Shown in pieces: positions 1-64,000 of a stretch of 64,000 nt of DNA (its first letter is position 1; every line of letters starts with the position of its first letter). The stretch lies in assembly GCF_000169195.2 (NCBI RefSeq), contig NC_016023.1:2976001-3040000 (forward strand). The letters run 5' to 3'. Under the pieces are notes generated by a model, which made no database searches, was not told the origin of the DNA, and saw only the letters and a list, made by a program, of their open reading frames with translations. This DNA comes from Heyndrickxia coagulans 36D1 (GTDB lineage: Bacteria > Bacillota > Bacilli > Bacillales > Bacillaceae_C). The position numbers and the translations under genes are program-made.

Positions 1-345
1 CCGTGCCCGTCAAAGGTGCTTACGCTTAAAGAAGCGGAAGAACAGCTGGGAGAATATACGCTGATTGTGCAGACGACATCGATCGGCATGCATCCAAATA
101 CAGACGCACAGCCGCTTTCCGTCCGCAATTTAAATCCAGATGCGTTTGTATCTGATATTATATACAATCCGTTTGAAACGAAATTTTTAAAAGAAGCAAA
201 AAAACGCGGCGCCCGGGTGCAAAACGGCCTCGGCATGTTTATTTACCAGGGGGCTATTGCGTTTGAAAAATGGACCGGCGTAAAGCCGGATACCAGGAAA
301 ATGAAAAACGTCGTTGAAAGCATTTTAGGAGGAAACTCATGTTAA
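1..345 (+). CDS. aroE: Shikimate dehydrogenase, C-terminal part (5' end outside window)
   Basis: The frame is open from base 1, so the N-terminal half is missing. Shikimate dehydrogenase reduces 3-dehydroshikimate with NADPH in the chorismate pathway. The visible 114 residues show the family's TTSIGMHP motif, the SDIIYNP stretch and the QNGLGMFIYQGA substrate/cofactor loop near the C-terminus, followed by a final helix. The stop overlaps the start of the next gene by seven bases, which indicates translational coupling. This is the B. subtilis order aroE-yqeI-nadD. Confidence 0.95.
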   Translation, partial: PCPSKVLTLKEAEEQLGEYTLIVQTTSIGMHPNTDAQPLSVRNLNPDAFVSDIIYNPFETKFLKEAKKRGARVQNGLGMFIYQGAIAFEKWTGVKPDTRKMKNVVESILGGNSC

Positions 346-629
346 CAGGTAAACAAAAACGGTTTTTGCGGGCAAAAGCCCACCATTTGAGCCCGATTTT
401 TCAGGTCGGAAAAGGCGGGGTCAATGAAAATATGGTCAAACAGGTGCAGGAGGCGCTTGAAGCGCGGGAACTGATCAAAATCAGCGTCCTGCAAAACTGC
501 GAAGAAGATAAAGATACTGTTGCCGCAGCGCTTGCAGAAGGGGCGCGTGCGGAACTCGTGCAAATCATCGGCAATACGATTGTCCTTTATAAAGAATCAA
601 AAAACCATAAAGAGATTGTTTTGCCTTAA
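339..629 (+). CDS. yqeI: CRM/YhbY-type RNA-binding protein YqeI
   Basis: This 96-residue single-domain protein belongs to the YhbY/CRM family, which binds pre-50S ribosomal particles. It shows the family start LTGKQKRFLRAKAH and the GKGG-N-V-Q pattern (VGKGGVNENMVKQV), then a GNTIVLYKES C-terminal strand. The ATG follows AGGAGG at a good distance and overlaps the end of aroE. A role in ribosome assembly comes from the family, not from anything else visible here. Confidence 0.93.
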   Translation: MLTGKQKRFLRAKAHHLSPIFQVGKGGVNENMVKQVQEALEARELIKISVLQNCEEDKDTVAAALAEGARAELVQIIGNTIVLYKESKNHKEIVLP

Positions 630-640
630 GGGTGGGCGGC

Positions 641-1210
641 ATGAAAAGAGTGGGTATTTTAGGGGGGACGTTCGACCCTCCGCATATCGGTCATTTGATT
701 ATCGCGAACGAAATTTTGCAGGATCTGAAACTTGACGAAGTCCGTTTTATGCCAAACCAGGACCCACCCCATAAAGAAAAAACGGCTGGCATCACTGGCC
801 ATGACCGGATCAAAATGCTCATGCTTGCCATTTCGGGGCAGCCGGCATTTTCGATTGAGGGGATAGAGATGGAGAGGCCCGGCCGCTCCTACACATATGA
901 AACCATGGTGCTGCTTAAAAAGCGGGAACCTGATACGGACTTTTATTTTATCATTGGTGCGGATATGATCGAATATTTGCCGAAATGGCGGAATATCGAT
1001 CAACTCGTCCGGCTCGTCCGCTTTGTCGGCGTCAACCGGCCGTCATATTCGCACCAGACCAAGTATCCTGTCCAATTTGTTGAAATTCCGGAAATTCATA
1101 TTTCCTCGTCACTGATCCGTGAACGTCTGCAAAAAAATCGGTCGGTAAAATATTTAATTCCGGATGCAGTGTGGGAATATATAAAGGAGCATCATTTATA
1201 TGGAACGTGA
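641..1210 (+). CDS. nadD: Nicotinate-nucleotide adenylyltransferase
   Basis: NadD joins nicotinate mononucleotide to ATP to give deamido-NAD. The 189-residue protein carries the nucleotidyltransferase signature GGTFDPPHIGH at residues 7-17, the FIIGADMIEYLPKW segment and the C-terminal ISSSLIRERL motif (SxxxR). I start at ATG 641 rather than the in-frame GTG at 632, because the family begins M-K-(R/K)-(I/V)-G and GGGTGGGC precedes ATG 641. It overlaps yqeK by 11 bases, so the two are coupled. Confidence 0.95.
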   Translation: MKRVGILGGTFDPPHIGHLIIANEILQDLKLDEVRFMPNQDPPHKEKTAGITGHDRIKMLMLAISGQPAFSIEGIEMERPGRSYTYETMVLLKKREPDTDFYFIIGADMIEYLPKWRNIDQLVRLVRFVGVNRPSYSHQTKYPVQFVEIPEIHISSSLIRERLQKNRSVKYLIPDAVWEYIKEHHLYGT

Positions 1211-1769
1211 GAAAGCATTGGAACTTGTCAAAGCCCAGCTGACGGAGCGCCGTTACATCCATACGCTCGGTGTTGCTGAAAGCGCCGTCCGGCTGGCGAA
1301 AAAATATCATGCTGATCAGAAAAAAGCCGAACTTGCGGCGATTTTTCATGATTATGCAAAATTCCGCCCGAAAGAGGAAATGAAACAAATCATCCTCGAC
1401 CAGAAAATGGACGAACGGCTGCTTTCTTTTCATCATGAATTATGGCATGCCCCTGTTGGCGCTTATTTGGTGGAAAAAGAAGCCGGCGTCACGGACCGGG
1501 AAGTGCTCGATGCCATCAAATACCATACATCAGGCAGGGCTGGAATGGCGTTGCTTGAAAAAATTGTATATTTGGCTGATTATATTGAACCCGGCCGGAA
1601 TTTTCCGGGTGTCGAAGAAGCAAGGCGGCTTGCGGGCAAGGATCTCGATGAAGCGGTGTTGTATGCAGCCGGGCATACCATTACATTTTTAATTGGCCGG
1701 AATCAGCCCGTTTTTCCGGATACGATTGCGTTATACAATGATTTAGTGATGAAGAAAGAAGGGGAGTAA
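1200..1769 (+). CDS. yqeK: HD-domain symmetrical Ap4A hydrolase YqeK
   Basis: This 189-residue HD-superfamily protein shows RYIHTLGV near residue 20, the FHDYAKF metal-binding HD pair and the later IKYHTSG and YLADYIEPGR motifs. YqeK proteins hydrolyse diadenosine tetraphosphate to two ADP, limiting this stress nucleotide. It overlaps nadD and abuts rsfS directly (stop followed immediately by the next ATG), so all three are one transcription unit. The enzymatic assignment is from the family. Confidence 0.92.
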   Translation: MEREKALELVKAQLTERRYIHTLGVAESAVRLAKKYHADQKKAELAAIFHDYAKFRPKEEMKQIILDQKMDERLLSFHHELWHAPVGAYLVEKEAGVTDREVLDAIKYHTSGRAGMALLEKIVYLADYIEPGRNFPGVEEARRLAGKDLDEAVLYAAGHTITFLIGRNQPVFPDTIALYNDLVMKKEGE

Positions 1770-2123
1770 ATGGACAATCAGACGTTATTAAAAACAGTCG
1801 TAAAAGCTTGCGATGATAAACGTGCGGAAGACATCGTCGTCCTCGATATGCGCGGGATTTCATTAATTGCGGATTATTTCCTGATCTGTAATGGGAACTC
1901 CGATAAACAAATTCAGGCGATCGCCCGTGAAGTGAAAGAAAAAGCGGAAGAAGCAGGAACTGCGGTCAGGCGCATGGAAGGGTTTGAAGAGGGAAAATGG
2001 GTGCTGATTGACCTTGGGGATATTGTCGCCCATATTTTTAACCGTGATGAACGGAATTACTATAATTTGGAAAGGCTTTGGGGGGACGCGCCGACTGTTA
2101 GTGCGGAGAGCGTCTTGCAATGA
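1770..2123 (+). CDS. rsfS: Ribosomal silencing factor RsfS
   Basis: RsfS binds ribosomal protein uL14 on the 50S subunit and blocks joining with 30S in slow growth. The 117-residue sequence shows the DUF143 features: IVVLDMRGIS, DYFLICNGNSDKQIQAIA, the WVLIDLGDIVAHIF motif and the YYNLERLWGDAP C-terminal signature. It starts directly at the end of yqeK and overlaps yqeM by four bases (ATGA). Confidence 0.95.
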   Translation: MDNQTLLKTVVKACDDKRAEDIVVLDMRGISLIADYFLICNGNSDKQIQAIAREVKEKAEEAGTAVRRMEGFEEGKWVLIDLGDIVAHIFNRDERNYYNLERLWGDAPTVSAESVLQ

Positions 2124-2866
2124 GCTACGAAAATTTCGCCTATGTATACGATGCGTTGATGGAAGATGCCCCCTATCCGCAATGGCTGCAGTGGGTGAAG
2201 CAGCAAAGGGAGCGGCATGGTGTCAAAGGAAGGCGCATGCTCGATCTTGCCTGCGGTACCGGTGAACTGTCACTGCTGCTTGCACGGGAAGGTTTTGAAG
2301 TAACGGGCGTTGATTTATCGGAAGACATGCTTACAGTCGCGAGCGGAAAAGCACTGGCTGAAGGGGCACACCTCACTTTCCTGCAGCAGGATATGCGCGC
2401 GCTTTGCGGCCTGCATGATTTTGATATGGTCACGATTTTTTGTGATTCTCTGAACTATTTGGAAACGGAAACAGAGGTCAAAGAAACGTTCCGGCATGTG
2501 CATGCAGCCCTGAAGGCCGGGGGAATGTTTTTGTTTGACGTGCATTCCGTTTATAAAACAGATGTGTTATTCCCTCATCACACTTTTGCCGATAACGGGG
2601 ATGAGGTTTCCTATATCTGGAACTGCTTTCCGGGTGAGCGCCCGCATGCCGTTGAACATGATCTCAGTTTTTTCGTATATGATGAGAAATCCGGCTTGTA
2701 TGAACGTTTTGATGAATTACATAAACAGCGGACGTTTCCGGTTGCTGATTATGAAAACTGGCTTACGGAATCGGGCTTCCATGTTATGCCGCCCGCTGCT
2801 GATTTTACAGAAGAAGCGCCCGGCCCAAAAAGTGAAAGGATATTTTTTACGTGCATCAAACGATAA
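2120..2866 (+). CDS. yqeM: Class I SAM-dependent methyltransferase YqeM
   Basis: This 248-residue Rossmann-fold methyltransferase has motif I LDLACGTGELSLLLA near residue 40 and the acidic strand-2 residue in GVDLSEDML. QQDMRAL and a DSLNYL stretch follow. Substrate unknown: it is the conserved last gene of the yqeI-nadD-yqeK-rsfS-yqeM unit, and an RNA or ribosome-related target would fit the neighbours, but that is inference. A strong terminator overlaps its stop. Confidence 0.88.
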   Translation: MSYENFAYVYDALMEDAPYPQWLQWVKQQRERHGVKGRRMLDLACGTGELSLLLAREGFEVTGVDLSEDMLTVASGKALAEGAHLTFLQQDMRALCGLHDFDMVTIFCDSLNYLETETEVKETFRHVHAALKAGGMFLFDVHSVYKTDVLFPHHTFADNGDEVSYIWNCFPGERPHAVEHDLSFFVYDEKSGLYERFDELHKQRTFPVADYENWLTESGFHVMPPAADFTEEAPGPKSERIFFTCIKR

Positions 2867-2897
2867 AAGCATTCTGCCTACGCAGAATGCTTTTTTT
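2865..2897 (+). terminator. Rho-independent terminator after yqeM
   Basis: A 12-13 bp perfect stem (AAAGCATTCTGC / GCAGAATGCTTT) with a four-base loop is followed by a T run. It closes the aroE-yqeM operon and faces the convergent comER. Confidence 0.92.
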
Positions 2898-2946
2898 GAA
2901 AAAAATTTAAAAAAGAAGCAGGAATAAACAGAAAGATGTCGAAATA

Positions 2947-3768
2947 TCATGGTGTGCCGAATTGCCCGGCCACCGCGTCCGTATCCTCCTTAAATTTCTC
3001 ATGCGTCGCTTCAAACAGTTTTTCGAATAAGCCATCCGTCCCTTTTTCAAGCACCTTTAATCCTTCGCCGGTGATACCGCCTTTTACCGTCACTTTTTCC
3101 TGCAGGGCAGGTAGCGTATAAATTTGCTGCTTCAGCAGTTCCCCCAGGCCGATCAACATCTCAGCCGTTAATATGCAAGCGGTGTCGCTGTCAATCTTTG
3201 TTTTGTTGACGGCTCCTTCTATCATTTTTTGTGCCAAAAAACTGAAAAAAGCAGGACCGCAGCTGACCAAATCCGATGCCACTCTCGTGATTTGCTGGTC
3301 AACTTCAACCGGGGTGGAGATGTTGGAGAACAGGGTTTTTAATTTTCCCTGCCACTCGCTTGTGCACTGGCTGCCAAATGTCAGCAACACCGCACCGGCA
3401 GCTGCCCTGTTTGTAATGCTCGGGATGGCTCTTGCGCACGAGCAGGGAACCATTGTGGCGAGCTGCCCGACTGTAACCGGGCTTGTAATGCTGACAAGGC
3501 ACTGATCATTCCGGAAGGCGCCCCCAGCCTTCTCTAGAATGCCGTGAATCTCAAGCGGTTTTACACACAGCAAAATTAAGTCGCTCTCCAAAATAGTATT
3601 TTCTATATTTTTAACCTGCATCCCGGGATACTTGTTTGCAAGTTTTGCGGCTTTTTCAGGTGTGCGATTTGTGATCCGGAATTGTGCAGGCGTAACGGCT
3701 TTTGTTTCTATCAAAGCTTCAATTAACATGCTACCCATATTTCCCGTTCCGATCACGCCAATGTTCAT
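2947..3768 (-). CDS. comER: ComER, pyrroline-5-carboxylate reductase-like protein
   Basis: This 273-residue protein of the ProC fold has an N-terminal dinucleotide-binding motif GVIGTGNMGSM and a C-terminal helical domain with a VTVKGGITGEGL motif, as in P5C reductases. It lies divergent to the comEA operon, as comER does in B. subtilis. ComER has been linked to competence/sporulation control rather than proline synthesis; this is family knowledge. AGGGG precedes the ATG. The residues SCARAIPSI replace the usual R-x-M-P-N of true ProC, arguing against normal P5C reductase function. Confidence 0.9.
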   Translation of the reverse strand: MNIGVIGTGNMGSMLIEALIETKAVTPAQFRITNRTPEKAAKLANKYPGMQVKNIENTILESDLILLCVKPLEIHGILEKAGGAFRNDQCLVSITSPVTVGQLATMVPCSCARAIPSITNRAAAGAVLLTFGSQCTSEWQGKLKTLFSNISTPVEVDQQITRVASDLVSCGPAFFSFLAQKMIEGAVNKTKIDSDTACILTAEMLIGLGELLKQQIYTLPALQEKVTVKGGITGEGLKVLEKGTDGLFEKLFEATHEKFKEDTDAVAGQFGTP

Positions 3769-3878
3769 GCTGGCTTCCCCTCCTCAAGCCGCCGATCTTT
3801 CAGCGCCCGGTACAATATATGCGCAAATTCAGGCGATTATGTATCCAAAAACAAAAAGAAAAAAAGAGGTGAACGTCT

Positions 3879-4595
3879 TTGAAAACGTTGTTTCTCAAAT
3901 ACCGCTGGCATGCTGCTGCGGCTGTCGCAGCCATTACGATTGCAATCTTTTACTATTTTAGCCAAAATGGAGGTATGGACACTGCTTCCGGGGCTTACCA
4001 GCAACCCGAAACGGCCGTGCAGTCCGGACAGCCTGCGGAGGGCGGGACAGATGTGCAAAATCAAAACGGGACCCAAAATACCGCACAAACGCAAGCCCCG
4101 GCCCAAACGCAGAACGCTGCCGAAGTTTACGTGGATGTAAAAGGCGCGGTGAAGCATCCCGGCATCTACAAAGCAGAAGCAGATGACCGGGTCTATGACC
4201 TCATTCAGGAAGCAGGGGGCTTTAATGAAAACGCCGACCGGAATCAGGTCAATCTCGCGCAGAAAGTAAAAGATGAAATGGTGATTGAGGTGCCGAAAAA
4301 AGGCGAAAAAGCGGCTTCTGCCCAAACTGCCACGGCGGCTGCCGGAATTTCTGCGCCCGCTTCCTCTTCTTCCGGGACGGCGGCAAGCGGTGAAGCGGCC
4401 GCACAGGTCAATATCAATACGGCCGACCAGACCCAGCTTGAAACGCTTCCGGGCATCGGGCCGTCAAAAGCTGCGGCCATTATCGAATACCGGGAGAAAA
4501 ACGGCCCTTTTCAAAAACCGGAAGATTTGAAAAATGTGTCGGGGATTGGGGACCAGACTTTTGCGAAAATCGAAAATTCCATCACTTTACAGTAA
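3879..4595 (+). CDS. comEA: Competence DNA receptor ComEA
   Basis: ComEA is the membrane-anchored DNA receptor for transformation. The 238 residues comprise an N-terminal membrane anchor (about 9-28), a Gln/Thr-rich linker, a SLBB-like domain (VYVDVKGAVKHPGIY, about 85-145), an Ala/Ser-rich linker and a C-terminal double helix-hairpin-helix DNA-binding domain (LPGIGPSKAAAII and VSGIGDQTF). I start at TTG 3879, which follows AGAGGTG by eight bases; the next Met comes after the membrane anchor. It begins the comEA-comEB-comEC operon. No clear ComK box (paired AAAA-N5-TTTT) is visible upstream. Confidence 0.94.
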   Translation: MKTLFLKYRWHAAAAVAAITIAIFYYFSQNGGMDTASGAYQQPETAVQSGQPAEGGTDVQNQNGTQNTAQTQAPAQTQNAAEVYVDVKGAVKHPGIYKAEADDRVYDLIQEAGGFNENADRNQVNLAQKVKDEMVIEVPKKGEKAASAQTATAAAGISAPASSSSGTAASGEAAAQVNINTADQTQLETLPGIGPSKAAAIIEYREKNGPFQKPEDLKNVSGIGDQTFAKIENSITLQ

Positions 4596-4621
4596 TCACA
4601 TGAGCAGAAAGGAAGAGAAAA

Positions 4622-5224
4622 ATGGACCGGATTTCCTGGAACCAGTATTTTTTGGCGCAAAGCCATTTATTATCCTGGCGGAGCACTTGTTCAAGGCTTG
4701 CGGTTGGGGCGACGATCGTCAGGGATAAAAGAATTATCGCAGGCGGCTACAACGGATCGATCGCGGGGGACGAACACTGCATTGACAAAGGCTGCTACGT
4801 GATTGATGGACATTGCGTGCGGACCATCCACGCGGAGATGAATGCGATTTTGCAATGTGCAAAGTTCGGGGTGGCAACAAACGGCGCGGATCTTTATGTG
4901 ACTCATTACCCGTGCCTGCACTGTACGAAAGCAATTATTCAGGCAGGGATTCAAAACGTGTACTATGCCCAAGATTACCGGGTACATCCGTATGCAAAGG
5001 AGCTTTTTGAAAAAGCGGGGGTGCATGTCGAACATGTCCCGTTCCATCCGGAAACGCTCGATATCCGGGCGAAAGAAAAAGCCAAACTGGTGGAGAAATT
5101 ATTCATGATTGCAAAGGACCACGGGGCGGAAGCGGCAGAACTGGAGGAATTGCAGCAAATGGCGGCGGCATTATTTGCAGGCACTTATCAAGAAACGGAA
5201 ACGGGATCCGTTCCGAAAGCGTAA
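4622..5224 (+). CDS. comEB: dCMP deaminase family protein ComEB
   Basis: The 200-residue cytidine/deoxycytidylate deaminase-fold protein has the zinc and catalytic set TIHAEMNAI and YPCLHCTKAI. Here the HAE glutamate and the PCxxC cysteines are intact, so it should convert dCMP to dUMP. The first 25 residues (MDRISWNQYFLAQSHLLS) are the usual ComEB start. It lies between comEA and comEC as in B. subtilis. It matters more because the neighbouring cytidine deaminase gene cdd appears deleted (31664-31735). Confidence 0.93.
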   Translation: MDRISWNQYFLAQSHLLSWRSTCSRLAVGATIVRDKRIIAGGYNGSIAGDEHCIDKGCYVIDGHCVRTIHAEMNAILQCAKFGVATNGADLYVTHYPCLHCTKAIIQAGIQNVYYAQDYRVHPYAKELFEKAGVHVEHVPFHPETLDIRAKEKAKLVEKLFMIAKDHGAEAAELEELQQMAAALFAGTYQETETGSVPKA

Positions 5225-5236
5225 CACGGTGATGGT

Positions 5237-7519
5237 GTGAAAGGCAACTGGCTGTTCGCCGCGCTCGCCACGTTAAGCGGCATCCTGATTGGCCTTCACG
5301 CGCCGCTGCTTCTGGTTCTTTCGGCCCATTTGGTTTGGATCCGGATTTTCCTGGCCCGAAACCGGCCTTTGCTCCTTTTGTCCGCTGTTTTTTACGGGTT
5401 GGGGTTTTTGAGCGGTACCTTTCAGACAGTTGCGTATGATACAAAGTTTCATGCCGGCAGTGCCCGGATGCCCGTCCGCTTCAGCGATTATCCGCGTATC
5501 GACGGGAACGCGATCAAGGGAAAGGCGGAAACCGGGAAAGAAACGTTTATGTTAACGTATTACGCTGGGAACGAAGCAGAACTGGAATCTTTGAAACAAA
5601 CCTTATCCCCCGGAACGGTTTGCATGGCTCAAGGGGAACTGGAAGCCCCTGAGCCAAACCGCAACCCGTCTACATTTAACTACCGCACCTATTTGGCTCA
5701 TCAGCATATCCGCTGGATTTTAAAAGCGGACCGGCTTTCCGCGTGCAACAGCCCGCCACAGCATCTGCTCGGTTTCTTGAAAAAAATCCGCCACCACTTC
5801 CTGCTTCAAATTCAAAAAACATTTCCGGAAAAATCCGTACCGTATGCAGAAGCGCTTTTATTTGGCGAGCAAACAGACTTTGATGACGATGTTTACCAGC
5901 TGTACCAGCGGCTTGGCGTCGTCCATCTGCTTGCCATTTCCGGGCTTCACGTGCAGCTCGTTGCCGGGTTTTGCTACTATTTGTTCATCCGGCTCGGGAT
6001 GACAAGGGAACGTGCCGCCGTTTGTTTACTGGGGGTGATGCCGGTTTATGCGGTATTATGCGGCATGAACCCGCCAGTTGTCCGGTCGGCGGCGATGACG
6101 ATGCTGCTTGTGCTGGCTGGGCAAAAAAAACTGCCAATCGGGCCGCTCGATGCTTTGTCCATCTGTTTCATTTTGTATGGGTTAAAAAATGCAAATATCG
6201 TGTATAATATCGGATTCCAGCTCTCTTTTGCCGTTTGCGCCGCACTGCTTCTTTCAGGGCCTCTTTTAGAGCGGTTCCGGGGCCCGTTGCAAAAAGGGCT
6301 CGCAATCTCGTTCATTTCCCAGCTTGCGGCCCTCCCCATCCTTTCTTATTCATTTTACGCGTTTTCTATTGCGGGGCTTGTTGCCAATCTTTTTTATGTG
6401 CCGCTTTATACGTATGTTTTGCTCCCGCTTGCTGCGCTTGCCTTTGTTTCAGAATGGGCGCCGCCGCTGTTTTCCATCTTTGCCACGTGTTTTGACGGGC
6501 TTGTAACGCTGTCGGAAAAAACGGGGGAAGCGTTCGACGGCCGCTGGTCCACGCTCGTTACCGGGAGGCCGCCATACTGGGGATTGATCCTGATGACAGG
6601 TGCGGGATTTTATGGTTTGGTGGCGATGGAAAACGGCAAGAAAACGATCCGGGCTGTCCTGCCACTTTTTTCTGTGCTTTTGCTCCTCCTTGCGGCAAAC
6701 AGATATCCGCTTTTCGGTAAAATCACCTTTATTGACGTCGGGCAGGGGGATAGTATTTTAATCCGGCTGCCGCTTTCAAGGGGGACGTATTTGATTGACA
6801 CAGGAGGGACCGTCCAGTTTCCGGAACCGGCATGGAAAAAAAGGGAGCATCCGTTTGAAACCGGCAAAGATATTGTGGTGCCATTTCTAAAAAGCCAGGG
6901 GATTACAACGATTGATAAGCTGATTTTAACGCACAGCGACGAGGACCATATTGGCGGCGCAACGGCGGTGATCACGTCTCTCCGCGTCAAAGAAATCGAT
7001 ATCTCGCCCCATTCATGGGAAAAACCGCTGATGCAGAAGGTGCTCGCTTGTGCCCGACAGAAAAAAATCCCGGTATATGAAATGAAAAGTGGGAACGGAT
7101 GGCAAAACAAATCGGGCGTATTTCAATATCTTTCGCCGTTTGACGAAACGTATGAGGGGAATAATGACTCGCTTGTCCTTTATGCGAAAACAGGGGGAAA
7201 GACGTGGCTGTTTACCGGAGACCTTGAGCAGGAAGGAGAAGAAAAACTCGTGGCGGCTTATCCGGATATCCACATTGACGTACTAAAAGCCGGGCATCAC
7301 GGCAGCAAAACTTCGACAAGCGAAACGCTCATCCAAAAGTATCATCCGCGGATCGCCGTCATTTCTGTCGGAAAGCATAACCGTTTCGGGCATCCATCTC
7401 CGGAAGTGGTCAAACGGCTCAGCGAAAACGGGGTATTCATATTCCGGACGGATGAGGACGGGGCGGTGCAATACCGCTTTTTCAAAGAAAAGGGAACCTT
7501 TTCTACCGTCCTCCCATAA
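5237..7519 (+). CDS. comEC: Competence DNA channel protein ComEC
   Basis: ComEC forms the inner-membrane channel for single-stranded DNA uptake. The 760 residues show N-terminal membrane segments with a DUF4131 part (about 1-180), the central Competence domain with LLAISGLHVQLVAG near residue 235 and several helices, and a C-terminal metallo-beta-lactamase domain from about residue 490 (IDVGQGDSILI, LTHSDEDHIGG, TGDLEQEGE, KAGHHGS). The metal-binding pattern HSDEDH is retained. The start is GTG 5237 with only a weak GGTGAT upstream; this start is uncertain by a few codons. Confidence 0.94.
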   Translation: MKGNWLFAALATLSGILIGLHAPLLLVLSAHLVWIRIFLARNRPLLLLSAVFYGLGFLSGTFQTVAYDTKFHAGSARMPVRFSDYPRIDGNAIKGKAETGKETFMLTYYAGNEAELESLKQTLSPGTVCMAQGELEAPEPNRNPSTFNYRTYLAHQHIRWILKADRLSACNSPPQHLLGFLKKIRHHFLLQIQKTFPEKSVPYAEALLFGEQTDFDDDVYQLYQRLGVVHLLAISGLHVQLVAGFCYYLFIRLGMTRERAAVCLLGVMPVYAVLCGMNPPVVRSAAMTMLLVLAGQKKLPIGPLDALSICFILYGLKNANIVYNIGFQLSFAVCAALLLSGPLLERFRGPLQKGLAISFISQLAALPILSYSFYAFSIAGLVANLFYVPLYTYVLLPLAALAFVSEWAPPLFSIFATCFDGLVTLSEKTGEAFDGRWSTLVTGRPPYWGLILMTGAGFYGLVAMENGKKTIRAVLPLFSVLLLLLAANRYPLFGKITFIDVGQGDSILIRLPLSRGTYLIDTGGTVQFPEPAWKKREHPFETGKDIVVPFLKSQGITTIDKLILTHSDEDHIGGATAVITSLRVKEIDISPHSWEKPLMQKVLACARQKKIPVYEMKSGNGWQNKSGVFQYLSPFDETYEGNNDSLVLYAKTGGKTWLFTGDLEQEGEEKLVAAYPDIHIDVLKAGHHGSKTSTSETLIQKYHPRIAVISVGKHNRFGHPSPEVVKRLSENGVFIFRTDEDGAVQYRFFKEKGTFSTVLP

Positions 7520-7573
7520 TATACATTAATTAAGGAACCGTCCGGAATGGCTTCGGCACTGCCCGGAGCGGGG

Positions 7574-7708
7574 CTATCTGCCAATGATGTCTGCTGCGGT
7601 GGCAATGATAAATATCAGCGCAAAAAACAAAAAAGAGATCAGAAAACCTGCTCCGGCATCGGCAACATCGTTCGTTTTTGACTGGACATCCTGCTCGAAT
7701 TCATTCAT
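7574..7708 (-). CDS. yqzM: Small membrane protein YqzM
   Basis: This 44-codon gene is read as MNEFEQDVQSKTNDVADAG followed by one hydrophobic helix (FLISFLFFALIFIIATA) and a short tail. It starts with ATG eight bases after GGAGGG. A short acidic N-terminus plus single transmembrane helix between comEC and holA matches the Bacillus YqzM family in size and place. Function unknown. Confidence 0.85.
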   Translation of the reverse strand: MNEFEQDVQSKTNDVADAGAGFLISFLFFALIFIIATAADIIGR

Positions 7709-7730
7709 CCAAATCCCTCCCTGTTTTTTG

Positions 7731-7759
7731 ATTATATAATAATTTCAGAACGATTTCCA
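7731..7759 (-). promoter_or_regulatory. Candidate SigA-type promoter for yqzM
   Basis: On the reverse strand TGGAAA and TATAAT are spaced by 17 bases, 23 bases upstream of the yqzM start. The -35 box matches the consensus at four of six positions. Confidence 0.5.
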
Positions 7760-7825
7760 CCGTTTTGGATGGAGTTGTCATTCATAGATATCCGGCTGCG
7801 TGTGACAATAAGGGTACGGGTCCAC

Positions 7826-7863
7826 CGTTAACGGAAAAGCTTCCCGGGACTGTTCCGTTAACG
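7826..7863. repeat. Inverted repeat between yqzM and holA
   Basis: Perfect 11-bp arms CGTTAACGGAA and TTCCGTTAACG are separated by 16 bases. Each arm itself contains the palindrome CGTTAACG. It lies just upstream of a terminator hairpin and belongs to no gene I can identify; see findings. Confidence 0.7.
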
Positions 7864-7874
7864 TTTATATAGAT

Positions 7875-7903
7875 AAAGGGGATTTTACGGATCCCCTTTT
7901 CCA
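7875..7903 (+). terminator. Orphan terminator hairpin upstream of holA
   Basis: AAAGGGGAT and ATCCCCTTT form a perfect stem around TTTACGG, followed by TTTT. No coding gene on the plus strand ends nearby except comEC 350 bases upstream, so it may end comEC read-through or an unannotated short RNA. Confidence 0.75.
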
Positions 7904-7915
7904 TTTGTTTTCTAC

Positions 7916-7944
7916 TTGCAACCATGCGCCCGTTCTCTTAACAT
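7916..7944 (+). promoter_or_regulatory. SigA promoter of holA
   Basis: TTGCAA and TAACAT are spaced by 17 bases and end 33 bases before the holA ATG. Confidence 0.7.
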
Positions 7945-7976
7945 AGGGAGTAAGAAAGGTTTGGGAGCGGAACAGA

Positions 7977-9002
7977 ATGGATGAATTATGGAAAAAGATT
8001 GAACGCGGGCAATTTTCCCCGCTTTATTTATTGTACGGCGCAGAAGATTATTTCATTCAAAAAACGAAACAAAAGTTGCTGGATCATGCGCTCACTCCGG
8101 AAGAGGCAGATTTTAATTATGCTTCGTATGACCTGGAGGAAGTGCCGGTCGAGACAGCGGTCGAAGATGCGGAGACATTCCCTTTTATGGGGGAGAGACG
8201 GCTCGTGATTGCGCACCATCCGTTTTTTTTGACTGCTGAAAAGCAAAAACAGAAAGTGGAACACCAGCTGGACAAGCTGGAAGCATACGTGAAATCTCCC
8301 GCCCCTTACACGGTTTTTGTGCTGGTTGCGCCTTATGAAAAACTGGATGAACGGAAAAAACTGGTGAAATTGATCAAAAAGCAGGCCGCAACTTTCCAGG
8401 CAAAAAAATTAAATGAAAGGGAGCTTGAAGGGTGGCTTGTTTCCCGCGCCGCTGAAGAAGGCTGCCGGATTGACAGGAAGGCTGCGGAACACTTGATTTC
8501 GCTTGCCGGAACCAATATGATTGCGCTCGATCATGAAATAAACAAGCTGGCCCTGTATGCCGGAAGCGGTAATGAAATTACAGATGGAATGGTGGAATTG
8601 CTGACGGCACGGTCGCTTGAGCAAAATGTATTTGAACTTGTCGAAAAAGTGGTTCACCGCCGCATTGATGAGGCGCTCCGGATCTATTATGACCTTTTAA
8701 AGCTCAATGAAGAGCCGATTAAAATATTGGCGCTCCTTGCCGGCCAGTTCCGGCTCATCTACCAGACGAAAGAGTTGGCAAGGCGCGGCTATGGCCAGCA
8801 GCAAATCGCGTCTTATTTAAAAGTGCATCCATACAGAGTAAAACTGGCGGCGGGGCAGGCGGGGCTTTTTTCCGCGGATGAACTGAACCGGATCATGGCG
8901 CTGCTTGCCGATAGCGACTACCAGATGAAATCGGGCGGGCTGAAAAAAGAAATGATCATTGAAATGTTTTTGTTTCAACTGCATGAAATGAAGGCAAAAT
9001 AA
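7977..9002 (+). CDS. holA: DNA polymerase III delta subunit
   Basis: HolA is the clamp-loader delta subunit, which opens the beta clamp. The 341-residue length and the features YLLYGAEDYFIQ near the N-terminus, TVFVLVAPYEKLDERKKL in the middle and LLAGQFRLIYQTKELA near residue 255 fit the YqeN/HolA family. The ATG has a modest Shine-Dalgarno (GGGAGCGGA) and its own promoter. It converges on rpsT over a shared terminator. Confidence 0.93.
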   Translation: MDELWKKIERGQFSPLYLLYGAEDYFIQKTKQKLLDHALTPEEADFNYASYDLEEVPVETAVEDAETFPFMGERRLVIAHHPFFLTAEKQKQKVEHQLDKLEAYVKSPAPYTVFVLVAPYEKLDERKKLVKLIKKQAATFQAKKLNERELEGWLVSRAAEEGCRIDRKAAEHLISLAGTNMIALDHEINKLALYAGSGNEITDGMVELLTARSLEQNVFELVEKVVHRRIDEALRIYYDLLKLNEEPIKILALLAGQFRLIYQTKELARRGYGQQQIASYLKVHPYRVKLAAGQAGLFSADELNRIMALLADSDYQMKSGGLKKEMIIEMFLFQLHEMKAK

Positions 9003-9029
9003 AAAAGACGCGGATTGCGCGTCTTTTTT
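9001..9029. terminator. Bidirectional terminator between holA and rpsT
   Basis: The stem GACGCG / CGCGTC is flanked by A6 on one side and T6 on the other, so it can end transcripts from both directions. It overlaps the holA stop codon. Confidence 0.9.
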
Positions 9030-9040
9030 ATTTTGGTGCG

Positions 9041-9301
9041 TTACGCCAGTTCGGATAATTTTTTCATCAGGCGTGATTTTTGGCGGCTTGCCGCATTTTT
9101 ATGGATAAGGCCTTTAGATGCAGCTTTATCAAGGCGTTTCACCGCATCGACTAAAAGTGCTTTTGCGTTTTCGTCGTTGTTTTCAACCGCCGCTTCAAAC
9201 TTTTTCACTGCCGTGCGCATGGCGGATTTTGCCGCTGTATTTTGAGCATAGTTTTTTTCGTTCACTTTTACGCGTTTAATCGCAGATTTAATGTTTGGCA
9301 C
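9041..9301 (-). CDS. rpsT: 30S ribosomal protein S20
   Basis: Ribosomal protein bS20 binds 16S rRNA in the small subunit. The protein begins [12 protein letters not shown] and is very rich in Ala and Lys, with the usual [17 protein letters not shown]-terminal part; 86 residues. I start at the GTG at 9301 because AGGAGG ends eight bases before it and all S20 proteins begin MPNIKSA; the in-frame GTG three codons upstream overlaps the Shine-Dalgarno itself. Confidence 0.96.
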
Positions 9302-9316
9302 CCGTTTCACCTCCTA

Positions 9317-9338
9317 CGAGCAAACTTAGTTTGGCTCG
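9317..9338 (-). promoter_or_regulatory. Hairpin in the rpsT leader next to the ribosome-binding site
   Basis: In the rpsT transcript CGAGCCAAAC pairs with GTTTGCTCG (one bulged C, three-base loop) and ends directly before the AGGAGG. Its position suits translational feedback by S20, but no binding evidence can be read from sequence alone. Confidence 0.5.
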
Positions 9339-9364
9339 TCCACTTTCACTTTAGAACAAATGAT

Positions 9365-9393
9365 ATTGTAACAAATGGAAGACAAGATTGCAA
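9365..9393 (-). promoter_or_regulatory. SigA promoter of rpsT
   Basis: On the reverse strand TTGCAA and TACAAT are spaced by exactly 17 bases, giving a leader of roughly 55 bases before the GTG start. Confidence 0.8.
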
Positions 9394-9487
9394 TACATAC
9401 AGCCGGAATTTGCACAAAACGAATGGTCTGGCTGGAATGGGGAAAAACAAGGATAAAGGAAACGGCCAAAAGGAGGAAGAAGAACAA

Positions 9488-10588
9488 ATGGATCTCAGTG
9501 TTTATTCCGTCCGCACAGATTTAGCGATTGAAGCGCGTGATCTTGCAGTGGAAGAGAAAGTGAAGAACCGGGAAAGCGAAGAACTGGAAGGCGTAACGGT
9601 GGAAGAACGGACCGTAAACGATATAAAGGTGACGACGGTTCAAATTTCCAAAAAAGGGGAAAAAGTCATCGGAAAAAAGGCCGGGAATTATTTGACGATT
9701 GAAATGCAGGGCATCCGCAGCGGGGATATGGACATCCAGCAAAAGGTGGAAGAATTGTTTGCACTTGAGTTTAATCAATATTTGAAACATTTAAATATTG
9801 GTCCGGAGGCGAGCTGCCTTGTTGTCGGGCTCGGCAACTGGAATGTGACGCCTGATGCGCTCGGCCCGCTTGTTTGCGAAAAAGTGCTCGTCACCCGCCA
9901 TCTGTTTAAAATCGAGCCGGAAAATGTTGAATCGCGCTACAGGCCGGTGAGTGCGCTTGCCCCGGGGGTTATGGGGCTGACCGGAATCGAAACGAGCGAT
10001 ATTATATTCGGCGTCAGTGAAAAATCGAAACCGGATTTTATTATTGTCGTCGATGCACTCGCATCCCGTTCGCTGGAAAGGGTGAATGCCACGATCCAGA
10101 TCTCGGATACAGGCATTCAACCGGGATCCGGTGTCGGCAACAAGCGGAAAGAATTGTCGAAAGAAACGCTCGGTGTGCCGGTAATTGCGATCGGCGTTCC
10201 GACAGTGGTGGACGCCGTGACGATTACGAGCGACGCGATCGATTTTCTTTTAAAACATTTTGGCAAAGAAATGAAAGAATCAGGCCGGCCTTCACGGGCG
10301 CTTGCACCGGCAGGGCTTTCGTTCGGGGAAAAGCGGAGGCTAACGGAAGAAGATCTGCCGGGAAGTGAAGCACGGAAAATGTTTATGGGAATTGTCGGCA
10401 ATCTGGATGAACAGGAAAAGCGGAAACTGATTCACGAAGTGCTCGCGCCGCTCGGCCATAACTTAATGGTGACGCCAAAAGAAGTGGACATTTTTATGGA
10501 AGATATGGCAAATCTTCTGGCGAGCGGGCTAAATGCGGCGCTCCACCCCCATGTGAACCAGGAAAATACCGGTTTTAAGACGAGGTAA
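9488..10588 (+). CDS. gpr: Germination protease Gpr
   Basis: Gpr is the spore-core aspartic-type endopeptidase that degrades small acid-soluble proteins during germination. The 366 residues contain the strongly conserved [47 protein letters not shown] and [15 protein letters not shown] blocks. I start at ATG 9488, preceded by AAAGGAGGA; the frame is open further upstream but without a ribosome-binding site. The N-terminal [11 protein letters not shown] resembles the processing site of the zymogen. Expression is expected in the forespore (SigF/SigG), but I could not identify a convincing SigG promoter. Confidence 0.95.
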
Positions 10589-10636
10589 GTTGCAGGCGCT
10601 CCGCCATAGCCCGAGGGCGCCCCCGCTTTTCGGTGT

Positions 10637-10663
10637 TCTATTCTTCCATGAGATTCATAGAAT
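10637..10663 (+). promoter_or_regulatory. Candidate SigE promoter of spoIIP
   Basis: TCTATTC and CATAGAAT are spaced by 12 bases, resembling the SigE -35 (ATATTC-like) and -10 (CATAnnnT) elements, 30 bases before spoIIP. spoIIP is a mother-cell gene in B. subtilis. Confidence 0.5.
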
Positions 10664-10693
10664 GTAATAGAATCGATTGGAAAGGGTGGGACG

Positions 10694-11896
10694 ATGAAAA
10701 GCGGCAGGCATTCCAGCCATTTTTTTATATTGAATCTGACCAGTGTGATACGCCTAATCTCTATAATCATCCTGTCCCTCGTGCTTGTTGTCATCTTAAT
10801 TGGCACATTGACGTCGTTGAAGCCGGGATACCGGGTTTCCTCTTCGGCTGTCAATGAAGCCGCAAAGCATCTTTCAAGCAAAACATTGTACAAGTACCTG
10901 CTGTCGGACAGCCAGCTGCTTGTACACCATTTTCCGGATACGGACGAGCGGCCGGTCGGAAATCTCGTGTTTGAAATGCTCACCAACATCCGCTTTGAAG
11001 ACCCGCGCAGCTTTCTCGGGCGTGAACTGCCGGGATTTGAAATCTTTGACAGCAAAATCCTTGTTGCCGGAGACGGCGCTGACTATACGAATATGCCGAT
11101 TGAATCCGTCCCGCCTGACAGCGCCTTGCAATCGAAAGATCCGGCCACACAAAATACGGAAAAAATCGAGGAAAATGGCGGATCGGACGATGCAAAACAG
11201 CGGCCCGGGCGGACAACGGGCGGCAAGAAACGGGTGTTGATTTATTTTACCCATACACATGAATCCTATCTGCCGTATTTAAAAGGCGTCACGAATCCCG
11301 ACCTTGCCCAGCATTCGAAGATCAACGTAACAAAAGTCGGGGCGAGGCTCGCGCAGGATCTCGAGGACAAGGGAATTGGCGCAGAGGCGAATACGACTGA
11401 TGTGTTGAAGCTACTTGAGAAAAACCATATGCAGTATTACCAGTCTTACCAAGGATCGCGCACCGTCGTCGAATCGGCGATGAAAAACGACCGCGACCTT
11501 CAATATTTTATTGACATCCACCGCGATTCGAGAAGAAAAAAAGATACGACCGTTACCATCAATGGAAAATCGTATGCAAAAATTGCTTTTGTGATCGGCG
11601 GGGAAAACCCGAACTGGGAAAAGAATGCAAAGCTGGCTGAGGATTTGCATAACTTGATCAAAAAGAAGTATAAAAACCTGTCAAGGGGTGTCATTTTGAA
11701 GAAAGGGGCGTCAACCAACGGAAAATTCAACCAGGATTTATCGGGAAATGCTTTTCTCATTGAAGTCGGCGGCGTGGATAATACTTTTGAAGAAATGTAC
11801 CGGACGATGGATGTTTTTGCCGATGTGTTCGCTGGGTATTACTGGCAGGCGGACAGTGTAAACGGCGCCGGGAGCGGACAATCAGGAAACCGTTAG
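10694..11896 (+). CDS. spoIIP: Stage II sporulation protein P
   Basis: SpoIIP is a membrane-anchored amidase/endopeptidase that, with SpoIID and SpoIIM, thins septal and lateral peptidoglycan for engulfment. The 400 residues have one N-terminal membrane segment (about 20-42) and a C-terminal catalytic domain with YFTHTHESYLPYL (zinc histidines), DIHRDSRRKK and a late AFLIEVGGVDNTFEEM containing the catalytic glutamate. GGGTGGGA precedes the ATG. It follows gpr, as in B. subtilis. Confidence 0.95.
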   Translation: MKSGRHSSHFFILNLTSVIRLISIIILSLVLVVILIGTLTSLKPGYRVSSSAVNEAAKHLSSKTLYKYLLSDSQLLVHHFPDTDERPVGNLVFEMLTNIRFEDPRSFLGRELPGFEIFDSKILVAGDGADYTNMPIESVPPDSALQSKDPATQNTEKIEENGGSDDAKQRPGRTTGGKKRVLIYFTHTHESYLPYLKGVTNPDLAQHSKINVTKVGARLAQDLEDKGIGAEANTTDVLKLLEKNHMQYYQSYQGSRTVVESAMKNDRDLQYFIDIHRDSRRKKDTTVTINGKSYAKIAFVIGGENPNWEKNAKLAEDLHNLIKKKYKNLSRGVILKKGASTNGKFNQDLSGNAFLIEVGGVDNTFEEMYRTMDVFADVFAGYYWQADSVNGAGSGQSGNR

Positions 11897-11923
11897 CCGT
11901 CTGAACAGGCGGTTCTTTTTTTT
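11897..11923 (+). terminator. Terminator after spoIIP
   Basis: CCGTCTG and CAGGCGG form a short stem with one G-U pair, followed by a C and eight T. Confidence 0.75.
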
Positions 11924-11949
11924 GGCGAGGCGCGGCTGATCATTTTTCG

Positions 11950-11978
11950 TTGAAGTCGCGCTTTCCTGCTGATATAAT
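11950..11978 (+). promoter_or_regulatory. SigA promoter of lepA
   Basis: TTGAAG and a consensus TATAAT are spaced by 17 bases, 41 bases before the lepA ATG. Confidence 0.85.
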
Positions 11979-12019
11979 CAGAAATAGTGTACATGTGCCG
12001 AATACAGGAGTGAAGGTAA

Positions 12020-13855
12020 ATGATGAACCGTGAAGAAAAATTAGACAGGCAGAGGAGGATCCGCAACTTTTCCATTATTGCCCATATCGACCATGGCAAA
12101 TCGACTTTGGCCGACCGCATTCTGGAAAAGACCCATGCGCTGAGCGAGCGCGAAATGAAGGACCAGCTCCTCGATTCGATGGAACTGGAACGGGAACGCG
12201 GAATTACGATCAAATTAAATGCCGTCCGGCTGAACTATAAAGCAAATGACGGGGAAGAATACATTTTCCATTTGATTGATACCCCGGGACATGTAGACTT
12301 TACATACGAAGTGTCACGCAGCCTTGCCGCCTGTGAAGGAGCGGTGCTCGTTGTCGATGCCGCGCAAGGGGTCGAGGCGCAAACGCTTGCAAATGTTTAT
12401 CTTGCATTGGATAACAATCTTGAAATTATCCCGGTCATCAATAAAATTGACCTGCCTTCCGCCGATCCGGAACGCGTCCAGCAGGAAATAGAGGATGTGA
12501 TCGGCCTTGATGCATCGGAAGCCGTTCTTGCTTCCGCTAAAGCCGGGATCGGGATTGAAGATATTCTTGAACAGGTTGTCGAAAAAGTACCGGCGCCTGA
12601 GGGGGATCCGGATGCCCCGCTGAAGGCGCTTATTTTTGACTCGCTGTATGATTCGTACCGCGGCGTGATTGCCTATATCCGTGTAATGGAGGGCTCTGTC
12701 AGAGTCGGGGATAAGATTAAACTGATGTCAACCGGCAAGGAATTTGAAGTGACAGCGCTTGGCGTAAGCACCCCGAAACCGTTGTACATAGACGAATTAA
12801 CTGTCGGCGATGTCGGATTTTTAACGGCATCGATTAAAAATGTAAAAGACACGCGCGTCGGCGATACGATTACAAGCGCTGAAAATCCTGCAAAAGAGGC
12901 GCTTCCCGGTTACCGGCGGATGAATCCGATGGTTTACTGCGGCCTGTACCCGGTAGACAGCGCGAAATTCAATGATTTGCGGGATGCCCTTGAAAAGCTG
13001 GAGTTAAATGATTCGTCGCTGCAATATGAGCCGGAAACATCGCAGGCGCTCGGTTTTGGTTTCCGTTGCGGTTTTCTCGGGCTCCTGCATATGGAAATCA
13101 TCCAAGAACGGCTTGAACGCGAATTCAACATTGATCTGATTACGACCGCGCCAAGCGTCATTTATAAAACTAAACTGACGGACGGCAGTGAAGTGACGGT
13201 TGATAATCCGGCGAATTTGCCGGAACCGCAGAAAATCGAATATATCGAAGAGCCGTACGTGCGCGCGTCCATTATGGTTCCGAACGATTATGTCGGCGCA
13301 GTGATGGAAATTGCCCAGGCAAAACGCGGCAATTTTATCGATATGCAGTACCTCGATGATATCCGTGTCAATGTCATTTATGAAATCCCGCTCTCTGAGA
13401 TTGTATACGACTTTTTTGACCAGCTGAAATCGAGTACAAAAGGGTATGCTTCCTTTGATTACGAATTGATCGGCTACAAACAGTCCAATCTCGTAAAAAT
13501 GGATATTTTACTGAATGGGGAAAAAGTGGACGCCCTCAGTTTCATCGTCCACCGCGACTTTGCGTACGAGCGCGGCAAGACGATTGTCGAAAGATTAAAA
13601 GAACTCATCCCGCGTCAGCAGTTTGAAGTGCCAGTACAGGCGGCAGTCGGCCAGAAAATTATTGCGCGTTCCAATATTAAAGCATTGCGCAAAAACGTGC
13701 TTTCAAAATGTTACGGCGGGGACATTTCCCGGAAACGGAAACTGCTTGAAAAGCAAAAAGAAGGTAAGAAAAGGATGAAGCAGGTCGGTTCTGTTGAAAT
13801 CCCGCAGGAAGCGTTTATGGCTGTGCTGAAAATGGACGAGACCCCGAAAAAATAA
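12020..13855 (+). CDS. lepA: Elongation factor 4 (LepA)
   Basis: LepA is a translational GTPase that binds ribosomes and aids initiation or back-translocation. The 611 residues show G1 AHIDHGKST near residue 20, the G3 DTPGH near residue 90, the G4 NKID, EF-G-like domains II and III and the LepA-specific C-terminal domain ([19 protein letters not shown]). The G2 loop RERGITIK is intact. GGAGTGAAGG lies before the ATG. Confidence 0.97.
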
Positions 13856-13869
13856 CCGGGGGCGGGTAG

Positions 13870-13904
13870 GGAGCGGATTGGCGGCTGTCCGCGCGCTCCT
13901 TTTC
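13870..13904 (+). terminator. Possible terminator between lepA and hemW
   Basis: GGAGCG pairs with CGCTCC across a GC-rich 18-base loop that contains an additional GCGGA/TCCGC pairing, followed by TTTTCC. The T run is short, so read-through into hemW is likely. Confidence 0.45.
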
Positions 13905-13947
13905 CCCGGGGCATGCCCGTGATGAAAACAAATAAGGTTGTGATGCA

Positions 13948-15081
<1,134 letters not shown>

Positions 15082-15098
15082 CGCTTGATGTAAATATA

Positions 15099-15127
15099 TT
15101 GACAACAACAGGGGATTTTGTTAATTT
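15099..15127 (+). promoter_or_regulatory. SigA promoter of the hrcA-dnaK operon
   Basis: A consensus TTGACA is followed after 17 bases by TAATTT, with the CIRCE operator 11 bases further downstream. Confidence 0.85.
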
Positions 15128-15138
15128 ATTTATATAAA

Positions 15139-15165
15139 TTAGCACTCGTTTATACGGAGTGCTAA
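15139..15165 (+). promoter_or_regulatory. CIRCE operator (HrcA binding site)
   Basis: A perfect inverted repeat TTAGCACTC - nine bases - GAGTGCTAA matches the CIRCE consensus at every position. HrcA bound here represses the class I heat-shock operon that begins 16 bases downstream, so hrcA is autoregulated. Confidence 0.98.
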
Positions 15166-15180
15166 CAGGGGTGATGGAAG

Positions 15181-16209
15181 TTGTTAACTGATCGTCAGCT
15201 GTTGATTTTGCAAGTGATCATTGATGACTTTATTCGTTCCGCCCAGCCGGTAGGTTCCAGGACGCTTTCCAAGAAAAACGGCATTTCCTTCAGTTCCGCT
15301 ACGATCCGGAATGAAATGGCAGATCTTGAGGAACTTGGGTTTATTGAAAAAACACATACGTCATCCGGCAGGGTACCTTCTGAAAAAGGGTACCGTTATT
15401 ACGTCGATCATCTTCTGTCGCCACAAAAACTGGGACCGGCAGACATATCGCAGCTTCATTCGATTTTTGCCGAAAAAATAGACGAAATGGAAGAGCTTGT
15501 GAAAAAGTCTGCCCAAATCCTTTCCGAAATGACGAACTACACGGCGATTCTGCTTGGCCCGGAAGTCAAAGATACGAAACTGAAAAATATGCAGATCGTC
15601 CCGCTGAATGAAAAAACGGCGGTTGCCATTATGATTACCGATACCGGCCGCGTGGAGAACAAGACGATTTCGCTGCCGGAAGGATTCCGCCCGGGCGAAC
15701 TTGAAAAAATGGTCAATATTTTTAACGAGCGGCTGGCCAATGTGCCGATTCCGGATTTAAGGGATAAAATATATAAAGAAGTCGCTGACATTTTGCGCAG
15801 CCATACTGAAAACTATGAATCGATCCTGAAGACCGTAATCAGCATGTTCAACGAAAACCGGCATGATAAAATTTTTGTCGGCGGGAAAGCCAATATTTTG
15901 AACCAGCCGGAGTTCCATGACCTTGAGAAAGTCCGTCCCCTTCTTGATATGATAGAACGGGAAGACAGTTTTTATGACCTGGTCAAACGCGTGCCGAGCG
16001 GCATTCACGTAAAAATCGGGAAAGAAAACCAGATTTCCGAGATGGCAGATTGCAGCATGATTACAGCCACCTATTCGATCGGTAACCAGCCGGTCGGCAA
16101 AATTGCAATTTTGGGCCCTACGCGCATGGAATATTCACGCGTCATCAGCATAGTGGATTTCTTGAGTAATGATATGACCAACGCCTTGACGAAACTGTAT
16201 GACGGATAG
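15181..16209 (+). CDS. hrcA: Heat-inducible transcription repressor HrcA
   Basis: HrcA represses class I heat-shock genes through CIRCE. The 342 residues begin [17 protein letters not shown] with a winged helix, including [21 protein letters not shown] as recognition part, then [17 protein letters not shown] and a GAF-like dimerisation domain. I start at TTG 15181, eight bases after GGGGTG; family members begin at exactly this residue. First gene of hrcA-grpE-dnaK-dnaJ. Confidence 0.96.
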
Positions 16210-16214
16210 GCAAT

Positions 16215-16294
16215 ACGGGCATATTGGGTAGGGAGGCTTAAAGCGCAAAAGCACATGCTTTAAGTCCTTTCTTACTGGACTTTTTTATGCCCGT
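16215..16294 (+). promoter_or_regulatory. Nested, competing RNA hairpins between hrcA and grpE
   Basis: Three pairings can be seen. An outer 9-bp stem joins ACGGGCATA (16215-16223) to TATGCCCGT (16286-16294). Inside it, GGA-bulge-CTTAAAGC (16232-16244) can pair with GCTTTAAGTCC (16257-16267). Alternatively AAGTCC (16262-16267) pairs with GGACTT (16277-16282), which is followed by TTTT and looks like a terminator. The two inner hairpins share AAGTCC and exclude each other. In B. subtilis the operon mRNA is processed between hrcA and grpE. Confidence 0.7.
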
Positions 16295-16319
16295 CTCATT
16301 TTAAAGGGGGTGAACGCTC

Positions 16320-18843
<2,524 letters not shown>

Positions 18844-18878
18844 CGATAAAACAATATGGCCATTTTTCAATGAGTCAG

Positions 18879-18922
18879 AAAAAAAGTCAAAGTCTGGTCT
18901 ATTCTCGGCTTTGACTTTTTTC
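18879..18922 (+). terminator. Terminator between dnaK and dnaJ
   Basis: AAAAAAGTCAAAG and CTTTGACTTTTTT form a 13-bp perfect stem around a 16-base loop. It probably lowers dnaJ relative to dnaK. The 3' arm contains the -35 box of the next promoter. Confidence 0.88.
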
Positions 18923-18940
18923 TTATGCGAATGCTACAAT
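18911..18940 (+). promoter_or_regulatory. Internal promoter of dnaJ, overlapping the dnaK terminator
   Basis: TTGACT (inside the terminator's 3' arm) and TACAAT are spaced by 18 bases, 34 bases before the dnaJ ATG. No CIRCE element accompanies it. Confidence 0.65.
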
Positions 18941-18974
18941 TACCTTTATGTGAACGTTTCGGGAGTGAGAAGAA

Positions 18975-20111
18975 ATGAGTAAACGGGATTACTATGAAGT
19001 GTTGGGCGTCGCGAAAGATGCATCGAAAGACGAGATAAAAAAAGCGTACCGCAAGCTTTCCAAAAAATACCACCCGGATATTAACAAAGCGCCTGATGCT
19101 GCAGAAAAATTCAAGGAAATCCAGGAAGCGTACGAAGTGTTGAGCGATGACCAGAAACGCGCTCAATATGACCAGTTTGGGCATGCAGGGCCGAACCAGG
19201 GCTTCGGGGGCGGAAACGGTTTTGGCGGATTCAGCAGCTCGGATTTTGACAGTTTCGGTTTTGAAGATATTTTCAGCACTTTCTTTGGCGGTGGCAGAAG
19301 AAATGACCCGAATGCGCCAAGGCAGGGGGCTGATTTGCAATATACGATGACGCTTGAATTTGAGGAAGCGGTGTTCGGGAAAGAGACGGACATCCGGATT
19401 CCGCGCGAGGAAACTTGTGACACCTGCCACGGAACCGGGGCAAAACCGGGAACGCATCCGAAAGAATGCCCGCACTGTCACGGAACCGGCCAGCTCAATA
19501 CCGAGCAATCGACACCATTCGGTCGGATTGTAAACCGCAGGGTATGCCATTACTGCGGCGGTACAGGCAAGATCATTACAGACAAATGCAAAACTTGCGG
19601 TGGTACCGGAAGAGTGAAAAAGCGCCGCAAAATTCATGTCAAAATTCCGGCCGGCATCGATGACGGGCAGCAGCTCCGCGTTGCAGGCCAGGGTGAACCG
19701 GGCATAAACGGCGGACCGGCCGGCGACCTGTACATTATTTTCCATGTCCGGCCGCATGAACTGTTCGAACGGGACGGCGATGACATCTACTGCGAAATCC
19801 CGATTGCTTTTACCCAGGCTGCTTTAGGCGACGAAATCGAAGTGCCGACGTTGCACGGGAAAGTTAAATTAAAAATTCCGGCCGGCACACAATCCGGCAC
19901 GAAATTCAGGCTGCGCGGGAAAGGCGTGCCAAACGTCCATGGGCACGGCACCGGCGACCAGCATGTCATCACGAGAATTGTCACCCCGACGAAGCTCACC
20001 GAACGGCAAAAACAACTATTGCGTGAATTCGCCGAAGTGAGCGGAGAGGTCCCGGATGAACAAAGCAGCAATTTTTTTGACAAAATGAAACGGGCATTTA
20101 AAGGGGACTAA
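18975..20111 (+). CDS. dnaJ: Chaperone protein DnaJ (Hsp40)
   Basis: DnaJ stimulates the DnaK ATPase and delivers substrates. The 378 residues have a J domain with HPD near residue 34, a Gly/Phe-rich linker (about 75-110), four zinc-binding CxxCxGxG repeats ([32 protein letters not shown]) and two C-terminal beta domains. All four zinc repeats are intact. GGGAGTGAGA precedes the ATG. Confidence 0.97.
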
Positions 20112-20133
20112 ACAGGAATGGAGTGAGGCGTTC

Positions 20134-21072
20134 ATGAAATGGTCGGAAATTATGATTCACACCACGAATGAAGCGGTGGAGCCGATTTCGAATATTTTAT
20201 ATGAAGCGGGCGCCGGCGGGATTGTGATCGAGGACTCGGATGAGCTGCTGAAAGAGCACGACGACCAGTACGGTGAAATTTATGAACTGGATCCGGACGA
20301 TTTTCCGGAAGAAGGGGTCATCATTAAAGCCTATCTGCCTGTGAACAGCTTTTTAGGTGAAACTGTCGAGGAAATTAAACAGGCGATTACCAATCTGACC
20401 ACTTTTGATATTGATATCGGCCCGAACAAGGTGACGATCAGCGAAGTGCATGAAGAAGAATGGGCAACGGCATGGAAAAAATACTACAATCCCGTGAAAA
20501 TATCCGAAAAATTTACGATTGTGCCGACGTGGGAAAATTATGAGCCGGTATCAAGCGATGAGCTGATCATTGAACTGGACCCCGGCATGGCGTTCGGCAC
20601 CGGCACCCATCCGACCACGGTCATGTGCATTCAGGCATTGGAACGAACGGTAAAACCGGGCGACTCGGTGATGGATGTCGGCACCGGTTCCGGCGTGTTA
20701 AGCATTGCCAGCGCCATGCTTGGAGCAGAGCGGGTGCTTGCACTTGATCTGGACGAGGTGGCGGTTCGGGCGGCTACGCTCAATGTGAAACTCAATAAAG
20801 TCCAAAACCGGGTAACCGTCAAACAAAATGATCTGTTGAAGGGCGTAAACGAACAAGCCGATGTGATGGTGGCCAATATTCTTGCTGAAGTGATCGCCCG
20901 TTTTGCTGAAGACGCATTCGGACATGTCAAACCGGGCGGCCATTTTATTGCTTCCGGAATTATCCGGCAAAAAAAGGACCTTGTCGTGGACGCACTCACT
21001 TCTGCCGGCTTCATCATTGAAGAAACGATGGTCATGGAAGACTGGGTTGCGCTCATCGCAAAGCGCGGGTGA
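20134..21072 (+). CDS. prmA: Ribosomal protein L11 methyltransferase PrmA
   Basis: PrmA methylates amino groups of ribosomal protein uL11 with SAM. The 312 residues have the N-terminal substrate-recognition domain beginning [10 protein letters not shown], then [15 protein letters not shown], motif [17 protein letters not shown] and the VANILAEV catalytic strand. It follows dnaJ by 22 bases and abuts rsmE, forming dnaJ-prmA-rsmE-mtaB. Confidence 0.95.
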
Positions 21073-21078
21073 TTGGCC

Positions 21079-21831
21079 ATGCAGCGTTATTTTTTGGATC
21101 GGCCGTATCGCGGTGAGCAGGAAATCCGCCTGAGTGGCGAAAATTACCATCATATCGCGCGCGTCATGAGAATGTCCGTCGGAAGCCGCTTCTATGGTGT
21201 ATTTTCAGATGAAAAGGTGTGCATTTGTGAAATCGGGGAGATTACAGGTGATGCCGTTGTGGCCCGGATTACCGGATGGGAAACCGCTGTAAAAGAGCTT
21301 CCGGTCCATGTGACGGTATCATGCGGACTCCCGAAAGCGGATAAACTGGAATGGATCATCCAAAAGGGAACAGAGCTCGGCGCCTTTCAATTTTTGCCTT
21401 TCCTTGCAGAAAGATCCGTTGTAAAATGGGACACAAAGAAAGAAGCAAAAAAACGCGAACGCTGGCAAAAGATTGCCCAGGAAGCCGCGGAACAGTCGCA
21501 CCGCAGCCACTTGCCCGAAATCAGCCCCCCTGTTTCTTTCCAGCAGCTGATCGAAGAAAGCCATACATATCAATATAAGCTGGTTGCTTTTGAAGAAAAT
21601 GCAAAAGAAGGGGAACAGCACCGGTTTGCGGAATTGTTGTCAAACATGTCGGAAGGCGGCAATGTACTGGCCGTTTTCGGGCCGGAAGGGGGCCTGTCCC
21701 TTGATGAAATCCGCAGGCTTGAAGCAGCCGGATTTGTATCCTGCGGCTTAGGTCCGCGTATTTTGCGGGCGGAGACGGCGCCTTTATATGTACTTTCTGC
21801 CATAAGTTACCATTTTGAATTAATGAGGTGA
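21079..21831 (+). CDS. rsmE: 16S rRNA (uracil1498-N3)-methyltransferase RsmE
   Basis: RsmE is a SPOUT-fold enzyme that methylates N3 of U1498 in 16S rRNA. The 250 residues show an N-terminal PUA-like part (MQRYFLDRP, HHIARVMRM), the middle KADKLEWIIQKGTELG and the knotted C-terminus FGPEGGLSLDEI and LGPRILRAETAPLY. I chose ATG 21079 since family members begin MQRYF; a TTG two codons earlier is in frame. It overlaps the mtaB Shine-Dalgarno region. Confidence 0.94.
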   Translation: MQRYFLDRPYRGEQEIRLSGENYHHIARVMRMSVGSRFYGVFSDEKVCICEIGEITGDAVVARITGWETAVKELPVHVTVSCGLPKADKLEWIIQKGTELGAFQFLPFLAERSVVKWDTKKEAKKRERWQKIAQEAAEQSHRSHLPEISPPVSFQQLIEESHTYQYKLVAFEENAKEGEQHRFAELLSNMSEGGNVLAVFGPEGGLSLDEIRRLEAAGFVSCGLGPRILRAETAPLYVLSAISYHFELMR

Positions 21832-21836
21832 AGAGG

Positions 21837-23189
21837 ATGTCAACCGTAGCATTCCATACATTAGGATGCAAAGTGAACCATTATGAGACGGAAGCCATGT
21901 GGCAGCTGTTTAAAAAAGCGGGCTATGAAAGAACCGACTTTGAAACGAATGCCGATGTCTACGTGATCAATACCTGCACGGTCACCAATACAGGAGACAA
22001 AAAGAGCCGCCAGGTCATCCGCCGGGCAGTCCGGCAAAACCCAGACGCCGTAGTTTGTGTGACCGGCTGTTATGCGCAAACATCGCCGGGCGAGATCCTC
22101 GAAATTCCCGGTGTCGATGTTGTTGTCGGCACACAGGACCGCACCAAAATGCTCGGGTATATTGAACAGTACCTGAAAGAGCGCAAACCGGTCAATGCTG
22201 TGAAAAATATTATGAAAAACCGTGTGTATGAAGAAATGGAAGTGCCGTATTTTACCGACCGGCACCGGGCTTCCTTGAAAATCCAGGAAGGCTGCAACAA
22301 CTTCTGCACATTTTGCATCATCCCGTGGGCACGCGGCCTGATGCGGTCAAGAGATCCCGAAAAGGTCATCGCGCAAGCCCAAAAGCTTGTCAATGCAGGC
22401 TATAAAGAACTGGTTTTAACCGGCATTCATACGGGCGGCTACGGCCAGGACTTAAAAGATTACAATCTTGCAATGCTGCTAAAGGACCTGGAGGAAAAAG
22501 TGCAGGGGCTGAAACGCGTCCGCATTTCGTCCATTGAAGCCAGCCAGCTGACGGATGAAGTGATTGACGTGATTAAACATTCGAAAGTCGTTGTCCGCCA
22601 TATGCATGTTCCGATCCAGTCCGGTTCTGACACGGTGCTGAAAAGAATGCGCCGAAAATATACGATGGACCAGTTCGCGGAACGGATTACCAAATTGAAA
22701 GAAGCATTGCCGGGTCTTGCACTGACTTCTGATGTCATCGTCGGCTTCCCGGGTGAAACGGAAGAAGAGTTTATGGAAACATACAATTTCATAAAAGAAC
22801 ACCGGTTTGCGGAACTCCATGTTTTCCCGTACTCGCCTAGGACAGGCACGCCTGCTGCCAGAATGAAGGACCAGATTGATGAAGAAATCAAAAATGAACG
22901 TGTCCATCGCATGATTGCATTAAGCGACCAGCTGGCAAAAGAATATGCATCCCAATTTGAAAACGAGGTGCTTGAAGTCATTCCGGAAGAGCCGTTCAAA
23001 GAAGATCCGGAAAGCGGGCTGTACGAAGGCTATACAGATAATTACCTGAAAGTCGTTTTCCCGGCCACCCCGGATATGGTTGGAAAACTCGTCAAAGTGA
23101 AAATTACAAAAGCCGGGTATCCTTATAATGAAGCACAGTTCGTCAGAGTGATGGACGATGTCATGCCGGCCGTAAACGAAGCCATGTAA
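21837..23189 (+). CDS. mtaB: tRNA (t6A37)-methylthiotransferase MtaB
   Basis: MtaB is a radical SAM methylthiotransferase that converts t6A37 to ms2t6A in tRNAs reading ANN codons. The 450 residues contain the N-terminal MTTase cluster cysteines (LGCKVNHYE, INTCTVT, VTGCYAQ), the radical SAM motif CNNFCTFC and a C-terminal TRAM domain. I start at ATG 21837, seven bases after GAGGTGAAGAGG, because orthologues begin M-[AS]-T-V-A-F-H-T-L-G-C. Confidence 0.96.
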   Translation: MSTVAFHTLGCKVNHYETEAMWQLFKKAGYERTDFETNADVYVINTCTVTNTGDKKSRQVIRRAVRQNPDAVVCVTGCYAQTSPGEILEIPGVDVVVGTQDRTKMLGYIEQYLKERKPVNAVKNIMKNRVYEEMEVPYFTDRHRASLKIQEGCNNFCTFCIIPWARGLMRSRDPEKVIAQAQKLVNAGYKELVLTGIHTGGYGQDLKDYNLAMLLKDLEEKVQGLKRVRISSIEASQLTDEVIDVIKHSKVVVRHMHVPIQSGSDTVLKRMRRKYTMDQFAERITKLKEALPGLALTSDVIVGFPGETEEEFMETYNFIKEHRFAELHVFPYSPRTGTPAARMKDQIDEEIKNERVHRMIALSDQLAKEYASQFENEVLEVIPEEPFKEDPESGLYEGYTDNYLKVVFPATPDMVGKLVKVKITKAGYPYNEAQFVRVMDDVMPAVNEAM

Positions 23190-23321
23190 CGAAAAACAAG
23201 ATGGGCCTGTTTGCCCGAAAAGGCGTGCCCGATATAAAGGCAGCCCCCCACAAACAGAATGGCGTTTAAGAGGCCGGGGCAGCTTTCGGATAAAATGCCC
23301 ATCCTTTAAAGCATATGGCAA

Positions 23322-23357
23322 AAACAACCGGGCTTTGGGCCCGGTTGTTTATTTTTT
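23322..23357. terminator. Bidirectional terminator between mtaB and yqeW
   Basis: A 12-bp perfect stem AAACAACCGGGC / GCCCGGTTGTTT is followed by T-rich sequence on the plus strand and overlaps the end of the convergent gene yqeW. The 130 bases between the mtaB stop and the stem hold nothing I recognise. Confidence 0.88.
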
Positions 23358-24272
23358 TCCATGAAAAGCGATGATAAACCGGCCAAATCTTTCGGAAAAG
23401 GGCAAAACAGCCAGTGAGGATAGAAGATTAAACAATAGGCTTGCATGGGCAAGCTGCTGTTCCGGATTAGCCGACAGCATCCGGCAGGTGTCCGCGAGCA
23501 CATGGAGGAAAGGCAAAAACACAAGCGCCCATCCGGCATTCAGCCAGACATGGGTAAATGCCGTCAGCCTTGCTTCCTCTCCGGCCCCGATGCTTGCCAG
23601 AAGACCGGTGATACATGTCCCAATATTGGCCCCGAGCATGATGCTAATCCCGGTTTCAAGCGGGAATACCCCGGCTGCAAGAAAACCCATCGCCATCCCG
23701 ATCGTCACGGTGCTAGACTGGATCGCTGCAGAAAGCAAGATTCCGAGTAAGAAAGCGGACAAGAGGTGGGTATTTAAAACGGTAAACAAATGCTGGACAA
23801 AAGCGGTTTTTGATACCGGCACGGCAAGCTGCTCAAATCCGCGCATCGCCCCGAACACAAGCGAGAGGCCGAACAGAATCATCCCGGCGCTTTTGACGCG
23901 GCCTTTTCCGAAAAAATAGAAAACTGCCCCTGCCCCCAAAAAAGGCAGGCTCAAAGAGGAGAAGTCAAATGTCAGCAATTCAAGTGTGAAAGTCGTGCCA
24001 ATATTTGTGCCCAAAATGATTCCGATCGATTGCGAAAACGTCAGCATTCCGGCAGAAACGAGCCCGACAGTGATGACCATCACGGCGGAGCTGCTTTGTA
24101 AAAGCGCCGTCAAAACCATCCCGAACAGCATCGCGGACAGCGGCCGGCCTGCCAGTTTTTTCAGCATGTTTCCGGCATGGCCGCCGGATAAGGCAAACAG
24201 CCCGGTCCGCAGCCGGTGAATGCCGAATAAAAACGTCACCGTTAACAAAAGAAATGAAAGTAAATAAAGCAT
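23349..24272 (-). CDS. yqeW: Na/Pi-cotransporter family protein YqeW
   Basis: This 307-residue polytopic membrane protein belongs to the Na/Pi-cotransporter II family (PF02690 type). It has two inverted family repeats with the diagnostic QSSSAVMVI (about residue 59) and QSSTVTIGMAMG (about residue 190), each followed by a GANIGT/GTNIGT motif. It probably takes up phosphate or a related anion with sodium; the substrate is inferred. It lacks the PhoU-like cytoplasmic tail of longer relatives. GGGGGGAAGG precedes the ATG. Confidence 0.88.
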   Translation of the reverse strand: MLYLLSFLLLTVTFLFGIHRLRTGLFALSGGHAGNMLKKLAGRPLSAMLFGMVLTALLQSSSAVMVITVGLVSAGMLTFSQSIGIILGTNIGTTFTLELLTFDFSSLSLPFLGAGAVFYFFGKGRVKSAGMILFGLSLVFGAMRGFEQLAVPVSKTAFVQHLFTVLNTHLLSAFLLGILLSAAIQSSTVTIGMAMGFLAAGVFPLETGISIMLGANIGTCITGLLASIGAGEEARLTAFTHVWLNAGWALVFLPFLHVLADTCRMLSANPEQQLAHASLLFNLLSSLAVLPFSERFGRFIIAFHGKK

Positions 24273-24338
24273 GTCCTTCCCCCCGTATGATCATATGGAA
24301 AGGGGAGAAGGAACATGCCTTTTTATTTGGGAATTCAT

Positions 24339-24623
24339 TTAATACAACACACGAAAATCACGGTACTGTTCTTGTTGCTGTAAATAGTCAATATCCATTC
24401 CGGTTACTTTTGCAAAGCGCGACGGCCCTTTTTTCAGCCCGCGGATAAATTGTTCCATCTCTTTTTTCTCGCCTTGCGCCATCACTTCGACAGTGCCATC
24501 GTCTTTGTTGCGGACCCACCCGCATATATTGTATTGTTTTGCCAAAAATTGGGTTTGGTAGCGGAAGCCGACGCCCTGCACCCTTCCTGAAACAATGATA
24601 TGTAGCGTCTCCTGTTGATTCAT
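24339..24623 (-). CDS. acyP: Acylphosphatase
   Basis: Acylphosphatase hydrolyses carboxyl-phosphate bonds of small acyl phosphates. The 94 residues contain the phosphate-binding loop GRVQGVGFR (catalytic Arg) and [13 protein letters not shown] (catalytic Asn), the two essential residues of the family. I start at the ATG at 24623, seven bases after GGAGGG; the frame is open nine codons further. It lies between yqeW and rpsU, where B. subtilis has no acylphosphatase as far as I recall, and may share a transcript with yqeW. Confidence 0.93.
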
Positions 24624-24661
24624 CGTCTCCCTCCAATCGTATCCATCCATCTTTGATCTCT

Positions 24662-24670
24662 ATTATACCA
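24662..24670 (-). promoter_or_regulatory. Extended -10 promoter element for acyP
   Basis: On the reverse strand TGGTATAAT gives a consensus -10 with the TGn extension, about 40 bases upstream of the acyP start. No good -35 is seen at 17 bases. Confidence 0.5.
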
Positions 24671-24731
24671 AAAGGAGGAACAGGCGGGGCAAATAAACAA
24701 AAGCCAAATCACGAAAGACAAGGCGCAAATG

Positions 24732-24760
24732 TTGACCGGTTATGGAGGATATTATATAAT
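24732..24760 (+). promoter_or_regulatory. SigA promoter of rpsU-yqeY
   Basis: TTGACC and TATAAT are spaced by 17 bases. The leader of roughly 57 bases contains GGTTGCTCAACC, a small hairpin, before the ribosome-binding site. Confidence 0.88.
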
Positions 24761-24823
24761 AATAAAGTGCACGGGTTGCTCAACCTGACATGTAACCGTT
24801 TGTGTTCGGAGGGAGGGAAAGAA

Positions 24824-25009
24824 ATGTCTAAAACTGTCGTTCGAAAAAACGAGTCGCTTGATGATGCGCTTCGCCGCTTTAAACGTACTGTTTCGAAAAC
24901 CGGAACTTTACAGGAATATAGAAAGCGCGAATTTTACGAAAAACCAAGCGTAAGACGCAAAAAGAAATCAGAAGCTGCTAGAAAAGCTGCTAAAAAACGT
25001 AAGTGGTAA
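24824..25009 (+). CDS. rpsU: 30S ribosomal protein S21
   Basis: Ribosomal protein bS21 sits near the anti-Shine-Dalgarno end of 16S rRNA. The 61 residues begin [19 protein letters not shown] and end in a basic tail ([22 protein letters not shown]), with AAK repeats slightly longer than the B. subtilis tail. GGAGGGAGGG lies before the ATG; the open frame continues upstream but without a ribosome-binding site. Confidence 0.97.
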
Positions 25010-25023
25010 GAGAGGGTGGAATG

Positions 25024-25470
25024 ATGAGTCTTCTCGAGCGTTTAAATAGCGATATGAAGCAAGCGATGAAGAACAAAGATAAAGAAAGACTCTCCGTAAT
25101 TCGTATGCTTAAGGCAGCTGTTCAAAACGAAGCGATCAGGCTCGGAAAAGACGGTTTGACGAATGATGAAGAGTTAACAGTCCTTTCTCGCGAAGTAAAG
25201 CAACGGAAAGACTCCCTCCAAGAATTTAAAAATGCAGGTCGCAGTGACCTTGTTGAAAAAGTCCAAAACGAATTGGCATATGTGAACGCATATTTGCCGG
25301 AGCAGCTTTCTGAAGACGAAGTGCGTGAAATTGTCCGGCAGACCATTGAAGAAGTGCATGCCGGGTCAAAAGCTGATTTCGGAAAAGTCATGGGAGCCGT
25401 CATGCCAAAAGTAAAAGGCAGAGCTGACGGTACGGTTGTGAGAAATATTGTGCAGCAGCAATTATCCTGA
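25024..25470 (+). CDS. yqeY: GatB/YqeY family protein
   Basis: This 148-residue protein is a free-standing version of the GatB/YqeY tRNA-binding tail domain of glutamyl-tRNA amidotransferases. It begins [21 protein letters not shown] and ends with the [17 protein letters not shown] motif common to GatB tails. Its exact role is unknown; tRNA binding is inferred from the family. It follows rpsU by 14 bases with AGAGGGTGGA as ribosome-binding site. Confidence 0.93.
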
Positions 25471-25482
25471 CCTTTCTCATAT

Positions 25483-25514
25483 AAGCCGGAAATCATTATG
25501 ATTTCCGGCTTTTC
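25483..25514 (+). terminator. Terminator after yqeY
   Basis: A perfect 13-bp stem AAGCCGGAAATCA / TGATTTCCGGCTT with a three-base loop is followed by TT and C. Confidence 0.88.
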
Positions 25515-25662
25515 GCTATGTTTTTTGCGCCTCTTTGCCGTATCCTTGAGCAGGAAACGAGGGTTTCCAAACGGCCCTGGACGTTTCGGACAAAAAAACT
25601 GCAAATAAAGTGATGAACCCCTTTTTTGTTTCATAAATATGAGATGAAAGGGGGTTCTTTTT

Positions 25663-25947
25663 ATGGCAAAAAAATGGCGGCAGCATTTGCAAAACTGGAT
25701 GTTACAAAAAATGGACCTTCCGCAGGATGTCATGATGGACCTTCCGAGAATCACGATGATCGGTCAAATCCATATTTATGTTGAGAACCACCGCGGCCTT
25801 TTGACTTTTTCCGATAAAGAAGTCCGGCTGCTTTTAAAAAACGGGCAGCTGTTAATCAAAGGCCGGTCTTTTGTCATCAAAACGATCTTGCCCGAAGAAA
25901 TTTTACTGGAAGGCAAAATAGATGAAGTGTTGTATTTGAACGGATAG
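25663..25947 (+). CDS. yqfC: Sporulation protein YqfC
   Basis: The 94-residue protein is a YabP/YqfC-family member: LPRITMIGQIHIYVENHRGLL, then VRLLLKNGQLLIKGRSFVIKTI and a final EVLYLNG. In B. subtilis it is a mother-cell (SigE) gene paired with yqfD; its biochemical role is unknown. GAAAGGGGG precedes the ATG. It sits 12 bases before yqfD. The upstream sequence has CATAAATA as a weak candidate SigE -10 but no convincing -35. Confidence 0.88.
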   Translation: MAKKWRQHLQNWMLQKMDLPQDVMMDLPRITMIGQIHIYVENHRGLLTFSDKEVRLLLKNGQLLIKGRSFVIKTILPEEILLEGKIDEVLYLNG

Positions 25948-25959
25948 GGGTGGCTATGG

Positions 25960-27153
25960 TTGAAAAATCATTGGGTAACTTTTTTACAGGGGTCGGTGGC
26001 TGTAAAAATTGAGGGAAAAGGGATCGAACGTTTTATCAACCAGCTGACAAGGGCCGGCCTCGCTGTTTGGAATGTCAGGCGGCAGGGCACTATGGCCGTC
26101 ACGTTCGAATTGCGCCTTTCAGACATTCACCAGCTCAGAAAAGCAGTAAGGGGACAAGATTTGCATGTCCGCTTTTTAAGGGGGCGCGGCGTTCCTTTTT
26201 TATGGAAAAGGACGCTGAAAAACGCCGGATTCCTGTTCGGTTTTTTTCTCTTTCTTGCCGTGATCACGGTGCTTTCCAACATGGTTTGGGGCGTGGAGAT
26301 CAAAGGTGCAACACCAAAAACCGAGCACGAAATCCGCAAACAATTGGACAAACTGGGTATTCAAACAGGGCATTCACAGTTTTTTCTCGATGATATTGAA
26401 ACCATCCAGCGCAAGCTGACAAACAATCTTCCGGACGTGACATGGGTCGGCGTGGAGCTGCGCGGGACAACCTATCATTTTACCGTTGTGGAGAAAAACA
26501 TGCCGGAACCGGTGAAACATCCGGGCCCACAGCATCTTGTCGCTTCACAGAAAGCAGTGGTGGAAAATATGTTTGTTGAAAAAGGTAAGCCGGTTGTAAA
26601 AATTAACCAGTATGTGAAAAAAGGCCAGCTGCTTGTTTCCGGTGTCATTGGGAATGATAAAGAAAAATACCCTGTGGCAGCCAAAGGGAAAGTATACGGA
26701 AAAACGTGGTATAAAACGGCGGTTGAACTTCCGCTTTCCTCTCGTTTTCAAGTCTACACCGGCAATGCAGCCCAAAAATATTATATTGGAATCGGGTCGA
26801 TGAAGCTGCACGTATGGGGCTTCCGGAACCCCCGTTTTAAACAGTACCGGACATCGGAAGAAGCAGAAAAAGTCAAGTTTTTAAAATGGACATTGCCGAT
26901 CCGCTTTATCAGGGAAACGGTCCGTGAGAAAGAAGAGCGGGACAGAAATTATACCAAAAAAGAGGCCGAAGCAGAAGCAAAAAAATTAGCAAGGCAGGAT
27001 TTGCACAAAAAACTGCCAAAAGAAGCAACCGTTACGGATGAATATGTTTTGCAAGAACATGTCCGCAATGGTACATTAAAAATGATGATTTATTATGAAG
27101 TAGTAGAAAATATCGCAATCGCAAAACCAATTGCTCAAGGAGACTTAGAATGA
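25960..27153 (+). CDS. yqfD: Sporulation protein YqfD
   Basis: This 397-residue membrane protein of the YqfD family has an N-terminal cytoplasmic domain, one transmembrane helix at about residues 89-109 and a large outer domain with repeated VVEKNMPEP and GQLLVSGVIGND stretches. Orthologues are needed for normal sporulation in some Bacillus. I start at TTG 25960, following AGGGGTGG; orthologues begin M-K-N-x-W. It overlaps phoH by four bases. Confidence 0.9.
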   Translation: MKNHWVTFLQGSVAVKIEGKGIERFINQLTRAGLAVWNVRRQGTMAVTFELRLSDIHQLRKAVRGQDLHVRFLRGRGVPFLWKRTLKNAGFLFGFFLFLAVITVLSNMVWGVEIKGATPKTEHEIRKQLDKLGIQTGHSQFFLDDIETIQRKLTNNLPDVTWVGVELRGTTYHFTVVEKNMPEPVKHPGPQHLVASQKAVVENMFVEKGKPVVKINQYVKKGQLLVSGVIGNDKEKYPVAAKGKVYGKTWYKTAVELPLSSRFQVYTGNAAQKYYIGIGSMKLHVWGFRNPRFKQYRTSEEAEKVKFLKWTLPIRFIRETVREKEERDRNYTKKEAEAEAKKLARQDLHKKLPKEATVTDEYVLQEHVRNGTLKMMIYYEVVENIAIAKPIAQGDLE

Positions 27154-28103
27154 CAGAAGAAAGTACGGCAAAACTTCAATTGGAGAATACAAACGAAGCA
27201 GTGCTTTTATTCGGCATTTCCGACCATCATTTGAAAATGCTTGAGGATGCCTACGGGGTCCACATCCTCACCCGCGGCGAAACGATCCAGGCAAGCGGCA
27301 AAGAAGATGCGGCACAAAGGGTGATCGCCGTCATGTCCGAACTGCTTGGTTTGATTAAAAAAGGCATCCCGATCAGCGGGCGCGATGTGCTTTACGCTGT
27401 CGAAATGGAAAAAAAGGGCCATCTTGAATATTTGGCAAGCCTGTACGAAGAAGAAATTGCCCGGAATGCGAAAGGGAAAGCGATCCGGATCAAGACATTC
27501 GGGCAGCGCGACTATATCCAGGCAATCCGCCATCATGACCTTGTGTTCGGCATCGGCCCGGCCGGAACGGGAAAAACGTATTTGGCCGTTGTCATGGCGG
27601 TAAATGCTTTAAAAAATGGCGAAGTAAAACGGATTATTTTAACCCGCCCGGCTGTTGAAGCGGGGGAAAGCCTCGGGTTTTTGCCGGGGGATTTGAAGGA
27701 AAAAGTCGATCCGTATTTGCGCCCGCTCTATGATGCATTAAACGATGTGCTCGGCGCGGAGCATACACAGCGCCTGATTGAAAGGGAAACAATCGAAATT
27801 GCCCCGCTTGCCTATATGCGCGGGCGCACGCTTGATGATGCGTTCGTCATTCTCGATGAAGCGCAGAATACGACACAGGCACAAATGAAAATGTTTCTAA
27901 CGCGCCTCGGTTTTCACTCTAAAATGGTGATTACAGGGGACAGAACGCAGATTGACCTGCCAAAAGGCGCGGAATCCGGCCTTTTGACGGCTGAAAGAGT
28001 ACTGGAGAAAGTCCGCGGCATTTCATTCGTCTATCTGGAAGAAAGTGATGTCGTTCGCCACCCGCTTGTTGCGAAAATTATCGAAGCTTATCAAAGCGCA
28101 TAA
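27150..28103 (+). CDS. phoH: PhoH family ATPase
   Basis: The 317-residue P-loop protein has Walker A GPAGTGKTYLA near residue 137, Walker B FVILDEAQNTTQ and the ITGDRTQIDLP sensor motif. PhoH-like proteins are predicted RNA helicase/ATPases, and this one is often encoded with ybeY and era (rRNA maturation), as it is here. An N-terminal KH-like segment precedes the ATPase. It overlaps yqfD and is followed by a terminator. Confidence 0.93.
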   Translation: MTEESTAKLQLENTNEAVLLFGISDHHLKMLEDAYGVHILTRGETIQASGKEDAAQRVIAVMSELLGLIKKGIPISGRDVLYAVEMEKKGHLEYLASLYEEEIARNAKGKAIRIKTFGQRDYIQAIRHHDLVFGIGPAGTGKTYLAVVMAVNALKNGEVKRIILTRPAVEAGESLGFLPGDLKEKVDPYLRPLYDALNDVLGAEHTQRLIERETIEIAPLAYMRGRTLDDAFVILDEAQNTTQAQMKMFLTRLGFHSKMVITGDRTQIDLPKGAESGLLTAERVLEKVRGISFVYLEESDVVRHPLVAKIIEAYQSA

Positions 28104-28130
28104 CCCGGGCCGTGGCACCCGGGTTGTTTT
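28102..28130 (+). terminator. Terminator after phoH
   Basis: AACCCGGG and CCCGGGTT form a perfect stem with an eight-base loop, followed by GTTTT. Confidence 0.8.
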
Positions 28131-28206
28131 GCCATGCATTTTTTCCAGAAAACTGATATGATGGTACCGTTAAGAGCGATTGCAAAAGGCGGTGTACGAA
28201 AAGCAA

Positions 28207-30336
28207 ATGAAAATTCCCGGGCAAATGGGCAGGTTGCGGATGATGTTAAGCTTTAAATGGTTTACATTCGTGATCCTGTTTTTACTGGCCCTTATTTTAT
28301 TCGGCATTTTTTATCCGAACATCAGGCCACAGACGTATGATATTAAGTTATTTTCAGTTGCGAACAATACGATCCGTTCTCCAAAAACGATCGTCGATGA
28401 TGAAAAAACAAAAGAAGAAAAACAGCTGGCGGCCGCCAGTGTTGCGAAAGTCTATACGTTTGACAGCGGCCTGGCACAAAACCGGGTTTCGCTGATGGAT
28501 TCGATTTTTGACGTTGCAGAAGAAGTGAACGCGGAATATAAAAATAAAAAACACGGCGGAAAAAACAGCAGCGGGCTGCAGGAAGAGAAGCTGGCAAAAT
28601 TGAAGGAAATATTGTCTGAAAATGTGTCCGGCAATGTGACCGGTTCGATTTCCGACACAAGTTTTCGCGCGCTTTTGTCCGCTACCCCGGATGAATTGAA
28701 AGCGGCAAGAAACATTGTCGAAACGAATGTCAATGAGGCACTTAGCCAAAAAGTGACAGAAAACAATGCGGCTGAAGCCAAAAGCCGGGTGGCCTCGCAA
28801 ATCGAAAGGTCGGGGTTAAAAGCGGGTATCCGGAATGCTGCGTCCGAGCTTGGTCAATATGCGATCGTGCCCAATTATGTGTACGATGCAAAGCTGACGG
28901 AAAAAAGAAGGCAGCAGGCGAGGGATAACGTTGAACCGGTGAAAATCCTGCAGGGACAGGTTATCGTCCAGGAAGGGCATCTGATCGACCGGGAAACTTA
29001 CCGCGAACTCCAGCTGCTCGGGCTGTTAAAAAGCAGCGGATCGGTTAAGCCGTATATCGGATTGGCTTTATTTGCCTTTTTTGCATCTGGCGTTTTGTAC
29101 CTCTATACGAGCCGGATGCGCGCAACGGAAGAAGAAAAGCAAAACCGGCTTGTCATGGCCGGGCTGATTCTTGTCATCGCCCTGGCATTGATGAAGCTGG
29201 CGGGTATTTTAACCCATCTTGAGATTCCGGGTATCGAATACGCTTATCCGGCCGCAATGGCGCCGCTGCTCGCTCGGATTTTGCTCAGGGACCGTTCCGC
29301 ATTTTTGCTTTCAGCCCTGCTTGCCGCTTGTGCGAGCATCGAATTTCATGGCGACATTGCAGATACATTTAACGCCGAGATGGTTGTATACGCGCTTATT
29401 ACAGGGACAGGGGGCATTTTGCTTTTACCGAAACGGCCGGAGCGCACCCGGTTGTTTCAAACCGGGATTTTTGCAGCGCTATTGAATGTGCTTGCCGTCT
29501 GTGTCATCTATTTTTTGAATGCCGGCCAAATCGTAAAAGCGGACTTTTTATATACCCTTTTATTTGCGTTTCTTTCCGGCATTTTGTCCGCTGTGTTCGT
29601 GATGGGGCTGCAGCCGTTTTTTGAAGCAGCGTTCGGCATTTTGTCGCCGATCCGCCTTGTGGAGCTGTCCAATCCGAACCACCCGCTTTTGAAAAAGATT
29701 TTAACGGAAGCACCGGGCACGTATCACCATAGCCTGATGGTTGCCAATCTTGCCGAAGCGGCTTGTGAAGCGATCGGGGCGAACGGCCTCCTTGCCAGGG
29801 TCGGCAGTTATTATCATGATATCGGGAAAACAAAACGGCCCGCATTTTTTATCGAAAACCAGCTGAACGTCCCGAATCCGCATGACCGCCTTTCGCCTGA
29901 AACAAGCAGGGACATTATTATTGCCCATGCGAAAGACGGGTCGGAAACATTGAAAAAATATAAGCTGCCGAAAGCCTTTTCGGATATTGCCGAACAACAT
30001 CACGGCACGACTTTGCTGCAGTATTTTTACCATAAGGCAAAAGCGCAAAACCCGGATGTAAAAGAAGAAGCGTTCCGTTACCCAGGTCCAAAGCCGCAGA
30101 CGAAAGAAGCGGCTGTCATCAATATTGCGGACAGCGTGGAAGCGGCTGTCCGGTCCATGAACCATCCGACGCCCGATGATATTCAAAATTTAGTCGGCAA
30201 TATTGTGCAAGGGCGGATCATGGATGGGCAATTTAATGAATGTGACATTACTTTGAAAGAACTGGAGACCGTTAAACGCACGCTTTGCGAGACGCTTAAC
30301 GGCATCTTTCATTCAAGGATCCAGTATCCGAAATAA
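28207..30336 (+). CDS. pgpH: Cyclic-di-AMP phosphodiesterase PgpH (7TM-HD)
   Basis: PgpH degrades c-di-AMP to pApA. The protein has an N-terminal membrane helix, a large extracytoplasmic domain (about 40-280), a cluster of seven transmembrane helices (about 285-480) and a cytoplasmic HD domain with [13 protein letters not shown] and [11 protein letters not shown] plus EQHHGT. All HD metal ligands are visible. ATG 28207 gives 709 residues, close to the family length, but AAAGGCGG is 14 bases away; TTG 28180 or GTG 28192 remain possible starts. Confidence 0.92.
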
Positions 30337-30370
30337 GGATCCCGTAAAAATAAGAAAAAGGATGGCTGAC

Positions 30371-30841
30371 ATGACATTATCACTCGATATGATGGATGAA
30401 ACAAATGAGCTTGAAGCGGAGCATCTCGAGCTTGTCCGGACATTGCTCGATTATGCTGCCCGTCAGGAAGGGGTGGAGGACGGCACCGAGTTGTCGGTAA
30501 CGTTTACGGATAATGAAGGGATCCGCGAAATCAACCGCGATTACCGCGGCAAAGACCAGCCGACCGATGTCATTTCGTTCGCGCTTGAAGAAATGGGGGA
30601 AGGGGAGATCGAAATTACTGGTGCAGAAATACCGCGCGTACTCGGGGATATCATTATTTCCGTGCCGCGGGCAAGGGAGCAGGCCGAAGAGTACGGGCAC
30701 TCGTTTGAAAGGGAACTCGGCTTTTTGGCGGTTCACGGATTTCTTCACCTGCTCGGCTATGACCATATGACAAAAGAAGATGAAACGGAAATGTTCGGGC
30801 GCCAAAACGAGATCCTCGATCGCTATGGACTTAAACGATAA
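30371..30841 (+). CDS. ybeY: Endoribonuclease / rRNA maturation factor YbeY
   Basis: YbeY is a metal-dependent RNase involved in 16S rRNA 3' end maturation and ribosome quality control. The 156 residues include [19 protein letters not shown] and the zinc triad motif [12 protein letters not shown] prefer ATG 30371 over 30362, which lies directly on the AAAAAGG ribosome-binding site. It overlaps dgkA by 17 bases. Confidence 0.94.
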
Positions 30842-31220
30842 AAAAATCCCGAAATACCGCACCCCTTTCCGGCCGGCTGTGGAAGGACTGTTTGCAACCA
30901 TCCGGCAGGAACGGAATTTCCGTTTTCATCTTCTGGCGGCGTTTTGCGCTTGTTTGCTCGGCTTTTTCTTCTCCCTTTCCAAAACAGAATGGATCGCCAT
31001 TTTAATTTCCATTTTCGGCGTGATCGCAATGGAGCTGATGAACACAGCAATTGAGCGGGCGGTTGACCTGACTGTCGGGCAGAAATACCACCCGCTTGCC
31101 AAGCTTGCGAAAGACGCAGCGGCGGCAGCAGTCCTGATGTGGGCCGTGCTTGCGGCCATTATCGGCTGCATCGTATTTCTTCCAAAATTATGGCATGTAT
31201 TCCAGGGAGCGGCTTTTTAA
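30825..31220 (+). CDS. dgkA: Undecaprenol kinase (DgkA family)
   Basis: In Gram-positive bacteria this small three-helix membrane kinase phosphorylates undecaprenol to recycle the cell-wall lipid carrier. The 131 residues contain [11 protein letters not shown], the catalytic [13 protein letters not shown] (Glu and Asn) and [19 protein letters not shown] motifs with three hydrophobic helices. The start lies inside the end of ybeY, so translation is coupled. In B. subtilis cdd follows; here a noncoding stretch follows instead. Confidence 0.92.
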
Positions 31221-31458
31221 TGCGGCTTCTTTTTTATGGCCCTCCCCCAAATGTCCTTACCTGCGCGATTTCGGCGTAAAAAAGCAGATGCCCTGCTTCA
31301 GCCGGACTGTCGTACAGAAACGGCATACGAGATCTGGTATGTGTAAAATTTTACTCGAAGGGCAGATGAGTGGAAAAAATGGGGAGACACTCTATTATCT
31401 AAATGTACACCGTTAAATGAACATCAAGAGAGAGGTCTTCCCATGGATATGCCGCAAT

Positions 31459-31487
31459 TTGAAAGGCACAGGCCGTTGCGCTAAAAT
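31459..31487 (+). promoter_or_regulatory. Upstream promoter candidate for era
   Basis: TTGAAA and TAAAAT are spaced by 17 bases, about 230 bases before era. Confidence 0.55.
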
Positions 31488-31615
31488 AAAGGTAATCACA
31501 CTACTTGAAAACGGCCATGGCATACTAAGTGACGCTAAAATCAGTGTAAATTCACCACGAGTCGACAATATTTTCACGAACTTTTAAAATATTCAAAAGT
31601 GATGAAAAATACATT

Positions 31616-31644
31616 TTAACTTTCGGGTCTATTTGTAGTAAAAT
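31616..31644 (+). promoter_or_regulatory. Proximal promoter candidate for era
   Basis: TTAACT and TAAAAT are spaced by 17 bases, followed by the cdd remnant and era within about 70 bases. Confidence 0.6.
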
Positions 31645-31663
31645 ACAGGTAAGGGGAAAAGAT

Positions 31664-31735
31664 ATGGAAACAATGGTAAAGCTGCTTTCGGGCACTTATT
31701 CAACGGAGGATTTGCATGGAACAACCAACATATAA
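31664..31735 (+). pseudogene. cdd: 3' remnant of cytidine deaminase gene cdd
   Basis: A 23-codon frame reads [23 protein letters not shown]. Its core [13 protein letters not shown] resembles the C-terminal tail of Bacillus cytidine deaminase (E-L-L-P-G-A-F-S-S-E-D-L-H). Nothing of the catalytic HAE or PCxxC parts is found upstream. The remnant contains GGAGG, the ribosome-binding site of era, and overlaps the era start, which would explain why only this end survived. It also has its own AAGGGG ribosome-binding site and may act as a short coupling leader peptide. Confidence 0.65.
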
Positions 31736-32624
31736 ATCAGGCTTTATTTCTATCATTGGACGCCCGAATGTCGGGAAGTCCACTTTCATCAACCAGGTGG
31801 TCGGGCAAAAAATCGCCATCATGAGCGATAAGCCGCAGACAACACGGAATAAGATACAGGGCGTTTACACAGCTGATGACGCACAGATGATTTTTATCGA
31901 TACACCCGGCATCCATAAACCGAAGCATAAGCTGGGCGATTTCATGGTAAAATCAGCCACGGATACATTAAAAGAAGTGGACCTGATTCTATTTATGGTC
32001 AATGCGGAAGAAAAACGCGGCCGCGGGGACGAGTACATTATCGAACTGCTTAAACACGTGCGCACGCCTGTTTTTTTGGTCATCAACAAAATTGACCTCG
32101 TTCATCCGGATGATTTGCTTGCCTTCATAGAACAGTACAAAGATTTATACCCGTTCCGTGAAGTGGTCCCGATTTCCGCACTCGGAGGAAACAACGTCAG
32201 CCGGCTGCTCGATACCATCAAGGCATATTTGCCGGAAGGGCCGCAGTATTATCCGGCAGACCAGGTGACAGACCATCCGGAACGCTTTATCATTTCGGAA
32301 CTGATCCGCGAAAAAGCGCTGCAGCTTACAAGAGAAGAAGTGCCGCATTCGATTGCGGTTGTTATTGAAAAAATGGAGCGGGAAGAGAACAAGGATGTCA
32401 TTCACGTGATGGCGACGATCGTTGTCGAACGGCCGTCCCAAAAAGGGATTATCATCGGCAGGCAGGGAAGCATGCTGAAAGAGATTGGCAAAAGAGCAAG
32501 GGCTGATATCGAAAATTTGCTCGGGTCGCAAGTTTATTTGGAATTATGGGTAAAAGTGCAGAAAGATTGGCGGAATAAAATCAGCCAGCTGCGCGATTTC
32601 GGTTTCCGGGAAGACGAATATTGA
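31716..32624 (+). CDS. era: GTPase Era
   Basis: Era is an essential GTPase in 16S rRNA processing and 30S assembly. The 302 residues have G1 GRPNVGKST near residue 12, switch region [10 protein letters not shown]3 [11 protein letters not shown]4 NKID and the C-terminal KH domain with [18 protein letters not shown]. Its GGAGG ribosome-binding site lies in the cdd remnant. The neighbours ybeY, phoH and recO are its usual partners. Confidence 0.97.
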
Positions 32625-32742
32625 TTTTGGCGCCCGCTTCTGGTTGTAAATTTTTACCCCGAATGTTTGCGTGTCCCCTGGTGAAGCTATAAAAGGCTTT
32701 TAAAGAAATTTCATGACCTACAACATGAAAGGCGTGGTGAAT

Positions 32743-32886
32743 ATGTTAGAATTTACCTGGAAAGTCTTTGCGGATACCGGCAATATTGATACGTACCTGC
32801 TTTTTAAGGAACTGGAAAGGGACCGGCGTCAAGACCGGTATGAACGTGAAGAAGATCCGGCAGATGCGGATTTTTCCATTACTTAA
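32743..32886 (+). CDS. yqzL: YqzL family small protein
   Basis: A 47-codon gene reads MLEFTWKVFADTGNIDTYLLFKE followed by a highly charged tail rich in Arg, Asp and Glu. The N-terminal W-x-x-F-x-x-T-G-x-x-x-x-Y-L pattern and its place between era and recO match YqzL of Bacillus. Function unknown. A GGCGTGG precedes the ATG at short distance. Confidence 0.85.
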   Translation: MLEFTWKVFADTGNIDTYLLFKELERDRRQDRYEREEDPADADFSIT

Positions 32887-32925
32887 GGATAAGCCGTACT
32901 GCCTGTCGGGCAAGAGGTGGAGAGG

Positions 32926-33693
32926 TTGTTTGAAAAATGTGAAGGGATCGTCATTAAAAATACAGACTACGGCGAATCCAATAAAATCCTGCATATTTAC
33001 ACAAAAGAATTTGGGAAGCTAGGCTTTATGGCGCGCGGAGCCAAAAAGCCGAACAGCCGACTGGCGGCGGTTTCCCAGGTTTTTACATATGGGAATTTCC
33101 TTTTTCAGCCGTCGCGCGGTCTTGCCACCCTCCAACAGGGAGAGACCGTTTCACCGATGCGCCATATCCGCGAAGATATTTTCAAAACGGCGTATGCTGC
33201 CTATGTGGTGGAACTTTTGGGCCGGGCGGTCGAAGATAAAAAAAAGAATCCGTCTTTATTTGAGCTTTTGCTCCGGACGCTCGAATATATCGATGAAGGC
33301 TATGACCCGGAAATTATCAGGGACATCTTTGAAATGAAGATGCTGAATGTACTCGGTATGTACCCGGTGATGGACAAATGTGCGGTATGCGGCAACACGG
33401 AAGGGCCCTTTGCTTTTTCCATCCGGGAAAACGGCCTTCTTTGCCCCCGCTGTTTTGCGCGCGACCCGTACCGGCTCCCGTTGTCACAGCCTGCGATCCG
33501 CCTGCTCCGGCTTTTTTATTTTCTGGACATCAACCGGCTCGGCAGCATTTCTGTTAAAGACTCGACAAAAAAAGAGCTGAGAACGGCGATTTCCATGTAC
33601 TATGATGAATATACCGGCCTGCAACTGAAAGCCGGCCGGTTTCTTAGCCAGATAGAGTCGCTCGAAAAAAGGCTCGGGCCGGACAATGCATAA
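32926..33693 (+). CDS. recO: DNA repair protein RecO
   Basis: RecO loads RecA with RecF and RecR on SSB-coated DNA. The 255 residues have an N-terminal OB fold (CEGIVIKNTDYGESNKI), a helical core and a four-cysteine zinc motif (CAVCGN and LLCPRCF). I start at TTG 32926, just after GAGGTGGAGAGG, which matches the family N-terminus M-[FL]-x-K-C-E-G-I-V; GTG 32917 would place the start on the ribosome-binding site. Confidence 0.93.
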   Translation: MFEKCEGIVIKNTDYGESNKILHIYTKEFGKLGFMARGAKKPNSRLAAVSQVFTYGNFLFQPSRGLATLQQGETVSPMRHIREDIFKTAYAAYVVELLGRAVEDKKKNPSLFELLLRTLEYIDEGYDPEIIRDIFEMKMLNVLGMYPVMDKCAVCGNTEGPFAFSIRENGLLCPRCFARDPYRLPLSQPAIRLLRLFYFLDINRLGSISVKDSTKKELRTAISMYYDEYTGLQLKAGRFLSQIESLEKRLGPDNA

Positions 33694-33697
33694 GACA

Positions 33698-33729
33698 TCC
33701 CCCTATCGAAGAAAAAGGGGGACTTTCCT
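33698..33729 (+). terminator. Terminator after recO
   Basis: TCCCCCT pairs with AGGGGGA across an 11-base loop, followed by CTTTCCTT. It ends the era-yqzL-recO unit. Confidence 0.7.
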
Positions 33730-33878
33730 TGCTGCCCGGGGCCGGATGATGCATCGCACGGCCCGCGGTTCTGCTTTAACTGTTTTTGCCCGGCCGAAAA
33801 ATCATGACCCGCTATCTGAGTATACGCAGCTGTCTTCCAAAATATCAATGGCATTTTTATGTATCATAGTGGCAGATA

Positions 33879-33907
33879 AGGACAGATTTCCGTAAATGTG
33901 TTATACT
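33879..33907 (+). promoter_or_regulatory. Extended -10 promoter of ccpN
   Basis: AGGACA and TATACT are spaced by 17 bases, and the -10 carries the TGn extension (TGTTATACT). The predicted start of transcription is near 33914, only about 16 bases before the first ATG of ccpN. Confidence 0.65.
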
Positions 33908-33929
33908 ATTGTCTTGCATGGTTGTGTGA

Positions 33930-34571
33930 ATGAAGGCGGTGATTACGATCGAATTAACGAAAAGGCAAGAACAGATTCTCGAGATCGTCAAAACGAACGG
34001 GCCGATTACAGGCGAGCACATCGCCGAAAAGCTGAATTTAACGAGGGCAACACTCCGGCCGGATCTTGCCATTTTAACAATGGCAGGTTACTTGGATGCA
34101 CGCCCGCGCGTCGGCTATTTTTATACCGGAAAAACGAGCACGCAGCTTCTTACGGAAAATTTAAAACATATTTACGTAAAAGATTATCAGTCTTTGCCGG
34201 TCGTGGTGAACGAGAATATGTCCGTGTACGATGCCATCGTAACGGTTTTTCTTGAAGATGTCGGCACGCTTTATGTCGTCGACAATGCATCCCATCTGAT
34301 CGGTGTTTTGTCGCGAAAAGATTTGTTGCGGGCAAGCCTTGGAAACAAAGACCTATCGGCATTGCCGGTGCATATCATTATGACAAGAATGCCGAATATT
34401 ACCTGCTGTAAAAAAGATGATCTTCTGATTGATGTGGCAAAAAAACTGATTGAAAAACAAATTGACTCGGTGCCCGTTGTGAAAGAAACAGAAAGCGGGC
34501 TTGAAGTGACCGGGCGGATAACGAAAACGAATATCACGAAAGCGTTCGTTGAACTTGCAGACGGCGATTAA
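33930..34571 (+). CDS. ccpN: Transcriptional repressor CcpN (CBS-domain regulator)
   Basis: CcpN represses gluconeogenic genes (gapB, pckA) and the sRNA SR1 in B. subtilis. The protein has an N-terminal winged helix (RQEQILEIVKTNGPITGEHIAEKL and LTRATLRPDLAIL as recognition helix) and two CBS domains (about 80-210). Orthologues begin M-x-T-I-E-L-x-K-R-Q, equal to codon 4 onward here. ATG 33930 has no ribosome-binding site; the very good AAGGCGGTGAT lies inside the first codons, so the true start is unclear (see findings). It forms a unit with ppsR. Confidence 0.92.
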   Translation: MKAVITIELTKRQEQILEIVKTNGPITGEHIAEKLNLTRATLRPDLAILTMAGYLDARPRVGYFYTGKTSTQLLTENLKHIYVKDYQSLPVVVNENMSVYDAIVTVFLEDVGTLYVVDNASHLIGVLSRKDLLRASLGNKDLSALPVHIIMTRMPNITCCKKDDLLIDVAKKLIEKQIDSVPVVKETESGLEVTGRITKTNITKAFVELADGD

Positions 34572-34588
34572 AAAGGAAGTGATCATTT

Positions 34589-35389
34589 TTGGCAAAACCC
34601 CATATTTATATTGTTTCAGACTCGGTCGGAGAGACGGCGGAGCTCGTCACAAAGGCGGCCATCAGCCAGTTTGAAAACCAGGACGCAGAATTAAAACGCT
34701 TCCCGTATGTGGAAGATACGATCCATATTGATGAAGTGGTTTCGCTTGCATCCATGAATTTCGGCATGATCGTCTATACGCTTGTGAAGCCGGAAATGCG
34801 GAAATACATGAACGACCAAGCCGTAAAACACGGCCTTGCTGCTGTCGATTTAATGGGACCTCTCATGGACCGGCTGCTCGAATTGTATGAATCCAAGCCG
34901 CTCTATGAACCGGGGCTCGTCAGAAAATTGGACGAAGCTTATTTTAAAAAGGTGGAAGCGATCGAATTTGCGGTGAAATATGATGACGGCCGGGATCCGC
35001 GCGGCATTGTCCGGGCGGATATTGTCCTCATCGGTGTTTCCCGTACGTCCAAAACGCCGCTTTCACAATACCTGGCGCATCACCGCTATAAAGTTGCGAA
35101 TGTGCCGATTGTGCCGGAAGTGGATCCGCCGGAAGAACTTTTTCGTATTCCTTCCAAAAAATGTATCGGTTTAAAAATTGATCCTGATACATTAAATCAT
35201 ATCCGGAAAGAACGGCTGAAAACACTCGGGCTTGATGGTTCGGCAAGTTATGCGACCATTGAACGCATCAAATACGAACTGGATTATTTTAATCAGGTAG
35301 CGGAGCGGCTTGGCTGCAAAGTGATCGATGTCACCAACAAAGCGGTCGAAGAAACGGCAAATATTATTATGGATGAAATGAGAAAGTAA
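34589..35389 (+). CDS. ppsR: PEP synthase regulatory / PPDK regulatory protein
   Basis: This 266-residue DUF299 protein is a bifunctional ADP-dependent kinase and Pi-dependent pyrophosphorylase that controls pyruvate,phosphate dikinase or PEP synthetase. It shows the N-terminal [14 protein letters not shown], the P-loop-like [16 protein letters not shown] near residue 150 and KCIGLKIDP. It starts with TTG 34589, 11 bases after AAGGAAGTGATC. Its pairing with ccpN (yqfL in B. subtilis) ties it to gluconeogenesis control. The target enzyme gene is not in the window. Confidence 0.92.
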
Positions 35390-35458
35390 AAGCGGTCAAG
35401 GTTCGAGAAGCGCATGCCTTTTTGCGGCATCGGCCGGATGAAAATAAATCCAATTGAA

Positions 35459-35504
35459 ACGGTGGAAGCAGGCTGAAACGGTCTTTGCTTCCACCCGTTT
35501 TTTT
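35459..35504 (+). terminator. Terminator after ppsR
   Basis: GGTGGAAGCA and TGCTTCCACC form a perfect 10-bp stem, followed by CGTTTTTTT. Confidence 0.88.
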
Positions 35505-35565
35505 AAAAATTTTTCTTTTGAAAAAAACGAGGCATATTTTTTTCTGTTTTTCAGTATTTATTTAT

Positions 35566-35594
35566 AGTCAAAATGGAGCAAGTGTACTATAATA
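35566..35594 (+). promoter_or_regulatory. Promoter of the dnaG-sigA operon
   Basis: TAGTCA and a consensus TATAAT are spaced by 17 bases in a very AT-rich stretch. It would give a leader of about 250 bases before dnaG. The leader (35601-35852) holds no supported gene; B. subtilis has further SigA and SigH promoters here, but I could not identify a clear SigH site. Confidence 0.7.
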
Positions 35595-35852
35595 AAAAAT
35601 TGTGATAAAAATGTATGATACGGGTTTAGAGTAAGCTTTTAAGGAATAAACTATTTATGAGTAAATGTCAAGTCTGAATTTGAATAAATTTCGACAGGGC
35701 CAAAAAAATTATGGGAAGAAGCGCAAAACATGCAGGATTCTGCGGAGCAATGTAGAATATTTTAGGATGAAAAGAAAAACAGCAAACGAATAAGCATTGC
35801 CGTATCCCGGATGAAATGCTGTGAATAAAGGTGGAGCAGAAGGGATTGTTTG

Positions 35853-37658
35853 ATGACAGGGATGATTCCAAATGAAAAAATTGATGAGATCCGCCGGTCT
35901 TCCGATATTGTGGAGGTCGTGAGCGAATATGTACAGCTCAAAAAGCAGGGCCGCAATTATTTCGGCCTGTGCCCGTTCCACGGTGAGCATACGCCGTCAT
36001 TTTCCGTATCCCCAGATAAGCAGATTTTTCACTGCTTTGGATGCGGCGCAGGCGGCAATGTATTTACTTTTCTCATGGATATCGAAGGCATCTCTTTTCA
36101 GGAAGCGGCAGAGAAACTGGCACAAAAAGCGCATATCGAGCTTGGCGTCGTTTTACGGCACGAAGAGCAGAAAAACATCGATCCGAAGCGCCGGCAGATG
36201 CTGGAAGCGCACGAACTGCTGCAAAAATTATACCACCATTTGCTTTTGCATACAAAAGAAGGAGAACCTGCGCTAAAGTACCTGCGCGGGCGTGGATTTA
36301 CAGACGAAGCAATCGAAAAGTTCGGGATCGGATATGCGCTGCCTGCCTGGGATTTTGCCGCCAATATGCTACAAAAGCGCGGTTTTCCCCTTTCCGTGCT
36401 GGAAGAAAGCGGGCTTGTCATCCGCAATGAAAAGGACGGCAAATATTTCGACCGTTTCAGGGACCGGATTATGTTTCCGATCATGGATGAAAAGGGAAAC
36501 ATGGTCGCATTTGCCGGAAGAGCGGTCCGGAAACAGGAACACCCGAAATATTTAAACAGCCCTGAGACGCCGCTTTTTAATAAAAGCAAGCTGCTTTTTA
36601 ACCTGAACCGGGCAAGAGGGCCGATCCGCAAAAAACAGCAGGCAGTCATTTTCGAAGGCTATGCGGACGTGATCTCCGCCGACCGGGCTGGCGTTGAAAA
36701 CGGTATTGCCACAATGGGCACTTCGATTACACCGGAACACGTCCGGATGATAAAAAGGCTCACGGACGGCGTTGTCATTTGCTACGATTCGGACCAGGCC
36801 GGCCTCACTGCTGCTTTCCGTGCGGGGAAAATGCTCAGTGAAAACGGCTGTGAAGTGCGGGTTGCGCAAATGCCGGATGGGCTGGACCCTGATGACTACA
36901 TAAACCAGCATGGCGGAGAAAAGTTCCGCATGGATGTAATAGGGGCCAGCCTGACTTTTATGGCTTTTAAAATGCAATATTTCCGCATGAATAAAAATCT
37001 CCAAAATGAAGGAGAAAAGCTGGCGTATATAGAAGAAGTCATTCAGGAAATTGCCAAACTGGAGAATCCGGTGGAGAAAGACCTTTACTTGCGCCAGCTG
37101 TCCGAAGAATTTTCGTTGTCTTTGGACGCCCTGAAAGAGCAGGAAAGGCAATACGGTTCCCGTGAAACCGGGACCCGGAAGAGAAGCCGCCCTGCAGAGA
37201 ATCCGGTGCCTGCACATGAGGAAGCCCGGATGCTCCCTGCCAATATGACCGCAGAGAGAAGGCTGCTTTGGCATATGCTGCGGGACGGGGAAATTGCCTA
37301 TAAAGTGAAAGATTTCCTTGGCGAAAACAGCTTTTACGGGGATGAACACCAGGCAATTTTTACTTACCTGCTTGGCTGGTACGAAGAAGGGAATCCGCCT
37401 GATACGAGCGCTTTCCTGTCTTATTTGCCCGATGCAAAACTGCAGCGGATTGCTGCCGAAATCGAAATGATGACGGTAGGCGGGGAGCTGACGGATGAGG
37501 AATTGGAAGATTATGTGCAATATGTGCTAAAACACCAGAAGTTGCTGCGCATTCAGGAAAAACTGAGGGCACAAAAAGATGCCGAACGGCAGAATGATTT
37601 CCAAAAAGCGCTGCAATTGGCGGGTGAAATTGTGGCACTGAGAAAGTCTATGACTTGA
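35853..37658 (+). CDS. dnaG: DNA primase
   Basis: DnaG makes RNA primers for replication. The 601 residues show the N-terminal zinc-binding domain ([13 protein letters not shown] and [10 protein letters not shown]), the TOPRIM core ([10 protein letters not shown] and CYDSDQAG) and a C-terminal helicase-binding domain. I start at ATG 35853, seven bases after AGAAGGGA; a TTG one codon upstream is also possible. It begins the dnaG-sigA macromolecular synthesis operon without the yqxD gene found in B. subtilis. Confidence 0.96.
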
Positions 37659-37735
37659 AATCTCTGCTTTTTATAAATGATCAAGTTGCTGTTGGATCAT
37701 TGAAAGTGTTGAAATTGTCGGAAGGAGGGGAACAT

Positions 37736-38869
37736 ATGGCTGAAAAGTCAGCACGTTCCAAAGAAGTAGAAGAAAGTGAGTTTACAGTAGAAAAAGCAAA
37801 AGAGCAACTCGTTGAACGCGGGAAAAAGCGGGGGTTTCTCACTTATGATACCATTTCCGAAAAACTCGGCCATTTTGATTTAACATCCGATCAGATGGAT
37901 GAATTTTATGAATCGCTCGGTGAACAAGGAATCGATGTGACAGATGACACCAGCGACGAGGATGCCCCTTCCCATCTCGAACTGGAAAAAGAGAATGACG
38001 AAGAGTTTGACCTGAATGATTTGAGTGTTCCCCCAGGTGTGAAAATCAATGATCCGGTACGCATGTACTTGAAAGAAATCGGGCGGGTCGACCTTCTTTC
38101 CGCAGACGAAGAAATCGAACTGGCCAAAAGAATCGAGCAGGGCGATGAAGAAGCAAAACGCCGGCTCGCTGAAGCCAACTTGCGCCTTGTTGTCAGCATT
38201 GCAAAACGGTATGTCGGCCGTGGCATGCAGTTTCTGGATTTGATCCAGGAAGGCAATATGGGCCTCATCAAGGCGGTTGAAAAATTCGATTACAAAAAAG
38301 GCTACAAATTCAGCACCTATGCCACATGGTGGATCCGCCAGGCCATCACGCGCGCGATTGCAGACCAGGCACGGACGATCCGGATACCGGTCCATATGGT
38401 GGAAACGATCAATAAACTCATCCGTGTGCAACGGTCACTGCTCCAGGATTTGGGCAGGGAACCAACACCGGAAGAAATTGCTGAAGAAATGGATATTTCT
38501 CCGGATAAAGTTCGGGAAATCATTAAAATTGCCCAGGAACCGGTTTCACTTGAAACGCCGATTGGCGAAGAAGATGATTCGCATCTTGGAGACTTTATTG
38601 AAGACCAGGATGCCACATCACCTTCTGACCATGCCGCTTATGAGCTGCTGAAAGAACAGCTGGAAGATGTGCTTGATACATTGACCGACAGGGAAGAAAA
38701 TGTGCTCCGCCTCCGGTTCGGGCTTGATGACGGGCGCACTCGGACACTTGAAGAAGTCGGCAAAGTATTCGGTGTCACAAGGGAACGAATCCGGCAAATT
38801 GAAGCAAAGGCTTTGCGGAAACTCCGCCATCCAAGCAGGAGCAAACGCCTGAAAGATTTTCTTGAATAA
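37736..38869 (+). CDS. sigA: RNA polymerase primary sigma factor SigA
   Basis: SigA is the housekeeping sigma factor. The 377 residues have region 1.1 (about 1-90), region 1.2 ([16 protein letters not shown]), region 2 ([15 protein letters not shown] and [18 protein letters not shown]), region 3 and region 4 ending in [21 protein letters not shown] start at ATG 37736 after GGAAGGAGGGG; the frame is open further upstream over the end of dnaG without a better site. The gap to dnaG is 77 bases. Confidence 0.98.
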
Positions 38870-38890
38870 GCCGGAAAAAGAAACAGACAT

Positions 38891-38928
38891 GGCGCTTGTG
38901 CATCTGTTATTACAGGCGCCTTGTTTTT
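38891..38928 (+). terminator. First terminator after sigA
   Basis: GGCGC and GCGCC enclose an inner CTGT/ACAG pairing, followed by TTGTTTTT. Confidence 0.7.
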
Positions 38929-38929
38929 A

Positions 38930-38958
38930 GTTTACTTCCTCGGGAAGTAAACTTTTTT
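38930..38958 (+). terminator. Second terminator after sigA
   Basis: GTTTACTTCC and GGAAGTAAAC form a perfect 10-bp stem with a three-base loop, followed by T6. The two hairpins in tandem give a strong stop. Confidence 0.9.
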
Positions 38959-39019
38959 CTTGCAAAAAAAAGGATTTTCCGCCCGTTTGTCGAATAGGTT
39001 ACACAGGATGTGTTGAAAA

Positions 39020-39556
39020 ATGGACGATAAGAGAAGACAAATCATTGTCAACGAAATTAAAATGTGGAAAGAGACCAAAATGATTCCACAAGAATACTGC
39101 GATTTTCTACTCGCGATCTATACGGAGGGGAATGAGGCCAATACCCGCAAACAAAACGGCGCAGGGAAATCCGTTAAAAAACAAGTCGCGGTTTCTGTTT
39201 TCATTCTTGCCCTCATTGCAATCGCTGTATTTGTCATTTATTTTACTGAATTACATTTTATTTTGCAAACGATGATTTTGACAGCTTTTGTCGGATGCTT
39301 ACTTTTTCAGGGAATTCATTATGCTAATAAAGAAATTTTTTACCCGGTTTTCTTTGTTGGCGCCGCGATTATTTTGCTGCTTCTCAGTGTGTTTTTGAAT
39401 GAAAAGGTGTTTGGAAATCACCGCTATACTTTATATTTGCTGCTTTTTGTCAACTGCGGGTTGTGGCTTATCGCCGGAAAGGCATACAAGCTGCTGTATT
39501 TTACCTTATCGGGGTTTCTCGGCCTCGTCATCTTGCTGGTCTCTATAGTAATATAA
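39020..39556 (+). CDS. Conserved-looking membrane protein of unknown function
   Basis: I do not recognise this 178-residue protein. The first 55 residues are soluble, charged and helical (MDDKRRQIIVNEIKMWKETK, then YCDFLLAIYTEG), followed by a basic linker and five to six hydrophobic helices that fill the rest of the chain to the C-terminus. The N-terminal W-K-x-x-x-x-I-x-x-x-Y-C-D-F-L-L layout recalls the heads of DUF2157-like membrane proteins, but the similarity is weak. It lies alone between the sigA terminators and cccA. The ribosome-binding site is poor (GGATGTG). Confidence 0.75.
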   Translation: MDDKRRQIIVNEIKMWKETKMIPQEYCDFLLAIYTEGNEANTRKQNGAGKSVKKQVAVSVFILALIAIAVFVIYFTELHFILQTMILTAFVGCLLFQGIHYANKEIFYPVFFVGAAIILLLLSVFLNEKVFGNHRYTLYLLLFVNCGLWLIAGKAYKLLYFTLSGFLGLVILLVSIVI

Positions 39557-39616
39557 TGTATAATTTTCAGTTTTCCTGTTGCCCTTTTCCGGCCCGCCTG
39601 CAATTGTATCACTTTA

Positions 39617-39644
39617 TTGAATTTTTTGCTGCTTTTATTATAAT
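39617..39644 (+). promoter_or_regulatory. Promoter candidate for cccA
   Basis: TTGAAT and TATAAT are spaced by 16 bases, about 130 bases before cccA. Confidence 0.6.
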
Positions 39645-39774
39645 ACAAGATGAAAGCGCATTCAACCGTTATTTTTAAGTGGAAAGGCTTTCTTTCAAAA
39701 GAATTTTCAGTTAAAATGGAAGAGATGGGCACGGTAAATACGCTGGAAAAGCGGAAAAACAAGGGGGGAATGCA

Positions 39775-40146
39775 TTGAAAAGAAATCCTGTAATCCCATA
39801 TGTGCTGATTATGGTATTCGGGCTTGCCCTTATCTTTTTTCTTTCCGTGAAAGGGATCGGGGATGCGAAAGAAGTGGCCAAAGAAAAGGAGCATCCGAAG
39901 CAAACCGAAACCGCCTCCTCGGAAAAGTTTGATCCGGAGAGCTTTGCCAAAAAGACTTGCGTGACCTGCCACGGAAATAATTTGCAAGGCGGGGCCGGGC
40001 CGAATCTCCACGGCATCGGCAAGAAATTGTCCAAAGATAAGATTAAAGATGTACTCAGGAACGGCACGAGCGGCGGTATGCCAGCCGGACTTGTCGAAGA
40101 AGACCATATTGATGAAATGGTGGACTGGGTATCAAAGCTAAAATAA
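39775..40146 (+). CDS. cccA: Membrane-anchored cytochrome c-550
   Basis: This small electron carrier passes electrons to cytochrome c oxidase on the outer face of the membrane. The 123 residues comprise an N-terminal membrane anchor (about 6-26), a charged linker and a cytochrome c domain with the heme motif CVTCH and the axial methionine in SGGMPAGL. It starts with TTG 39775 behind AAGGGGGG. Length and layout match B. subtilis CccA. Confidence 0.94.
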   Translation: MKRNPVIPYVLIMVFGLALIFFLSVKGIGDAKEVAKEKEHPKQTETASSEKFDPESFAKKTCVTCHGNNLQGGAGPNLHGIGKKLSKDKIKDVLRNGTSGGMPAGLVEEDHIDEMVDWVSKLK

Positions 40147-40164
40147 AGGGCAGGTTCACCGTAC

Positions 40165-40188
40165 GGGGGGCATCCCCCTTTTTTTTAT
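40165..40188 (+). terminator. Terminator after cccA
   Basis: GGGGG and CCCCC around a short loop are followed by T8. Confidence 0.85.
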
Positions 40189-40236
40189 GGCAAAAAGTGG
40201 CTACAATAGAGGTATCACATGTAAAGTGGTGAAGAA

Positions 40237-40935
40237 ATGAACAGCGGGAAACTTTCAAGAAGGCTTGAATCGGTGGCGGCTTTTATTCCGGCCGGCACTG
40301 TATTGGCAGATATCGGGTCTGACCACGCTTATTTGCCCGTTTTCTGCGTGAAGGACGGTAGCGTAACAGCGGCGGTGGCCGGAGAAGTGGCGGAAGGGCC
40401 GTACCATTCGGCGCAAAAGCAAGTGGAAAAAGCAGGGCTGACAGAAAAAATCAGCGTCCGGAAAGGAGACGGGCTTGAGATCTTGGCTCCGGGCGAAGCG
40501 GGATGCATTACGATTGCCGGGATGGGCGGCGCATTAATCGCCTCTATCCTCGATCGCGGAAAAGCAAAACTAAACGGCAAAGAAACGCTCATCCTGCAGC
40601 CGAATACCGGGTCGCACATTGTCCGCAGATGGCTGGCGGAAAACGGATGGGCCGTCACAGGAGAAGACATTCTCGAGGAAGACGGGAAAATATACGAAAT
40701 TATCGCGGCAGAGTACGCGGGCTGCCGTATCGCGCTCACGGAAGCGGAACGCCTGATGGGCCCGGTTTTAATCAAAAACCAAAATGAAGCTTTCCGGAAA
40801 AAATGGCGTACTGAAATCAAAAAATGGCAATCCGTGCTCAGCCATCTGGAGCAGGCAGACGCAAGCCCGGAAATTGAAGAAAAAAAGCGTGTATATCGCC
40901 ATTTGATTGCTTTGGCAGAGGAGGTTTTAACATGA
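40237..40935 (+). CDS. trmK: tRNA (adenine22-N1)-methyltransferase TrmK
   Basis: TrmK makes m1A22 in bacterial tRNAs. The 232 residues have the SAM-binding motif LADIGSDHAYLPVF near residue 27, a CITIAGMGGALIA motif IV and a C-terminal coiled coil. It overlaps nif3 by four bases. Both follow dnaG-sigA-cccA as yqfN-yqfO in B. subtilis. Confidence 0.94.
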   Translation: MNSGKLSRRLESVAAFIPAGTVLADIGSDHAYLPVFCVKDGSVTAAVAGEVAEGPYHSAQKQVEKAGLTEKISVRKGDGLEILAPGEAGCITIAGMGGALIASILDRGKAKLNGKETLILQPNTGSHIVRRWLAENGWAVTGEDILEEDGKIYEIIAAEYAGCRIALTEAERLMGPVLIKNQNEAFRKKWRTEIKKWQSVLSHLEQADASPEIEEKKRVYRHLIALAEEVLT

Positions 40936-42050
40936 AGCATGCGAACGGGCATGATGTCATCCAGCTATTTGAGCAGTTCGCACCGAAAAAGTTTGCAATG
41001 GACGGGGATCCGGTCGGGCTCCAAATCGGGCAGTTAAACGGGCCGGTGAAAAATGTGCTGGTGGCGCTTGATGTGTTGGAAGATGTGGTGGACGAAGCGA
41101 TCGAAAAGGATGTCCAGCTGATTATCGCCCACCATCCTTCCGTTTACCGGCCGTTAAAAAACATGGCGACAGATACCCCCCAGGGCCGGCTGATTGAAAA
41201 ATGCATCCGCCACGGGATTGCTGTCTATGCCGCCCATACGAACCTTGATATCGCAGAAGGGGGTGTAAACGATTTGCTGGCGGAGGCGCTCGGGCTCCGC
41301 GATACGGAAGTATTATCGCCTCTTTATGAAGACAAATTGAGGAAACTGGTTGTTTTTGTCCCGGTATCCCATGAAGAAGCCGTAAGAACGGCGCTTGGAA
41401 ATGCCGGTGCGGGGGCGATCGGGAATTATAGCCATTGTTCTTTCTCTGCCCGCGGTACCGGCCGTTTTCTGCCGGGGGAAGGGACAAACCCGTTCCTCGG
41501 GGAAGCGGGAAAGCTCGAAGCAGCAGATGAAACAAGGATTGAAACGATTTATCCCGTGTCGATTGAAAAACAGGTGCTTTCTGCGATGCTTGAGGCGCAC
41601 CCGTATGAAGAGGTTGCCTATGATATTTATCGGGTCTTAAATGAAGGCCGGAAGTATGGGCTCGGCCGGATCGGCGAAATCGAACGGGAAATGGCACTGC
41701 GGGAATTTGCGGAACATGTTAAAAAAGCGCTCGAAGTTCCGGCATTGCGCGTCGTCGGAAATCTCGACGAAAAAGTGAAAAAAGTAGCTGTTCTCGGCGG
41801 AGACGGCAACAAATATTTTGCTGAGGCAAAAAAGGCGGGGGCCGATGTGTTCGTCACCGGGGATTTTTATTACCATAACGCCCACGATGCACTGGCGCTC
41901 GGGCTGAATGTTGTAGACCCCGGACATAACGTGGAGAAGGTGATGAAAAAAGGGGTCGCGGCTTATATGCAGAAAGCATGCCGGGAGCATCAGCTCGATG
42001 TCCGCTTTATTGCATCCGAAGTGAACACAGACCCGTTTCAGTTTCTTTAA
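40932..42050 (+). CDS. yqfO: Nif3-like dinuclear metal protein YqfO
   Basis: This 372-residue protein of the Nif3/DUF34 family has a two-lobed metal site built from IIAHHPSVYRP, AAHTNLD and a C-terminal VVDPGHNVEKV, with a roughly 100-residue CutA-like insert (about 125-230) typical of Bacillus members. A GTP-cyclohydrolase or metallochaperone role has been proposed for the family; substrate unknown. It starts inside trmK and is likely co-translated. Confidence 0.92.
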   Translation: MKHANGHDVIQLFEQFAPKKFAMDGDPVGLQIGQLNGPVKNVLVALDVLEDVVDEAIEKDVQLIIAHHPSVYRPLKNMATDTPQGRLIEKCIRHGIAVYAAHTNLDIAEGGVNDLLAEALGLRDTEVLSPLYEDKLRKLVVFVPVSHEEAVRTALGNAGAGAIGNYSHCSFSARGTGRFLPGEGTNPFLGEAGKLEAADETRIETIYPVSIEKQVLSAMLEAHPYEEVAYDIYRVLNEGRKYGLGRIGEIEREMALREFAEHVKKALEVPALRVVGNLDEKVKKVAVLGGDGNKYFAEAKKAGADVFVTGDFYYHNAHDALALGLNVVDPGHNVEKVMKKGVAAYMQKACREHQLDVRFIASEVNTDPFQFL

Positions 42051-42060
42051 AAAACGCCCG

Positions 42061-42096
42061 GGCCGCTCGAAGTAGGGAAAAAGACGGCCTTTTTTA
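42061..42096 (+). terminator. Terminator after yqfO
   Basis: GGCCG and CGGCC pair across a 19-base loop and are followed by T6. CCCGGG palindromes flank the structure on both sides (42057 and 42098) and could extend it. Confidence 0.7.
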
Positions 42097-42240
42097 ACCC
42101 GGGTCCCGTTATCCTAAAAAGATTGCGATAGCTCATTTTCCTTCTTTTGGACGGGGCCCCGTTGCATCTCGTATGGACTAAAAATACACACCAATTGATT
42201 TTCATGATGCTGCATTTTTTCCAGCATGGATGATGAAAGG

Positions 42241-42277
42241 CAAAAGGGCGGAGTCCGGTGGGGATCCGCCCTTTTGC
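42241..42277. terminator. Terminator of ispH (bidirectional)
   Basis: AAAAGGGCGGA and TCCGCCCTTTT form an 11-bp perfect stem with a 12-base loop, A and T tracts on both sides. It mainly serves ispH on the reverse strand. Confidence 0.88.
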
Positions 42278-42315
42278 TTATATTCCATTCCGGCCGGAAG
42301 CGTTTCAACCAGGTT

Positions 42316-43281
42316 TCAAGCTTTTTGGCCGGAAGAACGGTGCGGCGCTTTCACTTTCGGCAAAATTTTGGTTAACGGTACGTTCCGCTTTCGTTCCCAG
42401 GTTGATTCGTCTTCCGGGTCAAATTTTTCAAGAAATGCTATGACTTCACGTACGATCGGCGTCGGTGTTGATGCCCCTGCCGTTACGGCAACTTTTTGTA
42501 CACCTTCAAGCCACGCCAGCTCAATTTCTTCGACATCGGCAATCCGGTATGCTTTCGTGCCGGCAATTTCTTCTGATACTTGGGCGAGGCGGTTTGAATT
42601 GTTGCTGCGCGGGTCGCCGACTACAAGCAGCAAATCAGCCTCCCCGGCCTGCCTGGCAACGGCTTCCTGGCGAATTTGCGTCGCATGGCAAATTTCATTG
42701 TACGTTTCTGCATGCGGATATTTCTTTTGGATAAGTTCCATTAAATCCGCCACGTCCCATTGGCTCATCGTCGTCTGGTTTGTTACAATGATTTTATCAT
42801 TGCGGATATCGAGGGCTTTAACGTCTGCTTCCGTTTCGACGAGATGGACAATCGCAGGTGCGACACCGGCTGCCCCCTCGGGTTCCGGATGGCCTTTTTT
42901 ACCGATATAAATCACATCATAGCCTTCTTTTTCTTTTTCACGGATTAAATCATGGGTTTTCGTTACATCCGGGCATGTGGCATCAATGGCCGTCAAGCCT
43001 TTTTTCCGGGCAAGTTCGCGCACTTCGGGGGAGACGCCGTGCGCGGTAAAAATAACGGTGCCTTTCTCCACCTTTTCGAGAATTTCTTTGCGGTTTTTGC
43101 CGTCGAGCGTAAGGATCCCGTCTTCTTTAAAGGCATCAGTCACATGCTGGTTGTGGACGATCATGCCAAGAATATAGATGGGACGCGGCAAAGTTTTATC
43201 CATTGCGGCGTTGCGGGCAATGACCATTGCGTCAACAACGCCGTAGCAGTAACCCCGGGGGGAAATTTTCAGCACTTCCAT
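42316..43281 (-). CDS. ispH: 4-hydroxy-3-methylbut-2-enyl diphosphate reductase
   Basis: IspH is the last enzyme of the MEP isoprenoid pathway and an Fe-S protein. The 321 residues show the cluster cysteines in [17 protein letters not shown] and ICHATQIRQ, plus the catalytic FTAHGVSPE and the SNNSNRL substrate motif. I start at the ATG at 43281, seven bases after AGGAGG; twelve upstream in-frame codons lack a ribosome-binding site. The preceding pathway enzyme ispG is at 51805-52914. Confidence 0.96.
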
Positions 43282-43470
43282 CGCGATCCTCCTAACAGGG
43301 TGCCGGAACACCGGCATCCGGGCTGGGAAATGAGTCTATTACATTTGTATTATATCGGAATGCGGCAAAGAATACAAAACGGGTTTTTGCACAGCCGGCC
43401 GTGCCCGAAATATGGCGCGCTCCCGGAAGGATGGAAAAGCAGAGGCTAATGCCAGCTTTTAATAGAACGA

Positions 43471-43571
43471 ACCGTCTATACGCGGGTGCAAACTTTTGGT
43501 GCGCCAGATACCGAATGGTTCCCGGCCACAGAAAAAACCGTCTGCACACGGGTACAAACGGTTTTGGCGCC
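43471..43571. repeat. Imperfect 35-bp direct repeats downstream of yqfQ
   Basis: Bases 43471-43505 and 43537-43571 match at 26 of 35 positions (both begin ACCGTCT and end GCGCC). The second copy contains the terminator of yqfQ; the first looks like a decayed duplicate of it. Confidence 0.65.
43531..43565 (-). terminator. Terminator of yqfQ
   Basis: On the reverse strand AAAACCGT and ACGGTTTT form an 8-bp stem with a 16-base loop, followed by more T. Confidence 0.8.
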
Positions 43572-44210
43572 TTAAATAAACAATTTCGGCACGGAGACTC
43601 CTTTTTCCGGGCGTTTTTCGTCATTTTTGCTTTCTGCGGCTTGAGATGCGGGACGCTCCGCTTGCCGGTTGCTTTTTTTCTCTTTTGCTGGCGCAGGTTT
43701 TTTGTCTTTGCTGCTTAATTCGCGATTTTCCTGCTCATCCTGCTCATCCTCATTCGGGGCATTTTTCAGGCCGCGGTACAGTTTCCACATCGCTGGCAGA
43801 TTTTTGACGAGCGGGCCGACCTGCTGAATCTGCTGGATCATCGGGCCGACCTGCTGCGCGGTTTTTAAGACATTTTGTGTATTGTTTAAAAACGAACTGA
43901 TCGAAGAAGGATTTGCGATGGATTTGAAAAGCGATCCGCCTCCCCCGGCGGCACCCCGCTGGAAGGCAGCTGCCGGGTTGGCGGCTGCGCTTTGTCCGCC
44001 CCTTTGGAACAGTCTGGATAAAAGTCCTCCGCCCCGTCCTGCAGTTGCGCCTGCTCTACCCGGAAATCCCGGCATTTGCCCTCCGGCTCTGAATTGCCCG
44101 GGCATGCCCGGCCCGCCCAGGCGGTTCCCGGCAAACGGATTTCGCTGCATTCCGCCGAACGGGGACGGACTTTGCCGGCCGAAAAAGGGCGACATATTTC
44201 TTGGCGGCAT
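43572..44210 (-). CDS. yqfQ: VrrA/YqfQ family protein
   Basis: This 212-residue low-complexity protein has a Gly/Pro/Met/Arg-rich N-terminal half, a central hydrophobic-amphipathic part with the repeat QQVGPMIQQIQQVGPLVKN (about 120-138), a charged Lys/Glu/Ser-rich tail and the conserved end VPKLFI. This matches the YqfQ family, known in B. anthracis as VrrA, whose gene carries a variable-number repeat. Some members are spore-related; function here is unknown. The ribosome-binding site AAAGGGGG lies upstream of the ATG. Confidence 0.85.
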   Translation of the reverse strand: MPPRNMSPFFGRQSPSPFGGMQRNPFAGNRLGGPGMPGQFRAGGQMPGFPGRAGATAGRGGGLLSRLFQRGGQSAAANPAAAFQRGAAGGGGSLFKSIANPSSISSFLNNTQNVLKTAQQVGPMIQQIQQVGPLVKNLPAMWKLYRGLKNAPNEDEQDEQENRELSSKDKKPAPAKEKKSNRQAERPASQAAESKNDEKRPEKGVSVPKLFI

Positions 44211-44353
44211 CCATTTGACCCCCTTTCTGTTTGGATTTTTCGTTCAATATTACAATATGCAGGCCAAACGGAAACGTCTGGCATGCAAAAAAAGTTTCTT
44301 TCTGCCTGTAAACGGCACAAAAATTTCCATTTGCATACGGGGGCATGCGGAAA

Positions 44354-44383
44354 TTGGCATTTTTCGCGGATGTCGATTATAAT
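44354..44383 (+). promoter_or_regulatory. SigA promoter of cshB
   Basis: TTGGCA and TATAAT are spaced by 18 bases, 38 bases before the cshB ATG. It lies in the divergent region shared with yqfQ. Confidence 0.75.
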
Positions 44384-44421
44384 AACAAGACGTTCTGCTG
44401 CATGAGAGAAGGAGTGGAAAC

Positions 44422-45732
44422 ATGAACGGAACAAAATGGGAAGATTTCGGTTTTAAATCATTTATCGAAAAAGCGATCGAACATAAAGGCTTTGCCGAAC
44501 CGACGGAAATACAGCGAAAAATGATTCCGCTTGTTTTGCGGGGGGAAAGCGCTATCGGACAGTCGCAGACGGGAACGGGGAAAACACATGCTTATGTGTT
44601 GCCGCTTTTGCAAAAAGCAGACCCGTCTCTTGCGGAAGTCCAGGCGGTGATTACGGCCCCGACGCGGGAACTGGCGGCACAGATATACCATGAAATCCAG
44701 GAAATTTTAAAATGGGAAGAAACAGGCCGTCTTACCGCTAAACTATTTATCGGCGGGACGGACAAGCAGCGGGATATCAGCAAACTGAAAAAACAACCGC
44801 AAATTGTAGTTGGCACACCGGGCAGGGTAAATGATCTTGTGAAAGAACAGGCGTTATTTGTCCATACAGCGAAAACGTTTGTTGTCGATGAAGCGGATAT
44901 TATGCTCGATATGGGCTTTATCGTGGATGTCGACCAAATCGCGGGGAGGATGTCTGAAAAACTGCAAATGCTCGTGTTTTCGGCAACCATTCCCGAAAAA
45001 TTAAAGCCGTTTTTAAAAAAGTACATGGAAAATCCGAAATTCGAGCAGGTAGCGCCGCGCCAAATCGCAGCGAAAAAAATTGAACATATTTTGATCCCAA
45101 AACGCGCGCGGGAGAAAATGGACGTGTTGCATGATGTCCTCGAGGCGTTTAACCCGTACTTGGCGATTGTATTTGCAAACACAAAAGCGATGGTGGATGA
45201 AATTGCAGCAGGGCTCTCAGCAAAAGGGATGAAAACGGCCCGCATCCACGGAGACCTCTCGCCGCGGGAACGGGCGAAAACGATGAAACAAATCAAAAAC
45301 CTGGAATACCGGTACATCATTGCCACTGATTTGGCCGCGCGCGGGATTGATATCGAAGGGGTCAGCCATGTTGTAAACTACGAGCTGCCAAAAGATTTAA
45401 CGTTTTACGTCCATCGCGCCGGCAGAACGGCCCGCGCCGATCTGTCGGGCATATGCGCGACCATTTACGAACCTTCCGATGAGTTTGCCCTCACCCAGCT
45501 TGAGAAAATGGGGATTGCATTTCTCTACCGCGATGTGCGCCGCGGCGAATGGGTGGAACTGGGCGATCGGAACCGCCGCAAAAAGCGGGTAAAAAAGGCG
45601 GATCAAACGGAGACTGCGGCGAGAAAGGCAATCGGCAGGCCGAAAAAAGTGAAGCCGGGCTACAAAAAGAAAATGGAACGGCAGATCGAAATGCTGAAAA
45701 AACGGCAAAGGAAATTGCAAAAACGGAAATAA
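44422..45732 (+). CDS. cshB: DEAD-box RNA helicase CshB
   Basis: CshB is a cold-shock-associated RNA helicase. The 436 residues contain the Q motif (F-x-x-PTEIQRKMIP), Walker A SQTGTGKT, PTRELA, the VVDEADIML DEAD box, FSATIP (SAT), HGDLSPRERA, ATDLAARGID and HRAGRTAR. A Lys/Arg-rich tail of about 50 residues follows the helicase core. GAAGGAG precedes the ATG. It lies next to nfo, 15 bases upstream. Confidence 0.95.
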   Translation: MNGTKWEDFGFKSFIEKAIEHKGFAEPTEIQRKMIPLVLRGESAIGQSQTGTGKTHAYVLPLLQKADPSLAEVQAVITAPTRELAAQIYHEIQEILKWEETGRLTAKLFIGGTDKQRDISKLKKQPQIVVGTPGRVNDLVKEQALFVHTAKTFVVDEADIMLDMGFIVDVDQIAGRMSEKLQMLVFSATIPEKLKPFLKKYMENPKFEQVAPRQIAAKKIEHILIPKRAREKMDVLHDVLEAFNPYLAIVFANTKAMVDEIAAGLSAKGMKTARIHGDLSPRERAKTMKQIKNLEYRYIIATDLAARGIDIEGVSHVVNYELPKDLTFYVHRAGRTARADLSGICATIYEPSDEFALTQLEKMGIAFLYRDVRRGEWVELGDRNRRKKRVKKADQTETAARKAIGRPKKVKPGYKKKMERQIEMLKKRQRKLQKRK

Positions 45733-45747
45733 AAGGGGAGAAACAGC

Positions 45748-46647
45748 ATGCTTAAAATTGGTTCACATGTCTCGATGAGCGGCAAAAAAATGCTGCTTGC
45801 GTCAAGTGAAGAGGCGGTTTCATACGGCGCCAACACATTCATGATTTATACGGGCGCACCGCAAAATACAAGGCGGAAGAAAATTGAGGACTTGAACATT
45901 GAAGCCGGCCTTGCCCATATGAAAGAACATGGCATAGAGGAGATTGTCGTCCATGCGCCGTATATCATCAATATCGGCAACACAACAAATCCTGCGACAT
46001 TTGAACTCGGTGTCCGTTTTTTGCGGTCGGAAATTGAGCGGACGGAGGCGATCGGAGCGAAGCAGATCGTTTTGCACCCGGGCGCCCATGTTGGTGCAGG
46101 GCCGGAAAAAGCGATCAAGAAAATCATTGAAGGGCTGAATGAGGTGCTTGTTCCGGAGCAAACCGTCCAGATTGCGCTTGAAACGATGGCCGGCAAAGGA
46201 TCCGAATGCGGCAGGACGTTTGAGGAACTGGCGGAAATTATAGACGGCGTCAAATACAATGACAAGCTTTCCGTTTGCTTTGATACTTGCCATACCCATG
46301 ATGCCGGCTATGATGTGAAAAACCGGTTTGATGAAGTGCTGGATGAATTTGACCGGATCATCGGCATTGGCCGCCTGAAAGTATTGCATGTCAATGACAG
46401 CAAAAATGAAGCCGGCTCGCACAAAGACCGGCATGAGAATATCGGGTTTGGCCATATCGGATTTGAAGCCCTTGACTATATCGTGCATCACCCGGCGCTT
46501 TCTGACATCCCGAAAATTTTGGAAACCCCTTATGTCGGCGAAGACAAAAAGAACCGCAAGCCGCCGTACAAATACGAAATTGCCATGCTTAGAAACAGGA
46601 AATTTGACGAAAATCTGCTGGCCAAAATTGTGGAGCAGCCCGCTTGA
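45748..46647 (+). CDS. nfo: Deoxyribonuclease IV (endonuclease IV)
   Basis: Nfo is an AP endonuclease of base-excision repair and in B. subtilis protects spore DNA. The 299 residues show [62 protein letters not shown], which together carry the three-zinc site of the family. AAGGGGAG precedes the ATG; operon with cshB. Confidence 0.96.
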
Positions 46648-46677
46648 ATCCCGGTCAGGTTTTAAAGCCGCTGAAAC

Positions 46678-46719
46678 AAAACGGTGAGACACTACATTCT
46701 TAGTGTCTCATCGTTTTTT
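46678..46719 (+). terminator. Terminator after nfo
   Basis: ACGGTGAGACACTA and TAGTGTCTCATCGT form a 14-bp stem with one mismatch, followed by T5-6. Confidence 0.9.
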
Positions 46720-46798
46720 GCATCTGGACAGTTTCAGTGGTTTTCGTTTGGCCGGGATTTTTTAAAAATAAACCTCCATTTGCAAAATGAAATATAAC

Positions 46799-46815
46799 TG
46801 TAATCTATTTATCAA
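46799..46815 (+). promoter_or_regulatory. Possible WalR half-site pair upstream of the P60 hydrolase
   Basis: TGTAAT - five bases - TATCAA resembles the WalR direct repeat TGTWAH-N5-TGTWAH; the first hexamer fits fully, the second at four of six positions. It ends nine bases before an extended -10 element. Confidence 0.35.
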
Positions 46816-46823
46816 ACCATCAA

Positions 46824-46832
46824 TGCTATAAT
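46824..46832 (+). promoter_or_regulatory. Extended -10 promoter of the P60 hydrolase gene
   Basis: TGCTATAAT gives a consensus -10 with TGn extension, and no good -35 is seen, which suits an activator-dependent promoter. The start codon is about 78 bases downstream. Confidence 0.6.
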
Positions 46833-46910
46833 CAGAAATATCAATAGATTAATAGAACGGAATCTACACATAATGAGAAAAAGCCGATACATAGCAATGG
46901 AGGCGTTAAG

Positions 46911-48281
46911 GTGAATAGGAAGTTTTTGTCGTTAACCGCTGCTGCAGTGATCGCAGGCAGCGCTTTCGTCCCGCTTAGCAAAGCAAATGCAGAAACCGCT
47001 GTCAAGAGCATTCAAAACGAGGAGTCGGCCGTTAAGGAAAGCATTTCCGGCAAGCAAAACGAGATTGCGAAGATCGCAGAAAACGCGAAGCAGCTTCAGT
47101 CGGATATGGAAAAAATTTCGGCTAAGATCCGCCAAACCAATCAGAAAATCAGTGAAAAAACGCAAGAAGTGTCAGAGACGAAAGACGAGGTCGCATCGTT
47201 AAATGAAAAAATGAAAGAAACGCAAAAAAGAATAGAAGAGCGCAACAACGTGCTTGCCCGGCGTGCGCGTGACATTCAACAAAAAGGCGGAGCGGATAGT
47301 TATCTGAATGTGCTGCTTGAATCCAGCAGCCTGAGCGATTTTGTCAGCCGAGCGCAAGCGTTAACAACGTTTGTCCAAGCAGACCGCGCCATTTTAAAAG
47401 CGCAGGAAAAAGACAACAAAACATTAAATACAGCAAAAGCTGAAGTGGAAAAGAAGCTTCAGAAAGTGCAGTCGGATTTAGCTGAGCTTGAGGAGTTGAA
47501 AGAAGCAAACAAATACCAGCTTGCGGACCAGAAAAGCTTAGAAGCGGCGCTGAAGGAGCAAAAACAAGCTGCTGCAGCTGAATTGGCGAAGCTGAAAGAC
47601 AAGGAAGCTTCCTTAAACGCGCAGGAAAAAGCAGCGCTCGCTGAACTGGAAAGCAAAGAGACCGAGACCGCACCATCTGCTACTGCTGCAAAATCTTCCG
47701 CGCCTCAGGAATCGAAGCAGGATGATTCCGCCTCTACCGGCACGAGCACCGGAAGAGACGATTCAAATGGAGAAACTGCGGCACATACACAGAAGGAAAA
47801 GACAAAGTCCGGATCCCGCGCAAAACATGTGGCGCGCGTACCTTCCTTTTCTGATGACGGCAGCGCTTCAAACAACGGTTCCGGAACGGTTGAAAAAGCG
47901 ATCAGCGCCGGTTCAGCTTTAATCGGGCACACTTCCTATAAAATGGGCGGCGGAAGAACGAAAAGCGACATTGCAAACGGGCTTTTTGACTGCTCCTCAT
48001 TTGTTCATTGGGCCTACGCACAGGCAGGCGTGAACCTGGGTGGCTCCGGTGCGAATACGGATACGCTTGCAGGGCTTGGGCAAGCGGTCAGTGCTTCGCA
48101 TATGAAACGGGGAGACCTGGTCTTTTTCAATACTTATAAGTACAACGGCCATGTGGGCATTTACCTGGGCGGCGGCAAATTTCTCGATTGCAATAGTTCA
48201 GATGGCGTTTCCATCGACACCATGAGCAGCGGTTACTGGAAACAGTGCTTTAATGGCGTTGTCAGGCGCGTAGTGAAATAA
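46911..48281 (+). CDS. Secreted NlpC/P60 peptidoglycan hydrolase with coiled coil (CwlO-like)
   Basis: This 456-residue secreted protein has a signal peptide with likely cleavage after A-N-A near residue 27, a long coiled coil (about 30-245), a Ser/Thr/Lys-rich linker (about 248-315) and a C-terminal NlpC/P60 domain with catalytic Cys361 (FDCSSFV) and His414 (NGHVGIY). The layout is that of CwlO/PcsB D,L-endopeptidases, whose coiled coil contacts FtsEX. It starts with GTG 46911, seven bases after GGAGG. The region between nfo and yqfT has no such gene in B. subtilis as I recall. Confidence 0.92.
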
Positions 48282-48283
48282 GG

Positions 48284-48322
48284 AAGAACCGGCCGAAAAG
48301 CTTTTTCCGGCCGGTTCTTTTT
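48284..48322. terminator. Bidirectional terminator between the P60 gene and yqfT
   Basis: AAGAACCGGCCG and CGGCCGGTTCTT form a perfect 12-bp stem, followed by TTTT; it ends directly at the yqfT stop. Confidence 0.92.
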
Positions 48323-48577
48323 CTATTTTGCCAATAAGACAAACACCCGGTTGATTTCTTTTGCGGTGAGCGGGCTTGTAATTTTTGCAATGTCTTTCAG
48401 TGCTTTGCTGCGGGCCTCGTCATCAAAGATGTCCAACTGTTTTCCCCGCACATAATCCGCGATTTTTTCCGCATCTTCGCGGCTGATTTTCACGTTAAAC
48501 TGCCGCGCGTATTTAAAAAGTTCCGCGCCGGTAATGATATTCACCTTATAATTGACCATATTTTGAATCAGTTTCAA
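48323..48577 (-). CDS. yqfT: DUF2624 family protein YqfT
   Basis: An 84-residue soluble helical protein: MKLIQNMVNYKVNIITGAEL, then ISREDAEKIADYVRGKQLDIFDD and KALKDIAKITSPLTAKEIN. Small size, the A-[EQ]-x-I-x-x-x-[LV]-R pattern and the place after nfo fit YqfT. Function unknown. The start is TTG 48577 behind GGGGAGAGTG; an ATG six codons later is the alternative. Confidence 0.75.
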   Translation of the reverse strand: MKLIQNMVNYKVNIITGAELFKYARQFNVKISREDAEKIADYVRGKQLDIFDDEARSKALKDIAKITSPLTAKEINRVFVLLAK

Positions 48578-48719
48578 TATCCATCACTCTCCCCGCTTCA
48601 TGTATATGCGGGCCGGGAAGAAATGTTTCAGATGCTTATGGAAGGGGATATTGCCGCGGAGGAAGAAAAGCGATAAGAAGGCGGCAATTACCGGCATTTC
48701 CACGTGAACCCCTCCGCGC

Positions 48720-48748
48720 TTTACAATCTTTCGGAAAGAAGGTATAAT
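48720..48748 (+). promoter_or_regulatory. SigA promoter of the znuC-znuB-zur operon
   Basis: TTTACA and TATAAT are spaced by exactly 17 bases. The Zur box begins five bases after the -10, covering the transcription start. Confidence 0.85.
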
Positions 48749-48752
48749 GTTT

Positions 48753-48773
48753 AAATCGGAATGATTCTGATTG
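48753..48773 (+). promoter_or_regulatory. Zur operator
   Basis: A near-palindrome with arms AATCGGAAT and ATTCTGATT around a central G resembles the B. subtilis Zur box (AAATCGTAATNATTACG-ATTT type). It sits over the predicted transcription start, so zinc-loaded Zur should block the operon, including its own gene. Confidence 0.8.
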
Positions 48774-48785
48774 AGGAGTTTGCGT

Positions 48786-49544
48786 ATGGAAGAATATGTT
48801 GTAGAAGTTTCTGGCCTCTCTTTCCGTTATGACCGGCAGAATGTGCTGGAACAGATCGATTTAAACATACCAAAGGGAGCGTTTCTCGGCATCATTGGCC
48901 CGAACGGTTCCGGAAAATCAACCCTGCTAAAGCTCATGCTCGGGCTGTTAAAACCGCAGGAAGGGGAAATCCGCCTTTTCGGCACGCCGCTCAGCCGCTT
49001 TAAAGACTGGAGCCGGATCGGTTTTGTCTCGCAAAAAGCCAATGCATTTAATACTGGTTATCCTGCGACCGTTTTAGAAGTGGTCGAAAGCGGCCTGGTG
49101 AAAAAAACCGGCCTGTTCCGTTTCCTTGGCCCCGGCGCCAGAAAAGAAGCAATGGAAGCGATCCGCTCAGTCGGGATGGAGGCGTACGCCCATCAAAATA
49201 TTGGCGAGCTAAGTGGCGGCCAGCAGCAGCGTGTGTTTATCGCGCGGGCCATTGTCAGCAAGCCGGAGATTTTGATGCTGGATGAGCCGACAGTTGGTGT
49301 GGACCAGCGCCATGTCCGGTCTTTTTACGAAATGCTGGAGCAGCTGAACAGGGAATGGGGCATTACCCTGATTCTTGTCACACATGATATCGGCGCCGTT
49401 TCCGACAAAGTGACGCATGTTGCATGCTTGAACCAGCATTTATATTTCCATGGCGACATCCACGCGTTTCAGCAGTTGGATGAAGAAAAACGTTCATCCT
49501 GGTATGCCCACGATGTCCGGTTGCTGGCGCATGAACATGGGTGA
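48786..49544 (+). CDS. znuC: Zinc ABC transporter ATP-binding protein
   Basis: This 252-residue ABC ATPase has Walker A GPNGSGKST, the Q loop FVSQKA, signature LSGGQQQRVFIARA, Walker B ILMLDEPTVGVD and the switch VTHDIG. It would energise uptake through ZnuB. I start at ATG 48786 behind TGAGGAG. The Zur box and the zur gene in the same operon make zinc the likely substrate, as opposed to manganese. It overlaps the znuB ribosome-binding region. Confidence 0.92.
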   Translation: MEEYVVEVSGLSFRYDRQNVLEQIDLNIPKGAFLGIIGPNGSGKSTLLKLMLGLLKPQEGEIRLFGTPLSRFKDWSRIGFVSQKANAFNTGYPATVLEVVESGLVKKTGLFRFLGPGARKEAMEAIRSVGMEAYAHQNIGELSGGQQQRVFIARAIVSKPEILMLDEPTVGVDQRHVRSFYEMLEQLNREWGITLILVTHDIGAVSDKVTHVACLNQHLYFHGDIHAFQQLDEEKRSSWYAHDVRLLAHEHG

Positions 49545-49558
49545 GAAGGAGAAACCGA

Positions 49559-50416
49559 ATGATTGCTGCACTTTTTCATTATCATTTTTTACAAAATACA
49601 TTTTTGGCCGGCATTTTAATCGGCCTGATTGCCCCTTTGATCGGTAGTTTTATTGTCGTACGCCGTTTGTCGCTGATTGCGGATGCGCTCAGCCATGTCA
49701 CATTGTCCGGGATTGCGATCAGCCTGTTTTTAAGCAGCAAGCTTTCTATTCTTGCCGGGTTGAACCCGCTTTATATTGGCACCGGCTTTTCCGTGCTCGG
49801 ATCCGTGCTGATCGAGCGGTTGCGCGGGGTTTACCGGCATTATGAAGAACTTGCGATTCCGATTATCATGTCGGGCGGGATTGGCATCGGGCTGATCTTT
49901 ATTTCTGTGGCCGGAGGGTATAATGTAGATTTGATGAATTACCTGTTCGGCAGCGTAAGCGCGGTAAGCCAGGCTGATCTTTGGCTCATTCTGGGGATTG
50001 CCGTCATTGTGGCGGCTGTGATCCTTTTGCTGTATAAGGAACTTTTCCTGCTTTCTTTTGATGAAGAATATGCAAAAGTGTCCGGTATTCCTGCGAAAAC
50101 GATCCATTTGCTGTTTATGGTGCTGATTGCGCTTGTGATTTCGGCTGCGATGCGGATCGTGGGGATTATGCTTGTATCCGCGCTGATTACGCTCCCGGTA
50201 GCGGCCAGCATCCGCATCAGCCGGGGATTTAAACAGACCATTTTGTTTTCCGTTCTTTTTGGCGAAATTTCCGTTTTGGGCGGGCTGGTTACGGCATTTT
50301 ATCTGAATTTGCCGCCCGGTGGTACAATTGTGGTGATTTCCATCGTCATTTTGCTTTTGGCGGTTTATATGAAACGATTCCGGCCCGGTGCCGGTTTGAA
50401 CAAAAAGAAGGTGTGA
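49559..50416 (+). CDS. znuB: Zinc ABC transporter permease
   Basis: This 285-residue ABC-3 family permease has eight or more hydrophobic helices with the motifs [20 protein letters not shown] (here [15 protein letters not shown]) and [18 protein letters not shown]. It forms the membrane channel for ZnuC. I start at ATG 49559, seven bases after AAGGAGA; the GTG six codons earlier lies before that site. No binding-protein gene (znuA) adjoins it. Confidence 0.92.
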
Positions 50417-50418
50417 AC

Positions 50419-50850
50419 ATGCTTTTGGATGAGGCAATTGAAATCTTGAAGGAAAACGGCTATAAGCATACAGGAAAAAGGGAAAAAATGCTCGATTTGT
50501 TTTCGGAGAGCAATAAGTATTTGACGGCAAAAGACGTGCTCGAATGGATGAAAGATGCGTATCCGGGCCTCAGTTTTGATACGATCTACAGGAATTTATC
50601 GCTTTTTGCTGAACTTGGCATACTGGAAGTGACAGAGCTGTCCGGTGAAAAGCATTTCCGTTTCAAATGCTCGACAAACCACCACCATCACCATTTTATT
50701 TGCCTGGCGTGCGGGAAGACGAAAGAAATCCCGGATTGCCCGATGCCAATGGTGAGCGGTTTGGAAGGGTATGCCATTTCCGGCCATAAGTTTGAAATTT
50801 ACGGCACGTGCCCGGAATGCATGGCAGATGAAACGCGGCAAAATATTTAA
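50419..50850 (+). CDS. zur: Zinc uptake regulator Zur (Fur family)
   Basis: This 143-residue Fur-family repressor has an N-terminal winged helix ([11 protein letters not shown] and [15 protein letters not shown]), the histidine-rich [12 protein letters not shown] metal site and two CxxC pairs (CLAC, CPEC) for structural zinc. Since it follows znuCB behind a Zur box, it is very probably Zur and autoregulated. I prefer ATG 50419; GTG 50413 is two codons upstream, closer to the AAGGTG ribosome-binding site. Confidence 0.9.
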
Positions 50851-50880
50851 CAAACCCTGCTTCCGGCAGGGTTTGTTTTT
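50851..50880 (+). terminator. Terminator after zur
   Basis: CAAACCCTGC and GCAGGGTTTG form a perfect 10-bp stem with a five-base loop, followed by T5. The 207 bases from here to 51087 hold nothing I recognise. Confidence 0.92.
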
Positions 50881-51087
50881 GCTATATAAGTTGAACGAAT
50901 GTGTTGCCAGAATCCATATCGATCCTGATCGTAGTAGATGTTGGCGCGAAAAACTGAAGTTCATTTTATGATTTTGGATATTTTTCAAGACGCCTTCCGG
51001 GAAAAATAACCCGGGCGCAGGCATGCGGGTCACCGCAAAAAGCTATCCGCAACCCAGCCTGTCCCTTACAGAAACCCGGATAAGCCC

Positions 51088-51681
51088 TTAATCGCGTGCG
51101 GAGCGGCTGGACTGGGTGATCCAGCGTCTGACCCAGTCATCCGCTTCTTTCCAATTTTTCACCCGGTATACATTGTCCGGGACGGGATCCCGGTTGTATG
51201 GGGTGTCAAACAGAAGGACGGGGATGCCGAGCGTTTGCGCAATGGCGGCCGCATTGTCATGTTTGTCTTCCAAAAACAAATCAACGTTGTACTTTTTTGC
51301 GGTTTCCACTTTGTGATGCGTGCCGATCAGCTCGATATGATGGTATTTCAGCTGTTGTTTTGTAAACCAGTTTTTGGTCACATCAAGGAGATAGGATGCG
51401 CGTGCGCTGATAAAATACAGCTCAAACCGGTCTGCCCATTTGTTTAACACTTCTTTTGCCCCTTTTGCAACCGGGGATTTTGCATAGATCACAGGCTCCG
51501 AGCGGATAAACCAGTCGGCAAATGTCCCGGCAGGAATATCGACGACATCTGTGATCTCATACTTCGTTAAGTCTTCATATTTCAGGTCAATGTGAAAGGC
51601 ATCGTTAATGAACGGAATAAGCGTTTCAGGATCTGTCACAGTCCCGTCAATGTCAATGCCGAAACGGTATTTTTTCACCAT
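51088..51681 (-). CDS. yqfW: Putative nucleotidase YqfW (HAD family)
   Basis: This 197-residue HAD phosphatase has motif I GIDIDGTVTD, motif II YFISAR and motif III-IV LFLEDKHDNA, as in the 5'(3')-deoxyribonucleotidase/YqfW family. It likely dephosphorylates a nucleotide or related phosphate; substrate unknown. I start at the ATG at 51681, six bases after GGAGG; the longer open frame to 51768 has no ribosome-binding site. It lies downstream of ispG on the reverse strand. Confidence 0.88.
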   Translation of the reverse strand: MVKKYRFGIDIDGTVTDPETLIPFINDAFHIDLKYEDLTKYEITDVVDIPAGTFADWFIRSEPVIYAKSPVAKGAKEVLNKWADRFELYFISARASYLLDVTKNWFTKQQLKYHHIELIGTHHKVETAKKYNVDLFLEDKHDNAAAIAQTLGIPVLLFDTPYNRDPVPDNVYRVKNWKEADDWVRRWITQSSRSARD

Positions 51682-51772
51682 GGTGCGCCTCCTTTTCCGT
51701 TTTGAATGTGAAGCGGTCGTGCCGCCTGTTGTCCGGGCCAGGCCTGGAAGATAAAAGTTGCCGCGCATGAAG

Positions 51773-51801
51773 AAACACCGGCTTGTTTTACGCCGGTGTT
51801 T
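51773..51801 (-). terminator. Hairpin after ispG
   Basis: AAACACCGGC and GCCGGTGTTT form a perfect 10-bp stem directly at the end of ispG. The following bases (CTTCATG) are not T-rich, so it may be an mRNA-stabilising hairpin or a weak stop before yqfW. Confidence 0.6.
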
Positions 51802-51804
51802 CGG

Positions 51805-52914
51805 TCAGACGGGGTTCACGTTTTGCGCGGCCTGTTTTTGGTAATACGCTTCGGCAAGCATGTCGATTTCTTTTTTCAATTCTTCTACCATTTTATCTTC
51901 CGGCACTTTCCGTATGATTTTCCCTTTGCGGAACAGGAGGCCTTCCCCGCGTGCACCGGCGATCCCAATATCCGCTTCTCTTGCTTCACCGGGGCCGTTA
52001 ACGGCGCAGCCGAGGACGGAAACTTTAATCGGCGCTTTTATGGTCTGTAAATATTCTTCGACTTCGTTTGCAATGCTGATTAAATCGATCGCAATCCGGC
52101 CGCAAGTCGGGCATGAAACGAGCGTCGGGGCATTGGAGGAAAGCCCGAATATTTTCAGCAGTTCACGCGCGACTTTCACTTCTTCCACCGGGTCGGCGCT
52201 TAAAGAAATGCGGAGCGTGTTGCCGATTCCCATATTTAAAAGCGTCCCAATCCCGGCGGCACTTTTGATGGTGCCGGAAAACAGCGTCCCGGATTCAGTA
52301 ATACCGAGATGGAGCGGGTAGTCAAATGTCCGGGCCGCTTTCTCGTACGCTTCGATGGCAAGGCGGACATCCGAGGCTTTCATCGAAACGATAATGTCGT
52401 GAAAATCCAGGTCTTCCAGAATCCGGATATGGTGCAGGGCGCTTTCGACCATGCCGTCTGCTGTCGGGTATCCGTATTTTTGCAAAATTGGTTTTTCAAG
52501 GCTTCCAGCATTGACGCCGATCCGGATCGGAATGCCGCGCTCTTTTGCCGCTTTCACGACCGCTTCGACTTTTTCGCGCTTGCCGATATTACCCGGGTTA
52601 ATCCGGATTTTATCGACGCCGCCTTCAATTGCGATTAACGCAAGCCGGTAATCAAAGTGGATATCCGCGACAAGCGGGATATGGATTCTTTTTTTTATGT
52701 CGGGAATAGCCCTTGCCGCCCGTTCATCCGGGACGGCAACGCGCACGATCTGGCAGCCTGCTTCTTCAAGCCGCTCAATCTGGCGGACAGTTGCATCGAC
52801 ATCATGTGTTTTCGTCGTCGTCATACTTTGAATGAATAATTCATTGCTGCCCCCGATCGTCAAGTTACCTACCTTGACAGGGCGCGTTTTTGTACGGTGT
52901 ATGATCTCACCCAA
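51805..52914 (-). CDS. ispG: 4-hydroxy-3-methylbut-2-enyl-diphosphate synthase
   Basis: IspG converts MEcPP to HMBPP in the MEP pathway using a 4Fe-4S cluster. The 369 residues begin with [16 protein letters not shown], followed by a TIM barrel ([29 protein letters not shown]) and the C-terminal cluster motifs VSCPTCGR and [12 protein letters not shown] with the active-site Glu. I start at TTG 52914, nine bases after AAAGGAG, matching the family's short N-terminus. Confidence 0.96.
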
Positions 52915-52951
52915 GGATATTCGCTCCTTTAATGATCTATCAGTCCATAAA

Positions 52952-52981
52952 CATTTTACCAACTTACATTTTACCAATTTA
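52952..52981. repeat. Two-copy 15-bp tandem repeat in the ispG promoter
   Basis: CATTTTACCAACTTA is followed directly by CATTTTACCAATTTA (14 of 15 identical). On the reverse strand each unit contains TAAAAT, a -10 like hexamer. Confidence 0.8.
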
Positions 52982-52997
52982 CTGCCCCGATTGACAA
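52968..52997 (-). promoter_or_regulatory. Promoter of ispG
   Basis: On the reverse strand TTGTCA and TAAAAT are spaced by 18 bases; the -10 lies in the upstream copy of the 15-bp tandem repeat, so a second -10 like hexamer follows 15 bases downstream. Confidence 0.6.
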
Positions 52998-53012
52998 GAC
53001 ATACTCCGGTTT

Positions 53013-53345
53013 TTACCGGGATTCGCCGTAAATGGGAAACCGGTACGTTTGTCCAATTTGGATGTCTTCCGGTGCAATTCCGCCGTTTAGTTTGCTGAAA
53101 TCGCGGATCACTTTTTCAATCGAAGGCGCCGTCCCGCCTGATATTTTTTTGACAATCGTAAGCACCGTGTCACCGGAATGGACCTTGGCTGTGACATACG
53201 GACCGTGGGTTGTTTCAGGTTGTATGGCAACGTTTTTTTCGGTTGTTTCTTTAGCATTCGTCGGGATTGTGCCTGCGTGGAGATCGTAGTAGATGCTGTA
53301 AGAGATAAGGGCAACGATAAAGAGCGCAAATATTTTTTTCAACAT
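53013..53345 (-). CDS. yqfZ: LysM-domain protein YqfZ
   Basis: This 110-residue protein has an N-terminal membrane anchor or signal ([18 protein letters not shown]), a linker and a C-terminal LysM domain ([14 protein letters not shown], then [19 protein letters not shown]) that would bind peptidoglycan. In B. subtilis YqfZ is sporulation-associated. I start at the second ATG (53345), which is properly spaced from AAGGAGGG; the first ATG touches that site. Confidence 0.85.
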
Positions 53346-53436
53346 GGACATTCCCTCCTTTTATGAGTGCTACCAGTATATGCCGGTATGCTGTAATTAG
53401 AACCCGGGATGATTCTCAAAAATGCAGGCGAAAAAT

Positions 53437-53466
53437 TTGCCATTTATCAATCGGTTTTGGTACATT
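53437..53466 (+). promoter_or_regulatory. Promoter candidate for sodA
   Basis: TTGCCA and TACATT are spaced by 18 bases, about 60 bases before sodA. Confidence 0.55.
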
Positions 53467-53527
53467 AAATATGACAAATCTTTGAATCTTTTCGGTTCAA
53501 AACACTACATAAAGGAGGAATAAAGAT

Positions 53528-54136
53528 ATGACGTACACTTTACCGCAATTGCCGTATGCGTATGATGCCCTGGAGCCTTATATTGACAAGGAAACGATGA
53601 ACATCCACCATACGAAGCACCATAATACTTATGTCACCAATTTGAACAAAGCGTTGGAAGGCCATGACGACCTTGCTTCCAAATCCGTTGAGGACTTAAT
53701 TTCGGATTTGAATGCGGTTCCGGAAGAAATCCGTACAGCGGTTCGCAACAATGGCGGGGGACATGCCAACCACTCGTTGTTCTGGACGTTGCTTTCGCCA
53801 AATGGCGGTGGCGAACCGAAAGGCGCACTGCTTGACGCGATCAACAGCAAATTCGGCAGCTTTGAAAAATTCAAAGAACAATTTGCAGCGGCTGCAGCGG
53901 GTCGTTTCGGTTCCGGCTGGGCATGGCTTGTTGTCAATAATGGCGAGCTTGAAATTACAAGCACCCCGAACCAAGACAACCCGCTTTCCGAAGGCAAAAA
54001 ACCAATTCTTGGCCTTGATGTTTGGGAACATGCTTACTACTTGAAATACCAAAACCGCCGTCCGGAATACATTTCTGCATTCTGGAATGTCGTGAACTGG
54101 GACGAAGTGGAAAAACTGTACGAAGCAGCGAAATAA
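53528..54136 (+). CDS. sodA: Superoxide dismutase (Mn type)
   Basis: SodA converts superoxide to oxygen and peroxide. The 202 residues include [23 protein letters not shown], and the C-terminal [18 protein letters not shown], giving the three His and one Asp metal ligands; the GGGEP and [10 protein letters not shown] stretches are typical of Bacillus Mn-SOD. AAGGAGGA precedes the ATG. It has its own terminator. Confidence 0.97.
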
Positions 54137-54150
54137 TCGCGATCCATTTA

Positions 54151-54190
54151 AAAAAGGGCGTGCCGCGCCATTTGCGTGCACGCCCTTTTT
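54151..54190 (+). terminator. Terminator after sodA
   Basis: AAAAAGGGCGTGC and GCACGCCCTTTTT form a 13-bp perfect stem with a 14-base loop. Confidence 0.92.
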
Positions 54191-54258
54191 GCATGCGCTC
54201 GTGCATAAACGCCCCCGTTTTTCAAAACAATATAGGGGAATGGGGGGAGTTTTGATTT

Positions 54259-55473
54259 ATGAAACGTGTGCAAAAATGGTTCGGAGATATAGAACTGTCA
54301 AAAGATCTGCTGCTGCTACTTGCGATCGGCGGGCTTTATTCTCTAAGCGTTTCGCTGTCCAATTCTTTCGTTAACATATATTTATGGAAGCAGACAGGGA
54401 AGTACATAGATCTGGCGGTATATAATTTATCGGTTGTTATCCTGCAGCCGCTTACTTTTATCATCGCGGGAAGATGGGCGAAAAAAGTGGACAGGGTCAT
54501 GGTGTTCAGGATCGGGGTTGCCTTTTTGGCACTGTTTTATTTAAGCGTGCTGTTTTCGCGGGGGCATGCCGGCGATTTTATCGTTTTGCTTGGCGGGCTG
54601 CTCGGGATCGGCTATGGCTTTTATTGGCTCGCCTATAACGTGCTGACGTTTGAAATTACGGAGCCCGAGACGAGGGATTTTTTTAACGGCTTTATGGGGG
54701 CATTCGGTTCCATCGGCGGCATGGCCGGACCGTTTGCCGCCGGGCTGATCATTTCAGCGATCGGGAAAAGCGGTTATACTGTCGTTTTTGCGCTCTCCCT
54801 CATCCTGTTTGCTCTTGCCGTCGTCCTCAGTTTTTTTATTGCACCACGACCTGCACACGGCCGTTATTTGTTTAAGCAAATCGTAAAGGAACGGCATCGC
54901 AACCCGAATTGGAAACGGATTACAAGCGCCCATTTTGTCCAAGGTTTAAGGGATGGCACGTTTGTGTTTATGATTTCCGTTTTTGTGTTCCTTTCCACGG
55001 GGAGCGAGCTTTCTCTCGGCACGTTCGGGCTGATCAATTCCTGCCTGCAGTTTCTCGGGTACACGCTCGTTGCCCGTTATATTAAAATCAAGCACCGCCA
55101 GCGCTCCATTTTTTTGGGCGGGCTGCTTCTGTATGCGGCCGTGTTTTTGTTTATTTTTGAAGTCACCTATCCGAGAATGCTGCTTTATGCCGCAACGATT
55201 GCGATTGCTTACCCGCTTCTGCTTGTCCCATATAATTCGATGACATACGATGTGATCGGCAGGGCATGGAAAGCAGCGGAAGCACGGATTGAGTATGTTG
55301 TCGTGCTTGAAATATTTACCAATGCCGGCAGAGTCGTTTCGATTTTGCTTTTCATTGCGGCTGTCACTTTTTTCAACAGCCAGGTAAGCATCCGCGTGCT
55401 GATGCTTGTGATTGGGGCAGGGCATTTATGCATTTCGCTTTTTACAAGGAATATCCGGATTGGGAATATGTAG
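54259..55473 (+). CDS. yqgE: Major facilitator superfamily transporter YqgE
   Basis: This 404-residue protein has about 12 hydrophobic helices in two halves with a basic central loop near residues 195-220 (PRPAHGRYLFKQIVKERHRN). The MFS fold is supported by RWAKKVDRVMVFRIG after helix 2. Substrate unknown. It sits between sodA and pbpA, where YqgE is found in B. subtilis. GGGGGGAG lies 11 bases upstream of the ATG. Confidence 0.85.
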   Translation: MKRVQKWFGDIELSKDLLLLLAIGGLYSLSVSLSNSFVNIYLWKQTGKYIDLAVYNLSVVILQPLTFIIAGRWAKKVDRVMVFRIGVAFLALFYLSVLFSRGHAGDFIVLLGGLLGIGYGFYWLAYNVLTFEITEPETRDFFNGFMGAFGSIGGMAGPFAAGLIISAIGKSGYTVVFALSLILFALAVVLSFFIAPRPAHGRYLFKQIVKERHRNPNWKRITSAHFVQGLRDGTFVFMISVFVFLSTGSELSLGTFGLINSCLQFLGYTLVARYIKIKHRQRSIFLGGLLLYAAVFLFIFEVTYPRMLLYAATIAIAYPLLLVPYNSMTYDVIGRAWKAAEARIEYVVVLEIFTNAGRVVSILLFIAAVTFFNSQVSIRVLMLVIGAGHLCISLFTRNIRIGNM

Positions 55474-55575
55474 GGCTGCCGTTTCCAAAAATGGCGGTAT
55501 TTTTTATAGCCATGTCCGCACTTTTTCGCTAAAATGGAATGTATAGCCGATGGCGAAGGGAGGAGCAGAAAAAGG

Positions 55576-57759
55576 TTGAAGAAAAAGAAGCGAAAAAAGC
55601 GGTCGCATATTCCATTTAGAATGAATATGCTGTTCTTTGCTGTTTTTGTGCTTTTTTCGGTCTTAGTCGTGCGTCTGGGCATCGTGCAGATTGTCTACGG
55701 CCAGGATTACAAAAAAGAACTTGAACAGACGGAAGACAAGACGATCCATACTTCTGTTCCAAGAGGAAGAATTCTTGACCGGAACTATAAAGTGATTGTG
55801 GGCAATAAAGCGCTGAAGGCGATCACATATACGAGAACCCAGGCGGATGATAGCGGGAAAATGCTGAAAGTGGCAAGGAAACTCGGGGAAATCATCAAAG
55901 TGCCGGATGCTGATGTGAAACGGCTGACGGACCGGGATAAAAAAGACTTTTGGATCCTAACCCATCCGAAAGCGGCAAAACAACTCGTTCCCAAAGCGGA
56001 ACAGGCAAAGCTCGACAACGACAGCGACAAAATATACAAGTTGCAGCTGAATCGGATTACGAAACAGGATCTGGATTCACTGTCGCGGGATGATCTCAAT
56101 GTGCTCGCGATCTACAGCAAAATGTCGGCCGGCTATGTGCTGTCCCCGCAAATTATCAAAAACACGGACGTAACGAATAAAGAGTATGCGACTGTGAGCG
56201 AGAATCTTTCAGCGCTGCCGGGCGTGGATATTACAACCGACTGGGAGCGAAACTATGTGTTCAAAGAGGCGAACAGCAACGATTCGGTTTTAGGGTCAAT
56301 CCTCGGTGATGTGACAACCGAAAAAGAAGGTTTGCCTGCCGATAAGGAACAGTACTACACGGCCCGCGGATACAGCCGCAATGACCGCGTCGGGAAAAGT
56401 TACATTGAACAGCAGTATGAAGATGTCTTAAACGGCGAAAAAGAAAAAGTAGAAGCGAAGCAGGATAAAAAAGGAAATGTCATCTCTTCAAAAGTAATCA
56501 GCAAAGGGAAGCCGGGCAGCGACCTTGTTTTGTCTGTTGACATTGACCTGCAAAGAGAAGTTGAGAAAATTATTACCGATGAAATCAAAGCGGCCCGCGC
56601 AAGCAATCCGCTTGTTGACCGTGCCTTTGTCACCGTTATGAACCCGAATACCGGCGAAGTGCTGACAATGGCCGGCAAACAGGTGGTCACAAAAAACGGG
56701 TCTGCGAAAATCAAGGACTTTGCGCTCGGGAATATGACAACTGCTTATCCTTCGGGTTCTGCAGTGAAAGGTGCGACTGTTTTGACCGGGTATCAGACCG
56801 GGGCCATTTCGCCCGGGAGTGTATTTGTCGACCAGCCGCTCCATTTCGCCAGCACCCCTGTGAAAAAATCGTGGGTGACGTCTGGTTTTGGTGCGATTAA
56901 CGACTTAAAGGCCCTGCAGGTTTCATCGAACGTATATATGTTCCGGACGGTGATGGCGATCGGCGGGCAGCACAATTATGTACCGAATGGCTCGCTTAAT
57001 ATTGACAAAATGAAAACGATCCGGACATTGCGCAAATATTTTGCCCAATTCGGGCTAGGTGTTAAAACCGGTATCGACCTTCCGGGTGAAGTCGGCGGCT
57101 ATCAAACGGAAGTCCCGCCGAACAGCGGGAACGTGCTCGACTTTGGGATCGGGCAGTTTGACACGTATACTGCGCTTCAGCTCTGCCAGTATGTTTCCAC
57201 GATTGCAAACGGCGGTTATCGCGTGCAGCCGCATATTGCGAAGGAAATCCGTGAACCGAGCCCGGACGGCAAGACACTCGGGCCTGTTGAAAAAGAAATC
57301 GGCACGACGGTCTTAAACCGTGTGGATATGAAGGAGTCATACATCAACCGCGTCAAACAAGGTTTTTATAACGTGGTGAACGTTCCCCACGGAACAGCTT
57401 ACGGGCGGATTGATTCCAGTCTGAAAGTGGCAGGGAAAACCGGGACGGCACAGGCGGTTTATGGCGGTGAACTGGTGGAAAAATACGATGCGGCCGGAAG
57501 GGCACATCCTTCCATTTGGTCAGATGCATGGAATTCCACCTTTGTCGGTTACGCGCCTTACAATCACCCGGAAATTGCCATTTCGGTTGTTGTGCCATGG
57601 TCTTACATGGGAGGCGCTTCCGACCCGCACACAAATTTAAAGATTGCGAACCGTGTGTTTAAAGCTTATTTTAACCTGAAGAAAAAAGAAGAAAGCCATG
57701 CTGCCAACACGGCCGAACCAACAGTCGAAAATGCAGACGAGGCAAGCGGTTCGAACTGA
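55576..57759 (+). CDS. pbpA: Penicillin-binding protein 2A type transpeptidase
   Basis: This class B PBP cross-links lateral-wall peptidoglycan with RodA. From TTG 55576 it is 727 residues: a very basic start (KKKKRKKRSH), one transmembrane helix, the dimerisation domain (about 55-330) and the transpeptidase domain with PSGSAVKGAT (Ser-x-x-Lys), SSNVYM (SxN) and AGKTGTAQ (KTG). ATG 55534 upstream is in frame but lies before GGGAGGAG. The start remains the least certain point. B. subtilis has the pst phosphate operon after pbpA; here it is absent. Confidence 0.93.
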   Translation: MKKKKRKKRSHIPFRMNMLFFAVFVLFSVLVVRLGIVQIVYGQDYKKELEQTEDKTIHTSVPRGRILDRNYKVIVGNKALKAITYTRTQADDSGKMLKVARKLGEIIKVPDADVKRLTDRDKKDFWILTHPKAAKQLVPKAEQAKLDNDSDKIYKLQLNRITKQDLDSLSRDDLNVLAIYSKMSAGYVLSPQIIKNTDVTNKEYATVSENLSALPGVDITTDWERNYVFKEANSNDSVLGSILGDVTTEKEGLPADKEQYYTARGYSRNDRVGKSYIEQQYEDVLNGEKEKVEAKQDKKGNVISSKVISKGKPGSDLVLSVDIDLQREVEKIITDEIKAARASNPLVDRAFVTVMNPNTGEVLTMAGKQVVTKNGSAKIKDFALGNMTTAYPSGSAVKGATVLTGYQTGAISPGSVFVDQPLHFASTPVKKSWVTSGFGAINDLKALQVSSNVYMFRTVMAIGGQHNYVPNGSLNIDKMKTIRTLRKYFAQFGLGVKTGIDLPGEVGGYQTEVPPNSGNVLDFGIGQFDTYTALQLCQYVSTIANGGYRVQPHIAKEIREPSPDGKTLGPVEKEIGTTVLNRVDMKESYINRVKQGFYNVVNVPHGTAYGRIDSSLKVAGKTGTAQAVYGGELVEKYDAAGRAHPSIWSDAWNSTFVGYAPYNHPEIAISVVVPWSYMGGASDPHTNLKIANRVFKAYFNLKKKEESHAANTAEPTVENADEASGSN

Positions 57760-57770
57760 TGGCTGTGATC

Positions 57771-57807
57771 AAAAACGGATAACGGGGTTTCCCGCTATCC
57801 GTTTTCT
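57771..57807. terminator. Bidirectional terminator after pbpA
   Basis: AAAACGGATAACGGG pairs with CCCGCTATCCGTTTT with one mismatch around a four-base loop. It also ends the convergent reverse-strand gene. Confidence 0.88.
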
Positions 57808-58162
57808 ATTCCATGGCACCCGTAATGATGCGTTTCACCTCGTTTACAGGGAGGGCGGACTGCCTTGCAATCTGTTCAAATGAAAGGCCCTGCCGGAACA
57901 AAGCGAGCACCTGGTTTTTTACAATTTCATTCACCGGCACCCTTTCGCCGGACGAATCTGGAAGAAGCGGGTCGGCTCCGGGAACCATGAATTCTTCTTC
58001 GAGCGTCTGTAATCTTTTTTTGATCTGGTACGTTTCCTGGAAAAATTTTAAAGACAAATCTTCCAGTTCTTGTTCTACCAGATGCACGCGGTCCTGGCGG
58101 AAAAACGAAATAAGAAACAATACCACAGAAAGCGCCAGTAACACCATCAGCGTCATAACCAT
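57806..58162 (-). CDS. Membrane-anchored coiled-coil protein with C-terminal helix-turn-helix
   Basis: I do not recognise this 118-residue protein with certainty. It has one N-terminal transmembrane helix (VMTLMVLLALSVVLFLISFF), a predicted coiled coil (LVEQELEDLSLKFFQETYQIKKRLQTLEEEF) and a C-terminal helix-turn-helix (QVLALFRQGLSFEQIARQ, then LPVNEVKRII). The layout resembles SwrB/DUF6115 proteins, and length and place recall YqzD of B. subtilis. AAAGGAGAG precedes the ATG. Cytoplasmic HTH on a membrane tether could bind protein or DNA; function unknown. Confidence 0.75.
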   Translation of the reverse strand: MVMTLMVLLALSVVLFLISFFRQDRVHLVEQELEDLSLKFFQETYQIKKRLQTLEEEFMVPGADPLLPDSSGERVPVNEIVKNQVLALFRQGLSFEQIARQSALPVNEVKRIITGAME

Positions 58163-58379
58163 CCATTTCTCTCCTTTTTCATTGCAAAGTACTATTGTTA
58201 GTTATATCACGATTTTCCGGTGAAGTGTACCGCCTTTCTGGCAAGAGGGGGCGAAATCGTGCAAGAAAAGGGGGAGCGGCGGACTTGCCCCCATTCAAGT
58301 GAAAATTTCACATATTCCGGCAGCCGGCGGGAAGAACGGTTTTGCTCGAAAAAACATACTGGCAATCGTCTGTGAAAAA

Positions 58380-58388
58380 TGCTATGAT
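58380..58388 (+). promoter_or_regulatory. Extended -10 promoter of rpmG
   Basis: TGCTATGAT provides a -10 with TGn extension; CTGGCA 18 bases upstream is a four-of-six -35. The rpmG ATG is 48 bases downstream. Confidence 0.6.
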
Positions 58389-58435
58389 AGATAAGTCGTA
58401 TGCACGATCGATTGAGAAAGATGGAGGGATGAAAC

Positions 58436-58585
58436 ATGCGTGTAAACATTACACTGGCTTGCACGGAATGCGGTGAGCGTAACTATATTACAACGAAAAA
58501 TAAACGTACGACCCCGGACCGAATTGAATTGAAAAAGTATTGCCCGCGGGACAAACGTGCAACCGTACATCGCGAAACAAAGTAA
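58436..58585 (+). CDS. rpmG: 50S ribosomal protein L33
   Basis: Ribosomal protein bL33, 49 residues: [20 protein letters not shown] and the C-terminal HRETK. It holds Cys9, Cys12 and Cys36, while the fourth zinc position of the C+ type (residue 39) is Asp, so zinc binding is uncertain. GGAGGG precedes the ATG. In B. subtilis yqgN follows rpmGA; here a terminator and a small gene follow instead. Confidence 0.95.
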
Positions 58586-58612
58586 ACAGCAGGCGTTTTC
58601 CTGCTGTTTTTT
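58585..58612 (+). terminator. Terminator after rpmG
   Basis: AACAGCAGG and CCTGCTGTT form a 9-bp perfect stem followed by TTTTC. Confidence 0.9.
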
Positions 58613-58804
58613 CTTTTGCCGGGACTTCCATATAAAATGAACGTATATTTTACACTGAAACAAGGTCATCCATTTGCACAGATTTCTTTTTGCAGCCGGC
58701 AACAAAGTAGCGAAGTTTCGCTCATTTTATATAGCGGATAATTTTTCTCCCGGCAGGAAAAATAAAAATGAGTGGCGGAAAATTTTTTGGGGGGAGGAAT
58801 CGCC

Positions 58805-58981
58805 ATGAACAGATGGCTGAAGTGGATGGCGGTACTGCTTCTGTTTTCAGCAGCTTACCGGAACCGTTACCGGGTATTAAACACTGTATTGGGGTACGGC
58901 CCTGCGAGAAAATTGGCGGTCACGGCAGCAATGCGGATTCCAGGATTGCGGTCACGCGTCATGGGCCAGGTTTTTCAATAA
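58805..58981 (+). CDS. Small basic protein, YqgO-like by position
   Basis: A 58-codon gene starts with ATG seven bases after GGGGGGAGG, a very strong ribosome-binding site. The product has a short hydrophobic start (MNRWLKWMAVLLLFSAAY), then a basic tail (RNRYRVLNTVLGYGPARK, MRIPGLRSRVM). It sits directly upstream of the rhomboid gene, where B. subtilis has yqgO. Sequence identity to YqgO is not established. Function unknown. Confidence 0.7.
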   Translation: MNRWLKWMAVLLLFSAAYRNRYRVLNTVLGYGPARKLAVTAAMRIPGLRSRVMGQVFQ

Positions 58982-58986
58982 CGGCG

Positions 58987-59043
58987 AAAAAGGGCGGGTG
59001 TAAGTGTAAAAGGCCAAACGCTTTACACTCCGCTCTTTTTTTC
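58987..59043 (+). terminator. Long hairpin terminator after the yqgO-like gene
   Basis: AAAAAGGGCGG pairs with CCGCTCTTTTT (one G-U), enclosing an inner stem AGTGTAAA / TTTACACT; T7 follows. Confidence 0.8.
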
Positions 59044-59086
59044 GATATAGTTAGGATAAAATGGATGGAAAAAGGCAGGGGAAATC

Positions 59087-60241
59087 GTGAACAGCAGGGC
59101 AGATGTTTTGTTTTGGGCAATCAGCCGCCATTTTGTCGTGGAAAATGAGTACCGGATCATGCTTTTGAGTGAAAACCGAGATGAAATGTGGCTAGTCAAT
59201 CCAAAAAAGAAGGATTTGCCGCTTGTGCGTCTTTTGCGGTATGACATCGACTGGGGCAACTGGTTGTACCGCGACATTCGTGATTGTTGCGCACAGGCTG
59301 AAGATTTATGCAAACAAATAAGGCGGCTTGCTCCGCGCGTACTCAATATTTATGTGAGTGCGTATGCGCCGGTTGACGATTATGACATTTATTTGGATGA
59401 ACCGATGCATATTAATGGCGGAAAAACGGAACTCCGCAGCGTATTGATTGAAGGGGAGAATCCTGATTCCGGGATCAATAAGCTGCGCCCGTTCACGGAA
59501 GGCCGGCTTGCGATTGCACCCGAAACCATGGGCGGGGATGCCTATGCCTTACAGCGGATGGTGTTTGCAGCCGAGGCGCGCCGGGAAGAGGAGGAACGGC
59601 AGCTGTTTGATGCGGGCAGGCCGTTTTTTACATACGTGTTTCTGGCCTTACAGATTGCTGTGTTTATTGTTATGTCGCTTACGGGCGGGACACAGAATAC
59701 GCAAAACCTGATCCGTTTCGGCGCCAAGTACAACCCATTGATTATGGAAGGGCAATATTGGCGGCTGATTACGCCGGTTTTTATTCACATCGGGTTCATG
59801 CACCTATTTATGAATTCGCTCTCTCTATACTATATCGGACCGCTTGTCGAACGGATTTACGGCAAGGGGCGTTTTGCCCTGATTTATTTGTTCGCCGGGT
59901 TTACAGGCTGCCTGGCCAGCTTTCTGTTTTCGCCAAGCCTTTCCGCCGGCGCAAGCGGTGCGATTTTTGGCTTGTTTGGCGCATTGCTTTACATCGGGAC
60001 GGCTTATCGCGATCTTTTTTTCCGGACAATGGGATCGAGTGTCATTACGCTCATCATCATAAATCTCGTTTTCGGCTTCTCCGTTTCCGGCATTGACAAT
60101 TTCGGGCATCTTGGCGGGCTTTTCGGCGGTTTTCTCGCAGCATGCATCGTCCACTTTCCGAAACGGAAGCGCATCGGTGTACAGCTTCCGGCTCTTCTTC
60201 TTGCTGCTTTCCTCGTTTATATGGGCCTGCGCAGCGTCTAA
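59087..60241 (+). CDS. gluP: Rhomboid intramembrane protease GluP (short form)
   Basis: GluP (YqgP) is a rhomboid serine protease in the membrane. The 384 residues have a cytoplasmic N-terminal domain (about 1-180), six or seven helices with HLFMNSLSLY, the catalytic GASGAIFGLFG (Ser) and NFGHLGGLFGGF (His), and end directly after the last helix (LVYMGLRSV). B. subtilis YqgP is about 507 residues with a C-terminal TPR domain, which is lacking here. GTG 59087 follows AGGGGAAA. Confidence 0.92.
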   Translation: MNSRADVLFWAISRHFVVENEYRIMLLSENRDEMWLVNPKKKDLPLVRLLRYDIDWGNWLYRDIRDCCAQAEDLCKQIRRLAPRVLNIYVSAYAPVDDYDIYLDEPMHINGGKTELRSVLIEGENPDSGINKLRPFTEGRLAIAPETMGGDAYALQRMVFAAEARREEEERQLFDAGRPFFTYVFLALQIAVFIVMSLTGGTQNTQNLIRFGAKYNPLIMEGQYWRLITPVFIHIGFMHLFMNSLSLYYIGPLVERIYGKGRFALIYLFAGFTGCLASFLFSPSLSAGASGAIFGLFGALLYIGTAYRDLFFRTMGSSVITLIIINLVFGFSVSGIDNFGHLGGLFGGFLAACIVHFPKRKRIGVQLPALLLAAFLVYMGLRSV

Positions 60242-60267
60242 TAAAGTATGCCCCCCGTTTCGGTTCC

Positions 60268-60302
60268 GGCCCGCTTCTTTGGCGTGCAAGCGCGGGCCTT
60301 TC
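60268..60302 (+). terminator. Weak hairpin after gluP
   Basis: GGCCCGC and GCGGGCC pair across a 17-base loop, followed only by TTT. The stretch to 60451 holds nothing else I recognise. Confidence 0.4.
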
Positions 60303-60451
60303 GGGGGACGAATTCTGCCGGGATAAAAAATTCCCTCTTTGAGACCGCGGGTTGTCACGGCCATTCTTCAAAAAATGCTCCGGGCATGGTTTCACAGCGC
60401 ACTTCCATGCCGAGCGGCCAAATGATCCGGCAAATTGCCGCAATTTGATGC

Positions 60452-60480
60452 TTGTTAGAAGCTGCACAATCGATTATACT
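60452..60480 (+). promoter_or_regulatory. SigA promoter of yqgQ-glcK
   Basis: TTGTTA and TATACT are spaced by 17 bases, 42 bases before yqgQ. Confidence 0.75.
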
Positions 60481-60522
60481 TTTCTTTGGAACAGATTTTT
60501 ATCAAACGAAAGCTGGGTCGAA

Positions 60523-60744
60523 ATGAGAACGCTTTATGATGTGCAGCAGCTTTTGAAAAAATTCGGCATTATTGTCTATATCGGGGACCGGCTTGCCGAT
60601 CTCGAGCTGATGGAATTGGAACTGAGACAATTGTACCAGGCAAGGGTGCTGGAAAACCGCGAATACGAAACCGCCCTGTTGATCATCAGGCAGGAAAAAC
60701 GGTTGGAAAAAGAGAAAAAAATTGAGGGTGAGCGAAATGGCTGA
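60523..60744 (+). CDS. yqgQ: DUF910 family protein YqgQ
   Basis: This 73-residue small protein begins MRTLYDVQQLLKKFGIIVYIGDR and continues in helices with a charged C-terminus; DUF910 (YqgQ) proteins look just like this and precede glucokinase in most Bacillaceae. It was proposed to bind single-stranded nucleic acid; role unknown. The ribosome-binding site is weak. It overlaps glcK by eight bases. Confidence 0.9.
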   Translation: MRTLYDVQQLLKKFGIIVYIGDRLADLELMELELRQLYQARVLENREYETALLIIRQEKRLEKEKKIEGERNG

Positions 60745-61705
60745 GAAATGGATCATTGGCATTGATTTGGGGGGCACCACCACAAAACTGGCATTTGTGA
60801 ATGAAGCAGGCGATATTTTACACAGATGGGAGATCCCGACTGTGACGGCTAACCAGGGGGAAGCGATCCTTCCGAATATCGCAAAATCGATTGAGGACGA
60901 ATTGGCCCGGGTAAAGCGGGAGAAAAAAGATATCACAGGGATCGGCCTCGGCGTACCGGGACCGGTTGATATGGAAGCCGGCGTGATCTATGAAACCGTC
61001 AATATCGGCTGGGCACAGCATTATCCGGCTGCCGGGACATTGCAAAAATGGACGGGGTTAAAAGTGGTGATCGATAATGATGCAAACGTTGCGGCACTCG
61101 GTGAAATGTGGAAGGGTGCCGGGAAAGGTTCCGGGGAAATGGTCTTCGTTACGCTTGGCACCGGTGTCGGCGGCGGCATCATTACAGGCGGCGACATCGT
61201 CCACGGTGTAAAAGGGGCGGCAGGCGAAATTGGCCATATTACCGTTATTCCGGAAGGCGGGGCAAAGTGTAACTGCGGGAAAACCGGCTGCCTTGAAACG
61301 GTCGCTTCTGCAACAGGCGTGGTCAGGACAGCCATGGCGAAACTGGCTGCATTTAGCAGCGCGTCTCCGTTAAAAGATTTGTATGCCCAAAGCGGCTCGG
61401 TAACCGCTAAAGATGTGTTTGATTTTGCGAAAGCGGGCGATGCCCTTTCCTGTGAAATTGTGGACGAAACGGCAAAATACCTCGGGCTTGCGCTGGCAAG
61501 TGTGGCAAATACGTTAAATCCGGAAAAAATCGTGTTAGGGGGCGGGGTGTCAAAAGCAGGCGAAACGCTCTTAAACCCAGTGCGCGCTTATTTTTTGAAA
61601 TACGCGTTCAACACGGTCGGCAAATCGACAAAACTGGAACTTGCCACATTGGGAAACGATGCTGGCGTGCTCGGGGCAGCGTGGTTGGCGTTAAATAAAA
61701 TATAA
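60737..61705 (+). CDS. glcK: Glucokinase (ROK family)
   Basis: GlcK phosphorylates glucose with ATP. The 322 residues have the phosphate motif GIDLGGTTTKLAF, IDNDANVAALGE with catalytic Asp, GTGVGGGI and the ROK zinc motif GHITVIPEG - CNCGKTGCLE. The start ATG 60737 is preceded by GAGGGTGAG. Co-translated with yqgQ. Confidence 0.95.
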   Translation: MAEKWIIGIDLGGTTTKLAFVNEAGDILHRWEIPTVTANQGEAILPNIAKSIEDELARVKREKKDITGIGLGVPGPVDMEAGVIYETVNIGWAQHYPAAGTLQKWTGLKVVIDNDANVAALGEMWKGAGKGSGEMVFVTLGTGVGGGIITGGDIVHGVKGAAGEIGHITVIPEGGAKCNCGKTGCLETVASATGVVRTAMAKLAAFSSASPLKDLYAQSGSVTAKDVFDFAKAGDALSCEIVDETAKYLGLALASVANTLNPEKIVLGGGVSKAGETLLNPVRAYFLKYAFNTVGKSTKLELATLGNDAGVLGAAWLALNKI

Positions 61706-61711
61706 GGAAAG

Positions 61712-61782
61712 CTCCCTCTTTCATGATACGCGCTGATTTTGCCATACGAGAAACAGCGATATCTGAAAAGAGGAGTTTTTTT
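61712..61782 (+). terminator. Long hairpin terminator after glcK
   Basis: CTCCCTCTTTC pairs imperfectly with GAAAAGAGGAG over an inner CGCTG/CAGCG stem, followed by T7. The following 195 bases (61783-61977) hold no gene I can support. Confidence 0.7.
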
Positions 61783-61977
61783 CCAGCCTCCGTACTACAA
61801 GGGCGGTATGGCCGTTTTGCGCAAGTCTTTATGCTGCAGAGAAAAAGAAATGGTTTTTTTGGACTGAATCATCTAGAGACGGGCAGCCTGTTGCAAACTT
61901 GTGTGCTAGCGCGCACTAAGCTTTAAGACAAATTGAATTACGGGAACTTGCTTCGGTTTTTGGTGATGCAAAGATGC

Positions 61978-62004
61978 AAAAAAGCGGCATGGCGCCGCTT
62001 TTTT
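61978..62004 (-). terminator. Terminator of yqgW
   Basis: AAAAAAGCGGC and GCCGCTTTTTT form a perfect stem with T6; it lies at the 3' end of the reverse-strand gene. Confidence 0.9.
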
Positions 62005-62009
62005 AAGCA

Positions 62010-62183
62010 TTAAGTAAAGGTCGGGTAGCCCGAATGGATGACGGTCATGATGGCAAACCAGCCGAAAAGGGCAAAAGAAATGATACCGAAAATAAATCCG
62101 AGGATATTTTTGTTTTTGGCCGCAGTAATGAAACCAATCAGTGACAGAATGGAGACGAGACTGAAAATAATGACTGTACCCAT
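62010..62183 (-). CDS. yqgW: DUF2759 family small membrane protein YqgW
   Basis: A 57-codon gene starts with ATG four bases after AAGGGGGA and encodes two hydrophobic helices (GTVIIFSLVSILSLIGFI and FIFGIISFALFGWFAIMTVI) with a short AAKNKN loop. This matches DUF2759 (YqgW) in size and position next to yqgX. Function unknown. Confidence 0.85.
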   Translation of the reverse strand: MGTVIIFSLVSILSLIGFITAAKNKNILGFIFGIISFALFGWFAIMTVIHSGYPTFT

Positions 62184-62222
62184 GACATCCCCCTTATAAT
62201 GAAAAGGCATTCAATTATCTTT

Positions 62223-62251
62223 ATTTTACAACCAGTCTGGTGATTTGTCGA
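62223..62251 (-). promoter_or_regulatory. Promoter candidate for yqgW
   Basis: On the reverse strand TCGACA and TAAAAT are spaced by 17 bases, about 40 bases before yqgW. Confidence 0.6.
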
Positions 62252-62285
62252 GTAAATGAACAGGCATTTTTTGCGGATGAAAACA

Positions 62286-62294
62286 TGATACAAT
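62286..62294 (+). promoter_or_regulatory. Extended -10 element for yqgX
   Basis: TGATACAAT gives TGn plus TACAAT, 19 bases before the yqgX ATG. No good -35 is seen. Confidence 0.45.
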
Positions 62295-62312
62295 AGGACA
62301 GGAGGGATACGA

Positions 62313-62942
62313 ATGAAATGGAAACAATTGCCGGTCGGGCCCATTCAGACGAATTGCTATATCCTGTGGAATGACGAAAAAGACTGTTTGATTTTTGACC
62401 CCGGCGCTGAATTTCACAGACTTCATGCTTTTATCGGGGAAAATGGGTTGAAACCGCACGCGGTGCTTTTAACGCATGCCCATTTTGACCATATTGGTGC
62501 TCTTGATGCAGTGCGGGATGCGTACAAGATCCCGGCCTATGTCCATCAAAAGGAAGAGATGTGGCTTGGGGATCCCGGGCAAAACGGGTCCTATTTTTTC
62601 GGGATGGGAGAAATCAGCGCGCGCGGGGCGGAAAAGCTGATCACCGGGGAAGACATATTGAAAATCGGCGCTTTTTCGCTTCACGTGCTGGAAACACCGG
62701 GCCATTCACCGGGCAGTGTTTCGTACTGGCTGCCTGAACACAACATTGTTTTTTCAGGGGACGCCCTTTTTTCCGGCAGCATCGGACGGACTGATCTACC
62801 GGGTGGGAATCACGGCGTTTTGCTGGAAAGCATTCATACAAAATTATTGGTTTTGCATCCGGACACGATCGTGCTCCCGGGACACGGGCCGCAGACAACG
62901 ATCGGGGCGGAAAAAGACTCCAACCCGTTTTTGGAGGGATAA
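62313..62942 (+). CDS. yqgX: MBL-fold hydrolase YqgX (glyoxalase II-like)
   Basis: This 209-residue metallo-beta-lactamase-fold protein has THAHFDHIG (HxHxDH), a later ETPGHSPGS histidine, FSGDALF aspartate and a final LPGHGPQT histidine, a complete two-metal site. Relatives hydrolyse bacillithiol or glutathione thioesters; which substrate is used here is not shown. GGAGGGA precedes the ATG. Confidence 0.93.
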   Translation: MKWKQLPVGPIQTNCYILWNDEKDCLIFDPGAEFHRLHAFIGENGLKPHAVLLTHAHFDHIGALDAVRDAYKIPAYVHQKEEMWLGDPGQNGSYFFGMGEISARGAEKLITGEDILKIGAFSLHVLETPGHSPGSVSYWLPEHNIVFSGDALFSGSIGRTDLPGGNHGVLLESIHTKLLVLHPDTIVLPGHGPQTTIGAEKDSNPFLEG

Positions 62943-62970
62943 AAAAACCGGCATGCGCTGCCGGTTTTTT
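62941..62970 (+). terminator. Terminator after yqgX
   Basis: AAAAAACCGGC and GCCGGTTTTTT form an 11-bp perfect stem around ATGCGCT, overlapping the stop codon. Confidence 0.92.
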
Positions 62971-63010
62971 TAGTGCAAGAAAAAAGCAAGCAGATTTTAA
63001 GAGGAACAGG

Positions 63011-63253
63011 TTATTCGCCGAAGCCGGGTGTGAGTATAAACGTGGTGTAGTACGTAAAGCCGGCGAAGAAAATCGTTAAATATGCCCCAAAGATGTACAT
63101 ATACATGCGTTCGGACAGTTTCAAGTAGCTGACAAGCACAAAGAAACCGGTCTGGGCCAGAAACAATAAAGCGGTTTCTTTCATGCCGCCGAGAAAAAAC
63201 ATGACGGCCATTACACCAGTCCAGAAACCCAGTACGCGGTACATACGATCCAA
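63011..63253 (-). CDS. yqgY: DUF2626 family membrane protein YqgY
   Basis: An 80-residue protein with three hydrophobic helices and conserved LKLSERMYMYIFGAYLTIFF and FTYYTTFI stretches matches DUF2626 (YqgY). I start at TTG 63253, which gives the family N-terminus MDRMYRVLGFW and is eight bases after AAGGGG; GTG 63262 overlaps that site. Function unknown. Confidence 0.88.
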   Translation of the reverse strand: MDRMYRVLGFWTGVMAVMFFLGGMKETALLFLAQTGFFVLVSYLKLSERMYMYIFGAYLTIFFAGFTYYTTFILTPGFGE

Positions 63254-63289
63254 ATGAACCACCCCTTCTTTTTATGTCCATCAAGTTTT

Positions 63290-63318
63290 ATTATAAAGGA
63301 ATAAAGAAGGGGTGTAAA
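63290..63318 (-). promoter_or_regulatory. SigA promoter of yqgY
   Basis: On the reverse strand TTTACA and TATAAT are spaced by exactly 17 bases. This suggests yqgY is transcribed independently of the regulator gene upstream of it. Confidence 0.8.
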
Positions 63319-63330
63319 CACAACCGGTGC

Positions 63331-64000
63331 TTAATTCGCAACTTTAGCAACTTTCACATGATAAATGCATTCGCTGCAATCATGGAGCATCGTTTCCTGC
63401 TGGTTGATGTCGAAATCGTCAAACAGTGCCTCAAACAACCCGTGAATATAGGCGACATGCATCTCGCAAACATCCGCCGAGTGATGGATTAATTCCCGGA
63501 ACGGACAGTTGTATACATGGTAATCGAGTTCGTTCTTGTCTGTTGTTTCCAGCGTTTCGATGCAATATCCGTCCACGGTGGACACGCTTGCGAGCACAGA
63601 TAATTTTTCGTTAAATGTCAGCTGGTCTTTTGTTTTATTCATGTTTTTTAAGATGTTTTCGATGATCCGTTTTCCGTACTCCCGGCCGATATCTTTCAAA
63701 AGGCCTGCATCTGCCAGTTTCATTTTGTTGATTGCTTCAAGCAAAATGTTGGACAGCAATTTGTATTCACGGTGCGGGAAGGAGAGTTCTACCACTTGTT
63801 CAGAGCTTTTATACAGCCTTGCCGGGCGCCCGCCTTTCCCGGTTTTGTTCAGTTCAGATGAAATCACCTTAACATCTTCGAGCTTGGACAAATGGAGCCT
63901 TGCCACATTCGGATGAATATGAAATTCATTGGCCACTTCCTGGACGGATACTTCGCTCCGTTTCTTCAGTACAAATTGGTAAATCGAGTAGCGGGTCGGG
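63331..64000 (-). CDS. SufR-like winged-helix regulator (N-terminus outside window)
   Basis: The frame is open to base 64000, so the start is missing; 223 residues are visible. The upstream part reads RYSIYQFVLKKRSEVSVQE and HIHPNVARLHLSKLED, a DeoR/ArsR-like winged helix, then TGKGGRPARLY (wing). The C-terminus has YNCPFREL-x6-DVC, a CX12C pair, and then HDCSEC. This CPFREL...VC pattern belongs to the COG2345/SufR group, in which cysteines can hold an Fe-S cluster. One of the four SufR cysteines is not at its usual spacing. Target genes are unknown. Confidence 0.8.
   Translation of the reverse strand, partial: PTRYSIYQFVLKKRSEVSVQEVANEFHIHPNVARLHLSKLEDVKVISSELNKTGKGGRPARLYKSSEQVVELSFPHREYKLLSNILLEAINKMKLADAGLLKDIGREYGKRIIENILKNMNKTKDQLTFNEKLSVLASVSTVDGYCIETLETTDKNELDYHVYNCPFRELIHHSADVCEMHVAYIHGLFEALFDDFDINQQETMLHDCSECIYHVKVAKVAN

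Follow-up and report, generated by a model that had tools for sequence, protein, structure and literature searches.

The window, by which we mean the whole 64,000-nucleotide stretch of Heyndrickxia coagulans 36D1 that was analysed, contains the gene for the GTPase Era and, upstream of it, the gene for diacylglycerol kinase. The features that concern us here are listed in order of position.

30825..31220, + strand: dgkA (prokaryotic diacylglycerol kinase), the upstream neighbour; Pfam PF01219, E 7.5e-36
31337..31450, + strand: repeat fragment lying after dgkA and ahead of the cdd promoter; its fuller copies mark it as the left end of an IS (insertion sequence); 26 further matches in the genome
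31562..31590, + strand: promoter-like site TCGACA-17-TAAAAT, 10/12 in a consensus scan; similar sequence before cdd in relative G003 by alignment
31616..31644, + strand: likely cdd promoter, kept, TTAACT-17-TAAAAT, 9/12 in a consensus scan; aligns with G003 (intact cdd), G002 and G004
31652..31661, + strand: cdd Shine-Dalgarno (SD) sequence, kept, AGGGGAAAAG; duplex energy -7.3 kcal/mol; G003 has AGGGGAAAAC before its cdd start
31664..31735, + strand: cdd relic, a 23-codon open reading frame (ORF) in which the start codon of cdd runs in frame into the final cdd codons
31705..31709, + strand: era SD sequence GGAGG, read from the sequence, inside the relic tail; duplex energy -9.5 kcal/mol
31716..32624, + strand: era (GTPase Era, 302 aa); NCBIfam NF000908, E 8.6e-124

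No Cdd is encoded in the dgkA-era interval, as the sequence-only reading had stated, and the sole match to the cytidine deaminase model TIGR01354 in the genome lies far from era. The same reading had noticed that the short ORF contains the GGAGG of era and runs over the era ATG, and the sequence bears this out: 31664-31735 shares 20 nt with era. The relic does not qualify as a functional cytidine deaminase (TIGR01354 / PF00383), both catalytic segments being deleted relative to the Cdd of G003, and its 23-aa product has no NCBIfam match. The likely cdd promoter at 31616-31644 now precedes the relic and era. A further promoter-like site, TTGAAA-17-TAAAAT (31459-31487, + strand, 10/12), precedes the cdd promoter, in sequence mostly common to the window and G002.

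Comparison across five genomes of the same genus identifies the interval as a gutted cdd, with a reconstructed ancestral order of dgkA-cdd-era in which the era SD and start codon lay inside the last cdd codons. Two of these relatives (G003 and G001) have an intact cdd directly before era. Upstream of the cdd ATG in G003 there is a TTAACT-17-TAAAAT site followed by AGGGGAAAA, and the same layout precedes the window relic; the G003 Cdd is 132 aa long with the C-terminus METTVEALLPGAFSAEDLHG, to which the relic tail is similar over 19 residues. Because the upstream signals and the tail both match G003, the relic is a cdd start joined in frame to a cdd tail. The resemblance of the 23-codon ORF to a Cdd C-terminus, first suspected without any alignment, proved significant when the stub peptide was aligned with the Cdd C-termini of G003 and G001 (score 57, reached by 0 of 20,000 shuffles); when just the 13 residues preceding the era-SD codons were used, 6 of 20,000 shuffles equalled or exceeded the score obtained. 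The head region of the window was also compared with the heads of 64 intact cdd genes; the best match, that of G003, scored 83, the maximum among 60 single-base shuffles being 29.

Measured against the G003 gene, the deletion is internal and in frame. It took out about 112 of 132 codons, and with them the zinc-site motifs in the CAERTA and PCGACR segments. This modifies the earlier picture of a deleted gene that left a 3' stub carrying the era ribosome-binding site, together with a promoter and SD of its own. The loss of cdd stands, given the intact relatives, but the 5' end was kept as well, and the promoter and SD, both of them present, align with those before the intact G003 cdd; we therefore reject a 3' stub with a separate promoter, since the promoter region is that of cdd. 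The closest named relative found, Heyndrickxia coagulans DSM 1 (G002; Era 97% identical), shares the relic, its ORF differing at a single base. The sequence ATGGAAA, found at the ancestral start (in G001 and G004) and in the tail (in G003), suggests that the deletion arose between short direct repeats. We found no evidence against the deletion itself.

The IS fragment at 31337-31450 can be rejected as the cause of the deletion, because G002 has the same deletion and, in the alignment, lacks the fragment at this site. Of two fuller copies of the repeat that were examined, one (L269) runs into a 484-aa PF06782 (UPF0236) protein, a family that we take to be transposases, and the other (L270) does not.

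As to the enzyme itself, the whole-genome search for another cdd that the sequence-only reading had recommended found one: the window genome (one contig of 3,552,226 bases) has exactly one TIGR01354 match, at C1:1832536-1832910, 1.17 Mb from era (C1:3007716) and the last gene of a deoB-pdp-deoC-cdd operon. Its product shares 56% identity with the Cdd encoded before era in G003, compared with 80% between the era-linked Cdds of G003 and G001, and a 15-sequence tree places it alongside the Cdds of G002 and G004, apart from the era-linked Cdds. On this operon context and grouping we reject the idea that the same cdd was merely relocated. In G002 and G004, too, the only full Cdd is encoded away from era, next to deoC. 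More widely, Cdd is encoded elsewhere in 15 of 17 named genomes that lack cdd before era, the two without (L082 and L150) being metagenome-assembled genomes by title, and in 149 of the 150 genomes of an order-wide sample (147 of 147 at completeness of at least 90% and contamination of at most 5%). We infer that a second cdd copy made the era-linked copy redundant, which fits these data.

The neighbouring deoC shows a pattern that may represent reciprocal loss of duplicated nucleoside genes. It adjoins the operon cdd in the window genome (C1:1828500-1837500, L160), G002 and G004; in G001 and G003 the contig that carries era also has a deoC, approximately 9-10 kb away from it, and the best matches to the operon copy are 71% (G001) and 70% (G003) identical. 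We reject a deoC remnant in the window, for which the best E was 0.53.

A tree of YbeY, DgkA, Era, RecO and a 718-aa protein encoded upstream of ybeY, concatenated into 1568 columns with missing data, makes the intact G003 the sister of the window genome and G002, and places G004 outside with a support of 100. G004 keeps the cdd promoter region, the SD and the MEINQ codons, which continue in a different frame into a tail of final codons shorter than that of the window relic; its product reads MEINQFSGGLA to the stop, and its TGA overlaps the era ATGA. Since the tree puts the intact G003 between them, the window and G004 deletions are independent, and on this phylogeny the genus has lost the era-linked cdd at least twice. 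In Neobacillus, a genus of 61 genomes, a head-plus-tail relic of 24 codons, again in frame, occurs in 7 of 30 loci examined; when three of the seven were compared with four intact relatives, the promoter, 5' untranslated region (UTR), SD, GTG start and first codons matched. The Neobacillus relic represents a third deletion. The Neobacillus 5' UTR also has a hairpin-like CAGCAG...CTGCTG motif, approximately 32-17 nt before the relic start (L225, L230, L231), which is present before intact Neobacillus cdd as well, the stem being largely kept.

Three other loci look alike, with head scores of 42 against a shuffle maximum of 38 (L126), 45 against 32 (L139) and 36 against 31 (L152), 60 single-base shuffles per locus being used throughout. 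Such short head matches are weak, because single-base shuffles ignore common promoter motifs. Among 16 hand-picked cdd-less loci the head exceeded its shuffles in 10 and did not in six; no cdd head beyond shuffles was detected in L155, L157, G066, G104, G052 or G168, and for this reason their short ORFs were not counted as relic leaders.

These cases sit within a broader pattern of retention and loss. Among 80 named era loci, a Cdd match lies directly upstream in 63 (L158 is cut by a contig end) and there is none in 17, one of which (L150) has a decayed cdd copy at the contig end; in the order survey of 150 genomes, an intact adjacent cdd is present in 113 and absent in 37. On visual inspection, some trace of cdd persists in about 10 of these 37: the window relic (G000), the L152 genome (G094), a decayed cdd before era in G122, the frameshifted G056, and tails around the GGAGG in G066, G104, G034, G079, G168 and G052, which amount to just a few residues in the last four. 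The remainder, about 27 of 37, have no relic visible by eye, as in the Mesobacillus-like G106, G135 and G161 and likewise the named L111, L149 and L154; in G074, G111, G139, G055 and G075, dgkA ends approximately 30-85 nt before era. In leaderless lineages the era SD is mostly of similar predicted strength, which argues against any general need for a relic. The G056 gene (L216) is nearly full length, with a frameshift near the CGACR segment, and is possibly a young pseudogene or a sequencing error.

In proposing how the window locus arose, we envisage four steps. First, cdd would have become redundant once a second cdd was present in the nucleoside-catabolism operon. Second, an in-frame deletion removed the body of the gene, leaving the promoter region, SD, start codon and tail. 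Third, the limits of the deletion would have been set by the need of era for the SD in the tail and for transcription from the cdd promoter. Fourth, and less certainly, the 23-codon relic would be translated and would help to load ribosomes on era. Taken as a whole, the account of a redundant cdd that was gutted, with its promoter and its era-SD tail kept because era uses them, is in our judgement very probably correct. The cdd signals would serve era by virtue of their position directly upstream, and a remark on Staphylococcus aureus in excerpts of PMC6738653 supports this; the same excerpts describe Era as dispensable in S. aureus, with a growth defect. They also give the order dgkA-cdd-era-recO for S. 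aureus and Bacillus subtilis, which is the ancestral order reconstructed here, except that cdd is intact there. Since the relic has an SD (-7.3 kcal/mol), its translation is likely.

The arrangement has partial precedents. In the intergenic spacers of Buchnera, some of which are decaying pseudogenes, PMC3164680 describes downstream SDs that stay while coding genes decay, as appears to be the case here; the present relics differ in that head and tail have been joined, repeatedly, and outside reduced symbiont genomes. In gamma-proteobacteria, era follows rnc, and the translation of era may depend on that of rnc through coupling, according to passages of a 2023 review of Era (PMC10582724), but there the upstream gene and the phylum are different and the upstream enzyme is intact. 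Among the matches listed from the openly licensed PMC literature, no title concerns the loss of cdd before era.

What the retained sequence now does for era can be read in two principal ways, which we rate about equally since retention of the frame is not significant against neutral expectation and the era SD in leaderless lineages is mostly of similar predicted strength. It may be a passive 5' UTR. What counts would then be just the promoter, the GGAGG and the spacing of the latter, and the open frame would be a leftover that disappears over time; we put this close to an even chance. Consistent with it are the out-of-frame leader of G004, the clean losses in other lineages, and four loci (L082, L101, L114 and L140) with possible tail remnants, judged by eye, and no SD-preceded ORF to the era start. 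The middle of the peptide is free to vary in Neobacillus, where codons 10-17 have 29 changes at 24 sites compared with 8 at 27 sites in codons 1-9. The predicted strength of the window era SD (-9.5 kcal/mol) and an RNA fold around the start no stronger than in shuffled sequences (z 0.23) also fit. However, the start codon and SD have survived three independent deletions, although neither would be needed in a passive UTR.

That last observation leads to the second possibility, a translated coupling leader, in which ribosomes would load at 31652-31661, read 23 codons and pass to, or open, the era start, the frame being under selection. We regard this as a serious contender that falls somewhat short of even. 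The features of such a leader, an SD, a start codon and an ORF reaching the downstream start, are all present in the relic, and the window, G002 (L080) and G004 all retain an SD, start and era-overlapping ORF; the Neobacillus relic holds its 24 codons, frame and stop in seven of seven genomes. In overlapping termination-reinitiation gene pairs, as described in parts of PMC10666635, the upstream frame likewise crosses the downstream SD and start, and in a reporter pair in Escherichia coli, termination-reinitiation needed no more of the upstream gene than its final 15 nt; our case differs from these pairs in that the upstream gene is a gutted remnant and coupling is putative. Against a leader maintained by selection, frame +1 meets its stop at the TGA of ATGA (in G004 and others), so that two of three frames are in any case open across the era SD; a neutral simulation gave seven stop-free Neobacillus relics a chance of 0.16-0.33, depending on the assumed rate, and retention of the frame is therefore not significant as proof of selection. 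Lineages without a leader are common, the window stop lies 20 nt inside era, further than in G003, and the G004 leader runs in another frame.

Two other readings fare poorly. An attenuator or stalling leader sensing a metabolite, such as pyrimidines, might be imagined from a short leader ORF before an important gene and from cdd being a pyrimidine gene, yet the peptide middle is not conserved in Neobacillus, no Rfam match was found at E up to 1 in 31200-31760, there is no terminator-like site in 31180-31760 and the fold is ordinary; we reject an RNA element or attenuator as very improbable. The lack of an NCBIfam family match might suggest that the ORF has nothing to do with Cdd and is an independent small protein or arose de novo; we reject this as more improbable still, since head and tail both align with the cdd of relatives beyond shuffles and no unrelated conserved small protein occurs at the site, where same-genus relatives have either intact cdd or a cdd relic.

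It is tempting to generalise that cdd stays before era in most of these bacteria partly as a carrier of the era promoter and translation-start context, its body being deleted repeatedly when the enzyme is supplied elsewhere and its head and tail being joinable as a tiny translated adaptor; we offer this as speculation and think it rather unlikely. According to passages of the 2023 Era review (PMC10582724), what the association of cdd with era means is a question still to be answered, and the adaptor reading, if true, would give a testable answer to why the linkage persists. The relics amount to natural experiments, the enzyme having been lost and the expression signals left in place, so that the idea of cdd being kept near era for reasons of expression becomes directly testable; they also show how a downstream gene that matters for growth may influence what is lost from its neighbour. 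There is also a risk for small-ORF annotation, in that such relics could be taken for new small proteins. Finally, the L127 genome (G177) contains a second short Cdd-like fragment far from era (C2:907627-907728), which covers model residues 2-35 (E 1.1e-5) within a 49-aa open frame.
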